Part shown: positions 1-64,000 of the stretch, in pieces
Layout: every line of letters starts with the position of its first letter
Position numbering within the stretch: position 1 is the first letter of the stretch
Assembly (NCBI RefSeq): GCF_036634175.1
Contig: NZ_JAZIFX010000001.1
Location: forward strand, 5,766,001-5,830,000
From: Streptomyces sp. P9-A2
Lineage (GTDB): Bacteria; Actinomycetota; Actinomycetes; Streptomycetales; Streptomycetaceae
Length of the DNA: 64,000 nt
Direction: 5' to 3'
Made by a program: the position numbers and the translations under genes
Notes under the pieces: model-generated
The model's database searches: none
What the model was told of the DNA's origin: nothing
The model's input: the letters and a program-made list of their open reading frames with translations, nothing else

Positions 1-2
1 GA

Positions 3-125
3 AAGGTCGTCGTACGCCCGTCACCGGAACCCGGCGAGCTCGAACCGGAGCCGGAGCCGGAACCGGAGCCAGAGCCGGAACCGGAGCCGGAACCGGAGCC
101 GGAACCGGCGGACGAAAGCCCTTAG
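3..125 (+). CDS. C-terminal Glu-Pro repeat tail of a truncated upstream gene
   Basis: The window opens inside a plus-strand reading frame that begins KVVVRPSPEPGELEP, runs as about a dozen Glu-Pro pairs and stops at TAG (123-125). Only the extreme C-terminus is present, so the product cannot be named. Acidic-proline tails of this kind are flexible linkers or spacers. The DNA is a GGAACC/GGAGCC hexamer repeat, so its length may vary between strains. The TAG overlaps by two bases the TAA stop (122-124) of the convergent minus-strand gene. The alternative is non-coding repeat DNA, but the clean open frame and stop favour a real gene end. Confidence 0.5.
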   Translation, partial: KVVVRPSPEPGELEPEPEPEPEPEPEPEPEPEPEPADESP

Positions 126-1285
126 CTCACCCGGACCTCCAGGATGCGGTCGTCCTCGCCGCCCGGGTCGCCGCGGCCGTCCGTGTTGCTGGTGACCAGC
201 CACAGCTTGTCGCCGCCCGCCGCCGCCACCGTGCGCAGCCGCCCGTACTCGCCCTCCAGGAAGGCCTGCGGGTCCGCCGAGGCCTCCGTACCCTTGAGCG
301 GGATCCGCCACAGGCGCTCGCCGCGCAGGCCCGCCATCCAGACCGACCCCTCCGCGTACGCGATGCCGCTGGGGGAGGCCTCGTCCGTGCTCCACTGGGC
401 GATCGGGCTGCGGAAGTCGTCGTCGTCGGACGTGCCCTCCGTCTCGGGCCAGCCGTAGTTGGCGCCGGGCTCGATCGCGTTGAGCTCGTCCCAGGTGTTC
501 TGGCCGAACTCCGAGGCGAACAACCGCTGCTTGGAGTCCCAGGCCAGGCCCTGCACATTGCGGTGCCCCAGCGAGTACACCGCGGAGTCGGGGAGCGGGT
601 TGCCCGGCGCCGGCTCACCCTCCGGGGTCAGCCGCAGGATCTTGCCGCCCAGCGACTTCTCGTCCTGGGAGAGGCCGGTGTCGCCGCTCTCGCCCGTGCC
701 CACGTACAGCATCCGGTCCGGGCCGAACGCGATCCGGCCGCCGTTGTGAACCACACCCTTGGGGATGCCCCGGAACACCGTGTCCGGCGCGCCCAACCGC
801 TCACCCTCGGGCTTCTTCTCGTCATAGATCATACGGACGACGCGATTGTCCGAGGCCGAGGTGAAGTAGGCGTAGACCATGCGGTCCGAGGCGTACTCGG
901 GGGAGAGCGCGATGCCGAGCAGGCCGCCCTCGCCGGCCGGCGACACCCCCGGCACCTCACCCAGCTCGGACGTCTCGCCCGTGTCGGCGTCGACCCGGCT
1001 GATCGTGGCCTCGTCCCGTGACGACACCAGCAGATCGCCATCGGCCAGGGGAGCGAGCCCCCACGGGGAGCGCAGATCCGTACCGACCGTACGGAGCACC
1101 TCCACCGAGCCCTTCGCGGGCGGCGTCTCCTCGGTGCCGCTCCCCGGGGACGAGGACCGTCCGGCCGAACCGCCCGAGGAGGAGGCGGCGTCCTTGCCCG
1201 GTGATCCTCCGTCGTCGGAGGAACAGCCGGCCGTCAGCAGGAGCACGGCGGTGGCCAGCACGGCCGTAACGGCTCGATGGTGCAC
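122..1285 (-). CDS. PQQ-type glucose/sorbosone dehydrogenase family lipoprotein
   Basis: This encodes a secreted sugar (aldose) dehydrogenase-like beta-propeller protein of about 387 residues. The start chosen is GTG at 1285, preceded by GAAGGGAC; an in-frame upstream ATG (1327) has no comparable ribosome binding site. The N-terminus is a lipoprotein signal with lipobox LTAGC (Cys21), followed by a Gly/Ser-rich linker. The rest carries signatures of the soluble glucose dehydrogenase/YliI family: GLLGIALSPEY, HNGGRIAFGPD, YVGTGESGD and NYGWPETEG. It is likely anchored to the outer face of the membrane. The true substrate and whether PQQ is bound cannot be told from sequence. It is a single gene, convergent with the preceding gene. 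Confidence 0.85.
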   Translation of the reverse strand: MHHRAVTAVLATAVLLLTAGCSSDDGGSPGKDAASSSGGSAGRSSSPGSGTEETPPAKGSVEVLRTVGTDLRSPWGLAPLADGDLLVSSRDEATISRVDADTGETSELGEVPGVSPAGEGGLLGIALSPEYASDRMVYAYFTSASDNRVVRMIYDEKKPEGERLGAPDTVFRGIPKGVVHNGGRIAFGPDRMLYVGTGESGDTGLSQDEKSLGGKILRLTPEGEPAPGNPLPDSAVYSLGHRNVQGLAWDSKQRLFASEFGQNTWDELNAIEPGANYGWPETEGTSDDDDFRSPIAQWSTDEASPSGIAYAEGSVWMAGLRGERLWRIPLKGTEASADPQAFLEGEYGRLRTVAAAGGDKLWLVTSNTDGRGDPGGEDDRILEVRVS

Positions 1286-1578
1286 GATGTCGTCCCTTCG
1301 ACGCGGCGGGTCCTCCCTGTCATACACCGCCCGCGCCCCAGAAGTTCCCGATCACGCGAGCCCGAACCGTCGATCACCGGCCGGCCCCGGCCCGGATTCC
1401 ACGATCGTGGCTCGACGGCCTATGGTCCCGGGTCCTGCTCCCACGGTTTCGTCCTGATGGCCCGGGTCTTCGGGGCCCGTTCGTCACGGCCGACCCGACC
1501 GGTTGCGCTCCCGGTTCCGGTCCATGATCCCGGCCCGACGGCCCGTGACGTCAGGTACCGCTCCCGCGAGTCTCCGTC

Positions 1579-2577
1579 TCAGTCCCACGACTCCTGGGCC
1601 GCGGGCAGTTCCGCGATCTCCGCCAGGTCGGCCTCCGTCAGACGAAGGTCCGCCGCCCCCGCGTTCTCGGTGACCCATCGCTCCTGCTTGGCGCCCGGCA
1701 CCGGGATCACCTGCCCGCCCTGCGCCAGCACCCAGGCCAGGGCCACCTGCGCCGGGGTGACGTCCTCGCCGTGCCGGCGGGCGACACGGCGCAGCCCGGC
1801 CACGATCGGCTGGTTCGCAGCCATCATCTCGGCGGTGAAACGGGGGTGCCGGGCCCGCAGATCGTCCGCCTCGAAACCCTCACCCGGCGTCAGCGTGCCG
1901 GTCAGGAAGCCGTTGCCCAGTGGCATCGCGGCCAGGAAACCCACACCGCGCGCGGCGCACCACGGCAGCAGCACCTCTCGGGCCTGGGACGACCACACCG
2001 ACAGCTCCGCCTCCACCGCGCTCACCGGGAAGACCTGCTGCACCCGCTCCAGTTGCCGGACCGTCGCGTCGTGCAGCCGCGCCCCGGGCCGCCGCGCGGA
2101 TCGCGCACCGACCGCGCAGAGCCCCAACGCCCTCACCTTTCCGGCCCGTACGAGCTCCGCCATCGCGCCCCAGGTCTCCTCGACGGGGATCTCCGGGTCC
2201 GCGCGGTGCAGCTGGTACAGGTCGATGACGTCGGTCTGCAGTCGGCGCAGTGAGGCGTCGCAGGCCCTTTTCACGTACCCGGGGCGGCCGTTGGCCACAA
2301 TGTGCTGATCGCCCGCCAGCAGACCGACCTTCGTCGACACGAAGGCGTCGCCGCGACGCTCCTTCAACACCCGCCCCAGCAACAGCTCGTTGGTGAACGG
2401 GCCGTACATGTCAGCCGTGTCCAGCAGCGTCGACCCCAGGTCGAGCGCCCGGTGCACCGCCCTGAGTGAGTGCTCGCCGCGCTGTCGCGAGGTGCTGTAG
2501 GCCCAGCTCATCGGCATGCACCCGAGTCCGACGGCCCCCACCGCGAGTGCCGCCGCGCCGATCGTCCTGCGCTCCAC
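1579..2577 (-). CDS. Aldo/keto reductase family oxidoreductase
   Basis: This is a 332-residue NADPH-dependent aldo/keto reductase of the YajO/Tas-like type. The (beta/alpha)8 barrel signatures are visible: LDTADMYGP with the catalytic Asp and Tyr near the N-terminus, VSTKVG with the catalytic Lys, and IPVPGAKQERWVTENAGA, a cofactor-binding C-terminal segment. Start is GTG at 2577 with GGAGGG about ten bases upstream. The first ~25 residues are Ala/Gly-rich and could be a poor signal, but the family is cytoplasmic. It is divergent from the dehydrogenase at 2653 with only 75 bp between them. Substrate unknown. Confidence 0.88.
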   Translation of the reverse strand: MERRTIGAAALAVGAVGLGCMPMSWAYSTSRQRGEHSLRAVHRALDLGSTLLDTADMYGPFTNELLLGRVLKERRGDAFVSTKVGLLAGDQHIVANGRPGYVKRACDASLRRLQTDVIDLYQLHRADPEIPVEETWGAMAELVRAGKVRALGLCAVGARSARRPGARLHDATVRQLERVQQVFPVSAVEAELSVWSSQAREVLLPWCAARGVGFLAAMPLGNGFLTGTLTPGEGFEADDLRARHPRFTAEMMAANQPIVAGLRRVARRHGEDVTPAQVALAWVLAQGGQVIPVPGAKQERWVTENAGAADLRLTEADLAEIAELPAAQESWD

Positions 2578-2652
2578 CTGGTCGTGACCCTCCCTTTCCC
2601 GGACCCCAACCTAACCTCTGGCGTCGCGGGCCCCTGACATAGCCTCCGGACC

Positions 2653-3603
2653 ATGAGTGCTGACGTATGGCTTCCCATTCCGCCGGACGAGATCGAGGGT
2701 CTTCCGAAGGGGCCGCGGTACCACTTCTGGGAGGGCGCGCGGGAGTACCCGGCAGACCCGGCCGACTGCGCGTTCTACGTCGTGCCGTACATGAAGGCCG
2801 GCGGCGTCGGGGTGCGCCCGCTGCCGCTGATGAGCTCGGTGGAGGTCGTGCAGACCCTGTCCGCCGGCGTCGACCATGTACAGCCCGGTCTGCGTCACCT
2901 GGGCCCCGGCGTGCGGCTCTGCAACGCGCGCGGCGTGCACGAGGCGAGCACGGCCGAGCTGACGCTCGCTCTCGTCCTGGCCTCACTGCGAGGCCTGCCC
3001 GACTTCGTGCGGGCGCAGGACAAGGGGGAGTGGCTCGGCGGATTCAGGCCCGCGCTCGCCGACCGGAGCGTGCTCATCGTGGGGTACGGGGCGATCGGCG
3101 CGGCCATCGAGGACCGGCTCGTTCCGTTCGAGCTCGCGCGGGTGGCGCGCGTCGCGCGCTCCGCACGCACCGTGGCGCGCGGTCCGGTGCATCCGTTCAC
3201 CGAACTGCCCGCCCTGCTGCCGGAGGCGGATGTCGTCATTCTCTCCACCCCGCTCACCGACGCCACCCACCACCTCGTGGACGCCGGCTTCCTGACCCGG
3301 ATGAAGGACGGCGCGCTGCTCGTCAACGTGGCCCGGGGGGCCGTTGTCGACACCTCAGCCCTGCTCACCGAGGTGGAGAGCGGCCGTATCACCGCGGCCC
3401 TCGACGTGACCGACCCCGAGCCGCTCCCCTCGGACCACCCCCTGTGGCGGGCCCCGGGCGTTCTCATCAGCCCGCACGTGGGCGGACCCACCTCCGCTTT
3501 CCGGCCACGTGCCGAGCGGCTGCTGGTGGACCAGTTGAACCGATTCGTGAACCGGGAGGAGCTCCGGAACGTGATCCTGGTGACGGAGGCGGTAAGCATG
3601 TAG
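2653..3603 (+). CDS. D-isomer-specific 2-hydroxyacid dehydrogenase
   Basis: A 316-residue NAD-dependent D-2-hydroxyacid dehydrogenase. The Rossmann fold is marked by LIVGYGAIGAA. The family's catalytic triad is present: Arg in LLVNVARGAVVD, Glu in DVTDPEPLPSDHPLW and His in LISPHVGG. It lacks the regulatory ACT domain found in the serA product of this window, so it is probably not the biosynthetic phosphoglycerate dehydrogenase but a glyoxylate/hydroxypyruvate-type or other hydroxyacid enzyme. The ATG start has only a weak Shine-Dalgarno. The gene stands alone and is followed by a 423-bp gap. Confidence 0.87.
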   Translation: MSADVWLPIPPDEIEGLPKGPRYHFWEGAREYPADPADCAFYVVPYMKAGGVGVRPLPLMSSVEVVQTLSAGVDHVQPGLRHLGPGVRLCNARGVHEASTAELTLALVLASLRGLPDFVRAQDKGEWLGGFRPALADRSVLIVGYGAIGAAIEDRLVPFELARVARVARSARTVARGPVHPFTELPALLPEADVVILSTPLTDATHHLVDAGFLTRMKDGALLVNVARGAVVDTSALLTEVESGRITAALDVTDPEPLPSDHPLWRAPGVLISPHVGGPTSAFRPRAERLLVDQLNRFVNREELRNVILVTEAVSM

Positions 3604-4026
3604 TCCGCTTCGGGTACCGTCCGCGTTTTCCCGGACGCGATGGGTACTCATACATCAAGTGATCGTTACGGAGCGTAGAGAAGCTATGTCCCTGAGTGAC
3701 GAGACTGGTGTATCGTCCCGACAGGGGCTGCGCCGCTGACCGGTCGGCGCGGGGGATCGACATTGCAGACTGTGAGGGGGGCGACGGGCGATGCACGGCC
3801 TATGGACGAGCGATCCGACGCGATTGAGCCGCCGTCGGCGACCCTGGCGCACGACCGTGCACAGCCGGGGACACCGCAGCGGTCACCACACCCGCGGTCA
3901 CCACGCCTTCGGTCACCACGTCCGGAGCGGCGGCCGCCCCGGTGACCCCTGTCCCCACCACCGCGGGTACGGCAGCCGCGGGAGGCCGGCCCACCTGGCC
4001 GGACCAGCGTGTACCGGGAGGGACCG
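3604..4026 (+). other. Intergenic region upstream of the GGDEF/EAL gene
   Basis: I see no convincing gene here. It is relatively AT-richer at 3640-3720, as expected for a promoter region, and contains direct His/Arg-coding low-complexity sequence (3880-3960) that opens spurious frames. A candidate BldD site lies at 3665-3679 (separate entry). A second AGTGAC...ACT motif lies at 3695-3706. Confidence 0.5.
3665..3679 (+). promoter_or_regulatory. Candidate BldD box upstream of the c-di-GMP gene
   Basis: The 15-mer GTTACGGAGCGTAGA matches seven of the nine fixed positions of the BldD consensus as I remember it (nTnACnC(A/T)GnGTnAn). BldD is the c-di-GMP-responsive master repressor of Streptomyces development and is known to target several diguanylate cyclase genes, including cdgE. 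The site lies about 350 bp before the start codon, so the promoter would have to be well upstream. This is a motif match only. Confidence 0.3.
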
Positions 4027-7000
4027 GTGAGCGCGCCGGCCCCCACGACCACGCTCGACGGAGCGGTGCGGGCCCATCACGCCCCGGAAGCGCCGGCGCC
4101 CCACCCGCAGGCCGTGGAGCGCCGGCGGGTCCTGGTACCGCAGCTCGTCCTCGCCGTCGTCTGCGCGGCCTACGCGATCGGCGCCGCTTTCGGCTGGGGA
4201 TCGGACCAACTCGCGCTGATCATGGGTGACTTCGGACTGAGCGCCGCGGCGGCCGCGGCCGCCGTGTCCTGCTTCCTGTACGCGCGCGGCCGTCGCATCC
4301 GTTTCCGGCCCGCCTGGTTGCTGTTCGGCATCTCCTCCACCATGGCGTCCCTGGGCAACCTGGTCTGGGGGTGGTACGAGGTCGTCCTCGGACTCCCTGT
4401 GCCCAGCCCCAGCTACGCCGACCTGTTCTTCCTGTGCTTCGCGCCGCCCGCCATCGTGGGGCTGCTGGTGCTCGCCAGACGGCCCGTGACCAGGGCCGGC
4501 TGGGTCTGCCTGGGCCTGGACGCCTGGCTGATCGGTGGCTCCCTGCTCACGCTCGCGTGGAGCCTTGCGCTCGCCCAGACCGCGCAGGCAGGGGGCGAGG
4601 ACGTGGCGCACACCGCGCTGTCCCTGGCGTATCCGCTGCTCGACATCGCCCTGGTCAGCATGGTGCTCGCCCTGCACTTCCGGCGGTCGGCGGTCACCCG
4701 CTCCGCGGTCAACACCGCGATCGGCGCGCTCGCGCTCACCGTGATGTGCGACGCCGTGTTCACCTCCCCGCTGCTGCACGACAGCTACCGGTCGGGGCAA
4801 CTGCTCGACGCGGGCTGGTTCGCCGGCTCGCTGCTCCTGGCGTACGCGCCCTGGACCCGGCCCCGGGGCGTTCGGCCCGGGGACGAGGCGCACGCGCGCG
4901 TGGTGCGCGAGCACCTGCCCGGACAGCACGGCGGACCGAACTCCCGAGCGAACGGCCACCCGGCCCCCCGAGCGAACGGCCACCCGGCTCTCCACGCGAA
5001 CGACCCGGCCCTCCACGCGACCCACGACCCGGCCCACCCCCCGTACCTTCACCCCCCGTACCTCCAGCATCCGGGCGTGCCCGGTCCTGAGCGCGGCCGG
5101 TATCCGGTCTCCCGGCCCATCGCCGGCTCCCTCGGCGCGCTCGCGCCGTACCTCGCAGCGGCGGTGTGCACCCTGGGGATCCTCTACACCGTCCTCAACG
5201 GCCGCAGCGTCGACCGCGTGGTCCTGCTCACCGGGGGCACCGTGGTGCTCGCGCTCGTCGTACGCCAGGGCATCATGCTGCTCGACAACATCACCCTCAC
5301 CCAGGAACTGGCCCACAAGGAGAACCACTTCCGCTCCCTGGTGCAGGGCTCGAGCGACGTCATCATGATCGCCGCGCCGAGCGGCATCCTCCGCTACGTC
5401 TCCCCGGCCGCCGCCGGAGTGTACGGCCGGCCCGCGGAGGACCTGGTGGGGACGGAACTGGCGCAGCTCATCCACCCCGAGGACCTGGACTGCGTCGTGC
5501 ACGAGGTGCGCCGGTTCCTCGCCGCCGGCCCGGCCGAGGAGCCCACCACCCGCATCGAGTGCCGCTTCCGCTCCGGCGGTGGGGGCACCTCCCGCGCGAG
5601 CGGAGCCGAGAGTGGGGGAGGCTGGCTGAACGTGGAATCGACCGTCAACCGGCACCACGGCGGCCTCATCTTCAACAGCCGGGACGTCACCGAGCGCGTG
5701 CGGCTCCAGGCGCAGCTCCAGCACAACGCCGAGCACGACCCGCTCACCGACCTGCCCAACCGCGCCCTGTTCACCCGGCGCGTCCAGCAGGCCCTGTCCG
5801 GCCGCCGGGCCTCCGACCGGGGCGCCGCCCTCAGGGGCACGGCCGTGCTCTTCATCGACCTCGACGGCTTCAAGGCCGTCAACGACACCATCGGCCACCA
5901 GGCCGGTGACGAACTGCTGATCCACGCCGCCCGCAGACTGCGGGACGCGGTCCGCAAGGGCGACACCGCCTCCCGGCTCGGCGGAGACGAGTTCGCCGCC
6001 CTGATCGTGGGCGACGGCGCCCGCGACCGGGAGGCCCGTGAGCGGCACATCCTGGAGCTCGCCGACCGCCTCCGGGCAACCCTCTCCCAGCCCTACCTCA
6101 TCGACGGCAACGATGTCCGGGTCAACGCCTCCATCGGCGTCGCCTTCGCCGAACCGGCCCTCGGCGCGGGAGAACTGCTGCGCAACGCGGACCTCGCCAT
6201 GTACCGGGCCAAGGCCGCGGGCAAGGGCCGGGTGGAGCTGTACCGGCCGCAGATGCAGCAGGACGTCGCCCGCAGGGCGGAGCTGGCCACCCGGCTGCGC
6301 GCCGCGCTGCACAACGGCGAATTCGCACTGCTGCACCAGCCGGTGGTGTCCCTCCAGGACGGCAGGATCACCTCGGTCTACGCCCAGGCGCGCTGGCGTT
6401 CCTCGCAGGGCGTGCTCTTCACCCCCGCCGAGTTCCTGCGGGTCGCCGAGGACAGTGAGAAGACGGCCGAGCTGGGCCGCTGGCTCCTCGAAGAGGCCGT
6501 GGAACAGGCCGCCGAACGGCAGGCGACGGGGGTGTCGGTGCCCGTGGCGGTCCGGATCGGCGCGCGCCGGCTGCTGGACCGGTCGCTGCCGCTCGGCTCG
6601 ATCGAGGCACTGCTCACCCGGCACGGACTGCCCTTCGGCTCACTGGTCGTCGAGGTGGCCGAGACGGACCCGCGGGTCTGTCTGGACGAGCTGGAGCGCC
6701 GGCTGACCGCGCTCAGGCGGGTCGGCGTCCGGATCGCGCTGGACGGCTTCGGCAGCGGCTATGCGGCGATCACCGCCCTTCGGCGACTCCCCGTCGACGT
6801 ACTGAAACTCGACCGCAGCCTGGTCGAGGGTGTGGTCGAGTCCGCCCGGCTGCACAAGATCACCAGCGGGCTGCTGCGGATCGCCGGCGACCTGGGCATG
6901 CAGTCCGTGGCCGACGGGGTGGACCTGCCCGAGCAGGTCGTCGCCCTGCGCGCGATGGGGTGCACGCACGGGCAGGGCATGGCCTTCTCCGGGCCGCTGG

Positions 7001-7194
7001 ACGAGTACCGGCTGCGCAGGGCACTCTGCACCGGCCGCTATCCGGTGCCGAGCGGACCGGTCGAACCCGTGTACGCGGGTGGCGGTCCGGGTGGTTGCGG
7101 CGGCGTGGGCGGGTACGCGTCAGGAGTGGCCTCGATGCTCCGGAGCGGCGCGGTCCTGCGCTCACATGATGAGACTCCCGTCCCACCCACTTGA
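4027..7194 (+). CDS. cdgE: Membrane PAS-GGDEF-EAL c-di-GMP signalling protein (CdgE-like)
   Basis: A polytopic membrane protein of about 1055 residues. Start is GTG 4027 with GGGAGGGA just upstream; an in-frame GTG at 4009 is the alternative. Domains: roughly nine membrane segments (residues ~35-400, interrupted by a His/Pro-rich cytoplasmic repeat), PAS (~433-558), GGDEF (~571-735) and EAL (~754-998). The GGDEF site is intact (GGDEF at 652-656) with an RxxD inhibitory site exactly five residues before it (RKGD, 643-646), so it should make c-di-GMP with product inhibition. The EAL domain is degenerate: EALLRW reads YAQARW, DDFG reads LDGFG, and the metal Asn is replaced by Arg, so phosphodiesterase activity is unlikely. 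Its position upstream of ilvB matches S. coelicolor CdgE (SCO5511, from memory). The PAS region carries an in-frame dispersed repeat. Confidence 0.85.
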   Translation: MSAPAPTTTLDGAVRAHHAPEAPAPHPQAVERRRVLVPQLVLAVVCAAYAIGAAFGWGSDQLALIMGDFGLSAAAAAAAVSCFLYARGRRIRFRPAWLLFGISSTMASLGNLVWGWYEVVLGLPVPSPSYADLFFLCFAPPAIVGLLVLARRPVTRAGWVCLGLDAWLIGGSLLTLAWSLALAQTAQAGGEDVAHTALSLAYPLLDIALVSMVLALHFRRSAVTRSAVNTAIGALALTVMCDAVFTSPLLHDSYRSGQLLDAGWFAGSLLLAYAPWTRPRGVRPGDEAHARVVREHLPGQHGGPNSRANGHPAPRANGHPALHANDPALHATHDPAHPPYLHPPYLQHPGVPGPERGRYPVSRPIAGSLGALAPYLAAAVCTLGILYTVLNGRSVDRVVLLTGGTVVLALVVRQGIMLLDNITLTQELAHKENHFRSLVQGSSDVIMIAAPSGILRYVSPAAAGVYGRPAEDLVGTELAQLIHPEDLDCVVHEVRRFLAAGPAEEPTTRIECRFRSGGGGTSRASGAESGGGWLNVESTVNRHHGGLIFNSRDVTERVRLQAQLQHNAEHDPLTDLPNRALFTRRVQQALSGRRASDRGAALRGTAVLFIDLDGFKAVNDTIGHQAGDELLIHAARRLRDAVRKGDTASRLGGDEFAALIVGDGARDREARERHILELADRLRATLSQPYLIDGNDVRVNASIGVAFAEPALGAGELLRNADLAMYRAKAAGKGRVELYRPQMQQDVARRAELATRLRAALHNGEFALLHQPVVSLQDGRITSVYAQARWRSSQGVLFTPAEFLRVAEDSEKTAELGRWLLEEAVEQAAERQATGVSVPVAVRIGARRLLDRSLPLGSIEALLTRHGLPFGSLVVEVAETDPRVCLDELERRLTALRRVGVRIALDGFGSGYAAITALRRLPVDVLKLDRSLVEGVVESARLHKITSGLLRIAGDLGMQSVADGVDLPEQVVALRAMGCTHGQGMAFSGPLDEYRLRRALCTGRYPVPSGPVEPVYAGGGPGGCGGVGGYASGVASMLRSGAVLRSHDETPVPPT
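4942..5070 (+). repeat. Tandem His/Pro-coding repeat inside the GGDEF/EAL gene
   Basis: Two near-identical 24-bp units (around 4942-4965 and 4966-4989, each containing GAGCGAACGGCCACCCGGC) are followed by degenerate copies (CTCCACGCGA..., CCCCCCGTACCT). They encode the RANGHPAP/HANDPALHATHDPAHPPYLHPPYL loop between membrane segments. It is low-complexity and likely length-variable. Confidence 0.6.
5578..5625 (+). repeat. Dispersed Streptomyces palindromic repeat inside a coding region
   Basis: This stretch contains GAGCGGAGCCGAGAG flanked by GTGGGGGCACC and TGGGGGAGG. It is the reverse-complement form of the intergenic repeat at 52404-52448, which has CTCTCGGCTCCGCTC. Here it is read in frame as GGGGTSRASGAESGGG in the PAS domain of the GGDEF/EAL protein, lengthening a loop rather than breaking the gene. 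Confidence 0.65.
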
Positions 7195-7227
7195 CAGTCG
7201 GTGCGCGCCGGGGGGAGGGTCAATGCC

Positions 7228-7269
7228 ATGCGCACCCGAATTCTCGTACTTGGAAAGCGCGTCGGCTGA
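7228..7269 (+). CDS. ilvB operon leader peptide (MRTRILVLGKRVG)
   Basis: A 13-codon open frame preceded by a strong GGGGGAGGG (7210-7218). It encodes MRTRILVLGKRVG, with four consecutive branched-chain codons ATT CTC GTA CTT (Ile-Leu-Val-Leu), three of them rare in this GC-rich genome. It precedes a stack of hairpins and a rho-independent terminator before ilvB. This is the classical layout of transcription attenuation: ribosome stalling at Ile/Leu/Val codons when those amino acids are scarce would alter RNA folding and permit read-through into ilvBNC. Leader peptides of this type are known before actinobacterial ilvB. Confidence 0.88.
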   Translation: MRTRILVLGKRVG

Positions 7270-7309
7270 CGTTGAGCACTGCCTGCTCAACGCCCCCGCC
7301 CGACGCGCT
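7256..7309 (+). promoter_or_regulatory. ilvB attenuator pause/antiterminator stems
   Basis: A perfect 10-bp outer stem (AGCGCGTCGG at 7256-7265 with CCGACGCGCT at 7300-7309) begins inside the last leader codons and encloses a perfect 8-bp hairpin (GTTGAGCA 7271-7278 / TGCTCAAC 7284-7291). It ends directly against the terminator stem. A ribosome on the leader would disrupt the outer stem. The 5' terminator arm CTCCCC could alternatively pair with the leader ribosome binding site GGGGAG; that is inference. Confidence 0.75.
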
Positions 7310-7343
7310 CCCCTCGCTTGCCTCATGGCACGAGGGGTTTTTT
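7310..7343 (+). terminator. ilvB attenuator terminator
   Basis: Stem CCCCTCG (7310-7316) pairs with CGAGGGG (7331-7337), followed by TTTTTT (7338-7343). It is a textbook intrinsic terminator about 80 bp before the ilvB start codon, the output stage of the attenuator. Confidence 0.88.
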
Positions 7344-7422
7344 GTTGCACTCACACCTGTCGCACCGCCCACGCACACCGCGTGAACCTCGCAAAAACCC
7401 TCAGCATCGAGAAGAGAAGCCG

Positions 7423-9315
7423 ATGACCGAGCAGGCCACCGGGGCCCACCCGCATCCGCGGCCCCGATCCGGAGGACAGCAGTCCGCCCCCGAGAGCGTC
7501 ACGGGCGCGCAGTCCCTCATCCGCTCGCTCGAGGAGGTCGGCGCCGACACGGTATTCGGCATTCCCGGCGGTGCGATCCTTCCCGCCTACGACCCGCTGA
7601 TGGACTCCACCCGGGTGCGTCACGTCCTGGTCCGGCACGAGCAGGGCGCGGGCCACGCGGCCACCGGGTACGCGCAGGCCACCGGCAAGGTCGGCGTCTG
7701 CATGGCGACCTCGGGGCCCGGCGCCACCAACCTGGTCACCCCGATCGCCGACGCGCACATGGACTCCGTGCCGATGGTCGCGATCACCGGGCAGGTCGCC
7801 TCCAAGGCGATCGGCACGGACGCCTTCCAGGAGGCGGACATCGTCGGCATCACCATGCCGATCACCAAGCACAACTTCCTGGTCACCAAGGCCGAGGACA
7901 TCCCGCGGGTGATCGCGCAGGCCTTCCACATCGCCGCCACCGGCCGCCCCGGCCCGGTGCTCGTGGACATCGCCAAGGACGCCCTCCAGGCCCGCACCAC
8001 CTTCTCCTGGCCGCCCACCATGGACCTGCCCGGCTACCGGCCCGTCACCAAGCCGCACGCCAAACAGATCCGCGAGGCCGCCAAACTCATCACCTCCGCG
8101 AAGCGGCCGGTCCTCTACGTCGGTGGCGGCGTCATCAAGGCCCGTGCCACCGCGGAGCTGAGGGTCCTGGCAGAACTCACCGAGGCTCCCGTCACCACCA
8201 CCCTGATGGGACTCGGCGCATTCCCCGACAGCCACCCGCTGCACGTGGGAATGCCGGGCATGCACGGTGCGGTCACCGCCGTCACCGCGCTGCAGAAGGC
8301 CGACCTGATCGTCGCCCTCGGAGCCCGTTTCGACGACCGCGTCACCGGCAAGCTGGACAGCTTCGCCCCCTACGCGAAGATCGTCCACGCCGACATCGAC
8401 CCGGCCGAGATCGGCAAGAACCGGGCCGCCGACGTGCCGATCGTCGGCGACGCCCGCGAGGTCCTCGCCGACCTCGTCCAGGCCGTCCAGAAGGAGCACG
8501 CCGAGGGCCACCGGGGCGACTACACCGCCTGGTGGAAGGACCTGAGCCGCTGGCGCGACACCTACCCCCTGGGCTACGACCAGCCCGAGGACGGTTCGCT
8601 CTCCCCGCAGCAGGTCATCGAACGCATCGGACAGCTGGCGCCCGAGGACACGATCTTCGCCGCCGGCGTCGGCCAGCACCAGATGTGGGCCGCACACTTC
8701 GTCCAGTACGAGAAGCCCGCCACCTGGCTGAACTCCGGCGGCGCCGGAACCATGGGCTATGCCGTCCCGGCGGCCATGGGCGCCAAGGCCGGACAGCCCG
8801 GCCGGGCCGTCTGGGCGATCGACGGCGACGGCTGCTTCCAGATGACCAACCAGGAACTCACCACCTGCGCCCTGAACAACATCCCGATCAAGGTCGCCAT
8901 CATCAACAACGGCGCCCTCGGGATGGTCCGCCAGTGGCAGACGCTGTTCTACAACCAGCGCTACTCCAACACCGTGCTGGGAGCCGGCCCCATCGAGGCG
9001 GGCGGTGCCCCCACCGACCTGGGCAGCGGCTCGGCGGTGGGCCCCGGCACGCAGCGCAGTGCCGGCACCCGCGTCCCCGACTTCGTCAAGCTGTCGGAGG
9101 CCATGGGCTGCCACGCGATCCGCTGTGAGGACCCGGCGGACCTCGACAAGGTCATCGAGGAGGCGAACTCGATCAACGACCGCCCGGTCGTCGTGGACTT
9201 CATCGTTCACCAGGACGCCATGGTGTGGCCGATGGTCGCCGCCGGCACCTCCAACGACGAGATCATGGCCGCCCGCGACGTCCGCCCCGACTTCGGCGAC
9301 AACGAAGACGACTGA
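7423..9315 (+). CDS. ilvB: Acetolactate synthase large (catalytic) subunit
   Basis: A 630-residue ThDP- and FAD-dependent enzyme that condenses two pyruvates to acetolactate, or pyruvate with 2-oxobutyrate to acetohydroxybutyrate, committing carbon to valine/leucine and isoleucine. Visible signatures are [15 protein letters not shown] and the ThDP-activating Glu in [14 protein letters not shown] near the N-terminus, and the ThDP-binding motif [14 protein letters not shown]...AIINN near the C-terminus. Start ATG 7423 follows GAGAAGAGAAG; it is in frame with open sequence further upstream, but the attenuator terminator rules out an earlier start. First gene of ilvB-ilvN-ilvC, controlled by the upstream attenuator and, through ilvN, by allosteric feedback. 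Confidence 0.97.
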
Positions 9316-9343
9316 GCCGGGAAGAGCGAAGAGGAAACACGAC

Positions 9344-10985
<1,642 letters not shown>

Positions 10986-11044
10986 GCCGAGCGCTCCGAG
11001 GCGGTGCCGCGCGCTGAGGCCGGCACCCGCCTCGGAGCCCTCTC

Positions 11045-11069
11045 GCACGGGCCCCGCCGGGGCCCGTGC
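11045..11069 (+). terminator. Hairpin after ilvC
   Basis: A perfect 11-bp stem, GCACGGGCCCC (11045-11055) with GGGGCCCGTGC (11059-11069) and a 3-base loop. There is no U-tract, as is common for streptomycete terminators. The rest of the 359-bp ilvC-serA gap holds no gene I can support; serA promoter elements should lie at about 11180-11330. Confidence 0.65.
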
Positions 11070-11344
11070 CCGACCCCGCTCCACCGCCGCTCCACCATCG
11101 CCACAGGGGCTGGATCTTTCGTCGGCAGGCCGGTGAGGCCACTTCCGGATGATCCTTCCGCAGTGACGCAGGACGACACCCCGGCGCCACTAGACTGCTG
11201 CACCATACGCGTCAGGCCCACAGCGTCGTGCGTCTTCCACGCGGCTAAGCGACACCGAGGAATTGCAGGCACACCCCGGCGCCGCTCCCCTCCACCGCAT
11301 GCGGCCGTCGGGACGGCCGCCGCATTGGACATGTGAGGACTCAC

Positions 11345-12934
11345 GTGAGCTCGAAACCTGTCGTACTCATCGCCGAAGAGCTGTCGCCCGCGACCGTGGA
11401 CGCGCTCGGCCCGGACTTCGAGATCCGCCACTGCAACGGCGCGGACCGGGCGGAACTGCTGCCCGCCCTCGCCGACGTGGACGCGATCCTGGTCCGCTCG
11501 GCCACCAAGGTCGATGCCGAGGCCATCGCCACCGCGAAGAAGCTCAAGGTCGTCGCGCGGGCCGGCGTCGGCCTGGACAACGTCGACGTCTCCGCCGCCA
11601 CCAAGGCCGGCGTGATGGTGGTCAACGCGCCCACCTCGAACATCGTGACCGCCGCGGAACTCGCGTGCGGGCTGATCATCGCCACCGCGCGCAACATTCC
11701 GCAGGCCAACGCCGCGCTGAAGAACCACGAGTGGAAGCGCAGCAAGTACACGGGCGTGGAACTCGCCGAGAAGACCCTCGGAGTCGTGGGTCTGGGGCGG
11801 ATCGGCGCCCTCGTCGCGCAGCGCATGTCCGCCTTCGGGATGAAGGTCGTCGCCTACGACCCCTACGTGCAGCCCGCGCGGGCCGCGCAGATGGGCGTCA
11901 AGGTGCTGTCGCTGGACGAGCTGCTCGAGGTCTCCGACTTCATCACCGTCCACCTGCCCAAGACCCCCGAGACGCTCGGCCTGATCGGTGACGAGGCGCT
12001 GCGCAAGGTCAAGCCGAGCGTGCGCGTCATCAACGCCGCGCGCGGCGGCATCGTCGACGAGCAGGCGCTGTACGCGGCGCTCAAGGAGGGCCGCGTCGCC
12101 GGCGCCGGCCTCGACGTGTACGCCAAGGAGCCCTGCACGGACTCCCCGCTCTTCGAGTTCGACCAGGTCGTCTGCACCCCGCACCTCGGCGCGTCCACCG
12201 ACGAGGCACAGGAGAAGGCCGGTATCGCCGTCGCCCGCTCGGTGCGCCTCGCGCTCGCCGGCGAGCTGGTCCCGGACGCGGTGAACGTGCAGGGCGGGGT
12301 CATCGCCGAGGACGTCAAGCCGGGCCTGCCGCTCGCCGAGCGCCTCGGCCGGATCTTCACCGCGCTGGCCGGCGAGGTCGCGGTCCGCCTCGACGTCGAG
12401 GTGTACGGCGAGATCACCCAGCACGACGTGAAGGTGCTGGAGCTCTCCGCGCTCAAGGGCGTCTTCGAGGACGTCGTCGACGAGACGGTGTCCTACGTGA
12501 ACGCGCCGCTGTTCGCGCAGGAGCGGGGTGTCGAGGTCCGGCTGACCACCAGCTCCGAGTCCGCCGACCACCGCAACGTCGTCACGGTGCGCGGCACCCT
12601 GGCCGACGGCGAGGAGATCGCGGTCTCCGGCACGCTGGCCGGTCACAAGAACGTCCAGAAGATCGTCGCGGTCGGCGACTACGACGTGGACCTCGCGCTC
12701 GCGGACCACATGGCCGTACTGCGCTACGAGGACCGCCCGGGTGTCGTCGGCACCGTGGGCCGGATCTTCGGCGAGGCCGGCATCAACATCGCCGGCATGC
12801 AGGTCGCGCGTGCCGCGGCCGGCGGCGAGGCCCTCGCCGTCCTGACGGTCGACGACACGGTGCCCCCCGCGGTGCTGGCCGAGCTCGCGGCGGAGATCGG
12901 CGCCACGTCGGCCCGCTCGGTGGAACTGGTCTGA
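11345..12934 (+). CDS. serA: D-3-phosphoglycerate dehydrogenase
   Basis: A 529-residue NAD-dependent enzyme for the first step of serine synthesis. It contains the substrate-binding domain, the Rossmann motif GVVGLGRIGALVA (near residue 145), the catalytic Arg in NAARGGIVDE, Glu in DVYAKEPC and His in VCTPHLGAST. It then has the actinobacterial intervening domain (about residues 320-450) and a C-terminal ACT domain (from ~453, ...RYEDRPGVVGTVGRIFGEAGINI) that usually mediates serine feedback. Start GTG 11345 with GAGGA six bases upstream. Monocistronic, bounded by hairpins on both sides. Confidence 0.96.
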   Translation: MSSKPVVLIAEELSPATVDALGPDFEIRHCNGADRAELLPALADVDAILVRSATKVDAEAIATAKKLKVVARAGVGLDNVDVSAATKAGVMVVNAPTSNIVTAAELACGLIIATARNIPQANAALKNHEWKRSKYTGVELAEKTLGVVGLGRIGALVAQRMSAFGMKVVAYDPYVQPARAAQMGVKVLSLDELLEVSDFITVHLPKTPETLGLIGDEALRKVKPSVRVINAARGGIVDEQALYAALKEGRVAGAGLDVYAKEPCTDSPLFEFDQVVCTPHLGASTDEAQEKAGIAVARSVRLALAGELVPDAVNVQGGVIAEDVKPGLPLAERLGRIFTALAGEVAVRLDVEVYGEITQHDVKVLELSALKGVFEDVVDETVSYVNAPLFAQERGVEVRLTTSSESADHRNVVTVRGTLADGEEIAVSGTLAGHKNVQKIVAVGDYDVDLALADHMAVLRYEDRPGVVGTVGRIFGEAGINIAGMQVARAAAGGEALAVLTVDDTVPPAVLAELAAEIGATSARSVELV

Positions 12935-12980
12935 GACCACCGTCCCCGGGAGCCCCGCTCCCGGACCCCCGTTCGGCCCG

Positions 12981-13027
12981 AAAGGCGCCGGGTGACCGGG
13001 AAGTCCTCCCGGTCAACCGGCGCCTTT
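12981..13027 (+). terminator. Strong terminator after serA, probably bidirectional
   Basis: AAAGGCGCCGGGTGACCGGG pairs across AAGTC with CCCGGTCAACCGGCGCC (one mismatch), followed by TTTT (13024-13027). An A-run on the other side would give a U-run on the minus strand, so it probably also ends transcription of the broken minus-strand gene at 13013-13228. Confidence 0.85.
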
Positions 13028-13228
13028 TGCCCGAACCGGCATCGGCGAGGAGCATGAGCCGGCCCTCGTCGGACCCCTCGGTCGCCGCGCGGACGGTCTG
13101 GACGATCGAGCCGCGGGCGACGACCGGCTCGAGGCCGTCGGCCCGCGCGGACGCCACGCACCCACCGAGCACCGGATCAGCTTCGCCCCCGCCCTGGCAC
13201 CGAGGATGACGATGCCGTACGTGTCCAT
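13013..13228 (-). pseudogene. Probable frameshifted small gene
   Basis: An ATG at 13228 preceded by a very good ribosome binding site (AGGGAG, six-base spacing) starts MDTYGIVILGARAGAKLIRC and then runs into Arg/Pro/Ser-rich shadow sequence. Natural-looking protein continues in another frame from about 13172: CVASARADGLEPVVARGS, then IVQTVRAATEGSDEGRLMLL. The two frames look like parts of one ~70-residue protein split by an indel around 13165-13175. I do not recognise the family. A sequencing error is an equally simple explanation. Confidence 0.4.
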
Positions 13229-13397
13229 ATGCGCTCCCTGAACCCGGCAGGACCGCTTCCCCCCATCGTGGTCGCCCGCCGTGGGCGCGGCGAGGGCGCG
13301 GCCCCGTTCGTGTCAGTGAAGGGTCCCAGCGAGGAGCGGGACACGCCTGTACGAAGTCGGGTGCCGCACGGCGCGTGCCCCCGACAGGGGGCGTCCC
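13229..13397. other. Short gap with no gene seen
   Basis: This lies between the broken gene and the 3' end of the convergent PucR-family regulator, and should contain the promoter of the former on the minus strand. No motif is clear. Confidence 0.4.
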
Positions 13398-14702
13398 TCA
13401 CAGCCGGTGCGCCTTCAGGGCCATGTGCAGCAGCAGCCGGGCCTCGCCGTCGTCCAGGTCCAGGCCCGTGATCTGCTCGATCCGGGACAGCCGGTAGTAC
13501 AGGGTCTGGCGGTGGATGCCCAGCTCGGCGGCCGTGCGGCCGGCCTGGCCCGCGTGGTCGAGGTAGGTCTCGGCGGTACGGGCGAGTTCCCGGTGCGCCG
13601 GGAGGAGCAGCGGTCCGACGGCGGGGTCGGGTGCGGTCCGACGGGGCAGCGCGGTCAGGAGCCGGTAGGGGCCGATCGACGACCAGCGGGCGACCGGGCC
13701 CAGGCGGGACTCGGCCAGGGCCGCGCGGGCCGCCGCCGAGGCCTCGTCCCAGGCGGCGCCCAGTCCGGCGAGCCCGAAGCGGGGCGTGGCGATCCCGGCG
13801 GCGGCCGGGGAAGTCGCGGTGGCCGTGCCGACGGCGGGCCGGTGCCCGGCGCCGCTCGCGCGGGCCCGCTCCAGGAGCCGGCCGGCGGCCGTCGTCGCCG
13901 GGGTCAGGACGTCCGAGGCGCGCAGCCGCAGCAGCAGGGCCAGCGACACCTCCGAGGCCCCCCACGGCAGGGTGCACAGGGCCGTGGCGCCCGGCACCGT
14001 ACGCACCGACGGGGCGTCCTCGGGACCGGCGGAGGGCCACGGGGCCACGCACACCAACGTGTACGGGCCGTCGGCGCGGCTGCCGAGGGCGGTACGGAAC
14101 TCGGCGACCGCCGACTCCCGCTGCCCCTCGCGCTCCGCGCCCAGCACCGCCCGCAGCTCACGGGTCAGATCGGCGCCGTGCTGCGCCTCGTCGGCGAGCA
14201 GCGCCCCGATCCGGGCGGTCACCCCCATCGCCGCGCCCAGCTGCTCCTCGGAGGGCCCCGGGTCGTAGTCGAGCAGCCAGACGTAGCCGAGGACGACGCC
14301 CCGATGACGTACCGGCAGACAGACACGGCCCCGGTGCACGCCCGCCTCCGGGGTGCGCGGGATGCGGACCGGGCCCGTCGCGCGGGTGATGCCGAACCCC
14401 TCGAACCAGGCCCGGACGGCGGCCGTCGAACGGCGGGTGAGGATCGAGCGGGTGCGCACCGGGTCGAGGACGGACGGATCGAGTTCGCCCTCGCTGTCGT
14501 ACGCGCCGAAGGCGAGCAGCTCGAAGTCACGGTTCTCCAGGGTCGCCGGAGCGCCGAGCAGCTCCGAGATCTCGTCCACCAGCTCCTGGTAGTCACCCCT
14601 GTGTTCCGACGTCACCTCGGCATTCTCCCGCAGAACCGCGAGACCTTCATACATCTGTCTGAGATCGGTGGCACGGATGCGTGACAGCTGTCGATGGCCC
14701 AC
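13398..14702 (-). CDS. PucR-family transcriptional regulator, likely of proline catabolism
   Basis: A 434-residue regulator transcribed away from the proline dehydrogenase gene, 91 bp apart. The C-terminal ~60 residues form the PucR-type helix-turn-helix: [20 protein letters not shown] followed by [20 protein letters not shown]. The centre is a GGDEF-like/GAF-like sensory region without a GGDEF signature. The N-terminus ([20 protein letters not shown]) has no signal or membrane segment. Divergent placement and family precedent (PutR-type activators of put genes) suggest it senses proline and activates putB-pruA; this is inference. Start GTG 14702 has a weak Shine-Dalgarno, so a downstream start is possible. 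Confidence 0.85.
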
Positions 14703-14793
14703 GATCGGATGAATCCCTAGGTTTCACGGTGGTTCCCCATGCCGTACCCGAAGCGTCGGGTCGCGGTCGTTCAGCAGCTTGTGGAGGTGCCCC

Positions 14794-15720
14794 GTGCTGG
14801 GTCCCGTGATTCTCGCCGCCTCACGCAGCGACCGGATGCGTCGCCTCGTCTCGGCGGCCCCGGTGACCAAGCAGGTCGTCGACCGTTTCATCCCCGGTGA
14901 GACCGTGGACGAGATCCTGCCCGTCATCGACGAGCTCACCGGCAACGGCCTGGAGCTGACGATGGACGTCGTCGGCGAGGACATCACCACCCCCGAGCAG
15001 GCCACCGCCGCGCGCGACGCCTACCTGGAACTGATCGGCCGGCTCGGCCCGCTGGAACTCGGCACCCGCGCCGAGATGTCGGTGAAGCTGTCGATGTTCG
15101 GCCAGGCGCTCCCCGGCGGACACGACCTGGCGCTCGCCAACGTCCGCCCGGTCGTCGAGGCCGCCGCCGCGATCGGCACCACGGTCACCCTCGACGCCGA
15201 GGACCACACCACCCTCGACTCGATGTTCGCCATCCACGACGACCTGCGGAAGGACTTCCCGCAGACCGGCTGCGTCATCCAGGCCTACCTCTTCCGCACG
15301 GAGGAGGACGCGCGCCGCCTCGCCGCGAACGGCAGTCGCGTACGGTTGGTGAAGGGCGCCTACAAGGAACCTGCCGAGGTCGCCCACCAGGACAAGCACG
15401 AGATCGACAAGGCGTACGTGCGCATCCTGCGGACGCTGATGGAGGGCGACGGGTACCCGATGATCGGGTCCCACGACCCGCGCCTGATCTCCATCACCCA
15501 GGAACTGGCCCGCACCGCCGGCCGCAAGCTCGGCGAGTACGAGTTCCAGATGCTCTACGGCATCCGCGGCGACGAGCACCTGCGGCTGGCCGCCGAAGGA
15601 CACCGCATGCGCGTCTACACGGCCTACGGCACCGACTGGTACGGCTACTTCATGCGTCGTCTGGCGGAGAAGCCGGCGAACCTGCGCTTCTTCCTGCGGA
15701 GCATGATCGGTCATGGCTGA
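14794..15720 (+). CDS. putB: Proline dehydrogenase, with rearranged 3' end
   Basis: A 308-residue monofunctional FAD-dependent proline dehydrogenase that oxidises proline to pyrroline-5-carboxylate. Start GTG 14794 has GGAGG with six-base spacing. Barrel and substrate motifs include LDAEDHTT, RLVKGAYKEP, GSHDPRLI and the C-terminal YEFQMLYGIRGDEHLRLAAE, followed by RVYTAYGTDWYGYFMRRLAEK; the Arg pair in MRRLAEKPANL binds the proline carboxylate in this family. The last residues are RSMIGHG-stop, whereas a duplicate of the 3' end 133 bp downstream reads RSMVSKG-stop. I infer that the downstream copy is the ancestral end and that this gene's terminus was replaced by duplication. Confidence 0.92.
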   Translation: MLGPVILAASRSDRMRRLVSAAPVTKQVVDRFIPGETVDEILPVIDELTGNGLELTMDVVGEDITTPEQATAARDAYLELIGRLGPLELGTRAEMSVKLSMFGQALPGGHDLALANVRPVVEAAAAIGTTVTLDAEDHTTLDSMFAIHDDLRKDFPQTGCVIQAYLFRTEEDARRLAANGSRVRLVKGAYKEPAEVAHQDKHEIDKAYVRILRTLMEGDGYPMIGSHDPRLISITQELARTAGRKLGEYEFQMLYGIRGDEHLRLAAEGHRMRVYTAYGTDWYGYFMRRLAEKPANLRFFLRSMIGHG

Positions 15721-15831
15721 GGAAACTCGGCTGTGCTGCGGCCTCGGCCGGGGGTCCGGGGGTTGTCCCCCGGGAAGGCACAGTATGCGTCGTCTGGCGG
15801 AGAAGCCGGCGAACCTGCGCTTCTTCCTGCG
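15652..15831 (+). repeat. 47-bp direct repeat of the putB 3' end
   Basis: Positions 15652-15698 and 15785-15831 are identical over 47 bp, starting ATGCGTCGTCTGGCGGAGAA. Each copy is followed by its own short tail and TGA stop (RSMIGHG and RSMVSKG). The repeat period is 133 bp. The spacer holds a hairpin CCGGGGG/CCCCCGG (15756-15762 / 15767-15773). Confidence 0.9.
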
Positions 15832-16083
15832 CTCGATGGTCAGCAAGGGATGAGCGGTAGCTGTGGACACCCAGGTGCACCCTGGATAGCGACAGCTACC
15901 GCCCATCAGCCGCACTCGGAAGAGGAGCTCGTGACTCCGCTCCCCCTCCCGAAGGAAGGGGGCTTCCAACCCGAGGGTTGCGGTCCAGCCCGAACCGATC
16001 CCTTGCGGGACAGCCAGAAACATACATCAGGGATTCGATTCCCCCACCGGCTGAAACCGGTGGTTCCCTCGAAAGAGGTCCGA
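15832..16083 (+). other. Hairpin-rich putB-pruA spacer, possible mobile-element remnant
   Basis: After the second repeat copy there is a stem GCGGTAGCTGT / ACAGCTACCGC enclosing a CCAGG/CCTGG hairpin (about 15855-15903). Next comes an imperfect CCCCCT..AAGGGGG hairpin (about 15943-15963), and a CCACCGG/CCGGTGG hairpin (16044-16063) flanked by ATTCCCC and TTCCC. The last two resemble the subterminal hairpins of IS200/IS605-family ends. There is no transposase frame. It may also act as the putB terminator and pruA leader. Confidence 0.45.
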
Positions 16084-17724
16084 ATGGACGCTGTGACCCA
16101 GGTCCCCACGCCCGTCAACGAGTCGGTGTACGGCTACGCCCCCGGCTCGCCCGAACGCGCCCGGCTGGAGGCCAAGCTCAAGGAACTGGCCGACAACCCG
16201 GTCGACCTGCCCTGCACCATCGGCGGCGAGAAGCGGATGGGCGGCGGCGAGCGGTTCGACGTCGTGCAGCCGCACAACCACACGGCGCGCCTGGGCACCT
16301 ACGCCAACGCCACCCAGCAGGACGCCCAGGACGCGATCGACGCCGCCCTGGCCGCCGCCCCGGCCTGGCGCGCGATGTCCTTCGACGACCGCGCGGCGAT
16401 CATCCTGCGCGCCGCCGAACTGCTGTCGGGTCCCTGGCGCGAGACCATCGCCGCCTCCACCATGCTCGGCCAGTCCAAGACCGTGCAGCAGGCCGAGATC
16501 GACAGTCCCTGCGAGCTGATCGACTTCTGGCGGTTCAACGTCCACTACGCGCGCGGCATTCTGGCCGAGCAGCCCCCGGCCAACTCGCCGGGCGTGTGGA
16601 ACCGCATGGACCACCGTCCGCTGGAGGGCTTCGTCTACGCGATCACGCCCTTCAACTTCAGCGCGATCGCGGCCAACCTGCCCACGGCACCGGCCCTGAT
16701 GGGCAACGTGGTCGTCTGGAAGCCGTCACCGACCCAGACCCACGCCGCCGTGCTGCTGATGCGGTTGCTGGAGGAGGCCGGTCTGCCCAAGGGCGTCATC
16801 AACCTCGTCACCGGCGACGGCATCGAGGTCTCCAAGGTAGCCCTGGAGCACCGCGATCTCGCGGGCATCCACTTCACCGGCTCCACCAAGACCTTCCAGC
16901 ACCTGTGGAAGACGGTCGGCAACAACATCGAGAAGTACCGCACCTACCCGCGTCTGGTCGGCGAGACCGGCGGCAAGGACTTCCTGGTCGCCCACCCGAG
17001 CGCCGACCGTGCCGTGCTGAAGACCGCCCTGACCCGCGGTGCCTTCGAGTACCAGGGCCAGAAGTGCTCCGCCACCTCGCGCGCCTACATCCCGGCGTCG
17101 ATCTGGAACGACGGTTTCAAGGAGGAGTTCGCCGCCGAGGTCGACCACCTCACCATGGGCGACGTCACCGACCTGTCGAACTTCATGGGCGCCGTCATCG
17201 ACGAGCGGTCCTTCGCCAAGAACAAGGCCGCCATCGACCGGGCCAGGGAGGACTCGTCCTGCGCGATCGTCGCGGGCGGCTCCTACGACGACTCGGTCGG
17301 CTACTTCGTCCGCCCGACCGTCGTCGAGTGCTCCGACCCGGAGAACGAGGTCTTCCGCACCGAGTACTTCGGCCCGTTCCTCGCCGTGCACGTGTACGAC
17401 GACAGCGCGGCCGACGCGTACGACGCGATGCTGACCCAGATGGAGTCGGTGTCCGACTACGCGCTGACCGGCTCGGTCGTCTCGGGCGACCGCGCGGCGG
17501 CCGCGTACACGATGGAGAAGCTGCGCTACGCGGCGGGCAACTTCTACATCAACGACAAGTCGACCGGCGCCGTCGTCGGCCAGCAGCCCTTCGGCGGCGG
17601 CCGTGCCTCCGGCACCAACGACAAGGCCGGAGCCCCGCAGAACCTGATGCGCTGGACCCTGACCCGTGCCATCAAGGAGACGCTGGTCGCGCCGACCGAC
17701 TACGCGTACCCGCACATGGGCTGA
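16084..17724 (+). CDS. pruA: 1-pyrroline-5-carboxylate (glutamate semialdehyde) dehydrogenase
   Basis: A 546-residue NAD-dependent aldehyde dehydrogenase that completes proline catabolism by oxidising glutamate semialdehyde to glutamate. It carries ITPFNFSAIAANLP, the general-base Glu294 in VGETGGKDF and the catalytic Cys328 in YQGQKCSATSR; the C-terminal half has QQPFGGGRASGTNDKAG, typical of P5C dehydrogenases. ATG 16084 follows GAAAGAGG; open sequence further upstream belongs to the rearranged spacer. It is cotranscribed with putB if the hairpins between them do not terminate. Confidence 0.95.
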   Translation: MDAVTQVPTPVNESVYGYAPGSPERARLEAKLKELADNPVDLPCTIGGEKRMGGGERFDVVQPHNHTARLGTYANATQQDAQDAIDAALAAAPAWRAMSFDDRAAIILRAAELLSGPWRETIAASTMLGQSKTVQQAEIDSPCELIDFWRFNVHYARGILAEQPPANSPGVWNRMDHRPLEGFVYAITPFNFSAIAANLPTAPALMGNVVVWKPSPTQTHAAVLLMRLLEEAGLPKGVINLVTGDGIEVSKVALEHRDLAGIHFTGSTKTFQHLWKTVGNNIEKYRTYPRLVGETGGKDFLVAHPSADRAVLKTALTRGAFEYQGQKCSATSRAYIPASIWNDGFKEEFAAEVDHLTMGDVTDLSNFMGAVIDERSFAKNKAAIDRAREDSSCAIVAGGSYDDSVGYFVRPTVVECSDPENEVFRTEYFGPFLAVHVYDDSAADAYDAMLTQMESVSDYALTGSVVSGDRAAAAYTMEKLRYAAGNFYINDKSTGAVVGQQPFGGGRASGTNDKAGAPQNLMRWTLTRAIKETLVAPTDYAYPHMG

Positions 17725-17768
17725 TCCCCTCCGGCACCGGGTACCCCTCCGTACCGCTGCCGCGGCCC

Positions 17769-17812
17769 CGCCGGACGGGCCAGGTCGTCACGACCTGGCC
17801 CGTCCGGCGTTT
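17769..17812 (+). terminator. Terminator after pruA
   Basis: A near-perfect 20-bp inverted repeat (CGCCGGACGGGCCAGGTCGT / ACGACCTGGCCCGTCCGGCG, 17769-17809) followed by TTT. The remainder of the gap to 18052 holds an AT-richer patch (17855-17915) that probably contains the promoter of the 43-residue protein gene. Confidence 0.85.
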
Positions 17813-18052
17813 CCGCAGGTCGTGGCGGTGGGGCCGAGTCCACCGTCTCAGATAGTAGGAAGTCCGAGTAATTGTGCAGACAGATGCGCCGGGCCCCCTT
17901 ATTTTTGTAGGAGCCGAACGTCTCGCTCGATCAAGCGAACGGCGGTAGCGAGCCGGGCCCCGTGCAGGCAACCCCTGCGGCCCCGCTCCCCGCCCCTTCC
18001 GGTGACGCGTTTCCCCTCCGCATTCCCGGCTTGTCGAAGGAGTCGATTCCCC

Positions 18053-18184
18053 ATGGCCGAGACCACCGCCCGCCGCCGCGTCCGTCACGCCTCCCGCACG
18101 AGCGAGTCCGACCGCAAGAACGCCGCCGCCGCCCTCCAGCGCGCCCTCGACCGCCGCGACAACGGCGGCTCGACCGGCCACTGA
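18053..18184 (+). CDS. Small basic protein of unknown function, 43 residues
   Basis: ATG 18053 with a clear GAAGGAG eleven bases upstream encodes MAETTARRRVRHASRTSESD, then RKNAAAALQRALDRRDNGGS and TGH. It is strongly basic at the N-terminus and predicted helical in the middle (AAAALQRALDRRD), with no Cys and no membrane segment. The good ribosome binding site, a promoter-like upstream region and a position between two terminated units support a real gene. Small proteins of this look are common in Streptomyces; no function can be assigned. It lies 99 bp before leuB. Confidence 0.7.
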   Translation: MAETTARRRVRHASRTSESDRKNAAAALQRALDRRDNGGSTGH

Positions 18185-18271
18185 GCCACGCCGAGCGCAC
18201 CGGACCGCGACCTCCCCTCCCGTGCGGATGTCCGTATCTCGGACGCTCGTGTCAGGAAATGGGACGAGGAG

Positions 18272-18277
18272 TAGGGT
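18272..18277 (+). promoter_or_regulatory. Possible -10 box for a leaderless leuB transcript
   Basis: TAGGGT lies six bases before the leuB ATG, with GTGTCA (18249-18254) 17 bp upstream as a weak -35. Transcription would start at or near the ATG. A GAGGAG at 18266-18271 would instead serve as a distant Shine-Dalgarno if transcription starts further upstream. Confidence 0.35.
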
Positions 18278-18283
18278 GCCCAC

Positions 18284-19327
18284 ATGTCTCGCAGCATCAA
18301 TCTCGCAGTGATCCCCGGTGACGGCATCGGCCAGGAAGTCGTGGCCGAAGGCCTGAAAGTGCTCTCCGCCGTCCTCCCGCAGGATGTGAAGCTGGAGACC
18401 AGGGAGTACGACTTCGGTGCCCAGCGCTACCACGCCACCGGTGAGACCCTCACCGACGCCGACCTCGACGCGCTGAAGCGGCACGACGCCATCCTGCTCG
18501 GCGCCATCGGCGACCCGAGCGTCCCCTCCGGCGTCCTGGAGCGGGGCTTCCTGCTGAAGCTCCGCTTCGCCTTCGACCACCATGTGAACCTGCGGCCGTC
18601 GAAGCTCCTGCCGGGCGTGGCCACGCCGCTCGCGGGGCAGCCGGAGATCGACTTCGTCGTCGTCCGCGAGGGCACCGAGGGTCCCTACACCGGCAACGGC
18701 GGCACCATCCGCAAGGGGACCGAGCACGAGGTCGCCACCGAGGTCTCGGTGAACACGGCGTTCGGCGTCGAGCGCGTCGTCCGCGACGCCTTCGCCCGCG
18801 CCCAGGCCCGCCCCCGCAAGAAGCTCACGCTGGTCCACAAGAACAACGTGCTGACCTTCGCCGGCCACCTGTGGACGAACGTCTTCAACAAGGTGGCCGA
18901 GGAGTACCCCGAGGTCACCACCGACTACATCCACGTCGACGCCGCGACGATCTACCTCGTCACCCAGCCCGAGCGCTTCGACGTGATCGTCACCGACAAC
19001 CTCTTCGGCGACATCATCACCGACCTCGCCGCGGCCGTCTCCGGCGGCATCGGCGTCGCCGCCAGCGGGAACATCAACCCGTCCGGCGCGTTCCCGTCCA
19101 TGTTCGAGCCCGTGCACGGCTCGGCACCGGACATCGCGGGCCAGGGCAAGGCCGACCCCAGCGCCACGGTCCTGTCCGTCGCCCTCCTCCTGCGCCACCT
19201 CGGCCACGAGGCCGAGGCCACCCGCATCGAGGACGCCGTCTCCGCCGACCTCGCGGAGCGCGTCGGCCTGCCCGCACGCAGCACCTCCGAGATCGGCGAC
19301 GCGCTCGCCGTACGCGTAGCCGGCTGA
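18284..19327 (+). CDS. leuB: 3-isopropylmalate dehydrogenase
   Basis: A 347-residue NAD-dependent decarboxylating dehydrogenase, third step of leucine synthesis. It begins with [20 protein letters not shown], typical of the isocitrate/isopropylmalate dehydrogenase family. It has the substrate loop around [16 protein letters not shown] (the Leu-containing substrate loop and an Arg for malate), the Lys/Asn motif [10 protein letters not shown], and the metal/cofactor region [14 protein letters not shown] and [18 protein letters not shown]. It is separated from leuCD by 25 kb, as usual in Streptomyces. A terminator follows. Confidence 0.96.
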
Positions 19328-19353
19328 CCGGGCGCGCACACTCGACACCACTC

Positions 19354-19385
19354 GAAGCCGCCGGTCGCGACCGCCCGGCGGCTTC
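19354..19385 (+). terminator. Terminator after leuB
   Basis: GAAGCCGCCGG (19354-19364) pairs with CCGGCGGCTTC (19375-19385); ten-base loop and no U-tract. The remaining sequence up to ilvE (19386-19577) should carry the ilvE promoter. Confidence 0.75.
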
Positions 19386-19577
19386 CCCATGTCCCCGCCG
19401 GGTGCCACCATCGACCACCGGGCCGCACTCACCCCGTATTCCCACCTCCGCCGCCCCCGGGCGATAATCGAACGCGGAGCCGCCGAATGAGGGAATACTC
19501 GGACGTCCTACCACTGGCCACCGGCCGTACGGGCGTGAACGCGGCCCGTCACTACAACCGGTGAAGGACAACCACTC

Positions 19578-20666
19578 ATGACCACGCCCACGATCGAGCT
19601 CAAGCCCTCCGCCCACCCGCTCTCCGACGCCGAGCGCGAGGCGATCCTGGCCGACCCGGGGTTCGGCCGCCACTTCACCGACCACATGGTGACGGTCAAG
19701 TGGACCGAGGGCCGGGGCTGGCACGACGGACAGCTCGTCCCGTACGCGCCGATCCCCCTCGACCCGGCGACCCACGTCCTGCACTACGCACAGGAGATCT
19801 TCGAGGGCCTGAAGGCCTACCGCAGGCCCGACGGGTCCGTCGCCACCTTCCGCCCGGAGAAGAACGCCGAGCGGTTCCAGCGCTCCGCCCGCCGCCTCGC
19901 GATGCCCGAGCTACCGGTGGAGACGTTCCTCGCGGCGTGCGACGCCCTGGTCGGGCAGGACAAGGCCTGGGTTCCGGCGCACGGTGGCGAGGAATCCCTC
20001 TACCTGCGCCCGTTCATGATCGCGACCGAGGTCGGCCTGGGTGTGAAGCCCGCCAACGAGTACCTGTTCCTGGTGATCGCCTCCCCGGCCGGCGCCTACT
20101 TCCCCGGCGGTGTGAAGCCGGTCTCCATCTGGGTCTCCGAGGACCGCGTCCGAGCCGTCCCCGGCGGCATGGGCGACGCCAAGACGGGCGGCAACTACGC
20201 GGCCTCCCTGCTGGCCCAGGCCGAGGCCGCCGCCAAGGGCTGCGACCAGGTCTGCTACCTCGACGCCGTGGAGCACACCTGGGTCGAGGAACTCGGCGGC
20301 ATGAACCTGTACTTCGTCTACGGGGACAAGATCGTCACCCCGGCCCTCACCGGATCCATCCTGGAGGGCGTCACCCGTGACTCCCTGCTGAGCGTCGCCC
20401 GCGACCTCGGCTACGAGGCCGTCGAGGAGCGGGTCTCGGTCGAGCAGTGGCAGCGCGACACCGAGAACGGCACCCTTACCGAGGTCTTCGCCTGCGGCAC
20501 CGCGGCCGTCATCACGCCCGTCGGCACCGTCAAGCGGGCCGGCGGCGAGTGGCAGCAGAGCGGTGGCGAGCCCGGCGAGGTCACCCGGCGCCTGCGCCGG
20601 GCCCTGCTCGACATCCAGCGCGGCACGGCCGAGGACAAGCACGGCTGGATGCACCCGCTGGGCTGA
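19578..20666 (+). CDS. ilvE: Branched-chain amino acid aminotransferase
   Basis: A 362-residue PLP enzyme (fold type IV) for the last step of Ile/Leu/Val synthesis and first step of their breakdown. It has [18 protein letters not shown] near the N-terminus, the PLP-lysine in [28 protein letters not shown], and [14 protein letters not shown] for phosphate binding. The length fits the eukaryote/actinobacterial BCAT-II group. ATG 19578 has GTGAAGGAC upstream. Single gene between leuB and the cimA leader region. Confidence 0.95.
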
Positions 20667-20905
20667 GCGCCCGGTCCCGACGGCGACGTGCACGGCCCCT
20701 CGCGGACGCCCGCGGGGGGCTTGCGCGTCCGTGCGCCCCTTCCTGGTCGCTTCCGGTCGGGTTTCCTGGTTTGCCGTGGGCCGGGCTGCCTGGTCGCCCG
20801 CGGTCGCGCCCGCCGCCCGGTCGCCTGCGGCCCCGACCCCCAGGTTGCCGCGGGACGGACACCCGACGCCCGCATCCTGAGACAGGCGGTGATCGCGGGA
20901 CCGCT
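20667..20905 (+). other. ilvE-cimA gap, upstream part
   Basis: No gene is seen. A weak hairpin (GGACGC / GCGTCC around 20704-20734) may end ilvE transcription. The sequence is Gly/Pro/Arg-codon-like low complexity. The functional cimA leader starts at about 20912. Confidence 0.4.
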
Positions 20906-20911
20906 TTGTGC

Positions 20912-20917
20912 CAGACT
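20912..20917 (+). promoter_or_regulatory. Candidate -10 box of the cimA leader transcript
   Basis: CAGACT (consensus TANNNT with C at the first position) lies six bases before the leader-peptide GTG. Transcription would then start at or next to that GTG, giving a leaderless leader peptide, which fits the lack of any Shine-Dalgarno. A weak -35 (GGTGAT, 20888-20893) is 18 bp upstream. Confidence 0.35.
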
Positions 20918-20923
20918 GCGCCC

Positions 20924-20974
20924 GTGCTCTCGTTCGCCACGATTATTGGCAGCAGGCGCGCCGGTCCGCAGTGA
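20924..20974 (+). CDS. cimA leader peptide with tandem Ile codons
   Basis: A 16-codon frame, GTG to TGA, reading MLSFATIIGSRRAGPQ. Codons 7-8 are ATT ATT, isoleucine codons that are rare in this genome, and codon 2 is Leu. It ends 53 bases before an intrinsic terminator that precedes cimA, whose pathway makes 2-oxobutyrate for isoleucine. The arrangement (short frame with end-product codons, a structured spacer, a U-tailed hairpin, then the biosynthetic gene) is that of an attenuator. Translation is probably leaderless because no ribosome binding site is present. This is inferred from sequence only. Confidence 0.7.
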   Translation: MLSFATIIGSRRAGPQ

Positions 20975-21002
20975 CCGCACGTACGACAACGTACGGGCGG
21001 AC
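20964..21002 (+). promoter_or_regulatory. cimA leader hairpin overlapping the leader-peptide stop
   Basis: GTCCGC (20964-20969, inside the last leader codons) pairs with GCGGAC (20997-21002), enclosing an inner GTACG/CGTAC hairpin with an ACAA loop (around 20981-20994). The layout parallels the ilvB attenuator, where an outer stem also starts in the leader's final codons. A ribosome stalled at the Ile codons would leave this stem intact; one at the stop codon would break it. Which alternative pairing competes with the terminator is not resolved. Confidence 0.55.
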
Positions 21003-21027
21003 ACCGTCGTCCTCGACCCGCGCGCAG

Positions 21028-21053
21028 ACCTCTCGCACCCGCGAGAGGTTTTT
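21028..21053 (+). terminator. cimA attenuator terminator
   Basis: A perfect 9-bp stem, ACCTCTCGC (21028-21036) with GCGAGAGGT (21041-21049), an ACCC loop and a TTTTT run. It lies 110 bp upstream of the cimA start with no gene between ilvE and it except the leader peptide, so its job is most simply attenuation. Confidence 0.85.
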
Positions 21054-21162
21054 CTGTTTCCTGGCCCACCTCAAGCCGGGGACCGGGCGCGAGGGACCAT
21101 GGGGGGACGGTGGAACCGGTCATTCCGGTAGACCGAGATCCAACATCAGGAGCCTTCAGACC

Positions 21163-22767
21163 ATGACCGCAACCAGCGAGCCCGACGACTCGTTCCACGT
21201 CTTCGACACCACCCTGCGCGACGGCGCCCAGCGTGAGGGCATCAACCTCACCGTCGCCGACAAGCTGGCCATCGCACGGCACCTGGACGACTTCGGCGTG
21301 GGCTTCATCGAAGGCGGCTGGCCCGGTGCGAACCCGCGGGACACCGAGTTCTTCGCCCGCGCCCAGCAGGAGATCGACTTCCACCACGCCCAGCTGGTCG
21401 CCTTCGGCGCCACCCGCCGCGCGGGCACGACCGCGGAGAAGGACCCGCAGGTCAGGGGGCTCCTCGCCTCCGGCGCTCAGGTCATCACCCTGGTCGCCAA
21501 GTCCCACGACCGCCATGTCGAGCTCGCCCTGCGCACCACCCTGGACGAGAACCTGGCGATGGTCCGCGACACCGTGTCCTTCCTCAAGGCCGAGGGCCGC
21601 CGGGTCTTCGTCGACTGCGAGCACTTCTTCGACGGCTACCGCGCCAACCCCGAGTACGCCAAGTCCGTCGTCCGCGCCGCCCGGGAGGCCGGCGCCGACG
21701 TCGTCGTCCTGTGCGACACCAACGGCGGCATGCTCCCCGCCCAGATCCAGGCCGTGGTCTCCACGGTGCTCGCCGACACCGGCGCCCGGCTCGGCATCCA
21801 CGCCCAGGACGACACAGGGTGCGCGGTCGCCAACACCCTCGCCGCCGTCGACGCGGGCGCCACCCACGTGCAGTGCACGGCCAACGGCTACGGCGAGCGC
21901 GTCGGCAACGCCAACCTGTTCCCGGTGGTGGCGGCGCTGGAGCTCAAGTACGCCAAGAAGGTGCTGCCCGAGGGCCGGCTGCGGGACATGACGCGCGTCT
22001 CGCACGCCATCGCCGAAGTGGTCAACCTGACCCCCTCCACCCACCAGCCCTACGTCGGCGTCTCCGCCTTCGCCCACAAGGCCGGCCTGCACGCCTCCGC
22101 CATCAAGGTCGACCCCGACCTGTACCAGCACATCGACCCCGAGCAGGTCGGCAACACCATGCGGATGCTGGTGTCCGACATGGCAGGCCGCGCCTCCATC
22201 GAACTCAAGGGCAAGGAACTCGGCATCGACCTCGGCGACGACCGCGAACTGGTCGGCCGGGTCGTGGAGCGGGTCAAGGAACGCGAGCTCAAGGGCTACA
22301 CGTACGAGGCCGCCGACGCGAGCTTCGAACTCCTGCTGCGCGCGGAGACCGAGGGCAAGCCGCTGAAGTACTTCGACGTCGAGTCCTGGCGCGCGATCGT
22401 CGAGGACCGCCCCGACGGCACCCACGCCAACGAGGCCACGGTCAAGCTCTGGGCCAAGGGCGAGCGGATCGTCGCCACGGCCGAGGGCAACGGCCCGGTC
22501 AACGCCCTGGACCGGTCCCTGCGCGTCGCCCTGGAGCGGATCTACCCGCAGCTCGCCAAGCTGGAGCTCGTCGACTACAAGGTCCGCATCCTCGAGGGCA
22601 AGCACGGCACGCAGTCCACCACCCGGGTCCTGATCTCCACGTCCGACGGCACGGGGGAGTGGTCGACGGTGGGCGTCGCGGACAACGTCATCGCCGCGTC
22701 CTGGCAGGCCCTGGAGGACGCGTACACGTACGGGCTGCTGCGGGCCGGGGTCGACCCGGCGGCCTGA
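21163..22767 (+). CDS. cimA: (R)-citramalate synthase
   Basis: A 534-residue member of the LeuA/HMGL family that condenses acetyl-CoA and pyruvate to citramalate, a threonine-independent route to 2-oxobutyrate and isoleucine. N-terminal catalytic barrel: DTTLRDGAQREGINLTVADK, GGWPGANPRDTEFF, IHAQDDTGCAVANTLAAVDA with metal-binding His, and the Gly-rich NGYGERVGNANLF. C-terminal regulatory domain (residues ~395-530) of the LeuA dimer type. The DTTLRDGAQREGI wording distinguishes the CimA group from LeuA1. ATG 21163 with AGGAG ten bases upstream. Homologues are sometimes annotated alpha-isopropylmalate synthase 2, but the attenuator's Ile codons support the citramalate role. Confidence 0.9.
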   Translation: MTATSEPDDSFHVFDTTLRDGAQREGINLTVADKLAIARHLDDFGVGFIEGGWPGANPRDTEFFARAQQEIDFHHAQLVAFGATRRAGTTAEKDPQVRGLLASGAQVITLVAKSHDRHVELALRTTLDENLAMVRDTVSFLKAEGRRVFVDCEHFFDGYRANPEYAKSVVRAAREAGADVVVLCDTNGGMLPAQIQAVVSTVLADTGARLGIHAQDDTGCAVANTLAAVDAGATHVQCTANGYGERVGNANLFPVVAALELKYAKKVLPEGRLRDMTRVSHAIAEVVNLTPSTHQPYVGVSAFAHKAGLHASAIKVDPDLYQHIDPEQVGNTMRMLVSDMAGRASIELKGKELGIDLGDDRELVGRVVERVKERELKGYTYEAADASFELLLRAETEGKPLKYFDVESWRAIVEDRPDGTHANEATVKLWAKGERIVATAEGNGPVNALDRSLRVALERIYPQLAKLELVDYKVRILEGKHGTQSTTRVLISTSDGTGEWSTVGVADNVIAASWQALEDAYTYGLLRAGVDPAA

Positions 22768-22802
22768 CCCCGACTGCCCGGTCCGGTCCGGACCTGTCCT
22801 GC

Positions 22803-22848
22803 CCGGTCCGTCCCTGCCCGGTCCGTCCCTGCCCGGTCCGGGCAGGGA
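22803..22848 (+). terminator. Terminator after cimA within a short tandem repeat
   Basis: About three copies of CCTGCCCGGTCCGT (22788-22835) lead into a perfect stem TCCCTGCCC (22826-22834) / GGGCAGGGA (22840-22848) with a GGTCC loop. The repeat supplies the left arm. Confidence 0.7.
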
Positions 22849-22867
22849 CGATCCGTGGTGACGTGCC

Positions 22868-22905
22868 GGCCGTGCGTGCCGTGCGTGCCGTGCGTGCCGT
22901 ACGGG
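22868..22905 (+). repeat. Short tandem repeat GCCGTGCGT
   Basis: Three to four copies of the 9-mer GCCGTGCGT directly upstream of the TPM-like protein gene. They probably lie in or just above its promoter region and are prone to slippage. Confidence 0.7.
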
Positions 22906-22961
22906 AAACCGTTGCCGGGCCGGATGCCCGTTTCCGCCCCGGTTCGGGTAGCTTCGAACAT

Positions 22962-24311
22962 ATGAAGGACGCGCTGACGCGTACCCTCGTACGCCTGCTG
23001 ATCCTGCCGGTGGCCGCCGCTCTGGCGGTCCTGATGGCCGGGGCGCCGGGCGCGCACGCGGCCACCGACCTCTCGGCCGTGGCCCAGGCGCTGCGCGAGA
23101 GTCCCGTCTACGTCGACCCCGAGGCGACCGGCATCCTGTCCGAATCGGACGCCGAGGCTCTCGCGAACAAGATCGAGGACGCGGACAAACCCGTCTTCGT
23201 CGCGGTTCTCCCGGCCGGATATCCCACGGAGGACCTCCTGCGGAACCTGCGCGCCGAGACCGGGATCACCGGTCTGTACGGCATCCGTCTCGGCGACGAG
23301 TTCAACGCGGGTGCCGACAGCAGCGTGCTGAGTCGCCAGGGTGTGGGGAACCTGGTCACGGCCGCGCAGGGCGCGGGCGACGCCAAGGCCCAGCTGAACG
23401 ACTTCGTCGACGGCGCCCTGCGCAACATCGGCGGCTCGGCGCCGGCCTCCTGGAACGAGGGCGGCGGCGAGGTGCCGCTCGGCGGTCTGATCACCGTCGG
23501 CGCGGTGGTGGCGGTGGGCGGTGCGGGCGCCTACGCCGTGGTCCGCCGCAACCGCAAGCGCCACGAGGAGGAGCAGCGGGCCGCGCTGGAGAAGCTGCGG
23601 GTCGTGGTGGACGAGGACATTACCGCCTTCGGCGAGGAGCTCGACCGGCTCGACTTCCACCCCGGCGAGCCCGGCGCCGACGACGCCATGCGCACGGACT
23701 ACGAGCGCGCGCTGGACTCCTACGAACTGTCCAAGCGGCTGATGGCCGGGGCGGAGCGGCCGGAGGACGTCCGGGCGGTCACCCAGGCCGTGGAGGACGG
23801 CCGTTTCGCGCTGGCCGTGCTCGCCGCCCGTCGCGAGGGCCGGGCGCTGCCGGAGCGCCGCCCGCCCTGCTTCTTCGACCCGCGCCACGGCCCCTCGGTC
23901 GCGGACGCCCGCTGGACGCCCCCGGGCGGTGCCGTGCGCGAGGTACCGGTCTGCGCGGCGGACCGGGCCCGCCTGGCCGACGGCCGGGACCCGGCCGTCC
24001 GCGAGGTCGACACCGACTCCGGCCGACGCCCCTACTGGGAGGCGGGCCCGGCCTACGGCCCCTGGGCAGGCGGCTACTTCGGCGGTGGCGTGCTGCCCGG
24101 CCTGCTGGCCGGCACCCTGCTGGGCAGCATGATGGCGAGCCCCGCCTACGGGGCCGACTACGGCGCCGGCTACGGCGACTTCGGCGGGTACGGCGGCGGC
24201 GACGTCTCCGGCGCCGACTTCGACCCCGGGGACTTCGGCGGTGGTTTCGGGGGCGGTGACTTCGGGGGAGGCGGCTTCGGGGGCGGAGGGGACTTCGGCG
24301 GCGGGTTCTGA
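22962..24311 (+). CDS. TPM-domain-like membrane protein with Gly/Phe-rich tail
   Basis: A 449-residue protein with a clear signal peptide (ILPVAAALAVLMAGAPGAHA, cleavage near residue 34). It then has an extracytoplasmic TPM-like domain (residues ~36-165, LSESDAEALANKIEDADKPV), one membrane segment (about 175-195, LGGLITVGAVVAVGGAGAYA) followed by RRNRKRHEEEQRAALEKL, and a cytoplasmic coiled-coil-like region. The C-terminus begins around residue 365 with GGYFGGGVLPGLLAGTLLGS and ends in FGGGFGGGDFGGGGF-type repeats. TPM proteins are implicated in photosystem repair or phosphatase activity elsewhere; the function here is unknown. ATG 22962 has only a weak Shine-Dalgarno. Confidence 0.8.
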   Translation: MKDALTRTLVRLLILPVAAALAVLMAGAPGAHAATDLSAVAQALRESPVYVDPEATGILSESDAEALANKIEDADKPVFVAVLPAGYPTEDLLRNLRAETGITGLYGIRLGDEFNAGADSSVLSRQGVGNLVTAAQGAGDAKAQLNDFVDGALRNIGGSAPASWNEGGGEVPLGGLITVGAVVAVGGAGAYAVVRRNRKRHEEEQRAALEKLRVVVDEDITAFGEELDRLDFHPGEPGADDAMRTDYERALDSYELSKRLMAGAERPEDVRAVTQAVEDGRFALAVLAARREGRALPERRPPCFFDPRHGPSVADARWTPPGGAVREVPVCAADRARLADGRDPAVREVDTDSGRRPYWEAGPAYGPWAGGYFGGGVLPGLLAGTLLGSMMASPAYGADYGAGYGDFGGYGGGDVSGADFDPGDFGGGFGGGDFGGGGFGGGGDFGGGF

Positions 24312-24629
24312 GGTGCTGCCGCCCGGCCCGTCGCGCGACGGCGAGGAGCCGGACTGCCTACGTTTTTCCCGATGCCGCCGGATCCCGCTGCCCCGCCGGC
24401 CTTCCCGTCCACCGCCGAGCCGGACGCCCGGCTGTCGGCCCATCCGGCTCCGTGTGCCTGTCGGCCCATACCGGCTCCGCGTGCTGGGCCCGCACCGGCG
24501 GAGACGGCCGTCGCGAAGCTGCTGTCCGGGGAGCGCACCCGCGGCGCCGGAACGCCGAGCGCCCGCCCTCCCCCCGTACGGAGGAGGCGGGCGCGCGTTC
24601 AGCGGTGCCGGACGGGCGGGGCCGTCGGC
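24312..24629. other. Convergent gap between the TPM-like gene and yceI
   Basis: No gene is supported; the open frames here are GC-rich shadows. It ends in the terminator at 24559-24594. Confidence 0.5.
24559..24594. terminator. Bidirectional terminator between TPM-like gene and yceI
   Basis: GCGCCCGCCCTCC (24559-24571) pairs with GGAGGAGGCGGGCGC (24580-24594) with one bulged A. It lies between two convergent genes and can serve both. Confidence 0.7.
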
Positions 24630-25238
24630 TCAGGCGTTCTTGATCGCCGAGATGTCGAAGTTCAGCTTGATCTTGTCGGAGACCAGGACGCCACCCGTCT
24701 CCAGCGCGGCGTTCCAGGTCAGGCCCCACTCGGAGCGCAGGATCTCGGCCTTGCCCTCGAAGCCGACGCGCTGGTTGCCGAACGGGTCGGTAGCGGCGCC
24801 GTTGAACTCCAGGTCGATGGCGAGGGGCTTGGTGGTGCCGAGGATCGTCAGGTCGCCGGTGATGCGGTAGTCGTCGCCGCCCAGGGCTTCCACCTTGGTG
24901 GAGCGGAAGGTCATCTTCGGGAACTCCTCGACCTTGAAGAAGTCCGCGCTCTTCAGGTGACCGTCACGGTCGGCGCTGCCGGTCTCGATGCTCGCCATCT
25001 CCACGTCGAAGGTGGCGGTGGAGCTGGCCGGGGCGGAGCCGTCCAGGCGCAGTGTGCCGGTGAACTCCTGGAAGCTGCCCTTGACGTTGGTGACCATCGC
25101 GTGCCGGGCGACGAAACCGAGGGTGGTGTGCGAGGGGTCGATCGTGTAGTCGCCGGTCAGGGCGGCCAGGTCCGGGTTCACGGCGGCCGGGGCGGTAGCG
25201 GTGGCGGTCTCGGCGTTCTTGCGGCTGAAGATGCCCAT
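24630..25238 (-). CDS. YceI family lipocalin-like protein
   Basis: A 202-residue YceI-domain protein. Start ATG 25238 has an ideal AGGAGGAA upstream; a longer frame reaching 25301 would cross the promoter. After a short N-terminus with no signal peptide (MGIFSRKNAETATATAPAAV) the domain starts at about residue 30 with GDYTIDPSHTTLGFVARHAM. It includes GTLRLDGSAPASSTATFDVE, GHLKSADFFKVEEFPKMTF and the final DKIKLNFDISAI. YceI proteins bind isoprenoid or amide lipids in a beta-barrel and are often linked to stress or lipid quinone handling. Absence of a signal suggests a cytoplasmic form. A strong promoter with a palindromic operator lies upstream. Confidence 0.88.
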   Translation of the reverse strand: MGIFSRKNAETATATAPAAVNPDLAALTGDYTIDPSHTTLGFVARHAMVTNVKGSFQEFTGTLRLDGSAPASSTATFDVEMASIETGSADRDGHLKSADFFKVEEFPKMTFRSTKVEALGGDDYRITGDLTILGTTKPLAIDLEFNGAATDPFGNQRVGFEGKAEILRSEWGLTWNAALETGGVLVSDKIKLNFDISAIKNA

Positions 25239-25279
25239 GATGTGTTCCTCCTGGGGACGGGGGAGATCGGATGATCCCG

Positions 25280-25338
25280 TTGAATGTTCAATCACTTCCA
25301 ACGAGACTCACTGTAGGCGCATTCCCTTTAAAGTTCAA
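25280..25338 (-). promoter_or_regulatory. yceI promoter with palindromic operator
   Basis: On the minus strand, TTGAAC (25338-25333) and TACAGT (25315-25310) form a -35/-10 pair with 17-bp spacing. Just downstream lies the palindrome TTGAATGTTCAA (25280-25291), and the -35 region itself repeats the half-site (GTTGAAC). Two TTGAA/TTCAA elements bracketing a promoter look like a repressor operator, such as for a MarR-type regulator known to control yceI genes elsewhere. The regulator is not encoded nearby. Confidence 0.6.
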
Positions 25339-25884
25339 CATCTTTGGTGGAGTGGTGCGAGTCGACCGGTCGAACGGGCGGGGCGAGGTGGCCCCGTCGG
25401 CGGGAGGACCCGCTCGTTCGACCGTATCGAAGGCGGGTCCCCCGGGCTGCTCACTTTCACACCCTGTGCCGACTCGTTTCCGTCGCGGCCCGATCGGCCT
25501 CGCGCGCCTCGCGTGCCTCGTGGACCTCGCGGGTCGTGCCGTTACCCTCTGCGGTGCGGGCCGACCCGAACGGGTGAACCCCCGGAGAACATCTGAGGTC
25601 GACCGGATGCGGGGGTGGGGGAAGGGCCGCCGGGCCGGTGAAATCGGCGGATGCCGGGCGCGGGATCCGACGGGTGCGGCACCCGCGGGGAGTCCGCCCG
25701 GCAGATGACTGTGAGGGGCGTCTCAGCCGCGGAGTTTGTCGGACCCCTACAATGCGCACGCCCTCTGAGCAGTCGGAACGCCTGCGTGCCGCCACGGTTC
25801 TGTTCGGTCGCACCAGGAAAACGGCCTCGAGACTGTGAGGAGTCGACGGCTCGCATTACCGGGTGAGCTTCGTAAGGTCACAGC
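25339..25884 (+). other. Long gap upstream of accB
   Basis: No gene is supported over about 545 bp. It contains a large inverted repeat, CGGTCGAACGGGCGGG (25367-25382) / CCCGCTCGTTCGACCG (25409-25424), with one mismatch and a 26-base loop, and a good -10-like TACAAT (25748-25753) without a clear -35. If that is the accB promoter, the 5' UTR is about 125 bases. Confidence 0.45.
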
Positions 25885-27468
25885 ATGACCGTTTTGGATG
25901 ACGCACCGGGTGAGCCGACCGACGCGCGCGGACGTGTGGCCGAACTGCACGAGATCCGCGCACAGGCACTGGCCGGCCCGAGCGAGAAGGCGACCCGGGC
26001 GCAGCACGCCAAGGGCAAGCTGACCGCCCGGGAGCGCATCGAACTGTTGCTGGACCCGGGTTCCTTCCGTGAGGTCGAGCAGCTGCGCCGGCACCGCGCG
26101 ACCGGTTTCGGTCTGGAGACCAAGAAGCCGTACACCGACGGTGTGATCACCGGTTGGGGCACCGTGGACGGCCGCACGGTCTTCGTCTACGCCCACGACT
26201 TCCGGATCTTCGGCGGCGCGCTGGGCGAGGCCCACGCCACCAAGATCCACAAGATCATGGACATGGCCATCGCGGCGGGCGCGCCGCTGGTCTCCCTCAA
26301 CGACGGTGCGGGCGCCCGGATCCAGGAGGGCGTCTCGGCGCTCGCCGGCTACGGCGGCATCTTCCAGCGCAACACCCGCGCGTCCGGTGTCATCCCGCAG
26401 ATCAGTGTGATGCTCGGCCCGTGTGCGGGCGGCGCGGCCTACAGCCCCGCCCTCACCGACTTCGTGTTCATGGTCCGCGAGACCTCGCAGATGTTCATCA
26501 CCGGTCCCGACGTCGTCAAGGCGGTCACCGGCGAGGAGATCACCCAGAACGGCCTGGGCGGCGCGGACGTGCACGCCGAGACCAGCGGCGTCTGCCACTT
26601 CGCCTACGACGACGAGGAGACGTGCATCGCCGAGGTGCGCTACCTCCTCTCGCTGCTTCCGCAGAACAACCGCGAGAACCCCCCGAGGGCCGAGAACACC
26701 GACGAGGCCGAGCGCCGCGGCGACGTCCTGCTCGACCTGGTCCCGGCCGACGGCAACCGCCCGTACGACATGACCAAGGTCATCGAGGAGATCGTCGACG
26801 ACGGCGAGTACCTCGAGGTCCACGAGCGCTGGGCGCGCAACATCATCTGCGCGCTGGCCCGGATGGACGGCCAGGTCGTCGGCATCGTCGCCAACCAGCC
26901 CCAGGCGCTGGCCGGCGTGCTGGACATCGAGGCGTCCGAGAAGGCCGCCCGCTTCGTCCAGATGTGCGACGCCTTCAACATCCCGATCCTCACCTTCCTG
27001 GACGTCCCCGGATTCCTCCCGGGCGTCGACCAGGAGCACGGCGGCATCATCCGCCACGGCGCCAAGCTCCTCTACGCCTACTGCAACGCGACGGTACCCA
27101 GGATCTCGCTGATCCTGCGCAAGGCGTACGGCGGCGCGTACATCGTCATGGACAGCCAGTCCATCGGCGCCGACCTCACCTACGCCTGGCCGACCAACGA
27201 GATCGCCGTGATGGGCGCGGAGGGCGCGGCCAACGTCATCTTCCGCCGTCAGATCGCCGACGCGGACGATCCGGAGGCCATGCGGGCGCGCATGGTCAAG
27301 GAGTACAAGTCCGAGCTGATGCACCCCTACTACGCGGCCGAACGCGGTCTGGTCGACGACGTCATCGACCCCGCCGAGACCCGCGAGGTGCTGATCCGCT
27401 CCCTGGCGATGCTGCAGACCAAGCACGCCGACCTGCCCTCCCGCAAGCACGGCAACCCGCCGCAGTAG
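25885..27468 (+). CDS. accB: Acyl-CoA (acetyl/propionyl-CoA) carboxylase beta subunit
   Basis: A 527-residue carboxyltransferase that transfers CO2 from biotin to acetyl- or propionyl-CoA, supplying malonyl- and methylmalonyl-CoA for fatty acids and polyketides. N-terminal and C-terminal crotonase-like domains carry the oxyanion-hole glycines: GPCAGGAAYSPALTDFV and RKAYGGAYIVMDSQSIGADL. The first half opens with GKLTARERIELLLDPGSF. Its pairing with the small epsilon-subunit gene 86 bp downstream and its synteny match S. coelicolor AccB (SCO5535, from memory) rather than PccB. It works with a separately encoded biotinylated alpha subunit. Start ATG 25885. Confidence 0.92.
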   Translation: MTVLDDAPGEPTDARGRVAELHEIRAQALAGPSEKATRAQHAKGKLTARERIELLLDPGSFREVEQLRRHRATGFGLETKKPYTDGVITGWGTVDGRTVFVYAHDFRIFGGALGEAHATKIHKIMDMAIAAGAPLVSLNDGAGARIQEGVSALAGYGGIFQRNTRASGVIPQISVMLGPCAGGAAYSPALTDFVFMVRETSQMFITGPDVVKAVTGEEITQNGLGGADVHAETSGVCHFAYDDEETCIAEVRYLLSLLPQNNRENPPRAENTDEAERRGDVLLDLVPADGNRPYDMTKVIEEIVDDGEYLEVHERWARNIICALARMDGQVVGIVANQPQALAGVLDIEASEKAARFVQMCDAFNIPILTFLDVPGFLPGVDQEHGGIIRHGAKLLYAYCNATVPRISLILRKAYGGAYIVMDSQSIGADLTYAWPTNEIAVMGAEGAANVIFRRQIADADDPEAMRARMVKEYKSELMHPYYAAERGLVDDVIDPAETREVLIRSLAMLQTKHADLPSRKHGNPPQ

Positions 27469-27554
27469 CCGACCGACCGAAGCGATCCGCCCGGTAACCC
27501 GGCGGACTCCTCGCGGCAACCCCGCGGGCCCCTCTCCCAGGGAGACTGACACCC

Positions 27555-27749
27555 ATGAGCACACCTGACATCCGCGTCGAGAAGGGCCACGCCGGGCCCG
27601 AGGAAGTCGCCGCCATCACCGCGATCCTCCTCGCCCGCGCCGCCGCCCGCCCCGCCCACGACGCCACGGCCCGCCCCGGCCGCGCCAGGGCCGGCTGGCG
27701 CCGCCTCGAGCGTGAGCCCGGCTTCCGCGCCCCGCACAGCTGGCGCTGA
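27555..27749 (+). CDS. accE: Acyl-CoA carboxylase epsilon subunit
   Basis: A 64-residue protein beginning MSTPDIRVEKGHAGPEEVAA and ending WRRLEREPGFRAPHSW, with the actinobacterial AccE/PccE signature: an N-terminal short strand, ...PEEVAAITAILLARAA helix and a C-terminal Trp-rich end. Epsilon subunits bind and stimulate the beta carboxyltransferase ring. Start ATG 27555 with GGGAG about ten bases upstream. It forms an operon with accB and is followed by two strong terminators. Confidence 0.9.
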   Translation: MSTPDIRVEKGHAGPEEVAAITAILLARAAARPAHDATARPGRARAGWRRLEREPGFRAPHSWR

Positions 27750-27765
27750 GCCCACAGCACGCCCT

Positions 27766-27798
27766 GAAGGGGGCCCACCCGCCGGGTGGGCCCCCTTC
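27766..27798 (+). terminator. accE terminator 1
   Basis: A perfect 15-bp stem, GAAGGGGGCCCACCC (27766-27780) with GGGTGGGCCCCCTTC (27784-27798), GCC loop. Confidence 0.85.
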
Positions 27799-27830
27799 GG
27801 CGTCCGCCCACGGCCCGGGGCCGGCGGCAC

Positions 27831-27875
27831 GACAAGGGAACGCCCCCTCCGGTCAGGAGGGGGCGTTCCCTTGTC
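27831..27875. terminator. Bidirectional terminator between accE and the cvn operon
   Basis: A perfect 20-bp inverted repeat, GACAAGGGAACGCCCCCTCC (27831-27850) / GGAGGGGGCGTTCCCTTGTC (27856-27875), with a five-base loop. It lies between two convergent operons. Confidence 0.88.
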
Positions 27876-27902
27876 GTCGACCGTACGGTCCGGCCGCCTC
27901 GG

Positions 27903-28484
27903 TTACCGCAGGCGCGCCATGAGGGCGTGTTCGACCAGAGTGATCAGCGCGCTCTTGGCGTCCGAGCGGTGCCGGGCGTCGGTGCTGATGATCGGGGCGT
28001 CGGGCCCGATCTGCAGCGCCTCACGCACCTCTTCCGGCTGGTACGGCTGCTGTCCGTCGAAGCCGTTGAGGGCGACGACGAACGGCAGTCCGCTGTTCTC
28101 GAAGTAGTCGACGGCCGGGAAGCAGTCCGCCAGCCTCCGCGTGTCGACGAGCACGATCGCGCCGATGGCGCCGCGTACCAGGTCGTCCCACATGAACCAG
28201 AAGCGGTCCTGGCCGGGTGTACCGAAGAGGTACAGGATCAGGTCCTGGTCCAGGGTGATACGGCCGAAGTCCATGGCCACCGTGGTGGTGGTCTTGTCCC
28301 CGGTGTGGGTGAGGTCGTCGATACCCGCCGAAGCGGACGTCATGACGGCCTCGGTACGCAGCGGGTTGATCTCCGAGACAGCACCGACGAACGTGGTCTT
28401 GCCCACGCCGAAGCCGCCCGCCACCACGATTTTCGCGGAGGTGGTGGAGCGGGGAGGACCGCCGCTAGAGCTTGCGAAGTCCAC
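27903..28484 (-). CDS. cvnD2: Conservon Ras-like GTP-binding protein CvnD (second conservon)
   Basis: A 193-residue small GTPase of the conservon family. P-loop GGFGVGKT at residues 23-30, a switch-like TTTVAMDFGRI, FGTPGQDRFWFMWDD in place of the classical DxxG, and NGFDGQ in place of NKxD. In studied conservons the four proteins form a membrane-associated complex resembling eukaryotic G-protein systems, with CvnD as the nucleotide switch. Last gene of cvnA-B-C-D; its start overlaps cvnC by 20 bp. At DNA level it is almost identical to the cvnD at 33288-33878, far more so than its neighbours are to theirs. Confidence 0.93.
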   Translation of the reverse strand: MDFASSSGGPPRSTTSAKIVVAGGFGVGKTTFVGAVSEINPLRTEAVMTSASAGIDDLTHTGDKTTTTVAMDFGRITLDQDLILYLFGTPGQDRFWFMWDDLVRGAIGAIVLVDTRRLADCFPAVDYFENSGLPFVVALNGFDGQQPYQPEEVREALQIGPDAPIISTDARHRSDAKSALITLVEHALMARLR

Positions 28485-29034
28485 TGAGCACCCTTTCGAG
28501 CAGTGTCACGTCTGGCTGGCCGCCGGCGCTCTCGTCGCCGCCGGGCTGATGGATGGCGACCAGTCCTGCCTCCGCCAAGTCGGCGACGAGAATCCTGGCC
28601 ACACCGAGAGGGATGGTCAGCAGGGCCGAGACCTCGGCCACCGACTTGATCTCCCGGCAGAGGTTGCAGATCCGCTGATGCTCGGGCAACTGCCCCTGCA
28701 TCTGGTGCGGCTGCGCGGTGGTGTGCACCAGTGCCTCGATGGCGAGCTGGTACCGCGGCCTGGTGCGGCCGCCCGTCATTGCGTACGGGCGCACCAGGGG
28801 GTTCGACGCCCCGGCGGGCGCCGGCTCTGGGGTGCGGCGCTGCGACTGCGCGGGCTGGATGCGCGGCGCATGCGGCTGCTCGTACGGCGAAGGACCGGGG
28901 TCCTGCGGCATGTACGGCCGGCCATGGTTCGGCGGAGAGGAGTAGCCGTACCGGTTCTGGGAACCGTCGTTGCGACCCTGCGCAGGGTCGTACGACCAGT
29001 TGCCCGTAGACGATCCGTCTGGTGGTGTAGCCAC
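28465..29034 (-). CDS. cvnC2: Conservon DUF742 protein CvnC (second conservon)
   Basis: A 189-residue DUF742 protein. The first ~70 residues are a Pro/Gln/Ser-rich disordered extension (for example YGYSSPPNHGRPYMPQDPGP), absent from the paralogue at 33859. The conserved core starts at LVRPYAMTGGRTRPRYQLAI and continues to VAEVSALLTIPLGVARILVA (winged-helix-like) and VTLLERVLSGLRKL. GTG 29034 has GGAGGAGG directly upstream. In conservons CvnC associates with CvnA/CvnB and CvnD at the membrane. Confidence 0.9.
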   Translation of the reverse strand: MATPPDGSSTGNWSYDPAQGRNDGSQNRYGYSSPPNHGRPYMPQDPGPSPYEQPHAPRIQPAQSQRRTPEPAPAGASNPLVRPYAMTGGRTRPRYQLAIEALVHTTAQPHQMQGQLPEHQRICNLCREIKSVAEVSALLTIPLGVARILVADLAEAGLVAIHQPGGDESAGGQPDVTLLERVLSGLRKL

Positions 29035-29128
29035 TTTCTCCTCCTCCGAATGTGCCTGGCATCCATCACGTGGAAGCCGCGTCCCAAGACCTTACGGCCC
29101 CGGGACGTGAAACCGCACCGTCCGTTTG

Positions 29129-29551
29129 TCAGTTGAGCAGGCTCCCCTGGAGCTCCGCGCGAAGGTCCGGGGTCAGGACCGTACCGGCACGGTCGACCAG
29201 GAGGGCCATCTCGTACCCGATGAGACCGATGTCCGCATCGGGATGTGCGAGAACGGCGAGTGAGGAACCGTCGGAAATGGACATGAGGAACAGGAATCCC
29301 CGCTCCATCTCCACAACCGTCTGGTTCACGCTGCCACCCTCGAAGATCCGGGAGGCGCCTGCCGTCAGCGACGTCAGCCCGGAGGCAACGGCCGCGAGCT
29401 GGTCCGCGCGGTCGCGGGGAAATCCTTCGGACATCGCCAGAAGGAGTCCGTCGGCGGAGACCACCACCGTGTGGGACACCCCCGGGGTGTTGTCCACGAA
29501 GTTGGTGATCAACCAGTTCAGGTTCTGTGCCGCCTGGCTCATCGGGCTCAC
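29129..29551 (-). CDS. cvnB2: Conservon roadblock/LC7 protein CvnB (second conservon)
   Basis: A 140-residue roadblock/LC7 protein starting MSPMSQAAQNLNWLITNFVD. GTG 29551 was preferred over the internal ATG (29542) because AGGAG sits seven bases before it. The frame begins one base after the cvnA stop (TAG-T-GTG), implying translational coupling. Motifs: VSADGLLLAMSEGFPRDRAD, QLAAVASGLTSLTAGASRIF and FLFLMSISDGSSLAVLAHPD. Roadblock proteins act as partners or GTPase-activating platforms for small GTPases, here CvnD. Confidence 0.93.
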   Translation of the reverse strand: MSPMSQAAQNLNWLITNFVDNTPGVSHTVVVSADGLLLAMSEGFPRDRADQLAAVASGLTSLTAGASRIFEGGSVNQTVVEMERGFLFLMSISDGSSLAVLAHPDADIGLIGYEMALLVDRAGTVLTPDLRAELQGSLLN

Positions 29552-29552
29552 A

Positions 29553-32500
29553 CTAACGCTCCTGGTTGTAGGTGCTGTCAGGACCACTGTGGTGATTCCC
29601 AGTGGCCTGGCCGTTCGTTTCACTGCCTGCGTTGCGGCCCTGTTGGACGCCGCGTCGCAGGTTGCTCAGCCTGCCCCGGATGTCCTCCGGGGCGCGGGAG
29701 ACCTGGGGGCCTCCCTGAGGGGTGGTTTCGGCGGCGCCCTCGACCAGGTTGGCCTTGGGAACACGCCGCGGCAGTCCGGATGAGGTCACCCCGCCCGCCT
29801 TGGGCCTCCGCAGCGAGGACGCCTGCTGCCAGCGCTCGTCGTTCGCCGAACGCCAGGAGCTGTCGCCGTCGCCCTGCTGGGCCGGAACCGGAGCGGCAGC
29901 GGGAACCGGAGCTGTGGGCCCCTGGTTCGCAGGCCGCTTCTCACCGGCGCCGCCCGTGGGAGCTCCACGACGCGGAAGCCCGGCGTCGGTCAGCTCGTGG
30001 GAGGTGGAGTGGCCCGGACCCGGACGCTCGAAGCCTACGCTGTCCTGCGCCGTTGTGTCGGCGGCCGGTGCGGACTCCGCCTCCGGGGACGCCGCGGGGT
30101 ACTGCGCCGGGTAACCGTTCTGGTAGCCGTCCTGCTGCGGCCAGTCGTCCTGCGGACGCTGCTCGCCGAAGCCCGGGAACGTCCCGGGGCCGGCCGGGCC
30201 GTCCGTCGTCCGATCGGCCTGGGCCGGCTCCGCGTAGGAGCCGTCCGGATAGCCGCCGTTCGACGAGAAGGAGTCGTTCTGCGGCAGCTGGCCGCCCGGC
30301 GGGTAGTACGACTCGTCGTACGCCGATTGCTGCTGTCCTTCGTACTGCGCCTGCTGCCCGTTGCCGTACGCCTGCTGGTCGAAACCGGCGGGCTCCTGCT
30401 CCGGGTAACCGGCCGGTGCGCCCTCGAAGTTCCGGGTGTCACCGGCGCCGCGGCCGTTGTCGTAGCCCTGCGGGGCGGCGGCGAATTCGTCGGGGTAGGC
30501 AGCCTGGCCGGAGCCGCTCCGGTCACCGGGTGCCTGGGGGTCGGGCAGCGCGGGCGGCTGGCCCTGCGGGTCCAGGGCCGCCCGTCGCTCCTTGCGCATC
30601 AGGGAACGGCCGACCGGGTCCAGGTCGCGGAGGTCGTCCGGGACCTCGTAGCGGCTGTCGTCGAAACCGAGCTCCGCCGCCGTGCGCAGCGGCTGTTGTT
30701 GTTGTTGCTGCTGCTGCGGCTGGCTGAAGTCCTCGCTCGGGTAGGCGTTCTGCTCAGGGATGATCTGGGAGACCGTGAACTCGTCGCGCTCGGGCTGCGT
30801 CTGGCCACCGCCGCCACGGGTGATCGCGTCCGGCAGCATGACCAGCGAGGTCGTACCGGCCTGCTCGCCCGAGGGGCGCAGCTGGACCCGGATGCCGTGC
30901 CGGTCGGACAGCCGGCCGACCACGAACAGGCCCATGCGCTGCGAGATCGCGGCGTCCACGGTCGGCGGGTTGGCCAGCTTGTGGTTGATGTCCGCGAAGT
31001 CCTCGGCGGTCAGGCCGATGCCCTTGTCATGGATCTCGACCATCACGCGGCCGTCGGGAAGACGGGTCGCGGTGACCTTGACCTTGGTCTGCGGGGAGGA
31101 GAACGTGGTGGCGTTCTCGAGGAGCTCGGCCAGCAGGTGCACGAGGTCGGTCACGGCCCGGCCGTGGATCTCGGCCTCGGGGACACCGGACAGCTCGACG
31201 CGCTCGTACTGCTCCACCTCGGAGGAGGCGGCGCGGATCACGTCGACCAGTGGCACCGGCTGGTCCCAGCGGCGGCCGGGCTCCTCGCCGGCGAGGACCA
31301 GCAGGTTCTCGCCGTTGCGGCGCATACGGGTGGCCAGGTGGTCCAGCTTGAAGAGGTGCTCCAGCTGGTCCGGGTCGGCCTCGTTGTTCTCCAGGCCGGT
31401 GAGCAGGGTCAGCTGGCCCTCGATCAGCGACTGGTTGCGGCGCGAGAGATTGGTGAAGATCGCGTTGATGTTGCCCCGCAGCAGCGCCTGCTCGGAGGCG
31501 AGCCGGACGGCCTCGCGGTGGACCTGGTCGAAGGCGCGGGCGACCTCGCCGATCTCGTCCGTGGAGGTGATCGGGATCGGGGCGACCCGGGTGTCGACCC
31601 GGCCGGGGTCGGTACGGGAGAGCTGGTCGACCAGCATCGGCAGCCGCTGCTCGGCGATGCCGAAGGCGGCGTTGCGCAGCTGGCGCATGGAGTGGCTCAT
31701 CTGGCGGGCCACCATGCCGGCCAGGATGAACGCGGCGAGCAGGGCGATCACGACGGCGCCGCCGGTGATGAAGGCGTCGCGCTGGGCGTCACCGGCGATG
31801 GTGGACGCCTCGTCCACCGCGGCGTCGGCGAGGTCCGACTCGATCTCGAGGTAGCCGTCGAACTTGAGGGTGTTGACCGCCCAGTAGTTCTCGACGGTGA
31901 TGCCGCGGCTCGCCATCTCGGTGCGGGCGGCCGGATCGGTGGTGCTGAGCCGCGCGACCTCCGAGATCAACGTGACCGGGTTCTCGGGCGGCGGTACGTA
32001 GTCCGGGTCCGAGGCGGCCTTCTCCCTGGCCAGGTCCGCGCCGTCGGCCTTTATGTCCTGCTCGAGCTGCTTCAGCCTGGCTGTGTCGGCCTCGGTGCCA
32101 CCGCTGGTGTACTCCTGGATGGCGATGCCCTCGAGGTAGGCATAGGACGAGAGCGCGACCCGCTGGCTGGCGAGCTGGCTGTCGGTGGGGCCGGGCTTCA
32201 CCAGCAGGTGCGTACCGATGGACCGCTGGAGCGACAGGGCCGCCTTGCTCAACGAGATCGCGTAGACCGTGCGGCCGTAGCTGGTGACGTTGCCGGTGCC
32301 CAGGCCGAGTTCGTTGGCGAACTGCATCAGCGGGTTGGCTATCTGGACGTAGCCCTCTTCGGTCTCCACGCCCTTGAGCTTGGCGGTGTACGCGGCCTGG
32401 CGCAGCGGCGTGAGTTTGGGCTCCGCCTCGCGCAGCAGCTTCAGCCGGCGTTCCAGGCCGCCCTTGGCGGGCATGGACTGGGCCGCCACGTCGAAGTCGT

Positions 32501-32912
32501 CGGCGGCCTTGTCCGTCACGGCACGCGCCTTGACGACGTCCGGGTCGTCCTGGCCCTCGCCCTGCAGCAGCGGAGCGGCGGTGAGGTCCCGCTCGAGGTA
32601 GAGGGCGTTGGCGTAGTTGAGGGAGGCCCGCACCAGACGCGCGGTGTTCTCCGCGTCCTCGGCCTCCTGCCAGGTGTCGATCGAGCCCTTCACCTGGAAG
32701 CCGCCCATGACCAGGCCGACCAGTACGGGGATGAGCAGGATCGCGTTCAGCCTGGTGGTCACCCGCCAGTTGCGGGGGGAGAAACGGCCGCCGCTCGGGG
32801 CGGGCGAGGCCGTCGGTTCCGTGTCGTGCACGGGGGCGGGAGCCGCCGCGCGCGGCGGCGGGGTGAAGTTGCCCCGGGCCGACGGCTCGGGACTGTTCGT
32901 GCTTCGCCTCAC
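29553..32912 (-). CDS. cvnA2: Conservon sensor histidine kinase-like protein CvnA (second conservon)
   Basis: A 1119-residue membrane sensor. GTG start 32912 (AGAGG upstream). Order: disordered N-terminus, TM1 (~47-70), extracytoplasmic NIT-type nitrate/nitrite-sensing-like domain (~75-375), TM2 (~379-404), HAMP, dimerisation helices with FKLDHLATRMRRNGENLL, HATPase_c (~590-690; N-box HLLAELLENATTF, G-box DKGIGL and MGLFVVGRLSDRHGI), then a long Gln/Pro/Gly-rich tail (from ~692) including an eight-Gln run. No partner response regulator is nearby, as is usual for conservons, which signal through CvnB-D. A signal ligand cannot be inferred. Confidence 0.92.
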   Translation of the reverse strand: MRRSTNSPEPSARGNFTPPPRAAAPAPVHDTEPTASPAPSGGRFSPRNWRVTTRLNAILLIPVLVGLVMGGFQVKGSIDTWQEAEDAENTARLVRASLNYANALYLERDLTAAPLLQGEGQDDPDVVKARAVTDKAADDFDVAAQSMPAKGGLERRLKLLREAEPKLTPLRQAAYTAKLKGVETEEGYVQIANPLMQFANELGLGTGNVTSYGRTVYAISLSKAALSLQRSIGTHLLVKPGPTDSQLASQRVALSSYAYLEGIAIQEYTSGGTEADTARLKQLEQDIKADGADLAREKAASDPDYVPPPENPVTLISEVARLSTTDPAARTEMASRGITVENYWAVNTLKFDGYLEIESDLADAAVDEASTIAGDAQRDAFITGGAVVIALLAAFILAGMVARQMSHSMRQLRNAAFGIAEQRLPMLVDQLSRTDPGRVDTRVAPIPITSTDEIGEVARAFDQVHREAVRLASEQALLRGNINAIFTNLSRRNQSLIEGQLTLLTGLENNEADPDQLEHLFKLDHLATRMRRNGENLLVLAGEEPGRRWDQPVPLVDVIRAASSEVEQYERVELSGVPEAEIHGRAVTDLVHLLAELLENATTFSSPQTKVKVTATRLPDGRVMVEIHDKGIGLTAEDFADINHKLANPPTVDAAISQRMGLFVVGRLSDRHGIRVQLRPSGEQAGTTSLVMLPDAITRGGGGQTQPERDEFTVSQIIPEQNAYPSEDFSQPQQQQQQQQPLRTAAELGFDDSRYEVPDDLRDLDPVGRSLMRKERRAALDPQGQPPALPDPQAPGDRSGSGQAAYPDEFAAAPQGYDNGRGAGDTRNFEGAPAGYPEQEPAGFDQQAYGNGQQAQYEGQQQSAYDESYYPPGGQLPQNDSFSSNGGYPDGSYAEPAQADRTTDGPAGPGTFPGFGEQRPQDDWPQQDGYQNGYPAQYPAASPEAESAPAADTTAQDSVGFERPGPGHSTSHELTDAGLPRRGAPTGGAGEKRPANQGPTAPVPAAAPVPAQQGDGDSSWRSANDERWQQASSLRRPKAGGVTSSGLPRRVPKANLVEGAAETTPQGGPQVSRAPEDIRGRLSNLRRGVQQGRNAGSETNGQATGNHHSGPDSTYNQER

Positions 32913-33111
32913 TCGACCAACAACCTCTCAGCGGTCGGCACCAACGGTGTGCCGCAGTGTCTCAGAGCCCGGCGGGCCAACGACTGCTGAGTGCGTCTTT
33001 GACCAATGGGCAGTCCAGGCATTCCAGCATGTCCACCAGTCCTCTTCCAAACAGCGGAAGAGGAGGTTCCGGCGTGATGTAAGCCGCAGATAAAACGGTC
33101 AAAAAGAATGA

Positions 33112-33131
33112 GCCCCGCCAAAAGGCGGGGC
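33112..33131 (-). terminator. Intrinsic terminator, minus strand
   Basis: GCCCCGCC/GGCGGGGC stem with AAAA loop; read on the minus strand it is followed by TCATTCTTTTT. Second backup terminator for the conservon ending at 33288. Confidence 0.75.
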
Positions 33132-33206
33132 GGTCGTACGCGCAGGGGCACCAATCGAACGCGTCGCGTGTCGACTCCGGCCGATTCCTCTGCCGAAACG
33201 TTATGA

Positions 33207-33250
33207 ATACCGGGGCCGGCTGTGTCCTTGGACACGGCCGGCCCCGGTAT
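33207..33250 (-). terminator. Long hairpin after cvnD1
   Basis: ATACCGGGGCCGGC (33207-33220) pairs with GCCGGCCCCGGTAT (33237-33250), enclosing a GTGTC/GACAC inner stem (one base unpaired). It lies 38 bp after the cvnD1 stop codon. Confidence 0.85.
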
Positions 33251-33287
33251 ATCTACGACAACTGCTGTATGCCGTGCTTGCCTCCGG

Positions 33288-33878
33288 TTACCGGAGGCGC
33301 GCCATGAGGGCGTGTTCGACCAGAGTGATCAGCGCGCTCTTGGCGTCCGAGCGGTGCCGGGCGTCGGTGCTGATGATCGGGGCGTCGGGCCCGATCTGCA
33401 GCGCCTCACGTACCTCTTCCGGCTGGTACGGCTGCTGTCCGTCGAAGCCGTTGAGGGCGACGACGAACGGCAGTCCGCTGTTCTCGAAGTAGTCGACGGC
33501 CGGGAAGCAGTCCGCCAGCCTCCGCGTGTCCACCAGTACGACCGCGCCGATGGCGCCGCGTACCAGGTCGTCCCACATGAACCAGAAGCGGTCCTGGCCG
33601 GGTGTACCGAAGAGGTACAGGATCAGGTCCTGGTCCAGGGTGATACGGCCGAAGTCCATGGCCACCGTGGTGGTGGTCTTGCCCCCGGTGTGGGTGAGGT
33701 CGTCGATACCCGCCGAAGCGGACGTCATGACAGCCTCGGTACGCAGCGGGTTGATCTCCGAGACAGCACCGACGAACGTGGTCTTGCCCACGCCGAAGCC
33801 GCCCGCCACCACGATCTTCGCGGAGGTGGTGGAACGGTTCTCGGAAACCGTCCCGCCGCTAGAGCTTGCGAAGTCCAC
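33288..33878 (-). CDS. cvnD1: Conservon Ras-like GTP-binding protein CvnD (first conservon)
   Basis: A 196-residue CvnD GTPase; P-loop GGFGVGKT at residues 26-33, FGTPGQDRF and NGFDGQ as in its paralogue. It differs from the cvnD at 27903 by only about ten base substitutions plus a small indel near the N-terminus (SSSGGTVSENRSTT versus SSSGGPPRSTT). It overlaps the 3' end of cvnC by 20 bp. Last gene of the upstream conservon, corresponding by order to S. coelicolor cvn1 (SCO5544-5541, from memory). Confidence 0.93.
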   Translation of the reverse strand: MDFASSSGGTVSENRSTTSAKIVVAGGFGVGKTTFVGAVSEINPLRTEAVMTSASAGIDDLTHTGGKTTTTVAMDFGRITLDQDLILYLFGTPGQDRFWFMWDDLVRGAIGAVVLVDTRRLADCFPAVDYFENSGLPFVVALNGFDGQQPYQPEEVREALQIGPDAPIISTDARHRSDAKSALITLVEHALMARLR

Positions 33879-34254
33879 TGAGCACCCTTTCGAGCAGTGT
33901 CACGTCCGGTGCGCCGGTGGTCTCGTCGCCACCCGGCTGATGGATGGCCACGAGACCCGCTTCCGCGAGGTCCGCCACCAGGATCCGGGCCACGCCCAGC
34001 GGCATGTTCAGGAGCGCCGAGACCTCGGCGACCGACTTCACCTCACGGGTCAGGTGGCAGATGCGCTGATGCTCCGGAAGGAGCCCCATGAGCGCTGCCG
34101 GGTCGGCCGTCGTACTGATCAGTGCCTCAATGGCCAGCTGATAGCGCGGCCTGGTCCGGCCACCGGTCATCGCATAGGGACGTACCAGTGGTTGGTCGCC
34201 CTCGTCCTCGTACGGTTCCGCGTACGGATCATGAGAAGCGTTGGGCGGGGTCAT
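33859..34254 (-). CDS. cvnC1: Conservon DUF742 protein CvnC (first conservon)
   Basis: A 131-residue DUF742 protein, MTPPNASHDPYAEPYEDEGD at the N-terminus and the conserved core from LVRPYAMTGGRTRPRYQLAI. ATG 34254 was chosen because GGAGG stands five bases upstream; a longer frame to 34278 lacks a ribosome binding site. The 20-residue acidic N-terminus is much shorter than in the second conservon. Confidence 0.92.
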   Translation of the reverse strand: MTPPNASHDPYAEPYEDEGDQPLVRPYAMTGGRTRPRYQLAIEALISTTADPAALMGLLPEHQRICHLTREVKSVAEVSALLNMPLGVARILVADLAEAGLVAIHQPGGDETTGAPDVTLLERVLSGLRKL

Positions 34255-34365
34255 GGATCCTCCGGGCGGGGACAGCAAGTCGGTCGGTCAAGCCGTCTGA
34301 GGGGCCGGTGGGGGGATTGTGACGGCCGGACGGTGATTTGGTGAGGCGGGTGGTGCCGGGACCGG

Positions 34366-34788
34366 TCAGTGGAGCAGACTTCCCTGTAGCTCGGCGCGCA
34401 GGTCCGGGGTGAGGACCGCACCCGCGCGGTCGACCAGGAGCGCCATCTCGTAGCCGACGAGACCGATGTCGCACTCGGGGTGGGCCAGTACGGCCAGGGA
34501 CGAGCCGTCCGAGACGGACATGAGGAAGAGGAAACCCCGCTCCATCTCGACGACCGTCTGTGCGACGTCGCCGCCTTCGAAGATGCGGGAGGCGCCGGCG
34601 GTCAGGGAGGTCAGTCCCGACGCCACGGCCGCGAGCTGGTCCGCGCGGTCGCGCGGGAAGCCCTCCGACATCGCCAGGAGAAGACCGTCGGCGGACACGA
34701 CGACGGTGTGGGACACCCCGGGGGTGTTGTCCACGAAGTTGGTGATCAACCAGTTGAGGTTCTGTGCCGCCTGGCTCATCGGGCTCAA
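34366..34788 (-). CDS. cvnB1: Conservon roadblock/LC7 protein CvnB (first conservon)
   Basis: A 140-residue roadblock/LC7 protein, about nine tenths identical to the CvnB at 29129 at protein level. The frame starts with TTG directly after the cvnA stop codon (TAG-TTG), with AGGAG six bases before it; the alternative is ATG 34779. The same arrangement (GTG instead of TTG) in the other conservon supports this start and translational coupling to cvnA. Confidence 0.92.
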   Translation of the reverse strand: MSPMSQAAQNLNWLITNFVDNTPGVSHTVVVSADGLLLAMSEGFPRDRADQLAAVASGLTSLTAGASRIFEGGDVAQTVVEMERGFLFLMSVSDGSSLAVLAHPECDIGLVGYEMALLVDRAGAVLTPDLRAELQGSLLH

Positions 34789-37700
34789 CTAACGCTCCTG
34801 CTGGTGAGTGGGTCGGGGGAAGCTGCCGGTCTGGGAGGACGAACCGGCCTGACGACCCTGTGCGATACCTCGACGGAGATTGGTCAGCCGGCCGCGCACG
34901 TCATCGGGTGCACGGGAGACCTGCGGACCGCTCTGGTGGGACTGCTGCTGAGCCGTGCCCGGGACGAGGTTCGCCTTGGGCACCCGGCGCGGCAGGCCGG
35001 ATGTGGTGACGCCGCCCGCGGCCGGCTTCCGGACGCGTTCGGCCTGCCGGACCAGCTCGTCGTTGGGCGAGCTGCGCCAGGTGGTGGCAGCGGACCGCTG
35101 CGGACCGGTCGGCCCCTGCGGCTGCTGCGGTGACTGCTGTTGCGGCTGCTGCTGCGGCTGCTGTGCCGGAGCCGGGGGATTGCCCTGCTCCTCCTGCGCA
35201 CCGTGGAACCAGTTGGTCTCCAGGGTGTCGTACAGCGGGGTGCGCCCGTCGCCGGGACCGGACGCCGGCGGCAGTGCCCAGGCGTCGCCCTGCACGCGGC
35301 CGTTGTCCGGCTGCTGCGGGGCGGCCTGCCGGCCCTGCTGGAGACCGTCCGGCCGCTGCTGCGGAGCCGGGGGGCGCCGGTTGCCGCGGCCGGGTTCCTG
35401 CGCCCCGTTCGTCTGCGGACGCTCGAACTGGCCGGTGGAGGCCGGGTCCGCGTGGTTCGGCCGCTCCGGGGCGGGGTAGCGCGCGGGAGCGCCGTCGCCC
35501 TGGCCCGGGTACTGACCGGCGGAACCGTTGTTGTAGGACCCGTTCTCGTAGCCCTGCGGGGCCGGGAACTGGCCGGTGTGGGACGGGTTCTGCCCGTTGC
35601 CCTGACCGCCGTTGCCCTGCCCGCCGTAGCGGTCCGCCGGGGCGCCGTAGAGGTCGCCGCGGACGAACTGGCCCGTGTCCTGGGCGCCGTTCGCGCCGGG
35701 CCCGCCGTACTGGCCGGTGTGCTGCGGGGCGCCGGCACCGGGGGCGCCGTGGCCCTGCCGGTCGTCGAACCGGGGCATCTCGGACGTGGCGCCGGCGCCG
35801 TGCTGGTCGTCGAACCGCGGCATGGCGTTCGTCCGGGCGGCGTCCGGCTCGTCGTGGCCGCGCGGGGCGTCCAGCGGAGCCCTGGGGGGTACCGGTGGCT
35901 GGGCGTTCTCGTCGCTCCAGCTGGGCACCCGCGGCTGCTGCTGGTCGCCGCCGGGCAGCTCCGGGCGCGGAGCGTTGCCGCGCGGCGGCAGCTGAGGACG
36001 ACGACCGCGCTCGACGTTGCCCCGCTGCTGGGGTACGTCACTCCGGCCGGCGCCGAACAGGTCCTGGCCCTGCGCACCGCCCTGACCCGCGGACTGCATC
36101 CCCTGCGGGGCACCCGGGGTCTGGCCGCCGTAGCCGGCACCCGCGCCGGCCGGGGCCGGACGGCCCTGCGACGGAGCGGAGGGGGCGCCGCCCTGCTCGA
36201 ACAGGGACGGAGCGGACGACCTGCCCGGCTGGCCCTGCGGACCACGTGCCCCGCCCGGGGCACCCGGGCGGCCCTGGCCGTCCCGTCCGGGCAGTGCGGC
36301 CCGCGGACCCTGGCCGGCGGGGAGCCGGCCACCGCCGGGCGCACCGGCACCGAGGGCACCGCCACCGGGCTGACCACCACCGGCGGACCGGCGGGCCGCC
36401 GCGGCACCGGCCGCGGCCTGCGCGGCGGCGGGGCCGCCGACACCGGGCTGACCGGGCTTGGCCGGGGGCTTCTTGCCCTGGGCGACGTCGACGGGCAGCA
36501 TGACCAGCGCGGTCGTACCGCCGGAGTCGGACGGGCGGAGCTGGATGCGGATGCCGTGCCGCTGCGACAGTCGGCCGACCACGAACAGACCCATGCGGCG
36601 GGAGACGGAGACGTCCACGGTGGGCGGCGCGGCGAGCCGCTCGTTGATCGCCGCCAGGTCCTCCGGGGACAGGCCGATGCCGGTGTCGTGGATCTCGATC
36701 AGCACCCGGCCGTCGGGCAGCGCGTGACCGGTGACCTTGACCTTGGTCTGCGGGGAGGAGAACGAGGTCGCGTTCTCCAGCAGCTCGGCGAGCAGGTGCA
36801 CGAGGTCGTTGACGACCCGGCCGGCCACTTCGGTGGTCGGCACGGCGGTCAGTTCGATGCGCTCGTACTGCTCCACCTCGGACGCGGCGGCACGCAGCAC
36901 GTCGACCAGCGGGACCGGGCGGGTCCACCGTCGGCCGGGCTCCTCACCCGCGAGGACGAGCAGGTTCTCACCGTTACGGCGCATACGCGTGGCCAGGTGG
37001 TCCAGCCTGAACAGCGAGGCCAGCTGGTCCGGGTCGGCCTCGCGGGACTCCAGTTCGGAGATCAGCGACAGCTGGCGCTGGATCAGACCCTGGGAGCGGC
37101 GCGAGAGGTTGGTGAACATCGCGTTGACGTTGCCCCGCAGCAGGGCCTGCTCGGCGGCGAGGCGGACCGCCTCGCGGTGCACATCGTCGAAGGCCGCGGC
37201 CACACGGCCGATCTCGTCCAGGGAGTGCACACCCACCGACTCCACGGACGTGTCGACGTCCTGCGGGTCGGACTCGGACAGCTGCTTGACCAGCTCGGGC
37301 AGACGTTCCTGGGCGACCTTGGTCGCGGTGTCCTCGAGGCGGCGCAGGGAGCGGATCATGGAGCGGGCCACGACGAAGGCGCCGACCAGCGAGACACCGA
37401 GCACGATCAGGATCAGCGCACCGGAGATGATCGCGTCGCGCTCGGTGGCGCTGCGCAGCTCACGGGCCTTCTGTTCCATCTCCTCGAGCAGCGTGTGCTC
37501 GACGTTCTTCATCTGCTGGATCTTGGTGGAGCTGTCGTCCAGCCAGTCGCGGTAGGACCGCTTGGACATCGACTCCAGGCCGTCGGCCGACACCAGGGCA
37601 CGGCCCGCGTACTTGTCGGTGGCCTGGATCGTGTCGTTGCCGTCCTCGATGGGCGCCATCAGCTCGGTGGCCGAGTCCTCGCCGTAGATGCTCTTGAAGC

Positions 37701-38631
37701 TGCGCACCTCGGACTTCTGGCTTTCCAGCGCCGACTCGGCGTAGAGCCGGTCGTTCTCGGCGAGATTGCCGAAGCTGGTGTTGTTGGCGGGCAGTGCCGC
37801 CGCGAGGACCGCGCGCTGGATCGACGCGTACTCCTTGGCGGAGGAGAAGGCCCCCAGGGCGCGGGTGCGCTGGATCATCTCGGAGTTGCTGGTCGCCTCG
37901 GCCATGTCCTGGGAGAGGTCGATCAGGTTCTCGATCAGACGGTGGTACGCCTCGACGGTCTGGGTGGAGTTGTCCTCCGACACATAGGCCGTGTTGCGGA
38001 TCTTCTCCAGGTCGCCCAGGTTGCCGGCGAGCTGGACCAGGTTGTCGCGGACACCGGTGAGGTTGCCGTCCCGGCTGGCGTTGTTGATCTCCTCGGAACT
38101 GTCGAGGAAGTTCTTCCGGGCGCGGTCGGTCTTCTCGCGGTGGCCCTTGACCCCGAAGTCGGTGGCCTTGCCCCCGTGCGCCAGCGGGCCGGCCGACTGG
38201 TCGCGCTCCTCCTGGAGCGCGGCGGCGAGCTCGGTGGCCTCCTGGGTCATGTCCGTCAGCAGCTTCATGTTGTCGAGCTGCTGGATGTCGTCCATCGACT
38301 GGTTGATACGCAGGGCGCCCAGCGAGGTGGCCGCGACCACCGGGAGCGCGAGCAGCGACACCAGTCGGGTGGAGATCCGCCAGTTGCGCAGGGCCGCGCG
38401 CGACCCCGGGCCGGTGGGGCTCTTCGGGGGCTTCGGAGTGGCCGAGGGAGCACCATCCGGTCCCGCGGGCGCGGCGCCGGGGCGGCCGCCGGGCCGGTCT
38501 GCGCCCTCACCGTTGGCCGACGGCCCCTGGTTCTGGGCGTGCTGGGGCGAGGAGCCGACGGCCTTGGGGCCATTCCCGCCGTGCTCCGGCTCCGCCGAAG
38601 CGCTGCCATCCCTCTTGAAACGTCCCTGCAC
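34789..38631 (-). CDS. cvnA1: Conservon sensor histidine kinase-like protein CvnA (first conservon)
   Basis: A 1280-residue sensor. Disordered N-terminus (~1-80), TM1 (~80-107, RLVSLLALPVVAATSLGALR), NIT-like extracytoplasmic domain (~110-395), TM2 (~397-424, LILIVLGVSLVGAFVVARSM), HAMP, helices with FRLDHLATRMRRNGENLL, HATPase_c (~605-710; HLLAELLENATSF, DTGIGL, MGLFVVGRLSQRHGI) and a ~560-residue Gly/Gln/Pro-rich tail. The last ~45 residues (SGLPRRVPKANL, RGRLTNLRRGIAQGRQAG) recur in CvnA2 although the tail between is not conserved, suggesting a functional C-terminal peptide. GTG 38631; promoter presumably just upstream. The long open frame on the opposite strand is a GC shadow. Confidence 0.92.
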   Translation of the reverse strand: MQGRFKRDGSASAEPEHGGNGPKAVGSSPQHAQNQGPSANGEGADRPGGRPGAAPAGPDGAPSATPKPPKSPTGPGSRAALRNWRISTRLVSLLALPVVAATSLGALRINQSMDDIQQLDNMKLLTDMTQEATELAAALQEERDQSAGPLAHGGKATDFGVKGHREKTDRARKNFLDSSEEINNASRDGNLTGVRDNLVQLAGNLGDLEKIRNTAYVSEDNSTQTVEAYHRLIENLIDLSQDMAEATSNSEMIQRTRALGAFSSAKEYASIQRAVLAAALPANNTSFGNLAENDRLYAESALESQKSEVRSFKSIYGEDSATELMAPIEDGNDTIQATDKYAGRALVSADGLESMSKRSYRDWLDDSSTKIQQMKNVEHTLLEEMEQKARELRSATERDAIISGALILIVLGVSLVGAFVVARSMIRSLRRLEDTATKVAQERLPELVKQLSESDPQDVDTSVESVGVHSLDEIGRVAAAFDDVHREAVRLAAEQALLRGNVNAMFTNLSRRSQGLIQRQLSLISELESREADPDQLASLFRLDHLATRMRRNGENLLVLAGEEPGRRWTRPVPLVDVLRAAASEVEQYERIELTAVPTTEVAGRVVNDLVHLLAELLENATSFSSPQTKVKVTGHALPDGRVLIEIHDTGIGLSPEDLAAINERLAAPPTVDVSVSRRMGLFVVGRLSQRHGIRIQLRPSDSGGTTALVMLPVDVAQGKKPPAKPGQPGVGGPAAAQAAAGAAAARRSAGGGQPGGGALGAGAPGGGRLPAGQGPRAALPGRDGQGRPGAPGGARGPQGQPGRSSAPSLFEQGGAPSAPSQGRPAPAGAGAGYGGQTPGAPQGMQSAGQGGAQGQDLFGAGRSDVPQQRGNVERGRRPQLPPRGNAPRPELPGGDQQQPRVPSWSDENAQPPVPPRAPLDAPRGHDEPDAARTNAMPRFDDQHGAGATSEMPRFDDRQGHGAPGAGAPQHTGQYGGPGANGAQDTGQFVRGDLYGAPADRYGGQGNGGQGNGQNPSHTGQFPAPQGYENGSYNNGSAGQYPGQGDGAPARYPAPERPNHADPASTGQFERPQTNGAQEPGRGNRRPPAPQQRPDGLQQGRQAAPQQPDNGRVQGDAWALPPASGPGDGRTPLYDTLETNWFHGAQEEQGNPPAPAQQPQQQPQQQSPQQPQGPTGPQRSAATTWRSSPNDELVRQAERVRKPAAGGVTTSGLPRRVPKANLVPGTAQQQSHQSGPQVSRAPDDVRGRLTNLRRGIAQGRQAGSSSQTGSFPRPTHQQER

Positions 38632-39155
38632 TAGCGTCGCAACCTCTGGACCAGGCGCCCCCCGCGTGAACGGCGGGACACGGTGTCGGCGTCATAGGGG
38701 CGCCCTGAATACGCCCCCGTGGTGGTCGTGAGTGACCGGCGCGGGTTCCCCCTTGTCCACCGCGACGATGGCGCTTTCGTGCGCCCCCTGTGCGCCGGAT
38801 CGAAATCTGCGGCGGTCGCTGGAATTCCAGCACAGTGCGGGATCTCCCAACAAGGCCCATGGGGTATGCCGTGACTTACATGACGCCGCGTGAGGGAGAG
38901 GTCACCCGGCGTAGAAAGCGATCTCGAGTAAAGGGGGTGAAGGGGGCGATTCCGTCGGGTCGAACAGGTGCCCCAGTCGCGATGATCAGGAGCGGAATGA
39001 TGGCTTCAGGGGGGCAATGTCCGTTTCGGGTGAGTGGGTCACCGGTCCGGATTGAGGTGGTTTGATCGTTGATCCGTGAGCAAACTCACACGTGTGGCGC
39101 GGCCTCCGATGCCAGTCGGCGGGGAATCGCATGTTTAGCCTGGCGCTTTACAGAG
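38632..39155. other. Gap upstream of cvnA1
   Basis: No gene is supported. It is AT-richer between 38810 and 39130, as expected for divergent promoters. A GTGAG-CAAA-CTCAC palindrome (39076-39089) followed by ACACGTGT (39087-39094) is the only striking motif. Confidence 0.45.
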
Positions 39156-39431
39156 ATGGCACAACAGACAACCCGCGCCCGAGGGGCGGTCCACCGGACC
39201 CCGTCGGACGCCCGTCGACAGGACAGGGCCGAGCAGACAGTGAAGACGACGACGATGTTCCACAAGATCGCCAACCCGCGACGCACGACGCTGGCGCACC
39301 TCGACGGCGCCGCCGAACTGCAGACGCCGGTCCACCAGGAGCACGCCGTCGAACTCCCGGCCCAGACTGCCAATCCCAGGCGCACCATCCTCATGGAGAT
39401 CCCGGTCGCGGCCGGCGCCGCGAACCAGTAG
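39156..39431 (+). CDS. Small hypothetical protein with duplicated ANPRRT motif
   Basis: An open frame of up to 91 residues from ATG 39156 (MAQQTTRARGAVHRTPSDAR...). GTG 39240 and ATG 39255 are alternative starts, and no start has a strong ribosome binding site. The C-terminal half has two similar segments, IANPRRTTLAHLDGAAELQT and TANPRRTILMEIPVAAGA, each an NPRRT motif followed by a hydrophobic strand. The duplicated motif and its natural composition suggest a real small protein, perhaps only the 59-64 C-terminal residues. Function unknown. Confidence 0.5.
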   Translation: MAQQTTRARGAVHRTPSDARRQDRAEQTVKTTTMFHKIANPRRTTLAHLDGAAELQTPVHQEHAVELPAQTANPRRTILMEIPVAAGAANQ

Positions 39432-39553
39432 GGCCTGTCCCGGTAGGGCTTGTCGCCGGACCCCTTCGGTACCGGCACCCCTCCGGTACCGGCACCGACT
39501 GGTACGGGCACCGGCCCCGGAACACTCAAAGGCCCCGGAGATGTCCACAGTGG

Positions 39554-39628
39554 CCCGGAGCAGCCGGAGCAGCCGGAGCAGCCGGAGCAGCCGGAGCAGC
39601 CGGAGCAGCCGGATCGGCCGGAGCAGCC
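39554..39628 (+). repeat. Tandem 9-bp repeat CCGGAGCAG
   Basis: Seven consecutive copies with one degenerate copy (CCGGATCGG) before the last. One frame would encode (Pro-Glu-Gln)n and another (Arg-Ser-Ser)n, but neither frame has a supported gene. Likely slippage-prone. Confidence 0.85.
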
Positions 39629-39660
39629 CCGCGGCGTCCCCTCCCCAGGGGGCGCCGCTC

Positions 39661-39711
39661 TTTGCTGTACCCGTCTCTTTGCTGTACCCGTCTCTTCGCT
39701 GTGCCCGGTGC
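39661..39711 (+). repeat. Tandem 17-bp repeat TTTGCTGTACCCGTCTC
   Basis: Two perfect copies (39661-39677, 39678-39694) and one degenerate copy (from 39695, TTCGCTGTGCCCGGTGC). Confidence 0.85.
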
Positions 39712-39839
39712 TGCGCCCGGCCGAGGCGCGTCGAGTGTGAAGAGGCGGCGGACGGGGCGATGCGCGAGGCACGCGCCCCCTGCCGCGTTAGCCTGGAGCG
39801 TCAGACTCCAGCCAGCTCAGTCAAGGGGCCAAGCATCCC

Positions 39840-40625
39840 GTGCGCATCGCCAGATTCTCCATCGACGGGAACGTCGCCTTCGGCGCGGTCGAGGGTGACC
39901 AGCAGGACGAACTCGTCCTGGACATCATCAAGGGCATCCCGTTCACGGACTTCGAACTCTCCGGCACCAAGGTCCCGGTGAGCAAGGTCAGGATGCTGCC
40001 CCCGGTGCTCCCCAACAAGGTGGTCGCCTTCGGCCGCAACTACGCGGAGCACGCCAAGGAGATGGGCAACGAGGTGCCCGACGCCCCGTTCGCCTTCTTC
40101 AAGCCCGCCACCTCGGTGATCGGCCCCGGCGACGAGATCCAGTACCCCTCCTTCTCCCAGGAGGTGCACCACGAGGCCGAACTGGCCGTGGTGATCGGCC
40201 GGCTCTGCCGCGAGGTGCCGCGCGAGCGCGTCAAGGACGTGATCTTCGGCTACACCTGCGCCAACGACGTCACCGCCCGCGACGTCCAGCGGCGCGAGAC
40301 GCAGTGGGCGCGAGCCAAGGGCTTCGACACCTCCTGCCCGCTCGGCCCCTGGGTGGAGACGGGCCTGGACATCGCCGCCGCCTCGGACCTCACGCTCCAG
40401 CTCACGGTCAACGGCGAACAGCGACAGCTCGCCCGCACCAGCGAGATGATCCACTCCATCGAGGACCTGATCGTCAACATCTCCGAGGCGATGACGCTGC
40501 TCCCCGGCGACGTGATCCTCACGGGCACCCCGGCCGGCGTCGGCCCCCTCAACGTCGGCGACGAGGTCGCCGTCACCATCGAAGGCATCGGCACTCTCAC
40601 CAACAAGGTTGTCAAGCGTGGCTAG
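39840..40625 (+). CDS. Fumarylacetoacetate hydrolase family protein
   Basis: A 261-residue FAH-fold enzyme. Motifs: FGRNYAEHAKEMGN, HHEAELAVVIGR with the metal-binding Glu, GYTCANDVTARDVQRRE and LTGTPAGVGPLNVGDEV. This family covers acylpyruvases, oxaloacetate decarboxylases and 2-hydroxyhepta-dienedioate isomerases; the exact reaction is not predictable, though this actinobacterial position upstream of gltX is conserved in my memory. Start GTG 39840 with AAGGGG about ten bases upstream. Its stop overlaps the gltX start by eight bases, so the two are translationally coupled. Confidence 0.9.
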   Translation: MRIARFSIDGNVAFGAVEGDQQDELVLDIIKGIPFTDFELSGTKVPVSKVRMLPPVLPNKVVAFGRNYAEHAKEMGNEVPDAPFAFFKPATSVIGPGDEIQYPSFSQEVHHEAELAVVIGRLCREVPRERVKDVIFGYTCANDVTARDVQRRETQWARAKGFDTSCPLGPWVETGLDIAAASDLTLQLTVNGEQRQLARTSEMIHSIEDLIVNISEAMTLLPGDVILTGTPAGVGPLNVGDEVAVTIEGIGTLTNKVVKRG

Positions 40626-42102
40626 CGCAGCAGGTTCCCCCGTACGCGTCCGTTTCTGTCCGTCGCCCACCGGCAACCCCCACGTGGGCCTGGTCCGCAC
40701 CGCCCTGTTCAACTGGGCGTTCGCCAAGCACCACCAGGGCACGCTGGTCTTCCGCATCGAGGACACCGACGCGGCCCGCGACTCCGAGGAGTCCTACACC
40801 CAGCTGCTCGACTCGATGCGCTGGCTCGGCTTCGACTGGGACGAGGGCCCCGAGGTCGGCGGCCCGCACGCGCCGTACCGCCAGTCCCAGCGCATGGACA
40901 TCTACGCCGACGTCGCCGCCAAGCTCCTGGACGCCGGCCACGCCTACCGCTGCTACTGCTCCCAGGAGGAGCTGGACACCCGCCGCGAGGCCGCCCGGGC
41001 CGCCGGCAAGCCCTCCGGGTACGACGGCCACTGCCGCGAGCTGACCGACGCCCAGGTCGAGGAGTACAAGGCCCAGGGCCGTGAGCCGATCGTCCGCTTC
41101 CGGATGCCCGACGAGACGATCACCTTCACCGACCTGGTCCGCGGCGAGCTGACCTTCACCCCGGAGAACGTCCCGGACTACGGCATCGTCCGCGCCAACG
41201 GCGCCCCGCTGTACACCCTGGTCAACCCGGTCGACGACGCCCTGATGGACATCACCCACGTCCTGCGCGGCGAGGACCTGCTCTCCTCCACCCCGCGCCA
41301 GGTCGCCCTGTACAAGGCGCTGACCGAGCTCGGCATCGCGAAGCGGACCCCGGCCTTCGGCCACCTCCCCTATGTCATGGGCGAGGGCAACAAGAAGCTC
41401 TCCAAGCGCGACCCCCAGGCCTCGCTCAACCTCTACCGCGAGCGCGGCTTCCTCCCCGAGGGCCTGCTCAACTACCTCTCTCTGCTCGGCTGGTCGCTCT
41501 CCGCCGACCAGGACATCTTCACGATCGAGGAGATGGTCGCGGCCTTCGACGTCACTGACGTCAACCCCAACCCGGCCCGCTTCGACCTCAAGAAGTGCGA
41601 GGCGATCAACGCCGACCACATCCGCCTGCTCGACGTCAAGGACTTCGCCGAGCGCTGCGCACCCTGGCTGAAGGCCCCCCACGCCCCCTGGGCCCCGGAG
41701 GCCTTCGACGAGGCCAAGTGGCAGGCCATCGCGCCGCACGCGCAGACCCGCCTCAAGGTGCTCTCCGAGATCACGGACAACGTCGACTTCCTGTTCCTGC
41801 CGGAGCCGGTCTTCGACGAGGCCTCCTGGACCAAGGCGATGAAGGAGGGCTCCGACGCCCTGCTGCGCACCGCCCGCGAGAAGCTGGACGCCGCAGACTG
41901 GGCGTCGGCCGAGTCCCTGAAGGAGGCCGTCCTGGCCGCAGGCGAGACCCACGGCCTCAAGCTCGGCAAGGCGCAGGCCCCGGTCCGCGTCGCCGTCACC
42001 GGCCGCACGGTCGGCCTGCCCCTCTTCGAGTCCCTCGAGGTCCTGGGCAAGGAGACGACCCTGGCCCGCATCGACGCGGCCCTGACGAAGCTCGCCGCGT
42101 AG
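40618..42102 (+). CDS. gltX: Glutamyl-tRNA synthetase, probably non-discriminating
   Basis: A 494-residue class I synthetase with FCPSPTGNPHVGLVRTALFN (HIGH signature) and GNKKLSKRDPQ (KMSKS signature). GTG 40618 chosen (AAGG eight bases upstream); a TTG at 40609 is less likely. Streptomyces generally lack GlnRS and make Gln-tRNA through GluRS plus the GatCAB amidotransferase, so this enzyme is expected to charge both tRNA-Glu and tRNA-Gln. Genes for both tRNAs follow within 1 kb. Confidence 0.96.
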   Translation: MASAAGSPVRVRFCPSPTGNPHVGLVRTALFNWAFAKHHQGTLVFRIEDTDAARDSEESYTQLLDSMRWLGFDWDEGPEVGGPHAPYRQSQRMDIYADVAAKLLDAGHAYRCYCSQEELDTRREAARAAGKPSGYDGHCRELTDAQVEEYKAQGREPIVRFRMPDETITFTDLVRGELTFTPENVPDYGIVRANGAPLYTLVNPVDDALMDITHVLRGEDLLSSTPRQVALYKALTELGIAKRTPAFGHLPYVMGEGNKKLSKRDPQASLNLYRERGFLPEGLLNYLSLLGWSLSADQDIFTIEEMVAAFDVTDVNPNPARFDLKKCEAINADHIRLLDVKDFAERCAPWLKAPHAPWAPEAFDEAKWQAIAPHAQTRLKVLSEITDNVDFLFLPEPVFDEASWTKAMKEGSDALLRTAREKLDAADWASAESLKEAVLAAGETHGLKLGKAQAPVRVAVTGRTVGLPLFESLEVLGKETTLARIDAALTKLAA

Positions 42103-42248
42103 TCCGTAGTTCCCCAGCGGGCCCCTGGAGCAGTCCTCCGGAGCAGGCCGCACCGTGCTCGCGCGGCAGCACGGCGAGGGACGGTCGAGGGGCGGCACCC
42201 GGAAGTCCGGGGTGCCGCCCCTCACCTGTCCCCGGTACCGTCGGTCCC

Positions 42249-42980
42249 ATGGCGATCCGAGCAGTTGTCTGGGACGTGGACGACACACTCTTCGACTACA
42301 CCTCCGCCGACCGTGAAGGCATGCGGGCGTATCTCCTCGCCGAGGAACTGCTCGCCCGGTACGCCTCCGTGGAGGAGGCGCTGGCGCACTGGCGGGAGGT
42401 GACCGACGTGCAGTGGGCCCGGTTCGCCGCGGGCGAGGTCGACTTCGAGACCCAGCGGCGCGACCGCATCCGGGTCTTCCTGGAGCGTGAGCTGACCGAC
42501 GCCGAGGCCGACGACTGGTTCGGGCGTTACCTGGCGCACTACGAGGCCGCCTGGTCCCTGTTCCCGGACGTCCTGCCGGTCCTCGACGCGCTCGCCGCCA
42601 GCCACCGGCACGCGGTGCTCTCCAACTCCAGCCTCCACGTCCAGGACCCCAAGCTGCGCGCTCTCGGTGTCCACGACCGCTTCGAGGTCATCCTGTGCGC
42701 CGCCGAGCTGGGCGTATCCAAGCCCGAGGCCGGCGCGTTCCTGGCGGCCTGCGAGGCCCTGGCCCTGCCGCCCGACCAGGTCGCGTACGTAGGGGACCAT
42801 CCGGAGATCGACGGACGGGGCGCCGCGGAGGCCGGGCTGCTGTCCGTGTGGATCGACCGGGGTGGCGTGTACGCGACCGCCGAGCCGCCCGTCGGGCCGC
42901 GCAGGATCGTCTCCCTCGGCGAACTCCCCGCGCTCCTCGGCGCGGATACCCGTTTTGGAGCCCGGTCCGGCATCGGGTAA
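42249..42980 (+). CDS. HAD superfamily hydrolase
   Basis: A 243-residue haloacid dehalogenase-type phosphatase. Motif I VVWDVDDTLFDYT with the nucleophile Asp9 and acid Asp11, motif II LSNSS, motif III Lys in GVSKPEAGAF, motif IV YVGDHPEIDGRGAAEAGL. The helical cap between motifs I and II (residues ~20-100) is of the C1 type. Start ATG 42249. The substrate is unknown; generic small phosphate esters are likely. It precedes the tRNA cluster. Confidence 0.9.
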   Translation: MAIRAVVWDVDDTLFDYTSADREGMRAYLLAEELLARYASVEEALAHWREVTDVQWARFAAGEVDFETQRRDRIRVFLERELTDAEADDWFGRYLAHYEAAWSLFPDVLPVLDALAASHRHAVLSNSSLHVQDPKLRALGVHDRFEVILCAAELGVSKPEAGAFLAACEALALPPDQVAYVGDHPEIDGRGAAEAGLLSVWIDRGGVYATAEPPVGPRRIVSLGELPALLGADTRFGARSGIG

Positions 42981-43071
42981 TGTTCTTCCTGCGCCGCGGT
43001 GGTCCGGGCCGGAAGGTCAAAGCCCTCAAGCGCACAACTAGAACAAGAACCCTCAGGGGATTGCGTTCCAG

Positions 43072-43143
43072 TGGCCTATGGTGTAATTGGCAGCACGACT
43101 GATTCTGGTTCAGTTAGTCTTGGTTCGAGTCCAGGTAGGCCAG
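43072..43143 (+). tRNA. tRNA-Gln (CTG)
   Basis: 72 nt. Acceptor TGGCCTA/TAGGCCA with discriminator G, anticodon stem ACTGA/TCAGT around loop TTCTGGT (anticodon CTG), T-arm CTTGGTTCGAGTCCAGG. CCA is not encoded. It differs from the second copy only by a compensated acceptor-stem pair. Confidence 0.95.
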
Positions 43144-43183
43144 CTCGCAGAGCTCATCTGCAAAGCGCGGATCTCATCCGCGA

Positions 43184-43256
43184 GCCCCCGTTGTGTAGCG
43201 GCCTAGCACGCTGCCCTCTCAAGGCAGTAGCGCCGGTTCGAATCCGGTCGGGGGTA
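43184..43256 (+). tRNA. tRNA-Glu (CTC), copy 1
   Basis: 73 nt. Acceptor GCCCCCG/CGGGGGT, discriminator A, anticodon stem CTGCC/GGCAG with loop CTCTCAA (anticodon CTC), T-arm CCGGTTCGAATCCGG. CCA is not encoded. The anticodon stem differs from the other two Glu copies by a compensated T-A for C-G pair. Confidence 0.95.
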
Positions 43257-43341
43257 CAGATCCATCCCGCGAGGGCGACCGGGTAGCTCCCACGTCCGCA
43301 CGGTGACACCACCCGGCTCCGGCCGGGTGAGGATCGCTAGG

Positions 43342-43414
43342 GCCCCCGTTGTGTAGCGGCCTAGCACGCCGCCCTCTCAAGGCGGTAGCGCCGGTTCGAA
43401 TCCGGTCGGGGGTA
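43342..43414 (+). tRNA. tRNA-Glu (CTC), copy 2
   Basis: 73 nt, the same as copy 1 except for anticodon stem CCGCC/GGCGG. Acceptor GCCCCCG/CGGGGGT, anticodon CTC. Confidence 0.95.
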
Positions 43415-43434
43415 CGACTGGTCTAAACCATCAT

Positions 43435-43506
43435 TGGTCTATGGTGTAATTGGCAGCACGACTGATTCTGGTTCAGTTAGTCTTGGTTCGAGTCCAGGTA
43501 GACCAG
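43435..43506 (+). tRNA. tRNA-Gln (CTG), copy 2
   Basis: 72 nt, acceptor TGGTCTA/TAGACCA, anticodon CTG; otherwise identical to the first Gln gene. Confidence 0.95.
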
Positions 43507-43534
43507 CTCGGGCCTGCGGTAACGCAGTGTCCAG

Positions 43535-43607
43535 GCCCCCGTTGTGTAGCGGCCTAGCACGCCGCCCTCTCAAGGCGGTAGCGCCGGTTCGAATCCGGTC
43601 GGGGGTA
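43535..43607 (+). tRNA. tRNA-Glu (CTC), copy 3
   Basis: 73 nt, identical to copy 2 (anticodon stem CCGCC/GGCGG). Followed nine bases later by an intrinsic terminator. Confidence 0.95.
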
Positions 43608-43615
43608 CAGCGGAA

Positions 43616-43645
43616 GAAAGCCCTCCACTTCGGTGGAGGGCTTTC
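43616..43645 (+). terminator. Terminator after the tRNA cluster
   Basis: GAAAGCCCTCCAC (43616-43628) / GTGGAGGGCTTTC (43633-43645) with a stable TTCG tetraloop. Suggests the five tRNAs form one transcript. Confidence 0.9.
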
Positions 43646-43741
43646 GTCGTGCAGGCACGTCCAGCGCGATTCCGTGGGTCCGGGGGAGGGCCTGCCGCGG
43701 CGTTGGGGCGGGCCCTCCCCCACGGGACGACGGAGAAGTGG

Positions 43742-44455
43742 TCAGGAGCGGCGCAGTGCCTCGGAGAGGCGGGTCGCGGAGTCTATGACGGCCTGGGCGT
43801 GCATCCGGCCCGGGTGGCGGCTCAGGCGCTCGATGGGCCCCGAGACCGAGACGGCGGCCACCACCCGGTTCGACGGGCCGCGCACCGGCGCGGAGACCGA
43901 GGCGACACCGGGCTCGCGCTCGCCGATCGACTGCGCCCAGCCGCGGCGCCGGACGCCCGACAGGGCCGTCGCCGTGAAACGGGCACCCTGCAGGCCTCGG
44001 TGCAGGCGCTCCGGCTCCTCCCAGGCCATCAGGATCTGCGCGGAGGAACCGGCCTTCATCGTGAGCGTGGAGCCGACCGGAACGGTGTCCCGCAGGCCGG
44101 ACAGACGCTCCGCCGCGGCCACGCATATACGCATGTCGCCCTGCCGGCGGTAGAGCTGGGCGCTCTCGCCGGTGATGTCGCGCAGGTGCGTGAGCACCGG
44201 ACCCGCCGTGGCGAGCAGCCGGTCCTCACCGGCCGCCGCGGCCAGCTCGGCCATGCGCGGGCCGAGGATGAACCTGCCCTGCATGTCGCGCGCCACCAGC
44301 CGGTGGTGTTCCAGGGCCACGGCCAGACGGTGGGCCGTGGGTCGTGCCAGTCCGGTGGCACCGACCAACCCCGCGAGGGTGGCCGGACCGGACTCCAGAG
44401 CGCTCAGGACGAGGGCCGCCTTGTCCAGAACGCCGACGCCGCTACTGTTGTCCAT
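43742..44455 (-). CDS. ndgR: IclR-family regulator NdgR
   Basis: A 237-residue IclR regulator. N-terminal winged helix-turn-helix (LAGLVGATGLARPTAHRLAV, residues ~27-46), C-terminal IclR effector domain (from ~70, MQGRFILGPRMAELAAAAGE ... GVASVSAPVRGPSNRVVAAV). ATG 44455 chosen over the upstream ATG 44476, which would add a basic stub across the operator region. Divergent from leuCD. NdgR is known in Streptomyces to regulate leucine synthesis and other amino acid genes and to bind the ndgR-leuC intergenic region. Confidence 0.93.
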   Translation of the reverse strand: MDNSSGVGVLDKAALVLSALESGPATLAGLVGATGLARPTAHRLAVALEHHRLVARDMQGRFILGPRMAELAAAAGEDRLLATAGPVLTHLRDITGESAQLYRRQGDMRICVAAAERLSGLRDTVPVGSTLTMKAGSSAQILMAWEEPERLHRGLQGARFTATALSGVRRRGWAQSIGEREPGVASVSAPVRGPSNRVVAAVSVSGPIERLSRHPGRMHAQAVIDSATRLSEALRRS

Positions 44456-44467
44456 GCAACGATACTC

Positions 44468-44488
44468 GCGTCTCACTCTGTGAAACGC
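44468..44488. promoter_or_regulatory. Palindromic operator candidate for NdgR
   Basis: GCGTCTCAC-TCT-GTGAAACGC: nine-base arms with a single mismatch, 13 bp upstream of the ndgR start in the divergent ndgR-leuC gap. Size and symmetry fit an IclR dimer site. It could mediate autorepression of ndgR and control of leuCD. Confidence 0.6.
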
Positions 44489-44518
44489 AAGTTCAATTTT
44501 CCATGGAACGCGCCACTC

Positions 44519-44524
44519 TTGACG
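44519..44524 (+). promoter_or_regulatory. Possible leuC -35 element
   Basis: TTGACG on the plus strand about 130 bp before leuC; no convincing -10 at 16-18 bp was found, so it may be used with an activator. Confidence 0.25.
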
Positions 44525-44656
44525 TACACAGTCATCAACACAAGGGCCCGTGAATCACCGGGCCCGGCGGCGACGACCCGGAATCGGGGGTGGGGCGCCG
44601 TCTCCTGAAGAATCTCTAGTTGGGCCGGCGCGTCTATGCCGGCCGGAGGGAAAGCG

Positions 44657-46087
44657 ATGGGTAGGACACTCGCGGAGAAGGTCTGGGACGACCACGTCGT
44701 CCGGCGCGCCGAGGGCGAGCCCGACCTCCTCTTCATCGATCTGCACCTGCTGCACGAGGTGACCAGCCCCCAGGCCTTCGACGGCCTCCGTAAGAGCGAC
44801 CGCAGGGTGCGCCGTACCGACCTCACCATCGCGACTGAGGACCACAACACCCCGACCCTCGACATCGACAAGCCCATCGCCGACCCGGTCTCCCGCGTCC
44901 AGCTGGAGACGCTGCGGGCGAACTGCGCCGAGTTCGGCGTCCGGCTGCACTCGCTGGGCGACGTCGAGCAGGGCGTCGTGCACGTCGTCGGACCCCAGCT
45001 GGGCCTGACCCAGCCCGGCATGACCGTGGTCTGCGGAGACTCGCACACCTCCACGCACGGCGCGTTCGGCGGACTGGCCTTCGGTATCGGCACCTCGCAG
45101 GTCGAGCACGTCCTGGCTACGCAGACGCTGCCGATGGCCCGCCCGAAGACCATGGCGATCACCGTCGACGGCGAACTGCCCGACAGCGTCACGGCCAAGG
45201 ACCTGATCCTGGCGGTCATCGCGCGCATCGGCACCGGCGGCGGCCAGGGCTACATCCTGGAGTACCGCGGCGAGGCCATCGAGAAGCTCTCGATGGAGGC
45301 CCGCATGACCATCTGCAACATGTCGATCGAGGCCGGCGCCCGCGCGGGCATGATCGCCCCCGACGAGACGACGTTCGCCTACCTCGAGGGCCGCCCGCAC
45401 GCCCCGAAGGGCGAGGACTGGGACGCGGCCGTCGCCTACTGGAAGACGCTGCGCACCGACGACGACGCCGAGTTCGACGCCGAGGTCGTCATCGACGCCA
45501 CCGAGCTGTCCCCGTTCGTCACCTGGGGCACCAACCCGGGCCAGGGCGCGCCGCTCTCCGCGGCGGTCCCCGACCCCGCTTCGTACGAAGACGCCTCGGA
45601 GCGCTTCGCCGCCGAAAAGGCCCTGGAGTACATGGGGTTGGAGGCCGGTCAGCCGCTGCGCTCCATCAGTGTGGACACCGTCTTCGTAGGCTCCTGCACC
45701 AACGGGCGCATCGAGGACCTGCGCGCCGTCGCGGACATCGTCAAGGGCCGCAAAGTCGCCGACGGGGTACGGATGCTGGTCGTCCCGGGCTCCGCGCGGG
45801 TGGGCCTGCAGGCGGTCTCCGAGGGGCTGGACGTGGTCTTCAAGGAGGCCGGCGCCGAGTGGCGGCACGCGGGCTGTTCCATGTGCCTGGGCATGAACCC
45901 CGACCAGCTCGCCCCCGGCGAGCGCTCCGCGTCGACCTCCAACCGCAACTTCGAGGGCCGGCAGGGCAAGGGGGGCCGCACCCACCTGGTGTCCCCGCAG
46001 GTCGCCGCCGCCACCGCGGTCCTCGGCCACCTGGCCTCCCCGGCCGACCTCGCCGCCGACACCCGTACGCCCGCTGGAGTCCGATAA
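44657..46087 (+). CDS. leuC: 3-isopropylmalate dehydratase large subunit
   Basis: A 476-residue aconitase-family [4Fe-4S] subunit; with LeuD it isomerises 2- to 3-isopropylmalate. Cluster Cys residues are visible in [13 protein letters not shown] and [13 protein letters not shown]; active-site motifs [35 protein letters not shown] and [16 protein letters not shown] [16 protein letters not shown] 44657 with GGAGGG seven bases upstream. Two bases separate its stop from leuD. Confidence 0.97.
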
Positions 46088-46089
46088 CC

Positions 46090-46692
46090 ATGGAAGCATT
46101 CACCACCCACACCGGCCGGGCCGTCCCGCTGCGCCGCAGCAACGTCGACACCGACCAGATCATCCCCGCCCACTGGCTCAAGAAGGTGACCCGGGACGGT
46201 TTCGAGGACGGGCTGTTCGAGGCCTGGCGCAAGGACCCGGAGTTCGTGCTCAACCGCCCCGAGCGCGAGGGCGCCACGGTCCTGGTCGCCGGCCCCGACT
46301 TCGGCACCGGCTCCTCCCGTGAGCACGCCGTCTGGGCGCTGCAGAACTACGGCTTCAAGACCGTGATCTCCTCCCGCTTCGCCGACATCTTCCGTGGCAA
46401 CTCGCTGAAGAACGGCCTGCTCACCGTCGTCATCGAACAGAAGACCGTGGACGCCCTGTGGGAGCTCACCGAGCGGGACCCGCAGGCCGAGATCACCGTC
46501 GACCTCGAGACCCGTGAGGTGCGCGCCGAGGGCATCACCGCCGCCTTCGAGCTCGACGAGAACTCCCGCTGGCGGCTGCTGAACGGGCTCGACGACATCT
46601 CCATCACCCTGCAGAACGAGGCGGACATCGCCACGTACGAGGCGAAGCGCCCGTCGTTCAAGCCGCAGACGCTCTCGGCGCAGAACGCCTGA
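46090..46692 (+). CDS. leuD: 3-isopropylmalate dehydratase small subunit
   Basis: A 200-residue small subunit carrying the swivelling domain: [40 protein letters not shown] and [19 protein letters not shown]. Start ATG 46090 right after leuC, so the subunits are co-translated. A strong terminator follows. Confidence 0.97.
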
Positions 46693-46739
46693 GGCGAAGT
46701 CCAGGCGGCAGGTCGACTTTCGGCCACCCCCACCCCCTC

Positions 46740-46772
46740 CCGTACCCCCGATCGGTCCGATCGGGGGTACGG
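46740..46772 (+). terminator. Terminator after leuD
   Basis: A perfect 15-bp stem, CCGTACCCCCGATCG (46740-46754) / CGATCGGGGGTACGG (46758-46772), GTC loop. Confidence 0.88.
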
Positions 46773-46957
46773 CCGTGTCTGCACCCATTCGGACCCGCGC
46801 GTCCTCTTGAGGCCTTGCAACTTCCCACGTTATGAAGGTGGTTGTCGGGGTACACGTGTCACGTGCGCGTGACCCCGGAGTGTGCTCGGAGCACCGTCCG
46901 AGGCCGCAGTTGCCCCCTGAGCAGGCGACAACTCGCCCCAGATGGCACAATCTGTGC

Positions 46958-47188
46958 ATGGAACGCGACGGCCAACTCGAGCTCTACACGGAAGTCGCGA
47001 TCCGGCTCAAAGAAGCGCATGCAAGAGTGCGCGCACTGCAAGTCCCGGAGGGCGTACGGATGGCGCTGGCCCGGAAGCTGCTGGTCATTACGGCCGCGGC
47101 CAAGCACGATCTCGCCGGTGCGGCAAAGCGGCTGGAGCGGTTCATCGCGGACCTCGACGAGGGTCGATTTCCCGAAGAGGAACGCTGA
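46958..47188 (+). CDS. Small conserved helical protein of unknown function
   Basis: A 76-residue protein, MERDGQLELYTEVAIRLKEA then HARVRALQVPEGVRMALARK. It is almost entirely alpha-helical by composition, with an acidic C-terminus (LDEGRFPEEER); no membrane segment and no Cys. There is no Shine-Dalgarno directly before ATG 46958; a CACAAT -10-like box lies about seven bases upstream, so the message may be leaderless. Homologues at this position next to hupS are, to my memory, conserved in Streptomyces but uncharacterised. Confidence 0.75.
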   Translation: MERDGQLELYTEVAIRLKEAHARVRALQVPEGVRMALARKLLVITAAAKHDLAGAAKRLERFIADLDEGRFPEEER

Positions 47189-47244
47189 ACCGCTCGAGGC
47201 GGCCGAGCTTGTTGCGGCACAAGGGTGATAAGCCCGTTTCGTGT

Positions 47245-47273
47245 TTGATTTGCGGTATATATCTGCCTAACGT
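47245..47273 (+). promoter_or_regulatory. hupS promoter
   Basis: TTGATT (47245-47250) and TAACGT (47268-47273) with exactly 17 bp between, in an unusually AT-rich stretch (GGTATATATC). Predicted start about 47280, giving a ~45-base 5' UTR. Confidence 0.6.
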
Positions 47274-47324
47274 GCGAAAACGCTTGAACGGGTTCGTTCG
47301 GGCGATGTCTCCGAAGGGGAAGAC

Positions 47325-47960
47325 GTGAACAAGGCGCAGCTCGTAGAAGCGATTGCCGACAAGATGGGCGGTCGTCAGCAGGCGGCCGACGCCGTCGACG
47401 CGGTCCTGGATGCCATCGTCCGCGCTGTGGTCGCGGGTGACCGGGTCTCGGTCACCGGTTTCGGTTCGTTCGAGAAGGTCGACCGCCCCGCCCGCTACGC
47501 ACGCAATCCCCAGACCGGCGAGCGGGTCCGGGTCAAGAAGACGTCGGTGCCGCGCTTCCGCGCGGGCCAGGGCTTCAAGGACCTGGTGAGCGGCTCGAAG
47601 AAGCTGCCGCGCGGTGGTGAGGTCGCCGTCAAGAAGGCGCCCAAGGGCAGCCTGTCCGGCGGGGCTTCCGCGACGGTGAAGAAGGCCGCCGCCAAGAAGA
47701 CCGCGAAGTCGGCCGCCGCCAAGAAGGCCACCGCCAAGAAGACGACGGCGAAGCGGGCCGCGGGAAAGACGACCGCCGCCAAGACGACCGCCAAGAAGGC
47801 CGCCGGCAAGACGGCCGCGCCGACCGCCAAGACCACCGCCGCGAAGAAGACGACCGCCAAGAAGGCCCCGGCGAAGAAGGCGACGGCCACGAAGGCACCC
47901 GCCAAGAAGTCGACCGCACGCAAGACCACCGTCAAGAAGACCAGCGCCCGCAAGAAGTAG
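47325..47960 (+). CDS. hupS: HU-family nucleoid protein with Lys/Ala tail (HupS)
   Basis: A 211-residue nucleoid-associated protein. Residues 1-90 are a canonical HU domain (MNKAQLVEAIADKMGGRQQA, GFGSFEKVDRPARYARNPQT). Residues ~100-211 form a histone H1-like tail of repeated AKKTTAKK/AKKAAGKT motifs. This two-domain form is the actinobacterial HupS, which is sporulation-associated in S. coelicolor and helps compact the spore nucleoid. GTG 47325 with GAAGGGGAAG upstream. The tail is encoded by imperfect repeats and varies in length between species. Confidence 0.95.
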   Translation: MNKAQLVEAIADKMGGRQQAADAVDAVLDAIVRAVVAGDRVSVTGFGSFEKVDRPARYARNPQTGERVRVKKTSVPRFRAGQGFKDLVSGSKKLPRGGEVAVKKAPKGSLSGGASATVKKAAAKKTAKSAAAKKATAKKTTAKRAAGKTTAAKTTAKKAAGKTAAPTAKTTAAKKTTAKKAPAKKATATKAPAKKSTARKTTVKKTSARKK

Positions 47961-47986
47961 CGGCAGTGAAGCGGTACTCACGCGCC

Positions 47987-48015
47987 GGGCCGGACTCCGT
48001 CATGGAGTCCGGCCC
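47987..48015. terminator. Bidirectional terminator between hupS and the convergent pair
   Basis: GGGCCGGACTCC (47987-47998) / GGAGTCCGGCCC (48004-48015), five-base loop. Confidence 0.85.
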
Positions 48016-48120
48016 GCGGTGTGCCGGTCCACGTGTTCCGTGCCGGGGCCGGTGACCGGCCGCCCGTGGCCACGCCGATCGGCGCGTGCGGGTGGGCACG
48101 CGCGGGTGGGAATGCGCCGG

Positions 48121-48324
48121 TCAGAACGTCTGGAGCGTCACCAGGGTGACCCGCCGGGCCTCGCCCTCGCCCCGGGTCTCGATGCGCACGCGCTGCCCGG
48201 GACGCAGCAGCCTCAGACCTCCCGCGTCGAACGCCGGCGCGTCGAAGGGCACCGGAGTGCCGTCGTCCAGCAGCACCTGGCCGCTGCGGCTCTCGGGGTC
48301 GTAGGTGTACGCGGTCGCCTGCAT
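48121..48324 (-). CDS. Small beta-rich protein, possible OB/cold-shock-like fold
   Basis: A 67-residue protein: MQATAYTYDPESRSGQVLLD, DGTPVPFDAPAFDAGGLRLL and RPGQRVRIETRGEGEARRVT. The strand pattern and the phrase LRPGQRVRIE resemble a minimal OB or cold-shock-type barrel, but the RNP motifs are absent. It follows cofC by nine bases on the same strand, so it is probably cotranscribed and coupled. Function unknown. Confidence 0.75.
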   Translation of the reverse strand: MQATAYTYDPESRSGQVLLDDGTPVPFDAPAFDAGGLRLLRPGQRVRIETRGEGEARRVTLVTLQTF

Positions 48325-48333
48325 GGCCGCAGC

Positions 48334-48972
48334 CTACTGCTCCGCGATCAGCAGCCGCGCGGCGGCGGCGGCCGTGTGGGGCCCCACCCCCAGCGCCAGC
48401 GCCGTCCGGAGATCGTCCCCCGTGTCCACGTCCTGCCGTACGGAATCCACCGCGTCGAGACGCAGTTCGACGGCTCCCCGCGCGCGGTGCCGGGCCCGGG
48501 AGCCGGGGCCGAAGGACGGCCGCAGGTCCTCCGTCGCCGCCGCCGTGAGCAGTGTGGTGCCGACGCCCGCCGCATCGGGGAGGAACGCGCGCGGGAACGC
48601 GGCCGCTCTCTCCAGTACACGCGTCAGTTCGGCCGTGCGCAGCGCCGGCAGATCGGCGTTGAGAGCGGCCACGGGACCCGCGTGCCACGAGGACCGCACG
48701 GTGGCGGCCGCGTGGGCCAGTGCCGGGTTCAGGCCGCTGCCCGGCTCGTCGGCGATGATTCCCGCACCCAGCGCGGCCAGCGCGCGGCCGGCCAGGGCAT
48801 CGCCCGTGACGACCACCACCTCCCGCACCGCGCGGCACGACAGGGCGGCCGCGACCGTGTCCTGTGCGAAGGCGAGCGCGAGCCCCGGACGCAAAGTGTC
48901 GTCCGCGGTGTCGGAAAGTCTGCTCTTGGCCTCGGCCAGCGGTTTCAGGGGTACCACCAAGGTCCACTGCAC
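48334..48972 (-). CDS. cofC: Phosphoenolpyruvate/2-phospholactate guanylyltransferase (F420 synthesis)
   Basis: A 212-residue nucleotidyltransferase (CofC/FbiD). It begins VVPLKPLAEAKSRLSD, the pyrophosphorylase signature with Lys/Arg, and has EVVVVTGDALAGRALAALGA, ADEPGSGLNPALAHAAA and VAALNADLPALRTAEL. It activates PEP (mycobacterial and probably actinobacterial substrate) or 2-phospholactate with GTP for coenzyme F420 assembly. GTG 48972. The other fbi genes are elsewhere. It is divergent from the acyltransferase at 49131. Confidence 0.9.
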   Translation of the reverse strand: MQWTLVVPLKPLAEAKSRLSDTADDTLRPGLALAFAQDTVAAALSCRAVREVVVVTGDALAGRALAALGAGIIADEPGSGLNPALAHAAATVRSSWHAGPVAALNADLPALRTAELTRVLERAAAFPRAFLPDAAGVGTTLLTAAATEDLRPSFGPGSRARHRARGAVELRLDAVDSVRQDVDTGDDLRTALALGVGPHTAAAAARLLIAEQ

Positions 48973-49130
48973 GCGTGTTACGTCCCTCTCTCGTCGTCGT
49001 CATTGTCCCCCGCGGCATCCGGTGGCCGGGGGCGCGGGGCGTACGGTGTTCTCGACAGACCGGCAGCCGGGGGCGACACTTGTGCGGCCCGCCTGGCCCC
49101 CGGGTCCAGGACTTAGAGGAAGGTGTCTCT

Positions 49131-50072
49131 GTGCCGCGCCGCAGAATCGGCTTCGCGTACCGCTTCGCCGCGGTGATCTGCAAACCTCCGCTGGTGGTTC
49201 TCCTCAAACGGGACTGGCACGGAATGGAGAACATTCCGGCTGAAGGTGGATTTATCACCGCGGTGAACCACAATTCGCACATCGACCCCTTCGCCTATGG
49301 GCACTTTCAGTACAACACCGGTCGTGTTCCGCGATTCCTGGCGAAGAGCGGTCTTTTCAACAAGGGATTCGTCGGCGCCATGATGCGCGGCACCGGGCAG
49401 ATCCCCGTCTATCGCGAAAGCACGGACGCGCTCAGCGCCTTCCGGGCCGCGATCGAAGCCGTGGAGCGCGGCGAATGCGTCGCCTTCTATCCCGAGGGCA
49501 CTCTCACCCGTGACCCGGACGGCTGGCCCATGACCGGCAAGACCGGCGCCGCGCGGGTCGCCCTGCAGACCAGGTGCCCCGTGATCCCGGTCGCGCAGTG
49601 GGGCGCCAACGAGGTGCTGCCGCCGTACGCCGGCAGGCCCCGCCTCTTCCCGCGCAAGACGCACCGTGTGCTGGCCGGACCGCCGGTCGACCTGGACCGT
49701 TTCTACGGCCGGGAGATGACCCCGGAGCTGCTCAAGGAGGCGACCGAGGCCATCATGGCCGCGGTGACCCGCCACCTGGAGGAGATCCGGGGTGAGAAAG
49801 CTCCCAAGGAGCCCTACGATCCGCAGCACGAACGCGTGGAGCAGCGCCGTAAGACCCGGGCCCAGACCCGGCGCAGGAGACATGACCGTCCGACCGAACG
49901 CCGTCCGTCCGAACGCCGGTCGTCCGCGCACAGTTCACCGGCGGGCGGTTCGCCGGTGGGCGGGGCGCAGGGGGACCCTCAGCACCAGGAAGACCGGCAC
50001 CAGGAACGGCAGAACGAACAGCGGAGGGCCGGGAAACGGGCCACCGCGCGGGAAGAGGGGCTGAACACGTGA
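49131..50072 (+). CDS. 1-acyl-sn-glycerol-3-phosphate acyltransferase (PlsC-like)
   Basis: A 313-residue phospholipid-synthesis acyltransferase. HX4D motif in AVNHNSHIDPFAYG, glycerophosphate-binding FYPEGTLTRDPDGW, and VIPVAQWGANEVL. GTG 49131 with GAGGAAG upstream. Residues ~245-313 form an unusual Arg/Gln/His-rich disordered tail (QRRKTRAQTRRRRHDRPTER ...). Its stop overlaps the gpsA start (GTGA), placing lysophosphatidate acylation and glycerol-3-phosphate supply in one operon. Confidence 0.9.
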   Translation: MPRRRIGFAYRFAAVICKPPLVVLLKRDWHGMENIPAEGGFITAVNHNSHIDPFAYGHFQYNTGRVPRFLAKSGLFNKGFVGAMMRGTGQIPVYRESTDALSAFRAAIEAVERGECVAFYPEGTLTRDPDGWPMTGKTGAARVALQTRCPVIPVAQWGANEVLPPYAGRPRLFPRKTHRVLAGPPVDLDRFYGREMTPELLKEATEAIMAAVTRHLEEIRGEKAPKEPYDPQHERVEQRRKTRAQTRRRRHDRPTERRPSERRSSAHSSPAGGSPVGGAQGDPQHQEDRHQERQNEQRRAGKRATAREEGLNT

Positions 50073-51079
50073 GCAAGCCGGTCAAGGCGGCCGTCTTCGG
50101 CACCGGATCATGGGGTACGGCCTTCGGCATGGTGCTGGCCGACGCCGGATGCGACGTGACGCTGTGGGCGCGACGCCCGGGACTCGTCGAAGCGGTCAAT
50201 TCCACCCGCACCAACCCCGACTACCTGCCCGGAGTCGAACTCCCGGTGAACCTGCGGGCCACCGCGGACGCCGCGGAGGCCGCGCGCGACGCCGACTTCA
50301 CCGTCCTCGCGATCCCCTCCCAGACGCTGCGCGGCAACCTCGCCGGGTGGAAGCCGCTGCTCGCCCAGGACACCGTCCTGGTATCGCTGATGAAGGGCGT
50401 CGAACTCGGCTCCGCCATGCGCATGAGCGAGGTGATCGAGGACGTCGCCGGGGTCGGCGCCGACCGGATCGCCGTGGTCACCGGACCCAACCTCGCCCGG
50501 GAGATCGCCGCCAGGATGCCGGCCGCCGCCGTGGTCGCCTGCACCGACGAGGCCGTCGCCCAGCGGCTCCAGGCAGCCTGCCACACACCGTACTTCCGCC
50601 CGTACACCAACACCGACGTCGTCGGCTGTGAACTGGGCGGCGCCGTGAAGAACGTGATCGGGCTGGCCGTCGGCATCGCGGACGGCATGGGGCTCGGCGA
50701 CAACGCCAAGGGCTCACTCATCACCCGCGGGCTCGCCGAGACCACCCGGCTCGGCGCCGCGCTCGGCGCGGACCCGCTGACCTTCGCCGGGCTCGCGGGC
50801 CTGGGTGACCTGGTGGCCACCTGCTCCTCGCCGCTGTCGCGCAACCACACCTTCGGCACCAACCTCGGCAAGGGCATGACGCTGGAGGAGACCGTCGCGA
50901 TCACCAAACAGACCGCCGAGGGCGTCAAGTCCTGCGAGTCGGTGCTGGATCTGGCCCGCCGGCACGGCGTCGACATGCCGATCACCGAGACGGTCGTCGG
51001 CATCGTGCACGAGGGCAAGCCCCCGGTGGTCGCCCTCAAGGAGCTGATGTCGCGCAGCGCGAAGCCGGAACGACGCTGA
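50069..51079 (+). CDS. gpsA: NAD(P)H glycerol-3-phosphate dehydrogenase
   Basis: A 336-residue GpsA that makes glycerol-3-phosphate for phospholipids. Cofactor motif VFGTGSWGTAFGMVLADAG, catalytic Lys in ELGGAVKNVIGLAVGIADG, and GLAGLGDLVATCSSPLSRNH. Start GTG 50069 overlaps the acyltransferase stop by four bases. Confidence 0.96.
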   Translation: MSKPVKAAVFGTGSWGTAFGMVLADAGCDVTLWARRPGLVEAVNSTRTNPDYLPGVELPVNLRATADAAEAARDADFTVLAIPSQTLRGNLAGWKPLLAQDTVLVSLMKGVELGSAMRMSEVIEDVAGVGADRIAVVTGPNLAREIAARMPAAAVVACTDEAVAQRLQAACHTPYFRPYTNTDVVGCELGGAVKNVIGLAVGIADGMGLGDNAKGSLITRGLAETTRLGAALGADPLTFAGLAGLGDLVATCSSPLSRNHTFGTNLGKGMTLEETVAITKQTAEGVKSCESVLDLARRHGVDMPITETVVGIVHEGKPPVVALKELMSRSAKPERR

Positions 51080-51173
51080 GCGACGACGGGCGCACACCCC
51101 CGTGGCAGCCCTCCGTTTGCCGCACCGTGGGCGCTGTATCAGGGAGGCGGTCACCGGGTACTCTCATCGCGAT

Positions 51174-52331
51174 ATGAGCACCCAGAACCTCCCCCAGAGC
51201 CCCGAGCAGCCGCCTCGCAAGCCGCGTGTGGCCATTGTGTTCGGCGGGCGCAGCTCCGAGCACGGGATCTCCGTCGTCACCGCCGGCGCCGTCCTCAAGG
51301 CCATCGACCGGGCGAAGTACGACGTCCTGCCGATCGGTATCACCCGGGACGGCCGCTGGGCACTCACCGTCGACGAACCGGACCGCATGGCGATCGTCGA
51401 CCGGCTCCAGCCCAGCGTGGACCAGCTCACCGACGCGGCCGAGGGCACCGTGGTGCTCCCCCTCGATCCCGCGAACCGCGAAGTCGTCTACAGCGAGCCC
51501 GGTTCGGTACCGAAGGTGCTCGGCGACGTCGACGTCGTCTTCCCCGTACTGCACGGCCCCTACGGGGAGGACGGCACCCTGCAAGGACTCCTGGAGCTCT
51601 CCGGTGTTCCCTACGTGGGCTCCGGGGTGCTGGCCTCCGCCGTCGGGCAGGACAAGGAGTACATGAAGAGGGTGTTCACCTCCTTCGGGCTCAAGGTCGG
51701 CCCGTACGTGGTGATCCGGCCCCGCGAGTGGGAGAACGACGAGCCCACCGCCCGCAAGAAGATCATCGACTTCGCCGGTGAGCACGGCTGGCCCCTGTTC
51801 GTGAAGCCCGCGCGGGCGGGTTCCTCGATCGGGATCACCAAGGTCGACGACCTCTCCGGTCTGGACGAGGCGATCGCCGAGGCCCAGCGGCACGACCCGA
51901 AGATCCTCGTGGAGGCCACCCTGCGCGGCCGCGAGATCGAATGCGGAGTGCTGGAGTTCGAGGAAGGCCCGCGTGCCTCGGTACCCGCCGAGATCCCCCC
52001 GCCCGACGCGCACGCGTACTACGACTTCGAGGCCAAGTACATCGACTCCACGCCCGGTGTGGTGCCCGCACCGCTGACCGGCGAGGAGACGGCCGAGGTG
52101 CGCCGGCTGGCGGTGGAGGCGTTCGAGGCGGCGGGCTGCGAAGGCCTGGTGCGCGCGGACTTCTTCCTCACCGAGGACGGCGAGTTCGTCATCAACGAGA
52201 TCAACACGATGCCCGGCTTCACGCCCATCTCGATGTACCCGAAGATGTGGCAGGCCACCGGTGTCGAGTACCCCGAGCTGGTGGACCGGCTGGTGCAGGC
52301 GGCGCTGCGACGACGGACCGGCCTGCGCTGA
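51174..52331 (+). CDS. ddlA: D-alanine--D-alanine ligase
   Basis: A 385-residue ATP-grasp ligase for the peptidoglycan dipeptide. Motifs: VFGGRSSEHGISVVTAG, HGPYGEDGTLQGLLELSGVP, VKPARAGSSIGITKVD, EINTMPGFTPISMYP. The omega-loop and Tyr consistent with D-Ala-D-Ala (not D-Lac) activity are present (AYYDFEAKYIDST). ATG 51174 has no adjacent Shine-Dalgarno; TACTCT at 51159-51164 could be a -10 for a nearly leaderless transcript. Fourth in a gene run of lipid and wall precursors. Confidence 0.95.
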   Translation: MSTQNLPQSPEQPPRKPRVAIVFGGRSSEHGISVVTAGAVLKAIDRAKYDVLPIGITRDGRWALTVDEPDRMAIVDRLQPSVDQLTDAAEGTVVLPLDPANREVVYSEPGSVPKVLGDVDVVFPVLHGPYGEDGTLQGLLELSGVPYVGSGVLASAVGQDKEYMKRVFTSFGLKVGPYVVIRPREWENDEPTARKKIIDFAGEHGWPLFVKPARAGSSIGITKVDDLSGLDEAIAEAQRHDPKILVEATLRGREIECGVLEFEEGPRASVPAEIPPPDAHAYYDFEAKYIDSTPGVVPAPLTGEETAEVRRLAVEAFEAAGCEGLVRADFFLTEDGEFVINEINTMPGFTPISMYPKMWQATGVEYPELVDRLVQAALRRRTGLR

Positions 52332-52403
52332 GGCGCCGGACGGGTCGAAGACCGAGCCAGGGCGGGTTTCGAAAGTCCCGCGGGCCCCGGGTGTCCGGCA
52401 CGC

Positions 52404-52448
52404 ACTCCCCCAAGCTCTCGGCTCCGCTCGAGCAGGGGGGACCCCCAT
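52404..52448 (+). repeat. Dispersed Streptomyces palindromic repeat, intergenic copy
   Basis: ACTCCCCCAAGC + TCTCGGCTCCGCTCGAGC + AGGGGGGACCCCCAT. It folds as GCTC/GAGC and CCCCC/GGGGG. The same core occurs at 5578-5625 (inside a gene) and in shortened form at 63228-63259. I recognise it as a common intergenic repeat of Streptomyces genomes, possibly a REP-like, non-autonomous element. Confidence 0.75.
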
Positions 52449-52500
52449 GACGCCGCGGGGCCCGCCCTCCGGGCGGCCGGCGCTACGTTCGACACACGCC

Positions 52501-53013
52501 CTAGGAGGCGATCCCCTCGGGGATCGCCTCCTTGACGGCGGGGGCGAGATCGATCAGTACGCCCGTGCTGTCCCGTCCGTCGGTCACCCGCACCTCGACA
52601 TAGGCCTCACGGCTCGCGGTCGTGAAGCGGTGCGTCCCGTCGTCCTGCTGCTCCATCAGCCAGTCGACGCCGTCGACACCGCCCGCCATCGCCTTCGGGT
52701 CGTTGCCGTTGGCCACCTTGGGATCCGCCATCTTCGGCGGTTGCCCGACACCGCACCGCAGTATGATCGCCTCGCCGCCCCAGCCCGCGGTCAGTGCGGA
52801 CGCGGGTTCGGGATCGTCGCGATTCTTGCCGTCCACCTTCGACGGCAGGACCTCGTCCAGGTTCCGGCACAGCTCGGTGACCTTCGCGTCCGGGCTGGGA
52901 ACCGCCGCCGACGCACTGCCGTCTGCTGAGGAGCAACCCGCGGTGGTGATCAGCAGGGCGAGGGCGGACAGGACGGCGTGACGGTGGCGGTGACGGAAGC
53001 AGCTCACCGCCAC
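52501..53013 (-). CDS. DUF3515 lipoprotein
   Basis: A 170-residue lipoprotein: signal AVLSALALLITTAGCSS with lipobox TAGC (Cys ~28), then the DUF3515 domain (ELCRNLDEVLPSKVDGKNRD, GWGGEAIILRCGVGQPP, GVDWLMEQQDDGTHRFTTAS). Found in actinobacteria next to the ddl/thiL cluster; unknown function, presumably at the cell wall. GTG 53013. Its last codons are part of the palindrome at 52504-52531. Confidence 0.88.
   Translation of the reverse strand: MAVSCFRHRHRHAVLSALALLITTAGCSSADGSASAAVPSPDAKVTELCRNLDEVLPSKVDGKNRDDPEPASALTAGWGGEAIILRCGVGQPPKMADPKVANGNDPKAMAGGVDGVDWLMEQQDDGTHRFTTASREAYVEVRVTDGRDSTGVLIDLAPAVKEAIPEGIAS
52504..52531 (-). terminator. Hairpin overlapping the end of the DUF3515 gene
   Basis: GGAGGCGATCCCC (52504-52516) / GGGGATCGCCTCC (52519-52531), perfect 13-bp arms; the minus-strand gene's last nine codons lie inside it. 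It may terminate convergent transcription from ddlA as well. Confidence 0.65.
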
Positions 53014-53027
53014 AGGGTAGACGGGGG

Positions 53028-53261
53028 CTACAGATGGACGACCGGGCAGGTCAGGGTACGGGTGATGCCGTCCACTTGCTGGACCTTCGCGACCACCATG
53101 CGCCCCAGGTCGTCGACGGTGTCGGCCTGGGCGCGCACGATGACGTCATAGGGTCCGGTCACGTCCTCGGCCTGGACGACTCCAGGGATCTTGCCGATCA
53201 GATCGGCGACGGTCGACGCTTTGCCGACCTCCGTCTGGATCAGGATGTACGCCTGTACCAC
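53028..53261 (-). CDS. Stand-alone Lrp/AsnC ligand-binding (RAM) domain protein
   Basis: A 77-residue RAM domain without a DNA-binding part: AYILIQTEVGKASTVADLIG, KIPGVVQAEDVTGPYDVIVR and TLTCPVVHL. GTG 53261 has GGAGG five bases upstream; the longer frame upstream crosses into the thiL promoter region. Such proteins bind amino acids and may partner with full-length Lrp regulators. Fourteen bases separate it from the DUF3515 gene, so both are one operon. Confidence 0.9.
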   Translation of the reverse strand: MVQAYILIQTEVGKASTVADLIGKIPGVVQAEDVTGPYDVIVRAQADTVDDLGRMVVAKVQQVDGITRTLTCPVVHL

Positions 53262-53479
53262 GGAACCTCCAGAGCGGCCACGAGGATCATGTGGGGAAAA
53301 GGAACGCCACGGTATCGCGTCATCGCTCGTCGCGGGGAGACCTGCGGAAACCGGACCCCGCGCGCCGGGGTACGCACTGGACACAAGTTGACGGTCACTT
53401 CGACCGTAGCGAGGGCAGGAACGACTCGCGACCGGGAACGGAACCGGGCACGGACCGGGACAGAAGGGGAGCTGGGGAC

Positions 53480-54445
53480 ATGAAGGGCACGGTTGGTGAG
53501 CTCGGGGAGTTCGGGCTCATCAGGGAGCTCACCTCCCGCCTCACCACCACCCCGGCGGTCCGGATCGGCCCCGGCGACGACGCCGCCGTGGTCGCCGCGC
53601 CCGACCGCAGGGTCGTGGCCAGCACCGACGTCCTGCTCGAGGGCAGGCACTTCCGCCGCGACTGGTCCACCGCCTACGACGTCGGCCGCAAGGCCGCCGC
53701 GCAGAACCTCGCGGACATCGCCGCCATGGGCGCCGTGCCGACCGCGCTGCTGCTCGCGCTGGTCGTCCCGGGCGAACTGCCGGTGACCTGGCCCTCCGAG
53801 CTGATGGACGGACTGCGCGACGAGTGCCAGGTGGCGGGTGCCGCGGTGGTCGGCGGAGACGTCGTACGCGGTGACACGATCATGGTTTCGATCACCGCGC
53901 TCGGTGACCTGCGCAACCAGGAACCGGTGACCCGGGGCGGCGCACAGCCCGGCGACCTCGTCGCGGTGACCGGCTGGCTCGGCTGGTCCGCGGCCGGGTT
54001 CGCGGTGCTCTCGCGCGGTTTCCGCTCGCCGCGCGCCTTCGTCGAGGCGCACCGCCGGCCCGAACCGCCGTACCACGCGGGCCCCGCCGCGGCCGGGCTG
54101 GGGGCGACCTCGATGTGCGACGTGAGCGACGGACTGATCGCCGACCTCGGGCACATCGCCGAGGCCAGCAAGGTGCGCATCGACATCCGCTCCGGGGCGA
54201 TCGACATCCCCTCCCAGATGAACGACATCGGGCAGGCCGTCGGCGTCGACCCCATGCAGTGGGTGCTGACCGGGGGAGAGGACCACGCGATCGTCGCCAC
54301 CTTCCCGCCTGACGTGAAACTGCCCGCCCGCTGGAAGGTGATAGGCGAGGTGCTCAACCCCTCGGCGCTGCCCCGGGTGACGGTCGACGGTGCGCCCTGG
54401 ACCGCCCAGGGCGGCTGGGACCACTTCGCGGACATCGAGTCATGA
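53480..54445 (+). CDS. thiL: Thiamine-monophosphate kinase
   Basis: A 321-residue PurM-like ATP-dependent kinase making thiamine diphosphate from the monophosphate. ATP and substrate motifs: [74 protein letters not shown] 53480 with GGGGAGCTGGGG upstream. It overlaps thiD by four bases (ATGA). Confidence 0.96.
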
Positions 54446-55386
54446 GCGGCGGGGACACCGGGAGCGGCGTGGGCACGGAGGGCGTCGGAGGTACCGCGGG
54501 CGCCGGGACCGTACCGCCGGGAGTGCCGTCGAGGGTGCCGCCGAGGGTGCTGACGGTCGCCGGCTCGGACTCCGGCGGAGGCGCGGGGATCCAGGCCGAC
54601 CTGAAGACGATGCTCGCGCTGGGCACCCACGGCATGAGCGTGATCACCGCGGTCACCGCGCAGAACTCCCTGGGCGTGCAGGGCGCCTGGCCGCTGCCGG
54701 TGGAAGCGGTACGGGCCCAGTACCGCAGCGTCGTCGACGACATCGGGGTCCAGGCGGTCAAGACCGGCATGCTCGCCTCCGCCGAACTCGTCGAGGCGGT
54801 GGCCGGTCTGCTCGCCGGCAGCCGGGCGCCGGTGGTCGTCGACCCGGTGGGGGTCTCCAAGCACGGGGACGCGCTGCTGGCGGCCTCCGCGCTCGACTCC
54901 GTACGGACGAAGCTGCTGCCGGTCGCGACCGTGGCCACACCGAACCTGGACGAGGTGACCCAGCTCACCGGTGTGCGGGTACGGTCGGAACGGGACTTCC
55001 GCCTGGCCGCGGAAGCGGTGCTGGCGTTCGGACCGCGGTGGGTCGTGATCAAGGGCGGCCATCTCGCCGGGGACTCGGGTGAGGCCGTCGACCTGCTCAC
55101 GGACGGTTCACAGGAACACTGGCTGCGCGCCCCGAGGTACGACAACCGGCACACCCACGGCACGGGCTGCACCCTCGCCTCGGCGATCGCCGCGCAGTTG
55201 GCGAAGGGACAGTCGGTGCCTCGGGCGGTGACGGCCGCCAAGGAGTACGTCACGGGGGCGATCGCGGCCGGGTTCTCGCTGGGCACCGGTATCGGGCCGG
55301 TGGATCACGGCTGGGCGCTCCGGCGGGGGGACGGCACAGGGTCCGGGTCCGGCCCCGGGTCCGGGTTCGCGTCCGGAGATAGCTGA
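54442..55386 (+). CDS. thiD: Hydroxymethylpyrimidine (phosphate) kinase
   Basis: A 314-residue ribokinase-fold kinase for HMP/HMP-P in thiamine synthesis. [53 protein letters not shown] and [20 protein letters not shown] with the catalytic Asp/Gly region. Gly/Ser-rich extensions at both ends (residues 1-30 and the last ~16, [15 protein letters not shown]) are disordered. Translationally coupled to thiL. Confidence 0.95.
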
Positions 55387-55467
55387 GGCGGGACCCCGGG
55401 CCGGGGACGGCGGCGTGGGCAACCGGGGACAGGGCCCGCGCCGCCCCCGTGCCGCGTGCGGGCATGG

Positions 55468-55499
55468 CAAAAAGCCGGCCCACCCGAGGTGGACCGGCT
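55468..55499 (-). terminator. Terminator after rpmB
   Basis: On the minus strand AGCCGGTCCACC pairs with GGTGGGCCGGCT (one G-T), followed by TTTTTG. Confidence 0.85.
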
Positions 55500-55539
55500 C
55501 AGTGCGGTGAACCAGCTGTGGCCGCGCGCTCCGAGAGCG

Positions 55540-55725
55540 TCAGCGCGAGACCTTGCCGGCCTTGATGCACGAGGTGCAAGCGTTCACGCGCTTCGGCGTC
55601 CCGCCCACCACGGTACGCACACGCTGGATGTTCGGGTTCCAGCGACGGGGCGTACGGCGGTGCGAGTGCGAGATGTTGTTGCCGAAGCCCGGCCCCTTGC
55701 CACAGACGTCGCAGTTGGCAGCCAC
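55540..55725 (-). CDS. rpmB: 50S ribosomal protein L28, zinc-ribbon form
   Basis: A 61-residue L28 with both CxxC pairs (Cys5/Cys8 in CDVCGKG and Cys50/Cys53 in CTSC), i.e. the zinc-binding (C+) form, [20 protein letters not shown]. Streptomyces also have zinc-independent paralogues under Zur control elsewhere. This copy has its own terminator. Minus strand, convergent with thiLD. Confidence 0.97.
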
Positions 55726-55992
55726 GGGTCACTCCAAAGACTTCAGATGCACTTACGGTTGATCCCGGCATGCCGGGATCAGAACGCCGGAACTCGGGGA
55801 GTTCTTGGGAATCTGAGTGGCTCTGCCAGGGAGAGGCCCGATTCGGATCGGGCAACCGGAGCAGCATACAACGGCTGAACCGGTAGAACGAAACCAGCAT
55901 GGCAGCTCAGCGGCCCGCCCCGGCCCGCTTCCGCCGTCCGGCCCCCCGAGGTCTACGCTGCGTGACACGTTCGGCAGCTCAGGGAGGCGCAG

Positions 55993-57711
55993 GTGGCGCA
56001 GGTGCCGCAGACATTCTTCGATGCTCTCGCGGTGCGTGCCTGGTGCGGACTCGCGCTCGAGGCCCTGGGGCGCGCGCGTGAGGAGATCGACGCGATCAAC
56101 GTCTACCCCGTGGCGGACGGGGACACCGGTACGAATCTCTATCTGACGGTCGAGTCCGCGGCCACGGCGGTCGAGGCGGTGTTCGAGGGCTACTCGGCGG
56201 AGGGACCCGAAGGACCCACGCTGGCCGACGCGACGCGGGCGATGGCCCACGGGGCGCTGATCGGCGCCCGCGGCAACTCCGGGACGATCCTGGCGCAGCT
56301 CCTGCGGGGGATGGCGCAGGTGCTGGCCGGGGACGGGGCGGCCCACGCCGACGGACAGGGGCTGCGACGCGCCCTGCGGACCGCGGCCGACTCCGCGCGC
56401 CGGGCCGTGGCCCACCCCGTGGAGGGCACCGTGCTCACCGTCGCCTCGGCCGCCGCCGACGCGGCCGGCGGTGCGGAGGGCGACTGCGGGGAGGTGGCGC
56501 GGGCGGCCTACGACGGAGCCCGCACGGCCCTCGCCGCGACGCCGGGCCAGCTGGCCGTGCTCCGGCGGGCGGGCGTGGTGGACGCGGGCGGCCGGGGGCT
56601 GGTGGCGGTGCTCGCGGCCCTGGTGGAGACGTTCACGGGGGAGACGCCGGAAGGGCCCGCGCCCGGAGCGTACGGGAACACCGCCGGGACGTACCCGCGC
56701 GTACGATCCGGAACCCACGCGGGCGCGGAGCACGACGAACCCGCCGAATGCGCCGACGGCGGGGAAGTGACGGAGGCCACGGTCACCGGGCCCGCCTACG
56801 AGGTGATCTACCTCCTGGAGGCCGAGGACGCGGCCGTGGAGCGGTTGCGGCAGCGGCTCGACGGCCTCGGGGACTCGCTCGTCGTGGTCGGCGGGGACGG
56901 ACTGTGGAACGTCCACGTCCATGTCGACGACGCCGGAGCCGCCGTGGAGGCGGGAGTCGAGGCAGGGCGCCCGCACCGTATCCGGATCACGCACTTCGGC
57001 GCAGGTGACGCCCATGCCCCGGGCGCCGGCCGGCTGCCCGCGGAACGCACCGCGCGGGCGGTGGTGGCCGTGGTGCCCGGCGAAGGGCTGGCGGGCCTGT
57101 ACACCGGGGCCGGCGCGACCACGGTGCTGGCCCGCCCCGGCGAGCCGCCCGCCAGCGGTGAGCTCGTCGAGGCCGTACGCCGGGCCCACGCGCACGAGGT
57201 GGTGCTGCTGCCCAACGACGCCGAGTTGCGACACACCGCAGCCGCGGCGGCCGAACAGGCCCGCGCCGAAGGGCTCAGGGTGGCCCTCATCCCGACCCGT
57301 TCCGCGGTCCAGGGCATCGCGGCGCTCGCGGTGCACGAGCCGGAACGCCGTTTCGACGAGGACGTGGTGGCGATGACCTCGGCGGCGGGCGCGACCCGGT
57401 ACGCCGAGATCGCCGTCGCCGAACGGCAGTCCTGGACCATGGCCGGCATCTGCCAGGCCGGCGACGTCCTCGGCCTCATCGACGGCGACGTGGCCGTGAT
57501 CGGCGACGACGTCACGGCCACCGCCACGGCCGTCCTGGACCGCATGCTCTCCGCCGGCGGCGAGATGGTCACCCTGGTCCTCGGCGACGAAACCCCCCAC
57601 ACCGTCGCCACCCGCCTGGAGACCCACGTCCGTGAGGGCTACCTGGCCGTCGACACGGTCCTCTACCAGGGCGGCAGACAGGGCGCCCTGCTCCTCATCG
57701 GAGTGGAGTGA
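55993..57711 (+). CDS. DAK2-domain fatty-acid kinase-like protein (FakA/YloV family)
   Basis: A 572-residue protein. DAK2-type ATP-binding N-terminus with INVYPVADGDTGTNLYLTVE (Mg-ATP Asp motif) and GALIGARGNSGTILAQLLRG; middle domain with a Gly/Pro-rich insertion (~205-250); C-terminal FakA-type region (YEVIYLLEAEDAAVERLRQR to GYLAVDTVLYQGGRQGALLL). FakA phosphorylates fatty acids presented by FakB (DegV) proteins. No fakB is nearby. GTG 55993 preceded by GGGAGG. In S. coelicolor the orthologue is, from memory, directly upstream of recG; here 5.7 kb intervene. Confidence 0.88.
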   Translation: MAQVPQTFFDALAVRAWCGLALEALGRAREEIDAINVYPVADGDTGTNLYLTVESAATAVEAVFEGYSAEGPEGPTLADATRAMAHGALIGARGNSGTILAQLLRGMAQVLAGDGAAHADGQGLRRALRTAADSARRAVAHPVEGTVLTVASAAADAAGGAEGDCGEVARAAYDGARTALAATPGQLAVLRRAGVVDAGGRGLVAVLAALVETFTGETPEGPAPGAYGNTAGTYPRVRSGTHAGAEHDEPAECADGGEVTEATVTGPAYEVIYLLEAEDAAVERLRQRLDGLGDSLVVVGGDGLWNVHVHVDDAGAAVEAGVEAGRPHRIRITHFGAGDAHAPGAGRLPAERTARAVVAVVPGEGLAGLYTGAGATTVLARPGEPPASGELVEAVRRAHAHEVVLLPNDAELRHTAAAAAEQARAEGLRVALIPTRSAVQGIAALAVHEPERRFDEDVVAMTSAAGATRYAEIAVAERQSWTMAGICQAGDVLGLIDGDVAVIGDDVTATATAVLDRMLSAGGEMVTLVLGDETPHTVATRLETHVREGYLAVDTVLYQGGRQGALLLIGVE

Positions 57712-57727
57712 GGACGCTTCCCCGCGC

Positions 57728-58135
57728 GGCGGCCCGAGCCGTGGTGTCGCCGCTCGTCGGTCTCCGCTCCGCGCCCTTGGCCCGAACCGCCCGGTCACAC
57801 GGGCGTGGGAGGCCCCTGTGGGGCACTTGCAGACGTCTGAAAGTGCCCAGCCGCGCGCGCGGGAGGGCCTCGTACGGCCGTCCTGCTCGGCCCCGCGGCC
57901 GGACGTCACCGGTCCTGGGCCCCTGCCGGACGGCGGCGGCCGGACGCGCGGGCGGCCCGAGCCGTGGTGTCGCCGCTCGCCGGTCTCCGCGCCGTCGGCC
58001 CCGGCCGCTCGGTCGCGCAGGCGTGGGAAGGGCCCTGCCCACGGACGTCCGCAGGTGCTTGGCCGTACGCGCGCGGGAGGGCCCCCGTACGGCCGTCCTG
58101 CTCAGCCCCGCTGCCGCTCGTCACCGGTCCTGCGC
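57728..58135 (+). repeat. Imperfect ~220-bp tandem repeat, non-coding
   Basis: Two units (about 57728-57920 and 57951-58135) start with GGCGGCCCGAGCCGTGGTGT and share blocks such as CGCGCGGGAGGGCC, GTACGGCCGTCCTGCTC and GTCACCGGTCCTG in the same order. Peptides in equivalent frames on the minus strand are similar (GAEQDGRT...GDTTARA), but the best frames do not have ribosome binding sites. It fills the 504-bp gap between the FakA-like gene and the TPR gene. Confidence 0.75.
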
Positions 58136-58215
58136 CCACGCCTGACCGGTGACGGGCGGCCGCGCGCGAGGGGGTTACGGGGCAGCCCGGCCCGCGCGGC
58201 CGTCGTCCGGCGGGC

Positions 58216-61200
58216 TCAGTTCTCCACGGGCTCCCGCTTCTCCCGCGTGACGGTGTTCAGGAGGTGCTCCGCCTCGCCGCGCAGGGACCGGGCCACCTCG
58301 TCCTCCTCCGGGGCGCTCCCGTGAGCGGTCAGGACGGCACGCGCGCGTGCGGCCGCGTCCGCGGGACGGCCCAGGCCGGCCTCCAGCCGGGCCGCGGCCA
58401 GTTCGGCCCCGGAGCGGTCCTGGAGGGCGTCCGGGCCCAGGAGAGCGAACGCGGCGATCGCCCGGTCCAGAGCGGTCACGGCCTCCTCGAACAGGATCTC
58501 CCCGTCGTCGTCCGTGGCCCCCGCGTCCTCCACCCGTACCAGCAGGTCCGCGAACTGCAGGTGGGTGTGGCCGAGATCGGCGGTGAGACGCGCGCGGGTC
58601 CCGTCGTCCGGGGCCGCGTCCACCGCCGCCTCGCACTCCTCGACCGCGTTCGCCATCAGCGCGCGCGCCCCGTCCGGGTCCGCTTCCCCGCGCAGCGTGA
58701 GCCACGCGCGGGCGCGCAGCGAGCGCACCAGACCGGGCACGTCGCCGACCGTGCGCCACAGCTCGCCCGCACGCGCGTAGGCCCGCTCCGCCTCGTCGGC
58801 CAGGCCCGCCTGCTCCAGACTGGACGCGGCCAGATGGGCCAGCGTCGCGTGGTCCTGCTGCTCCGGCCAGTCCCGGGCGATCCCGGCGGCCTGCAACCGC
58901 CGCTCGGCGGCGGCCCGGTGCTCGCCCAGTTCACCGAGGCAGTCCCCGAGCCACCAGAGCGTCTGTACGACCGCCCCCTCGCCGTGCGTCCCGGCGGTCA
59001 CGTCGGGCAGTACGGACTCCAGCACCTCGGCGGCCTCGGCCCACCGCCCGCGCCGCAGCAGGAACCCGCCGAGCTGATGCCGCGCCCAGGCCCCCAGCGA
59101 CGCCCCCTCGCCCGCCTCGTCGGCCCAGTGCGCCGCCTCCAGGGCGTGGTCCGCGGCCTCCGCCACCCGTCCGAGCCCGCCGGTGACCTCGGCGAGCTGC
59201 AGATGAAGCTGCGCCCGGCCGGTCGGCTCCAGGTACGGCCCGCCGTGCTCCAGGGCCGCCCGCAGCGCCCGTTCGGTGCCGTCGACGTCGCCGAGATGGT
59301 GGGTGAGCTGCGCCAGCCGGGCCTCGTACTCCACCGCGAACCACGGCAGCCCCGCCGCGACGAACGCCCCGGCGGCCCGCGCGGACAGTTCCGCGGCGGT
59401 TTCCACGTCCCCGGCGTGCCCCGCCAGCTCACCGAGCATCGCCTGCGCCTCGGCGGCCCGCGCGGCGAGCCGTACGTCCTCGCCGGTGTGCTCCTCCACG
59501 AGTGCGAGCACCGCGCGCACGGCGGTCGCGGCCTCTTCCAGGACGGGCTCCAGATCGGTGTCCTCCAGGTCCTCCCCGGCGGCGTGCACGCGCCGGATCA
59601 GGATCCGTGCCCGTGCCATCAGCACCGACGCCGTCTGCCGCAGGCCCGTACCGCCGGCGGCGTACAGCGAGAGGATCTCCTCGTGCGGTGCGGCCACCGC
59701 CGCGAGCGCCTCGTCCACCCGGCCCGCCAGCGCGTGGACGTACGCGGCACGCGCGCGTGCCGCCAGGGCCTCCCCGGGGTCGCCCGCCTCCGTGTACAGC
59801 TCGGCGGCCCGCTCGAAGAGGCCGGTGGCCCCGGGGCCGAGGGCCATCGCCTCGTGGTCGGCGATCTCCGCGCGGTCGCGGGGCTCCAGGACGACGTCGC
59901 TCCCCGCTGCCTCTGCCTCCTGGGCGGCGTGCGCCACCGCCGCCCACGCCTCCACGGCGTGCGGCCGCAGGGTGTCCGACATCCGCCGCGCCTCGACGAG
60001 CAGCGCGGGCAGGGCGGGGGCGGGCGGCGCGGAATCGCCGGAGGACCGCGTGCCGGGCGCCGCCGACGCCCCGGCACCCGGGGCCACCGGCCGTACCGGG
60101 CGCTCGGGCGCGCGTACCGGGGACGTGCCCGACGGCCGTACGCCGAGCAGCAGCCGGTCCACCAGCGGGCGGCGCGCCATCCGCGCGCGGGCCCGCCCGC
60201 TGACGTACTCCGTGCCGTTGCGTTCGTCGAAACGGGCCGCCAGAGCGAGCGCCTGAGCCCGCGTGTGCGGGGCGAGTTCCGCGGCGGTCCAGGTCCGCCC
60301 GGCCGGACCGGGGACCTGAGTGCCGCCCAGGCCGAGCCCGGTCAGCCGGTCCATGAGCAGCGTCACCACGCTCAGAAAGTCCAGCCTGCTGCGCGGATGA
60401 CCCTCGTCGGTGAAGTAGGCGGGCCGCTCCGCGAGCAGTTCGAGGGCGCGCGCCTCGTTGCCGCTCAGCGCGCAGAACTCCACGTGGTCCGCGTAGGCGC
60501 CGCGCATGCTCTCCATGGGCCGGACCAGCCGGAAACCACGCAGATGGTGGGCGCGCGCCTCGTCCACGCGGCCCAGCCGCAGCAGCGGCAGCAGGGAGGA
60601 CGCGAGCGCCGTGTGCGGTTCGTGGGCGCAGGTGAACTCGCCCTCCAGGACCGGCCGCCACAGCTCCAGGGCCTCCGCGTCCCGCCCGTTGTGCGCCTGC
60701 CACCAGCCCTGCCCGTGCAGTTCGCACGCGTGGCAGTCGGCCATGGTGTCCCGGTCCGCGGCCAGCCACGCGGCGTACGCCCGCTCGGCCCGCGGCATGT
60801 CCCCGACATGCGCGGCCACACTGAACTCGGCGCTGCGCACCGCCCGTTCGGAATGACCGGCCAGCCGGTAGCGGTGCTCCATCTCGCCGAGCCACTTCTC
60901 GATCGACGCGAGCGGGATGTGCGGCTGGTCGAGCATGCCGGCCGACATCCACTTGAAGACCCAGTGCAGCGCATGCGTCTCGTACGTGTCGAAGTCCTCG
61001 GGGCGCTCGTCCCACATGCGCAGCAGCCGCGCGAAGGGGACGAACATCTTTCCCTTCTCCGAGCTGTAGTTGTAGACCTTCAACTGGTGCCCGAGCGCCT
61101 CGATGACGGCGAGCGGGATGTTCAGTTTCTCGGCCTCGAGCAGCAGGTGCTCCGCGCGCGCGTTGCGGGCCGGCCCCTCCGGCTGCTCGGAGTTCTCGCC

Positions 61201-61242
61201 CATCGCGCGGCGCAGGGAATCGAAATCGGTGATCGAGCTCAT
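58216..61242 (-). CDS. Large TPR-like repeat protein
   Basis: A 1008-residue protein, probably cytoplasmic. ATG 61242 overlaps the Hsp90-like gene's stop (ATGA). The N-terminal part (1-~400) is not a recognised domain: EHLLLEAEKLNIPLAVIEAL, FVPFARLLRMWDERPEDFDT, MADCHACELHGQGWWQAHNG. A disordered linker (~440-500, Pro/Ala-rich) is followed by a helical-repeat half with TPR-like pairs (LGDVDGTERALRAALEHGGP, RWAEAAEVLESVLPD, LADEAERAYARAGELWRTVG). TPR proteins commonly dock on Hsp90-type chaperones, so it probably works with its upstream neighbour as a client-recognition or scaffolding partner. Function unknown. Confidence 0.8.
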   Translation of the reverse strand: MSSITDFDSLRRAMGENSEQPEGPARNARAEHLLLEAEKLNIPLAVIEALGHQLKVYNYSSEKGKMFVPFARLLRMWDERPEDFDTYETHALHWVFKWMSAGMLDQPHIPLASIEKWLGEMEHRYRLAGHSERAVRSAEFSVAAHVGDMPRAERAYAAWLAADRDTMADCHACELHGQGWWQAHNGRDAEALELWRPVLEGEFTCAHEPHTALASSLLPLLRLGRVDEARAHHLRGFRLVRPMESMRGAYADHVEFCALSGNEARALELLAERPAYFTDEGHPRSRLDFLSVVTLLMDRLTGLGLGGTQVPGPAGRTWTAAELAPHTRAQALALAARFDERNGTEYVSGRARARMARRPLVDRLLLGVRPSGTSPVRAPERPVRPVAPGAGASAAPGTRSSGDSAPPAPALPALLVEARRMSDTLRPHAVEAWAAVAHAAQEAEAAGSDVVLEPRDRAEIADHEAMALGPGATGLFERAAELYTEAGDPGEALAARARAAYVHALAGRVDEALAAVAAPHEEILSLYAAGGTGLRQTASVLMARARILIRRVHAAGEDLEDTDLEPVLEEAATAVRAVLALVEEHTGEDVRLAARAAEAQAMLGELAGHAGDVETAAELSARAAGAFVAAGLPWFAVEYEARLAQLTHHLGDVDGTERALRAALEHGGPYLEPTGRAQLHLQLAEVTGGLGRVAEAADHALEAAHWADEAGEGASLGAWARHQLGGFLLRRGRWAEAAEVLESVLPDVTAGTHGEGAVVQTLWWLGDCLGELGEHRAAAERRLQAAGIARDWPEQQDHATLAHLAASSLEQAGLADEAERAYARAGELWRTVGDVPGLVRSLRARAWLTLRGEADPDGARALMANAVEECEAAVDAAPDDGTRARLTADLGHTHLQFADLLVRVEDAGATDDDGEILFEEAVTALDRAIAAFALLGPDALQDRSGAELAAARLEAGLGRPADAAARARAVLTAHGSAPEEDEVARSLRGEAEHLLNTVTREKREPVEN

Positions 61243-63089
61243 CGGTGGGAGCCCCCCGTGGACTCGTCGTCGTGGGTGGCCCACTCCAGCAGGCCGAGGA
61301 ACGCCCGGTTGAGCAGCGCCGAGTCGGCCGGCCGCAGCTGCCGCTGCGCCATGAGCAGCGCCTGCCCGTACAGCGACTCGGTCGCGGTGCCGATGAGTTC
61401 GGGGTCGCCCAGCGAACCGATCCGCCGCACCAGCGGGTTGAGATGATTGAGCACCAGGCGTGCCCGCGGGGCACTGCCGCGCAGCGAGCCGAGAATGCCG
61501 GCCCACAGGTCGTCGGCCCCCGACTCCGCCTCGGCACGCGCCTGTTCGTGCCGGGACTCCCGGTCGTCCAGGTGCAGCGCGGGCACGGACAGCGGGTGGA
61601 ACGCGCGCAGGACGACGTCACAGCCCAGCGGATCCAGTCTGGCCCGCGCGGCGGCGAGGAAGCCCGACAGGGCCAGCTCCTCGGCCGGGTCCACCGCGTC
61701 CAGATGGGCGGTGACCGTCTCCGCGTCCAGCTCGGCGACCACGGTGCCCGGCCGCACCGCCGGCAGCGCCTCGACCAGCTCGCTGTCGTACGTGTAACCG
61801 CCGTTGACCACGCCGATGCCCTGCGCGGACGCGATCGGCGCGACCTGCCGGTACTCCTCGACCGTCCGGGTGAAGTGCACCATCGGGTGCCGCTGCGCGA
61901 ACTCCTCCAGGGACAGCCGCCCGTCCGTCGTCTCGAACGGCAGCCAGGGCAGCATGGTGCGCAGCATCTCCCGGTCGTGCCGCGCCAGCGCCTTCACCCC
62001 CAGGTGGTGCACCGACAGGAACGCCGTGAGCCGCTCCGGGTCACCGGCGGCCAGTCCGGTCAGCCAGCCGCGGACCCGCTCGCCCAGCGCCTCGCGGACC
62101 CCGGCCAGCGTCTCGTCCTCGTACAGCGACTCGCGTGAGGCCGTGGGCCGCAGACTGTCCGTGTCCAGGACGCAGCGCACGAAGAAGGCCCAGTCGGGCA
62201 GCAGCTCTTCGGCCCGCTCGGTCAGCAGCATGCCCTTCAGGTGCACGCGGTGCCCCGCGCGCCGGACCGGACTGACCGCCGAGGGCAGCACGTACGCCAC
62301 TCCGCGCACCCCGGCCAGCGGCACGTCCAGGTCGATGGAGTCCAGCGGGGTGAAGCCGAACAGGTCGTGACAGTGCCGGGCGAGCGCCACCCTGCGGGCC
62401 GCGGGGCTCGGATACGCGCGGTCCCAGGGCGCGGGCAGCTCGGTGACCGCCTCCTCGCCCACCCGTACGTCGTACGGCAGCAGCGAGCCGAAGTCCCGGG
62501 CCAGCGACAGGACCCGCTCCTCGGCCAGCCACTCGGCGGACCCGGCCCGCGCCACCAGGTGCACGGTGGTGCCCGGTTCGGGCCGCGCCCCGTGCGGCAG
62601 CGTCCGCACCGTGTACGAACCGTCGTCGCGTGCCGTCCACTCCACGGGCGGCGCGTCGGGCGTCCGCGAGCTGCGGCTGACCACGCGGATCCGCTCGGCC
62701 ACCACGAAGCAGGCGAGCAGCCCGATGCCGAACTGCCCGAGGAAGTCCGAGCGGGCCTCCTGCAGACCCTCGGCGCGCTTGGAACTGCGCCCGATGGTGG
62801 CGAGCAGACGGTGCATGTCCGCCTCGGTGAGGCCGACGCCGGTGTCCTCCACCCGCAGTGCGCCCGCCTCCACGGACAGCCGCACCCGGGCGGGGGCGTC
62901 CGGATCCTCGGCGCGGCGGGCGGTGATGGCGTCCACCGCGTTCTGCAGCAGCTCGCGCAGATAGACCTTGGGACTGGAATAGAGGTGATGGGAGAGCAGG
63001 TCCACCAGGCCGCGGAGGTCGACCTGGAACGTATGGGGTGATGAGGGCGGACCGGATGCCTGGGGTGCCTGAGAGATCTGGGAGTCCAT
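61239..63089 (-). CDS. Hsp90-like (HtpG-family) ATPase
   Basis: A 616-residue GHKL ATPase similar to HtpG. N-domain: catalytic Glu46 and Asn50 in YLRELLQNAVDA, Asp82 in EDTGVGL, glycine lid GQFGIG at 118-123. Middle domain follows with the LRPTASRESLYED motif typical of HtpG (the conserved Arg). The C-terminal third diverges from housekeeping HtpG and ends LLEWATHDDESTGGSHR, without the MEEVD peptide of eukaryotic Hsp90. ATG 63089 chosen; an upstream frame runs into the promoter region. Coupled by ATGA overlap to the TPR-like gene. Most Streptomyces have a separate htpG, so this is likely a specialised paralogue. Confidence 0.85.
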   Translation of the reverse strand: MDSQISQAPQASGPPSSPHTFQVDLRGLVDLLSHHLYSSPKVYLRELLQNAVDAITARRAEDPDAPARVRLSVEAGALRVEDTGVGLTEADMHRLLATIGRSSKRAEGLQEARSDFLGQFGIGLLACFVVAERIRVVSRSSRTPDAPPVEWTARDDGSYTVRTLPHGARPEPGTTVHLVARAGSAEWLAEERVLSLARDFGSLLPYDVRVGEEAVTELPAPWDRAYPSPAARRVALARHCHDLFGFTPLDSIDLDVPLAGVRGVAYVLPSAVSPVRRAGHRVHLKGMLLTERAEELLPDWAFFVRCVLDTDSLRPTASRESLYEDETLAGVREALGERVRGWLTGLAAGDPERLTAFLSVHHLGVKALARHDREMLRTMLPWLPFETTDGRLSLEEFAQRHPMVHFTRTVEEYRQVAPIASAQGIGVVNGGYTYDSELVEALPAVRPGTVVAELDAETVTAHLDAVDPAEELALSGFLAAARARLDPLGCDVVLRAFHPLSVPALHLDDRESRHEQARAEAESGADDLWAGILGSLRGSAPRARLVLNHLNPLVRRIGSLGDPELIGTATESLYGQALLMAQRQLRPADSALLNRAFLGLLEWATHDDESTGGSHR

Positions 63090-63460
63090 CGTCACGGCGC
63101 CGGTGGGGGGATCTCTGACGGCGCGGGGTCGGGCGGTCCCGGTGAGGCGGTGACCGCGGGGATGGCCGGAGCGTTGGCGCGTCATCCTAGAGCCCGGGAG
63201 ACTCCCCTGACCAGGGAATTCCCGATCCTCCCCCAAGCTCTTCGAGCGGGAGATCCCCACTCGCCGCACCGGGCCCGGACCAGGGCTCCTTCAGTACGGG
63301 GCTCAGGCAGTACGGGGCTCAGGGCCCGACGCGCCGGGAGCACGTACCTCACGCCGCGCGGCCCGCCCTCCGCGCGGCCCGCCCTCCGCGCGGACGGTCC
63401 GAGCCGGACGACAGGGGCTGGGGTACGGGCGTTCCCGCTTTGTCAGTGGGGTGGTGTGCA
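63090..63460. other. Divergent gap between the Hsp90-like gene and recG
   Basis: No gene seen. It contains a shortened copy of the dispersed repeat (63228-63259), a tandem duplication of CAGTACGGGGCTCAGG (63292-63323) and a GCGCGGCCCGCCCTCC tandem (63355-63395). Promoters of both genes must lie here. Confidence 0.5.
63228..63259 (+). repeat. Shortened copy of the dispersed palindromic repeat
   Basis: CTCCCCCAAGCTC-TTCGAGC-GGGAGATCCCCA: the same flanks as the copy at 52404 but the central loop is reduced to TTC. Confidence 0.65.
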
Positions 63461-64000
63461 ATGGATCCCGTGCCCGCACTGCAAGAACCGTTCCAGGACC
63501 CACTGCAACAGCCGCTGAAGTCGGTGCTCGGCCCTCCCACCGCGAAGGTGATGGCCGAGCACCTCGGCCTGCACACGGTCGGCGACCTCCTCCACCACTA
63601 CCCCCGCAGATACGAGGAGCGCGGCCAGCTCACCCACCTCGCCGACCTCCCCATGGACGAGCACGTCACCGTGGTCGCCCAGGTCGCCGACGCCCGCCTG
63701 CACACCTTCGCCTCCGCCAAGGCCCCGCGCGGCAAGGGCCAGCGCCTGGAGGTCACCATCACGGACGGCAGCGGCCGGCTCCAGCTCGTCTTCTTCGGCA
63801 GCGGAGTCCACAAGCCGCACAAGGAACTCCTGCCGGGCACCCGCGCGATGTTCGCCGGCAAGGTATCCGTCTTCAACCGCCGCCTCCAGCTCGCCCACCC
63901 CGCGTACGAGTTGCTGCGGGGCGATCCGGAGGAGAGCGTCGAGACCTGGGCCGGCGCCCTCATCCCGCTCTACCCGGCCACCGCCAAACTGGAGTCCTGG
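63461..64000 (+). CDS. recG: ATP-dependent DNA helicase RecG (5' part)
   Basis: The first 180 codons of RecG: MDPVPALQEPFQDPLQQPLK then SVLGPPTAKVMAEHLGLHTV, GDLLHHYPRRYEERGQLTHL and the OB-fold wedge domain (VTVVAQVADARLHTF, RLEVTITDGSGRLQLVFFGS). The wedge binds branched DNA to drive fork and Holliday-junction remodelling; the helicase motifs lie beyond the window end. The ATG has no strong Shine-Dalgarno. Confidence 0.95.
   Translation, partial: MDPVPALQEPFQDPLQQPLKSVLGPPTAKVMAEHLGLHTVGDLLHHYPRRYEERGQLTHLADLPMDEHVTVVAQVADARLHTFASAKAPRGKGQRLEVTITDGSGRLQLVFFGSGVHKPHKELLPGTRAMFAGKVSVFNRRLQLAHPAYELLRGDPEESVETWAGALIPLYPATAKLESW

Follow-up and report, generated by a model that had tools for sequence, protein, structure and literature searches.

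The window, a stretch of 64,000 nucleotides from Streptomyces sp. P9-A2, carries a compact candidate regulatory element in the gap between ilvE (19578-20666), the upstream neighbour, and cimA (21163-22767, + strand), the gene presumably controlled. The product of cimA is a citramalate synthase, as an earlier note made from the sequence had it, scoring 635 bits against TIGR00977 (cut-off 450). The features of the element lie on the + strand and are given in window coordinates. An extended -10 element, TGcCAGACT (20909-20917, with the TG at 20909-20910 and CAGACT at 20912-20917), is recognised from its sequence and from a layout shared across the class, and promoter spacing places the predicted, leaderless transcription start at the G of a GTG codon at 20924. 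The earlier note had drawn attention to CAGACT six bases before this GTG; it is indeed there, with the TG in addition, and the leaderless-type spacing holds. The GTG opens a leader peptide frame of 16 codons, VLSFATIIGSRRAGPQ (20924-20974, stop codon TGA at 20972-20974), in which two tandem isoleucine codons, ATT ATT (20942-20947), conserved in Streptomyces and class-wide, are the putative control codons. Frame and codons agree base by base with the first description, which had also called ATT rare in this DNA: six coding sequences of the window use ATC 135 times and ATT twice.

Fourteen nucleotides past the first Ile codon begins a hairpin, P1, which spans 20956-21025 in the minimum-energy fold. 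Its 5' arm, GCGCGC C GGTC (20956-20966), pairs with the 3' arm, GACC C GCGCGC (21015-21025), a pairing that is backed by covariation. The inner part of P1 (20967-21014) is, in the same fold, a variable stem, on the 5' side of which, and thus within the 5' arm of the hairpin as a whole, the leader stop codon is found. A hairpin overlapping this stop had been proposed before; it is real and longer than first described. The 3' arm of P1 directly abuts an intrinsic terminator, T (21026-21051), apparent from the fold and from covariation, with the loop ACCC and a U-tract at 21049-21053. Its stem amounts to 9 bp, or to 11 bp with the inclusion of two pairs formed with the U-tract, and the distance from the U-tract to the cimA start is 110 bp, in keeping with the earlier reading. 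Further upstream, the motif TGAGAC (20878-20883), about -46 to -41 from the predicted transcription start, may be a regulator or promoter site, given its conservation in Streptomyces. With Rfam 15, zero matches up to an E value of 5 were obtained in 20667-21162, the gap thus showing no T-box or other Rfam riboswitch, and at gathering scores the whole window yielded tRNAs only. Elsewhere in this genome, a threonine dehydratase is found (G000:C1:5137425-5138555, TIGR01127 434.7 bits, cut-off 378.75), so that both routes to 2-oxobutanoate seem to be present.

The element is nearly universal in the genus. A 149-base query matches 244 of 246 Streptomyces genomes; the two genomes without a match (G081 and G178) were again negative in a second search and have no CimA over the family cut-off. 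At all 154 loci L001-L154, CimA lies downstream and T at most 400 nt before it. With regard to the leader, the comparison across many Streptomyces that the earlier note had called for turned out strongly positive, for both the conservation of the Ile codons and the covariation of P1 and T, and the leader is kept as a frame with Ile codons, the peptide end not being conserved. Among 132 distinct cimA leaders, the first Ile position is ATT in 131, and the second control codon is ATT in 93, ATC in 24 and ATG in 15. The tandem is therefore present in most Streptomyces leaders, but it is not strictly required, since 15 of the 132 read ATT ATG and one reads GTG ATT. The distance from the first Ile codon to the start of P1 is 14 nt in 107 of these leaders and 13 nt in 25. 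Leaders with the shorter distance lack one base, so that beyond the Ile codons they are read in another frame and reach a shifted stop; the RNA arm is nonetheless the same, which argues that selection is acting on the Ile codons and the RNA and not on the end of the peptide. In this genome the element is single, both with the genus-wide query and in the class-wide covariance-model search; the pattern CGCAGACCTC proved useless for finding copies, with 44 matches in the genome as against 52 for its backward control.

The upstream motif shows a comparable constancy. In the form [TC]GAGA[CT], it occurs in 179 of 186 distinct Streptomyces stretches, in 139 of them at one identical distance, against a mean of 6.9 and a maximum of 13 in shuffled stretches. 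Second copies of the element also carry TGAGA[CT], about 46 bases ahead of the leader start and in some of them within a palindrome such as CCGCATTGTGAGATGCGG, and the motif has no resemblance to the NdgR motif given in the accessible part of PMC4340878.

These second copies are found elsewhere in some Streptomyces genomes, and 13 were examined (L195-L207). They carry Ile frames such as MQRHPIISGSVPTRS, except for L203, which is devoid of Ile codons, and the same T as in the cimA leader, and their P1 arms read GCGTGC/GCACGC or GCGTGT/ACACGC, the outermost pairs being GCGT/ACGC and not GCGC. Behind nine of the 13 lies a small protein that is ACT-like by eye; behind L198 and L199 lies a stand-alone C-terminal LeuA_dimer domain of CimA, which in L198 was confirmed by PF08502 (1e-16) and by 48% identity over 124 residues of CimA; and no gene was seen near the element in L201 and L206. 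Past the LeuA_dimer domain, the L198 protein has a stretch that resembles, by eye, the small ACT-like proteins. For one small downstream protein, the source annotation of the homologues reads ACT domain-containing or hypothetical; a Pfam scan of two small downstream proteins gave no match, and a third reached 19.7 bits with ACT_4, below the cut-off of 27. This third one is the small ACT-like protein behind a second copy in another family (L280). The presence of paralogous leaders before ACT-like and LeuA_dimer proteins suggests that cimA was duplicated together with its leader and that only the regulatory domain was retained.

Beyond the genus, a covariance model built from 31 sequences, and searched with strict filters that lose weak matches, matches 169 of 394 genomes of the class, including 40 Streptomyces genomes, and 70 of its 137 genera. 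A comparison of two tables by hand gives a match in 162 of 310 genomes with cimA and in 7 of 84 without. Out of 59 loci outside the genus, 55 lie before cimA (tblastn) and one more before a truncated cimA recognised by eye; the remaining ones comprise two before ilvB and one before a small ACT-like protein. When 20 cimA upstream regions were taken from genomes without a model match, 10 still had a frame with an Ile run together with a terminator, the sequence of which differed in several of them, and in the other 10 (L298-L304, L308-L310) no such leader was seen; cimA is therefore not always equipped in this way. P1 could be called in nine of the 10 leaders missed by the model, with a gap between P1 and T of 0-1 nt in eight and of 3 nt in one. 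Many loci have a leader, such as MSFWMIII or VLSTSIIIN, that stops immediately at P1.

For the analysis of P1 and T, a script was run on 100 sequences, namely the 59 class loci, the 10 loci without a model match and 31 Streptomyces representatives, and it found T in 98. Two sequences without a called T and one without a called P1 were excluded, and seven more, in which the script had picked another helix, were removed by eye (C_L240, C_L247, C_L279, C_L272, C_L286, S_L202_0 and S_L204_0), leaving a final class-wide set of 90. At least two consecutive Ile codons are present in 79 of the 90. The leader Ile runs of the class loci use ATT 63 times and ATC 52 times, and the cimA genes behind those leaders use ATT 33, ATC 847 and ATA 10 times. 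An extended -10 element precedes an in-frame start in 70 of the 90 sequences, at a distance of 6 nt in 47, 7 nt in 12 and 8 nt in seven (66 at 6-8 nt); in 50 shuffles of the upstream stretches, the same layout occurred 0.84 times on average and at most three times.

The two spacers that flank P1 are close to constant. The P1-T linker measures 0 nt in 80 of the 90 sequences, 1 nt in nine and 3 nt in one, so that 89 fall at 0-1 nt (before the removal of rows, 97 sequences gave 82 at 0 nt, nine at 1 nt, three at 2 nt and three at 3 nt), and for the best helix upstream of T the distance from its end to T is 0 in 77 and 1 in nine of the 90. On the other side, of the 79 sequences with an Ile run, 78 have a P1 that starts 10-15 nt past the first Ile codon, and among these 79 the leader stop codon lies 1-4 nt before P1 in 37 and inside P1 in 42. 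With a ribosome of ordinary dimensions, P1 stays whole while the ribosome waits at the first Ile codon, and its 5' arm is covered once the ribosome stands at the stop codon. Judged by this geometry, P1 would persist when the ribosome stalls and be disturbed when it reaches the stop.

The pairing of both hairpins is strongly supported by covariation. Among 21 pairs of outer P1 and T, six changed on both sides in 31 sequences and 13 in the alignment A3, which holds 44 of the 59 class loci. The covariation score was reached by 0 of 500 shuffles in either alignment and collapses when the pairing partner is slid by 1-3 columns. Further standard pair types were no more numerous than in the shuffles for the 31 sequences, where 490 of 500 shuffles were as high, but exceeded them for the 44 loci, where 16 of 500 were. 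The interior of P1, which could not be reliably aligned in A1 or A3, was left out of these pair counts; compensatory changes such as ACCGCC/GGGCGG and ACCACC/GGGTGG can be seen there by eye. The outermost four P1 pairs, GCGC/GCGC (A3 columns 20-23 with 55-59), are invariant in all 44 class loci. This GCGC clamp is present in 84 of the 90 sequences, and all six exceptions are second copies in Streptomyces; the covariance model is itself built on GCGC, but GCGC also occurs in the nine called loci that escaped the model. The constancy of the clamp is not explained by pairing alone.

Since the Ile codons, the promoter spacing, P1 and T are all conserved, with strong covariation, an Ile-responsive attenuator before cimA is well supported and, as far as genome comparison goes, very probably what these leaders are. 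Overall, the best explanation, and a probable one, is that the element would act as a leader-peptide transcription attenuator that ties the expression of cimA to charged tRNA-Ile. Against Ile sensing, a single Ile codon is found in the 15 Streptomyces leaders with ATG in second place, and a run of two is absent from 11 of the 90 class-wide sequences. Transcription would start on the leader start codon or immediately beside it, as predicted from promoter spacing, so that the ribosome begins on a leaderless message, and RNA polymerase would make P1 and then T. When Ile-tRNA is plentiful, the ribosome would pass the Ile codons and reach the stop, where it would mask the 5' arm of P1 or open it; T could then be completed and transcription would end. 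When Ile-tRNA is short, the ribosome would wait at the Ile codons just before P1, which would remain intact. Because no free RNA separates P1 from T, a formed P1 could not follow the T base into the RNA exit channel; T could then not finish, and the polymerase would read on into cimA. We infer these ribosome, polymerase and termination events, above all the steric block, from the anatomy of the element. That the intact P1 is the switch by sterically blocking T, a physical argument, is put forward tentatively, as a plausible reading that falls short of a probable one. It would explain why both spacers are nearly constant while the interior of P1 is free to vary.

Folding does not by itself provide a switch. 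P1 and T are compatible on paper, both forming in 89 of the 90 minimum-energy folds, and RNA thermodynamics alone therefore gives no choice between two states. With regard to pairing partners, the 5' arm of T finds none in the upstream RNA at the 5% level of shuffles in any of the 90 sequences, the sort of partner that a trp-type 2:3 antiterminator supplies. In the window, the share of shuffles that pair as strongly with this arm is 0.579 for cimA and 0.705 for ilvB, and it is 0.896 for the leuS leader. The same calculation on E. coli K-12 controls, for which the terminator arms and the upstream limits were set manually, gave 0.035 for trp, 0.0 for thr and 0.039 for leu, those of trp and leu being only modestly significant; E. 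coli was used because the stretch fetched upstream of trpE in this genome held no triple-Trp leader and offered no within-genome classical control. The anatomy, conservation, covariation and geometry of the element, together with the lack of a base-paired antiterminator beyond chance, can thus be read from the aligned letters. A pairing of CTCTCG at the leader start with the 3' arm of T was also considered and was rejected, as by eye it is not kept in divergent Streptomyces or in the second copies.

A base-pair exchange might nevertheless have escaped these tests, in the form of a short boundary swap or a pseudoknot between P1 and T, as proposed for the ilvBNC operon of Corynebacterium glutamicum, which has its leader in the same position and belongs to the same amino-acid branch; in the excerpts of PMC11857589, the two hairpins adjoin at their bases, with GCC common to both. 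The 3' arm of T pairs with the leader frame at the 5% level in nine of 90 sequences, about twice the number expected by chance, which would fit such an exchange, whereas the other comparisons speak against it: that arm reaches the 5% level with P1 in six of 90 and with the P1 loop side in four of 87, and the 5' arm does so with P1 in none of 90, with the loop side in one of 87 and with the leader frame in two of 90. The few-base overlap of the C. glutamicum type was likewise not seen, in that neither P1 into T nor T into P1 can be extended by at least two pairs in any of the 90 (an overlap of one pair is possible in four), and in the same excerpts most of the effect of mutations tracks the stability of the terminator. 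We regard such a hidden exchange as rather unlikely. Unlikely, too, is a stalled ribosome that itself blocks T, P1 looping out so that the ribosome is brought next to RNA polymerase and no room is left for T. The conservation of the spacers from the Ile codons to P1 and from P1 to T, with a P1 interior that varies in length and sequence, is what this explanation would require, but the steric action of P1 predicts conserved spacers equally.

Two further explanations question the direction or the existence of the response. T is strong (mean -17.7 kcal/mol over the 90 sequences), and constant termination is possible, in which case the leader frame would have no Ile-dependent role; it would also agree with the accessible part of PMC1262725, according to which regulation was unaffected when the candidate codons in the ilvB leader of S. 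coelicolor were replaced. Such a constant terminator is nonetheless improbable in view of the conservation across many families of the Ile codons, of their distance to P1 and of the pairing of P1, when the peptide end is not conserved, and of the Mycobacterium tuberculosis ilvB1 leader, in which the change of LVVI to AAAA abolished induction (excerpts of PMC13236596). The reverse logic, by which an intact P1 would help T and a shortage of Ile would lower cimA, is in line with the co-folding of P1 and T in nearly all sequences, but it would be unexpected for a biosynthetic gene and contrary to the ilvB precedents as presented in the excerpts of PMC13236596 and PMC11857589, and we consider it most improbable. 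The steric action of P1 is kept here as the preferred reading, with the reserve already expressed.

If the element works as proposed, it is likely to be a gene-level feedback gauge for the citramalate, threonine-independent branch of Ile synthesis across many actinobacterial families, and it poses the mechanistic question of how an attenuator may switch without an antiterminator strand. Related leaders precede stand-alone regulatory-domain proteins. Furthermore, branched-chain precursors also feed polyketide starter units, and the cimA switch may therefore matter for production strains.

No description of a cimA attenuator was found in searches of an open-access library, and the main texts of four published papers on Streptomyces transcript ends held no passage on a cimA leader for the terms searched. 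SCO5529 is, we assume, the cimA gene of S. coelicolor. In the accessible part of PMC13033682, SCO5529 is lowered in the strain studied. Eight leaders of S. lividans, ilvL among them and none for cimA, are tabulated in the part of PMC8079986 available, and the corresponding part of PMC1262725 reports T-boxes at ileS and candidate structures for genes of three amino acids, Trp, Cys and Leu, with ilvB counted under Leu, and nothing for other pathways.

Among classical systems, the trp, thr and leu attenuators of E. coli resemble the cimA element in having a leader peptide, control codons and a U-tailed terminator; in contrast, their T 5' arm has an upstream partner, which the cimA element lacks, both in the window and class-wide. 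The nearest architecture is that of C. glutamicum ilvBNC, with adjacent hairpins that share three bases (excerpts of PMC11857589). This system and the Corynebacterium ilvB-II motif (excerpts of PMC10272879) have in common with cimA a leader frame with branched-chain codons and a hairpin, proposed there as the antiterminator, beside or across the terminator. According to the same excerpts of PMC10272879, the Corynebacterium ilvB antiterminator is placed on one strand of the lower stem of T. In the Corynebacterium ilvB systems, as far as these excerpts go, antiterminator and terminator thus share bases, whereas none of the 90 sequences analysed here allows an overlap of at least two pairs. For M. 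tuberculosis ilvB1, codon-dependent attenuation has been shown, and the model in the available part of PMC13236596 is similar to the one proposed for cimA, in that the antiterminator is free when the ribosome stalls and masked when it sits at the stop. The gene is another one, however, with LVVI codons and hairpins described as mutually exclusive.

Two known leaders of this genome have the same tandem layout. The Streptomyces ilvB leader (ilvL, MRTRILVLGKRVG; PMC8079986 Table 4 and PMC1262725, both seen in excerpt) lies in the window at 7228-7340. Like the cimA element, it has a short frame with branched-chain codons, GCGCG P1 arms and a T directly after P1; unlike it, it has Ile, Leu and Val codons and a different T sequence, and it controls acetolactate synthase. 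The Streptomyces leuS leader (L325 in this genome), which the excerpt of PMC1262725 files as a classical attenuator with an antiterminator, differs from the cimA element in its Leu codons and its sequences, as far as the accessible parts of PMC8079986 and PMC1262725 describe it. In both own-genome leaders, P1 touches T and the T 5' arm has no partner. We would advance with some doubt, as a possibility, a general actinobacterial design common to cimA, ilvB and leuS, in which antitermination would occur without base-pair competition, through a hairpin that is spared by the stalled ribosome and that touches and sterically stops T. Such a switch would be on by default if the leader were untranslated, the opposite of trp super-attenuation, and the near-constant GCGC clamp would be its sequence-specific part in the cimA and ilvB leaders.
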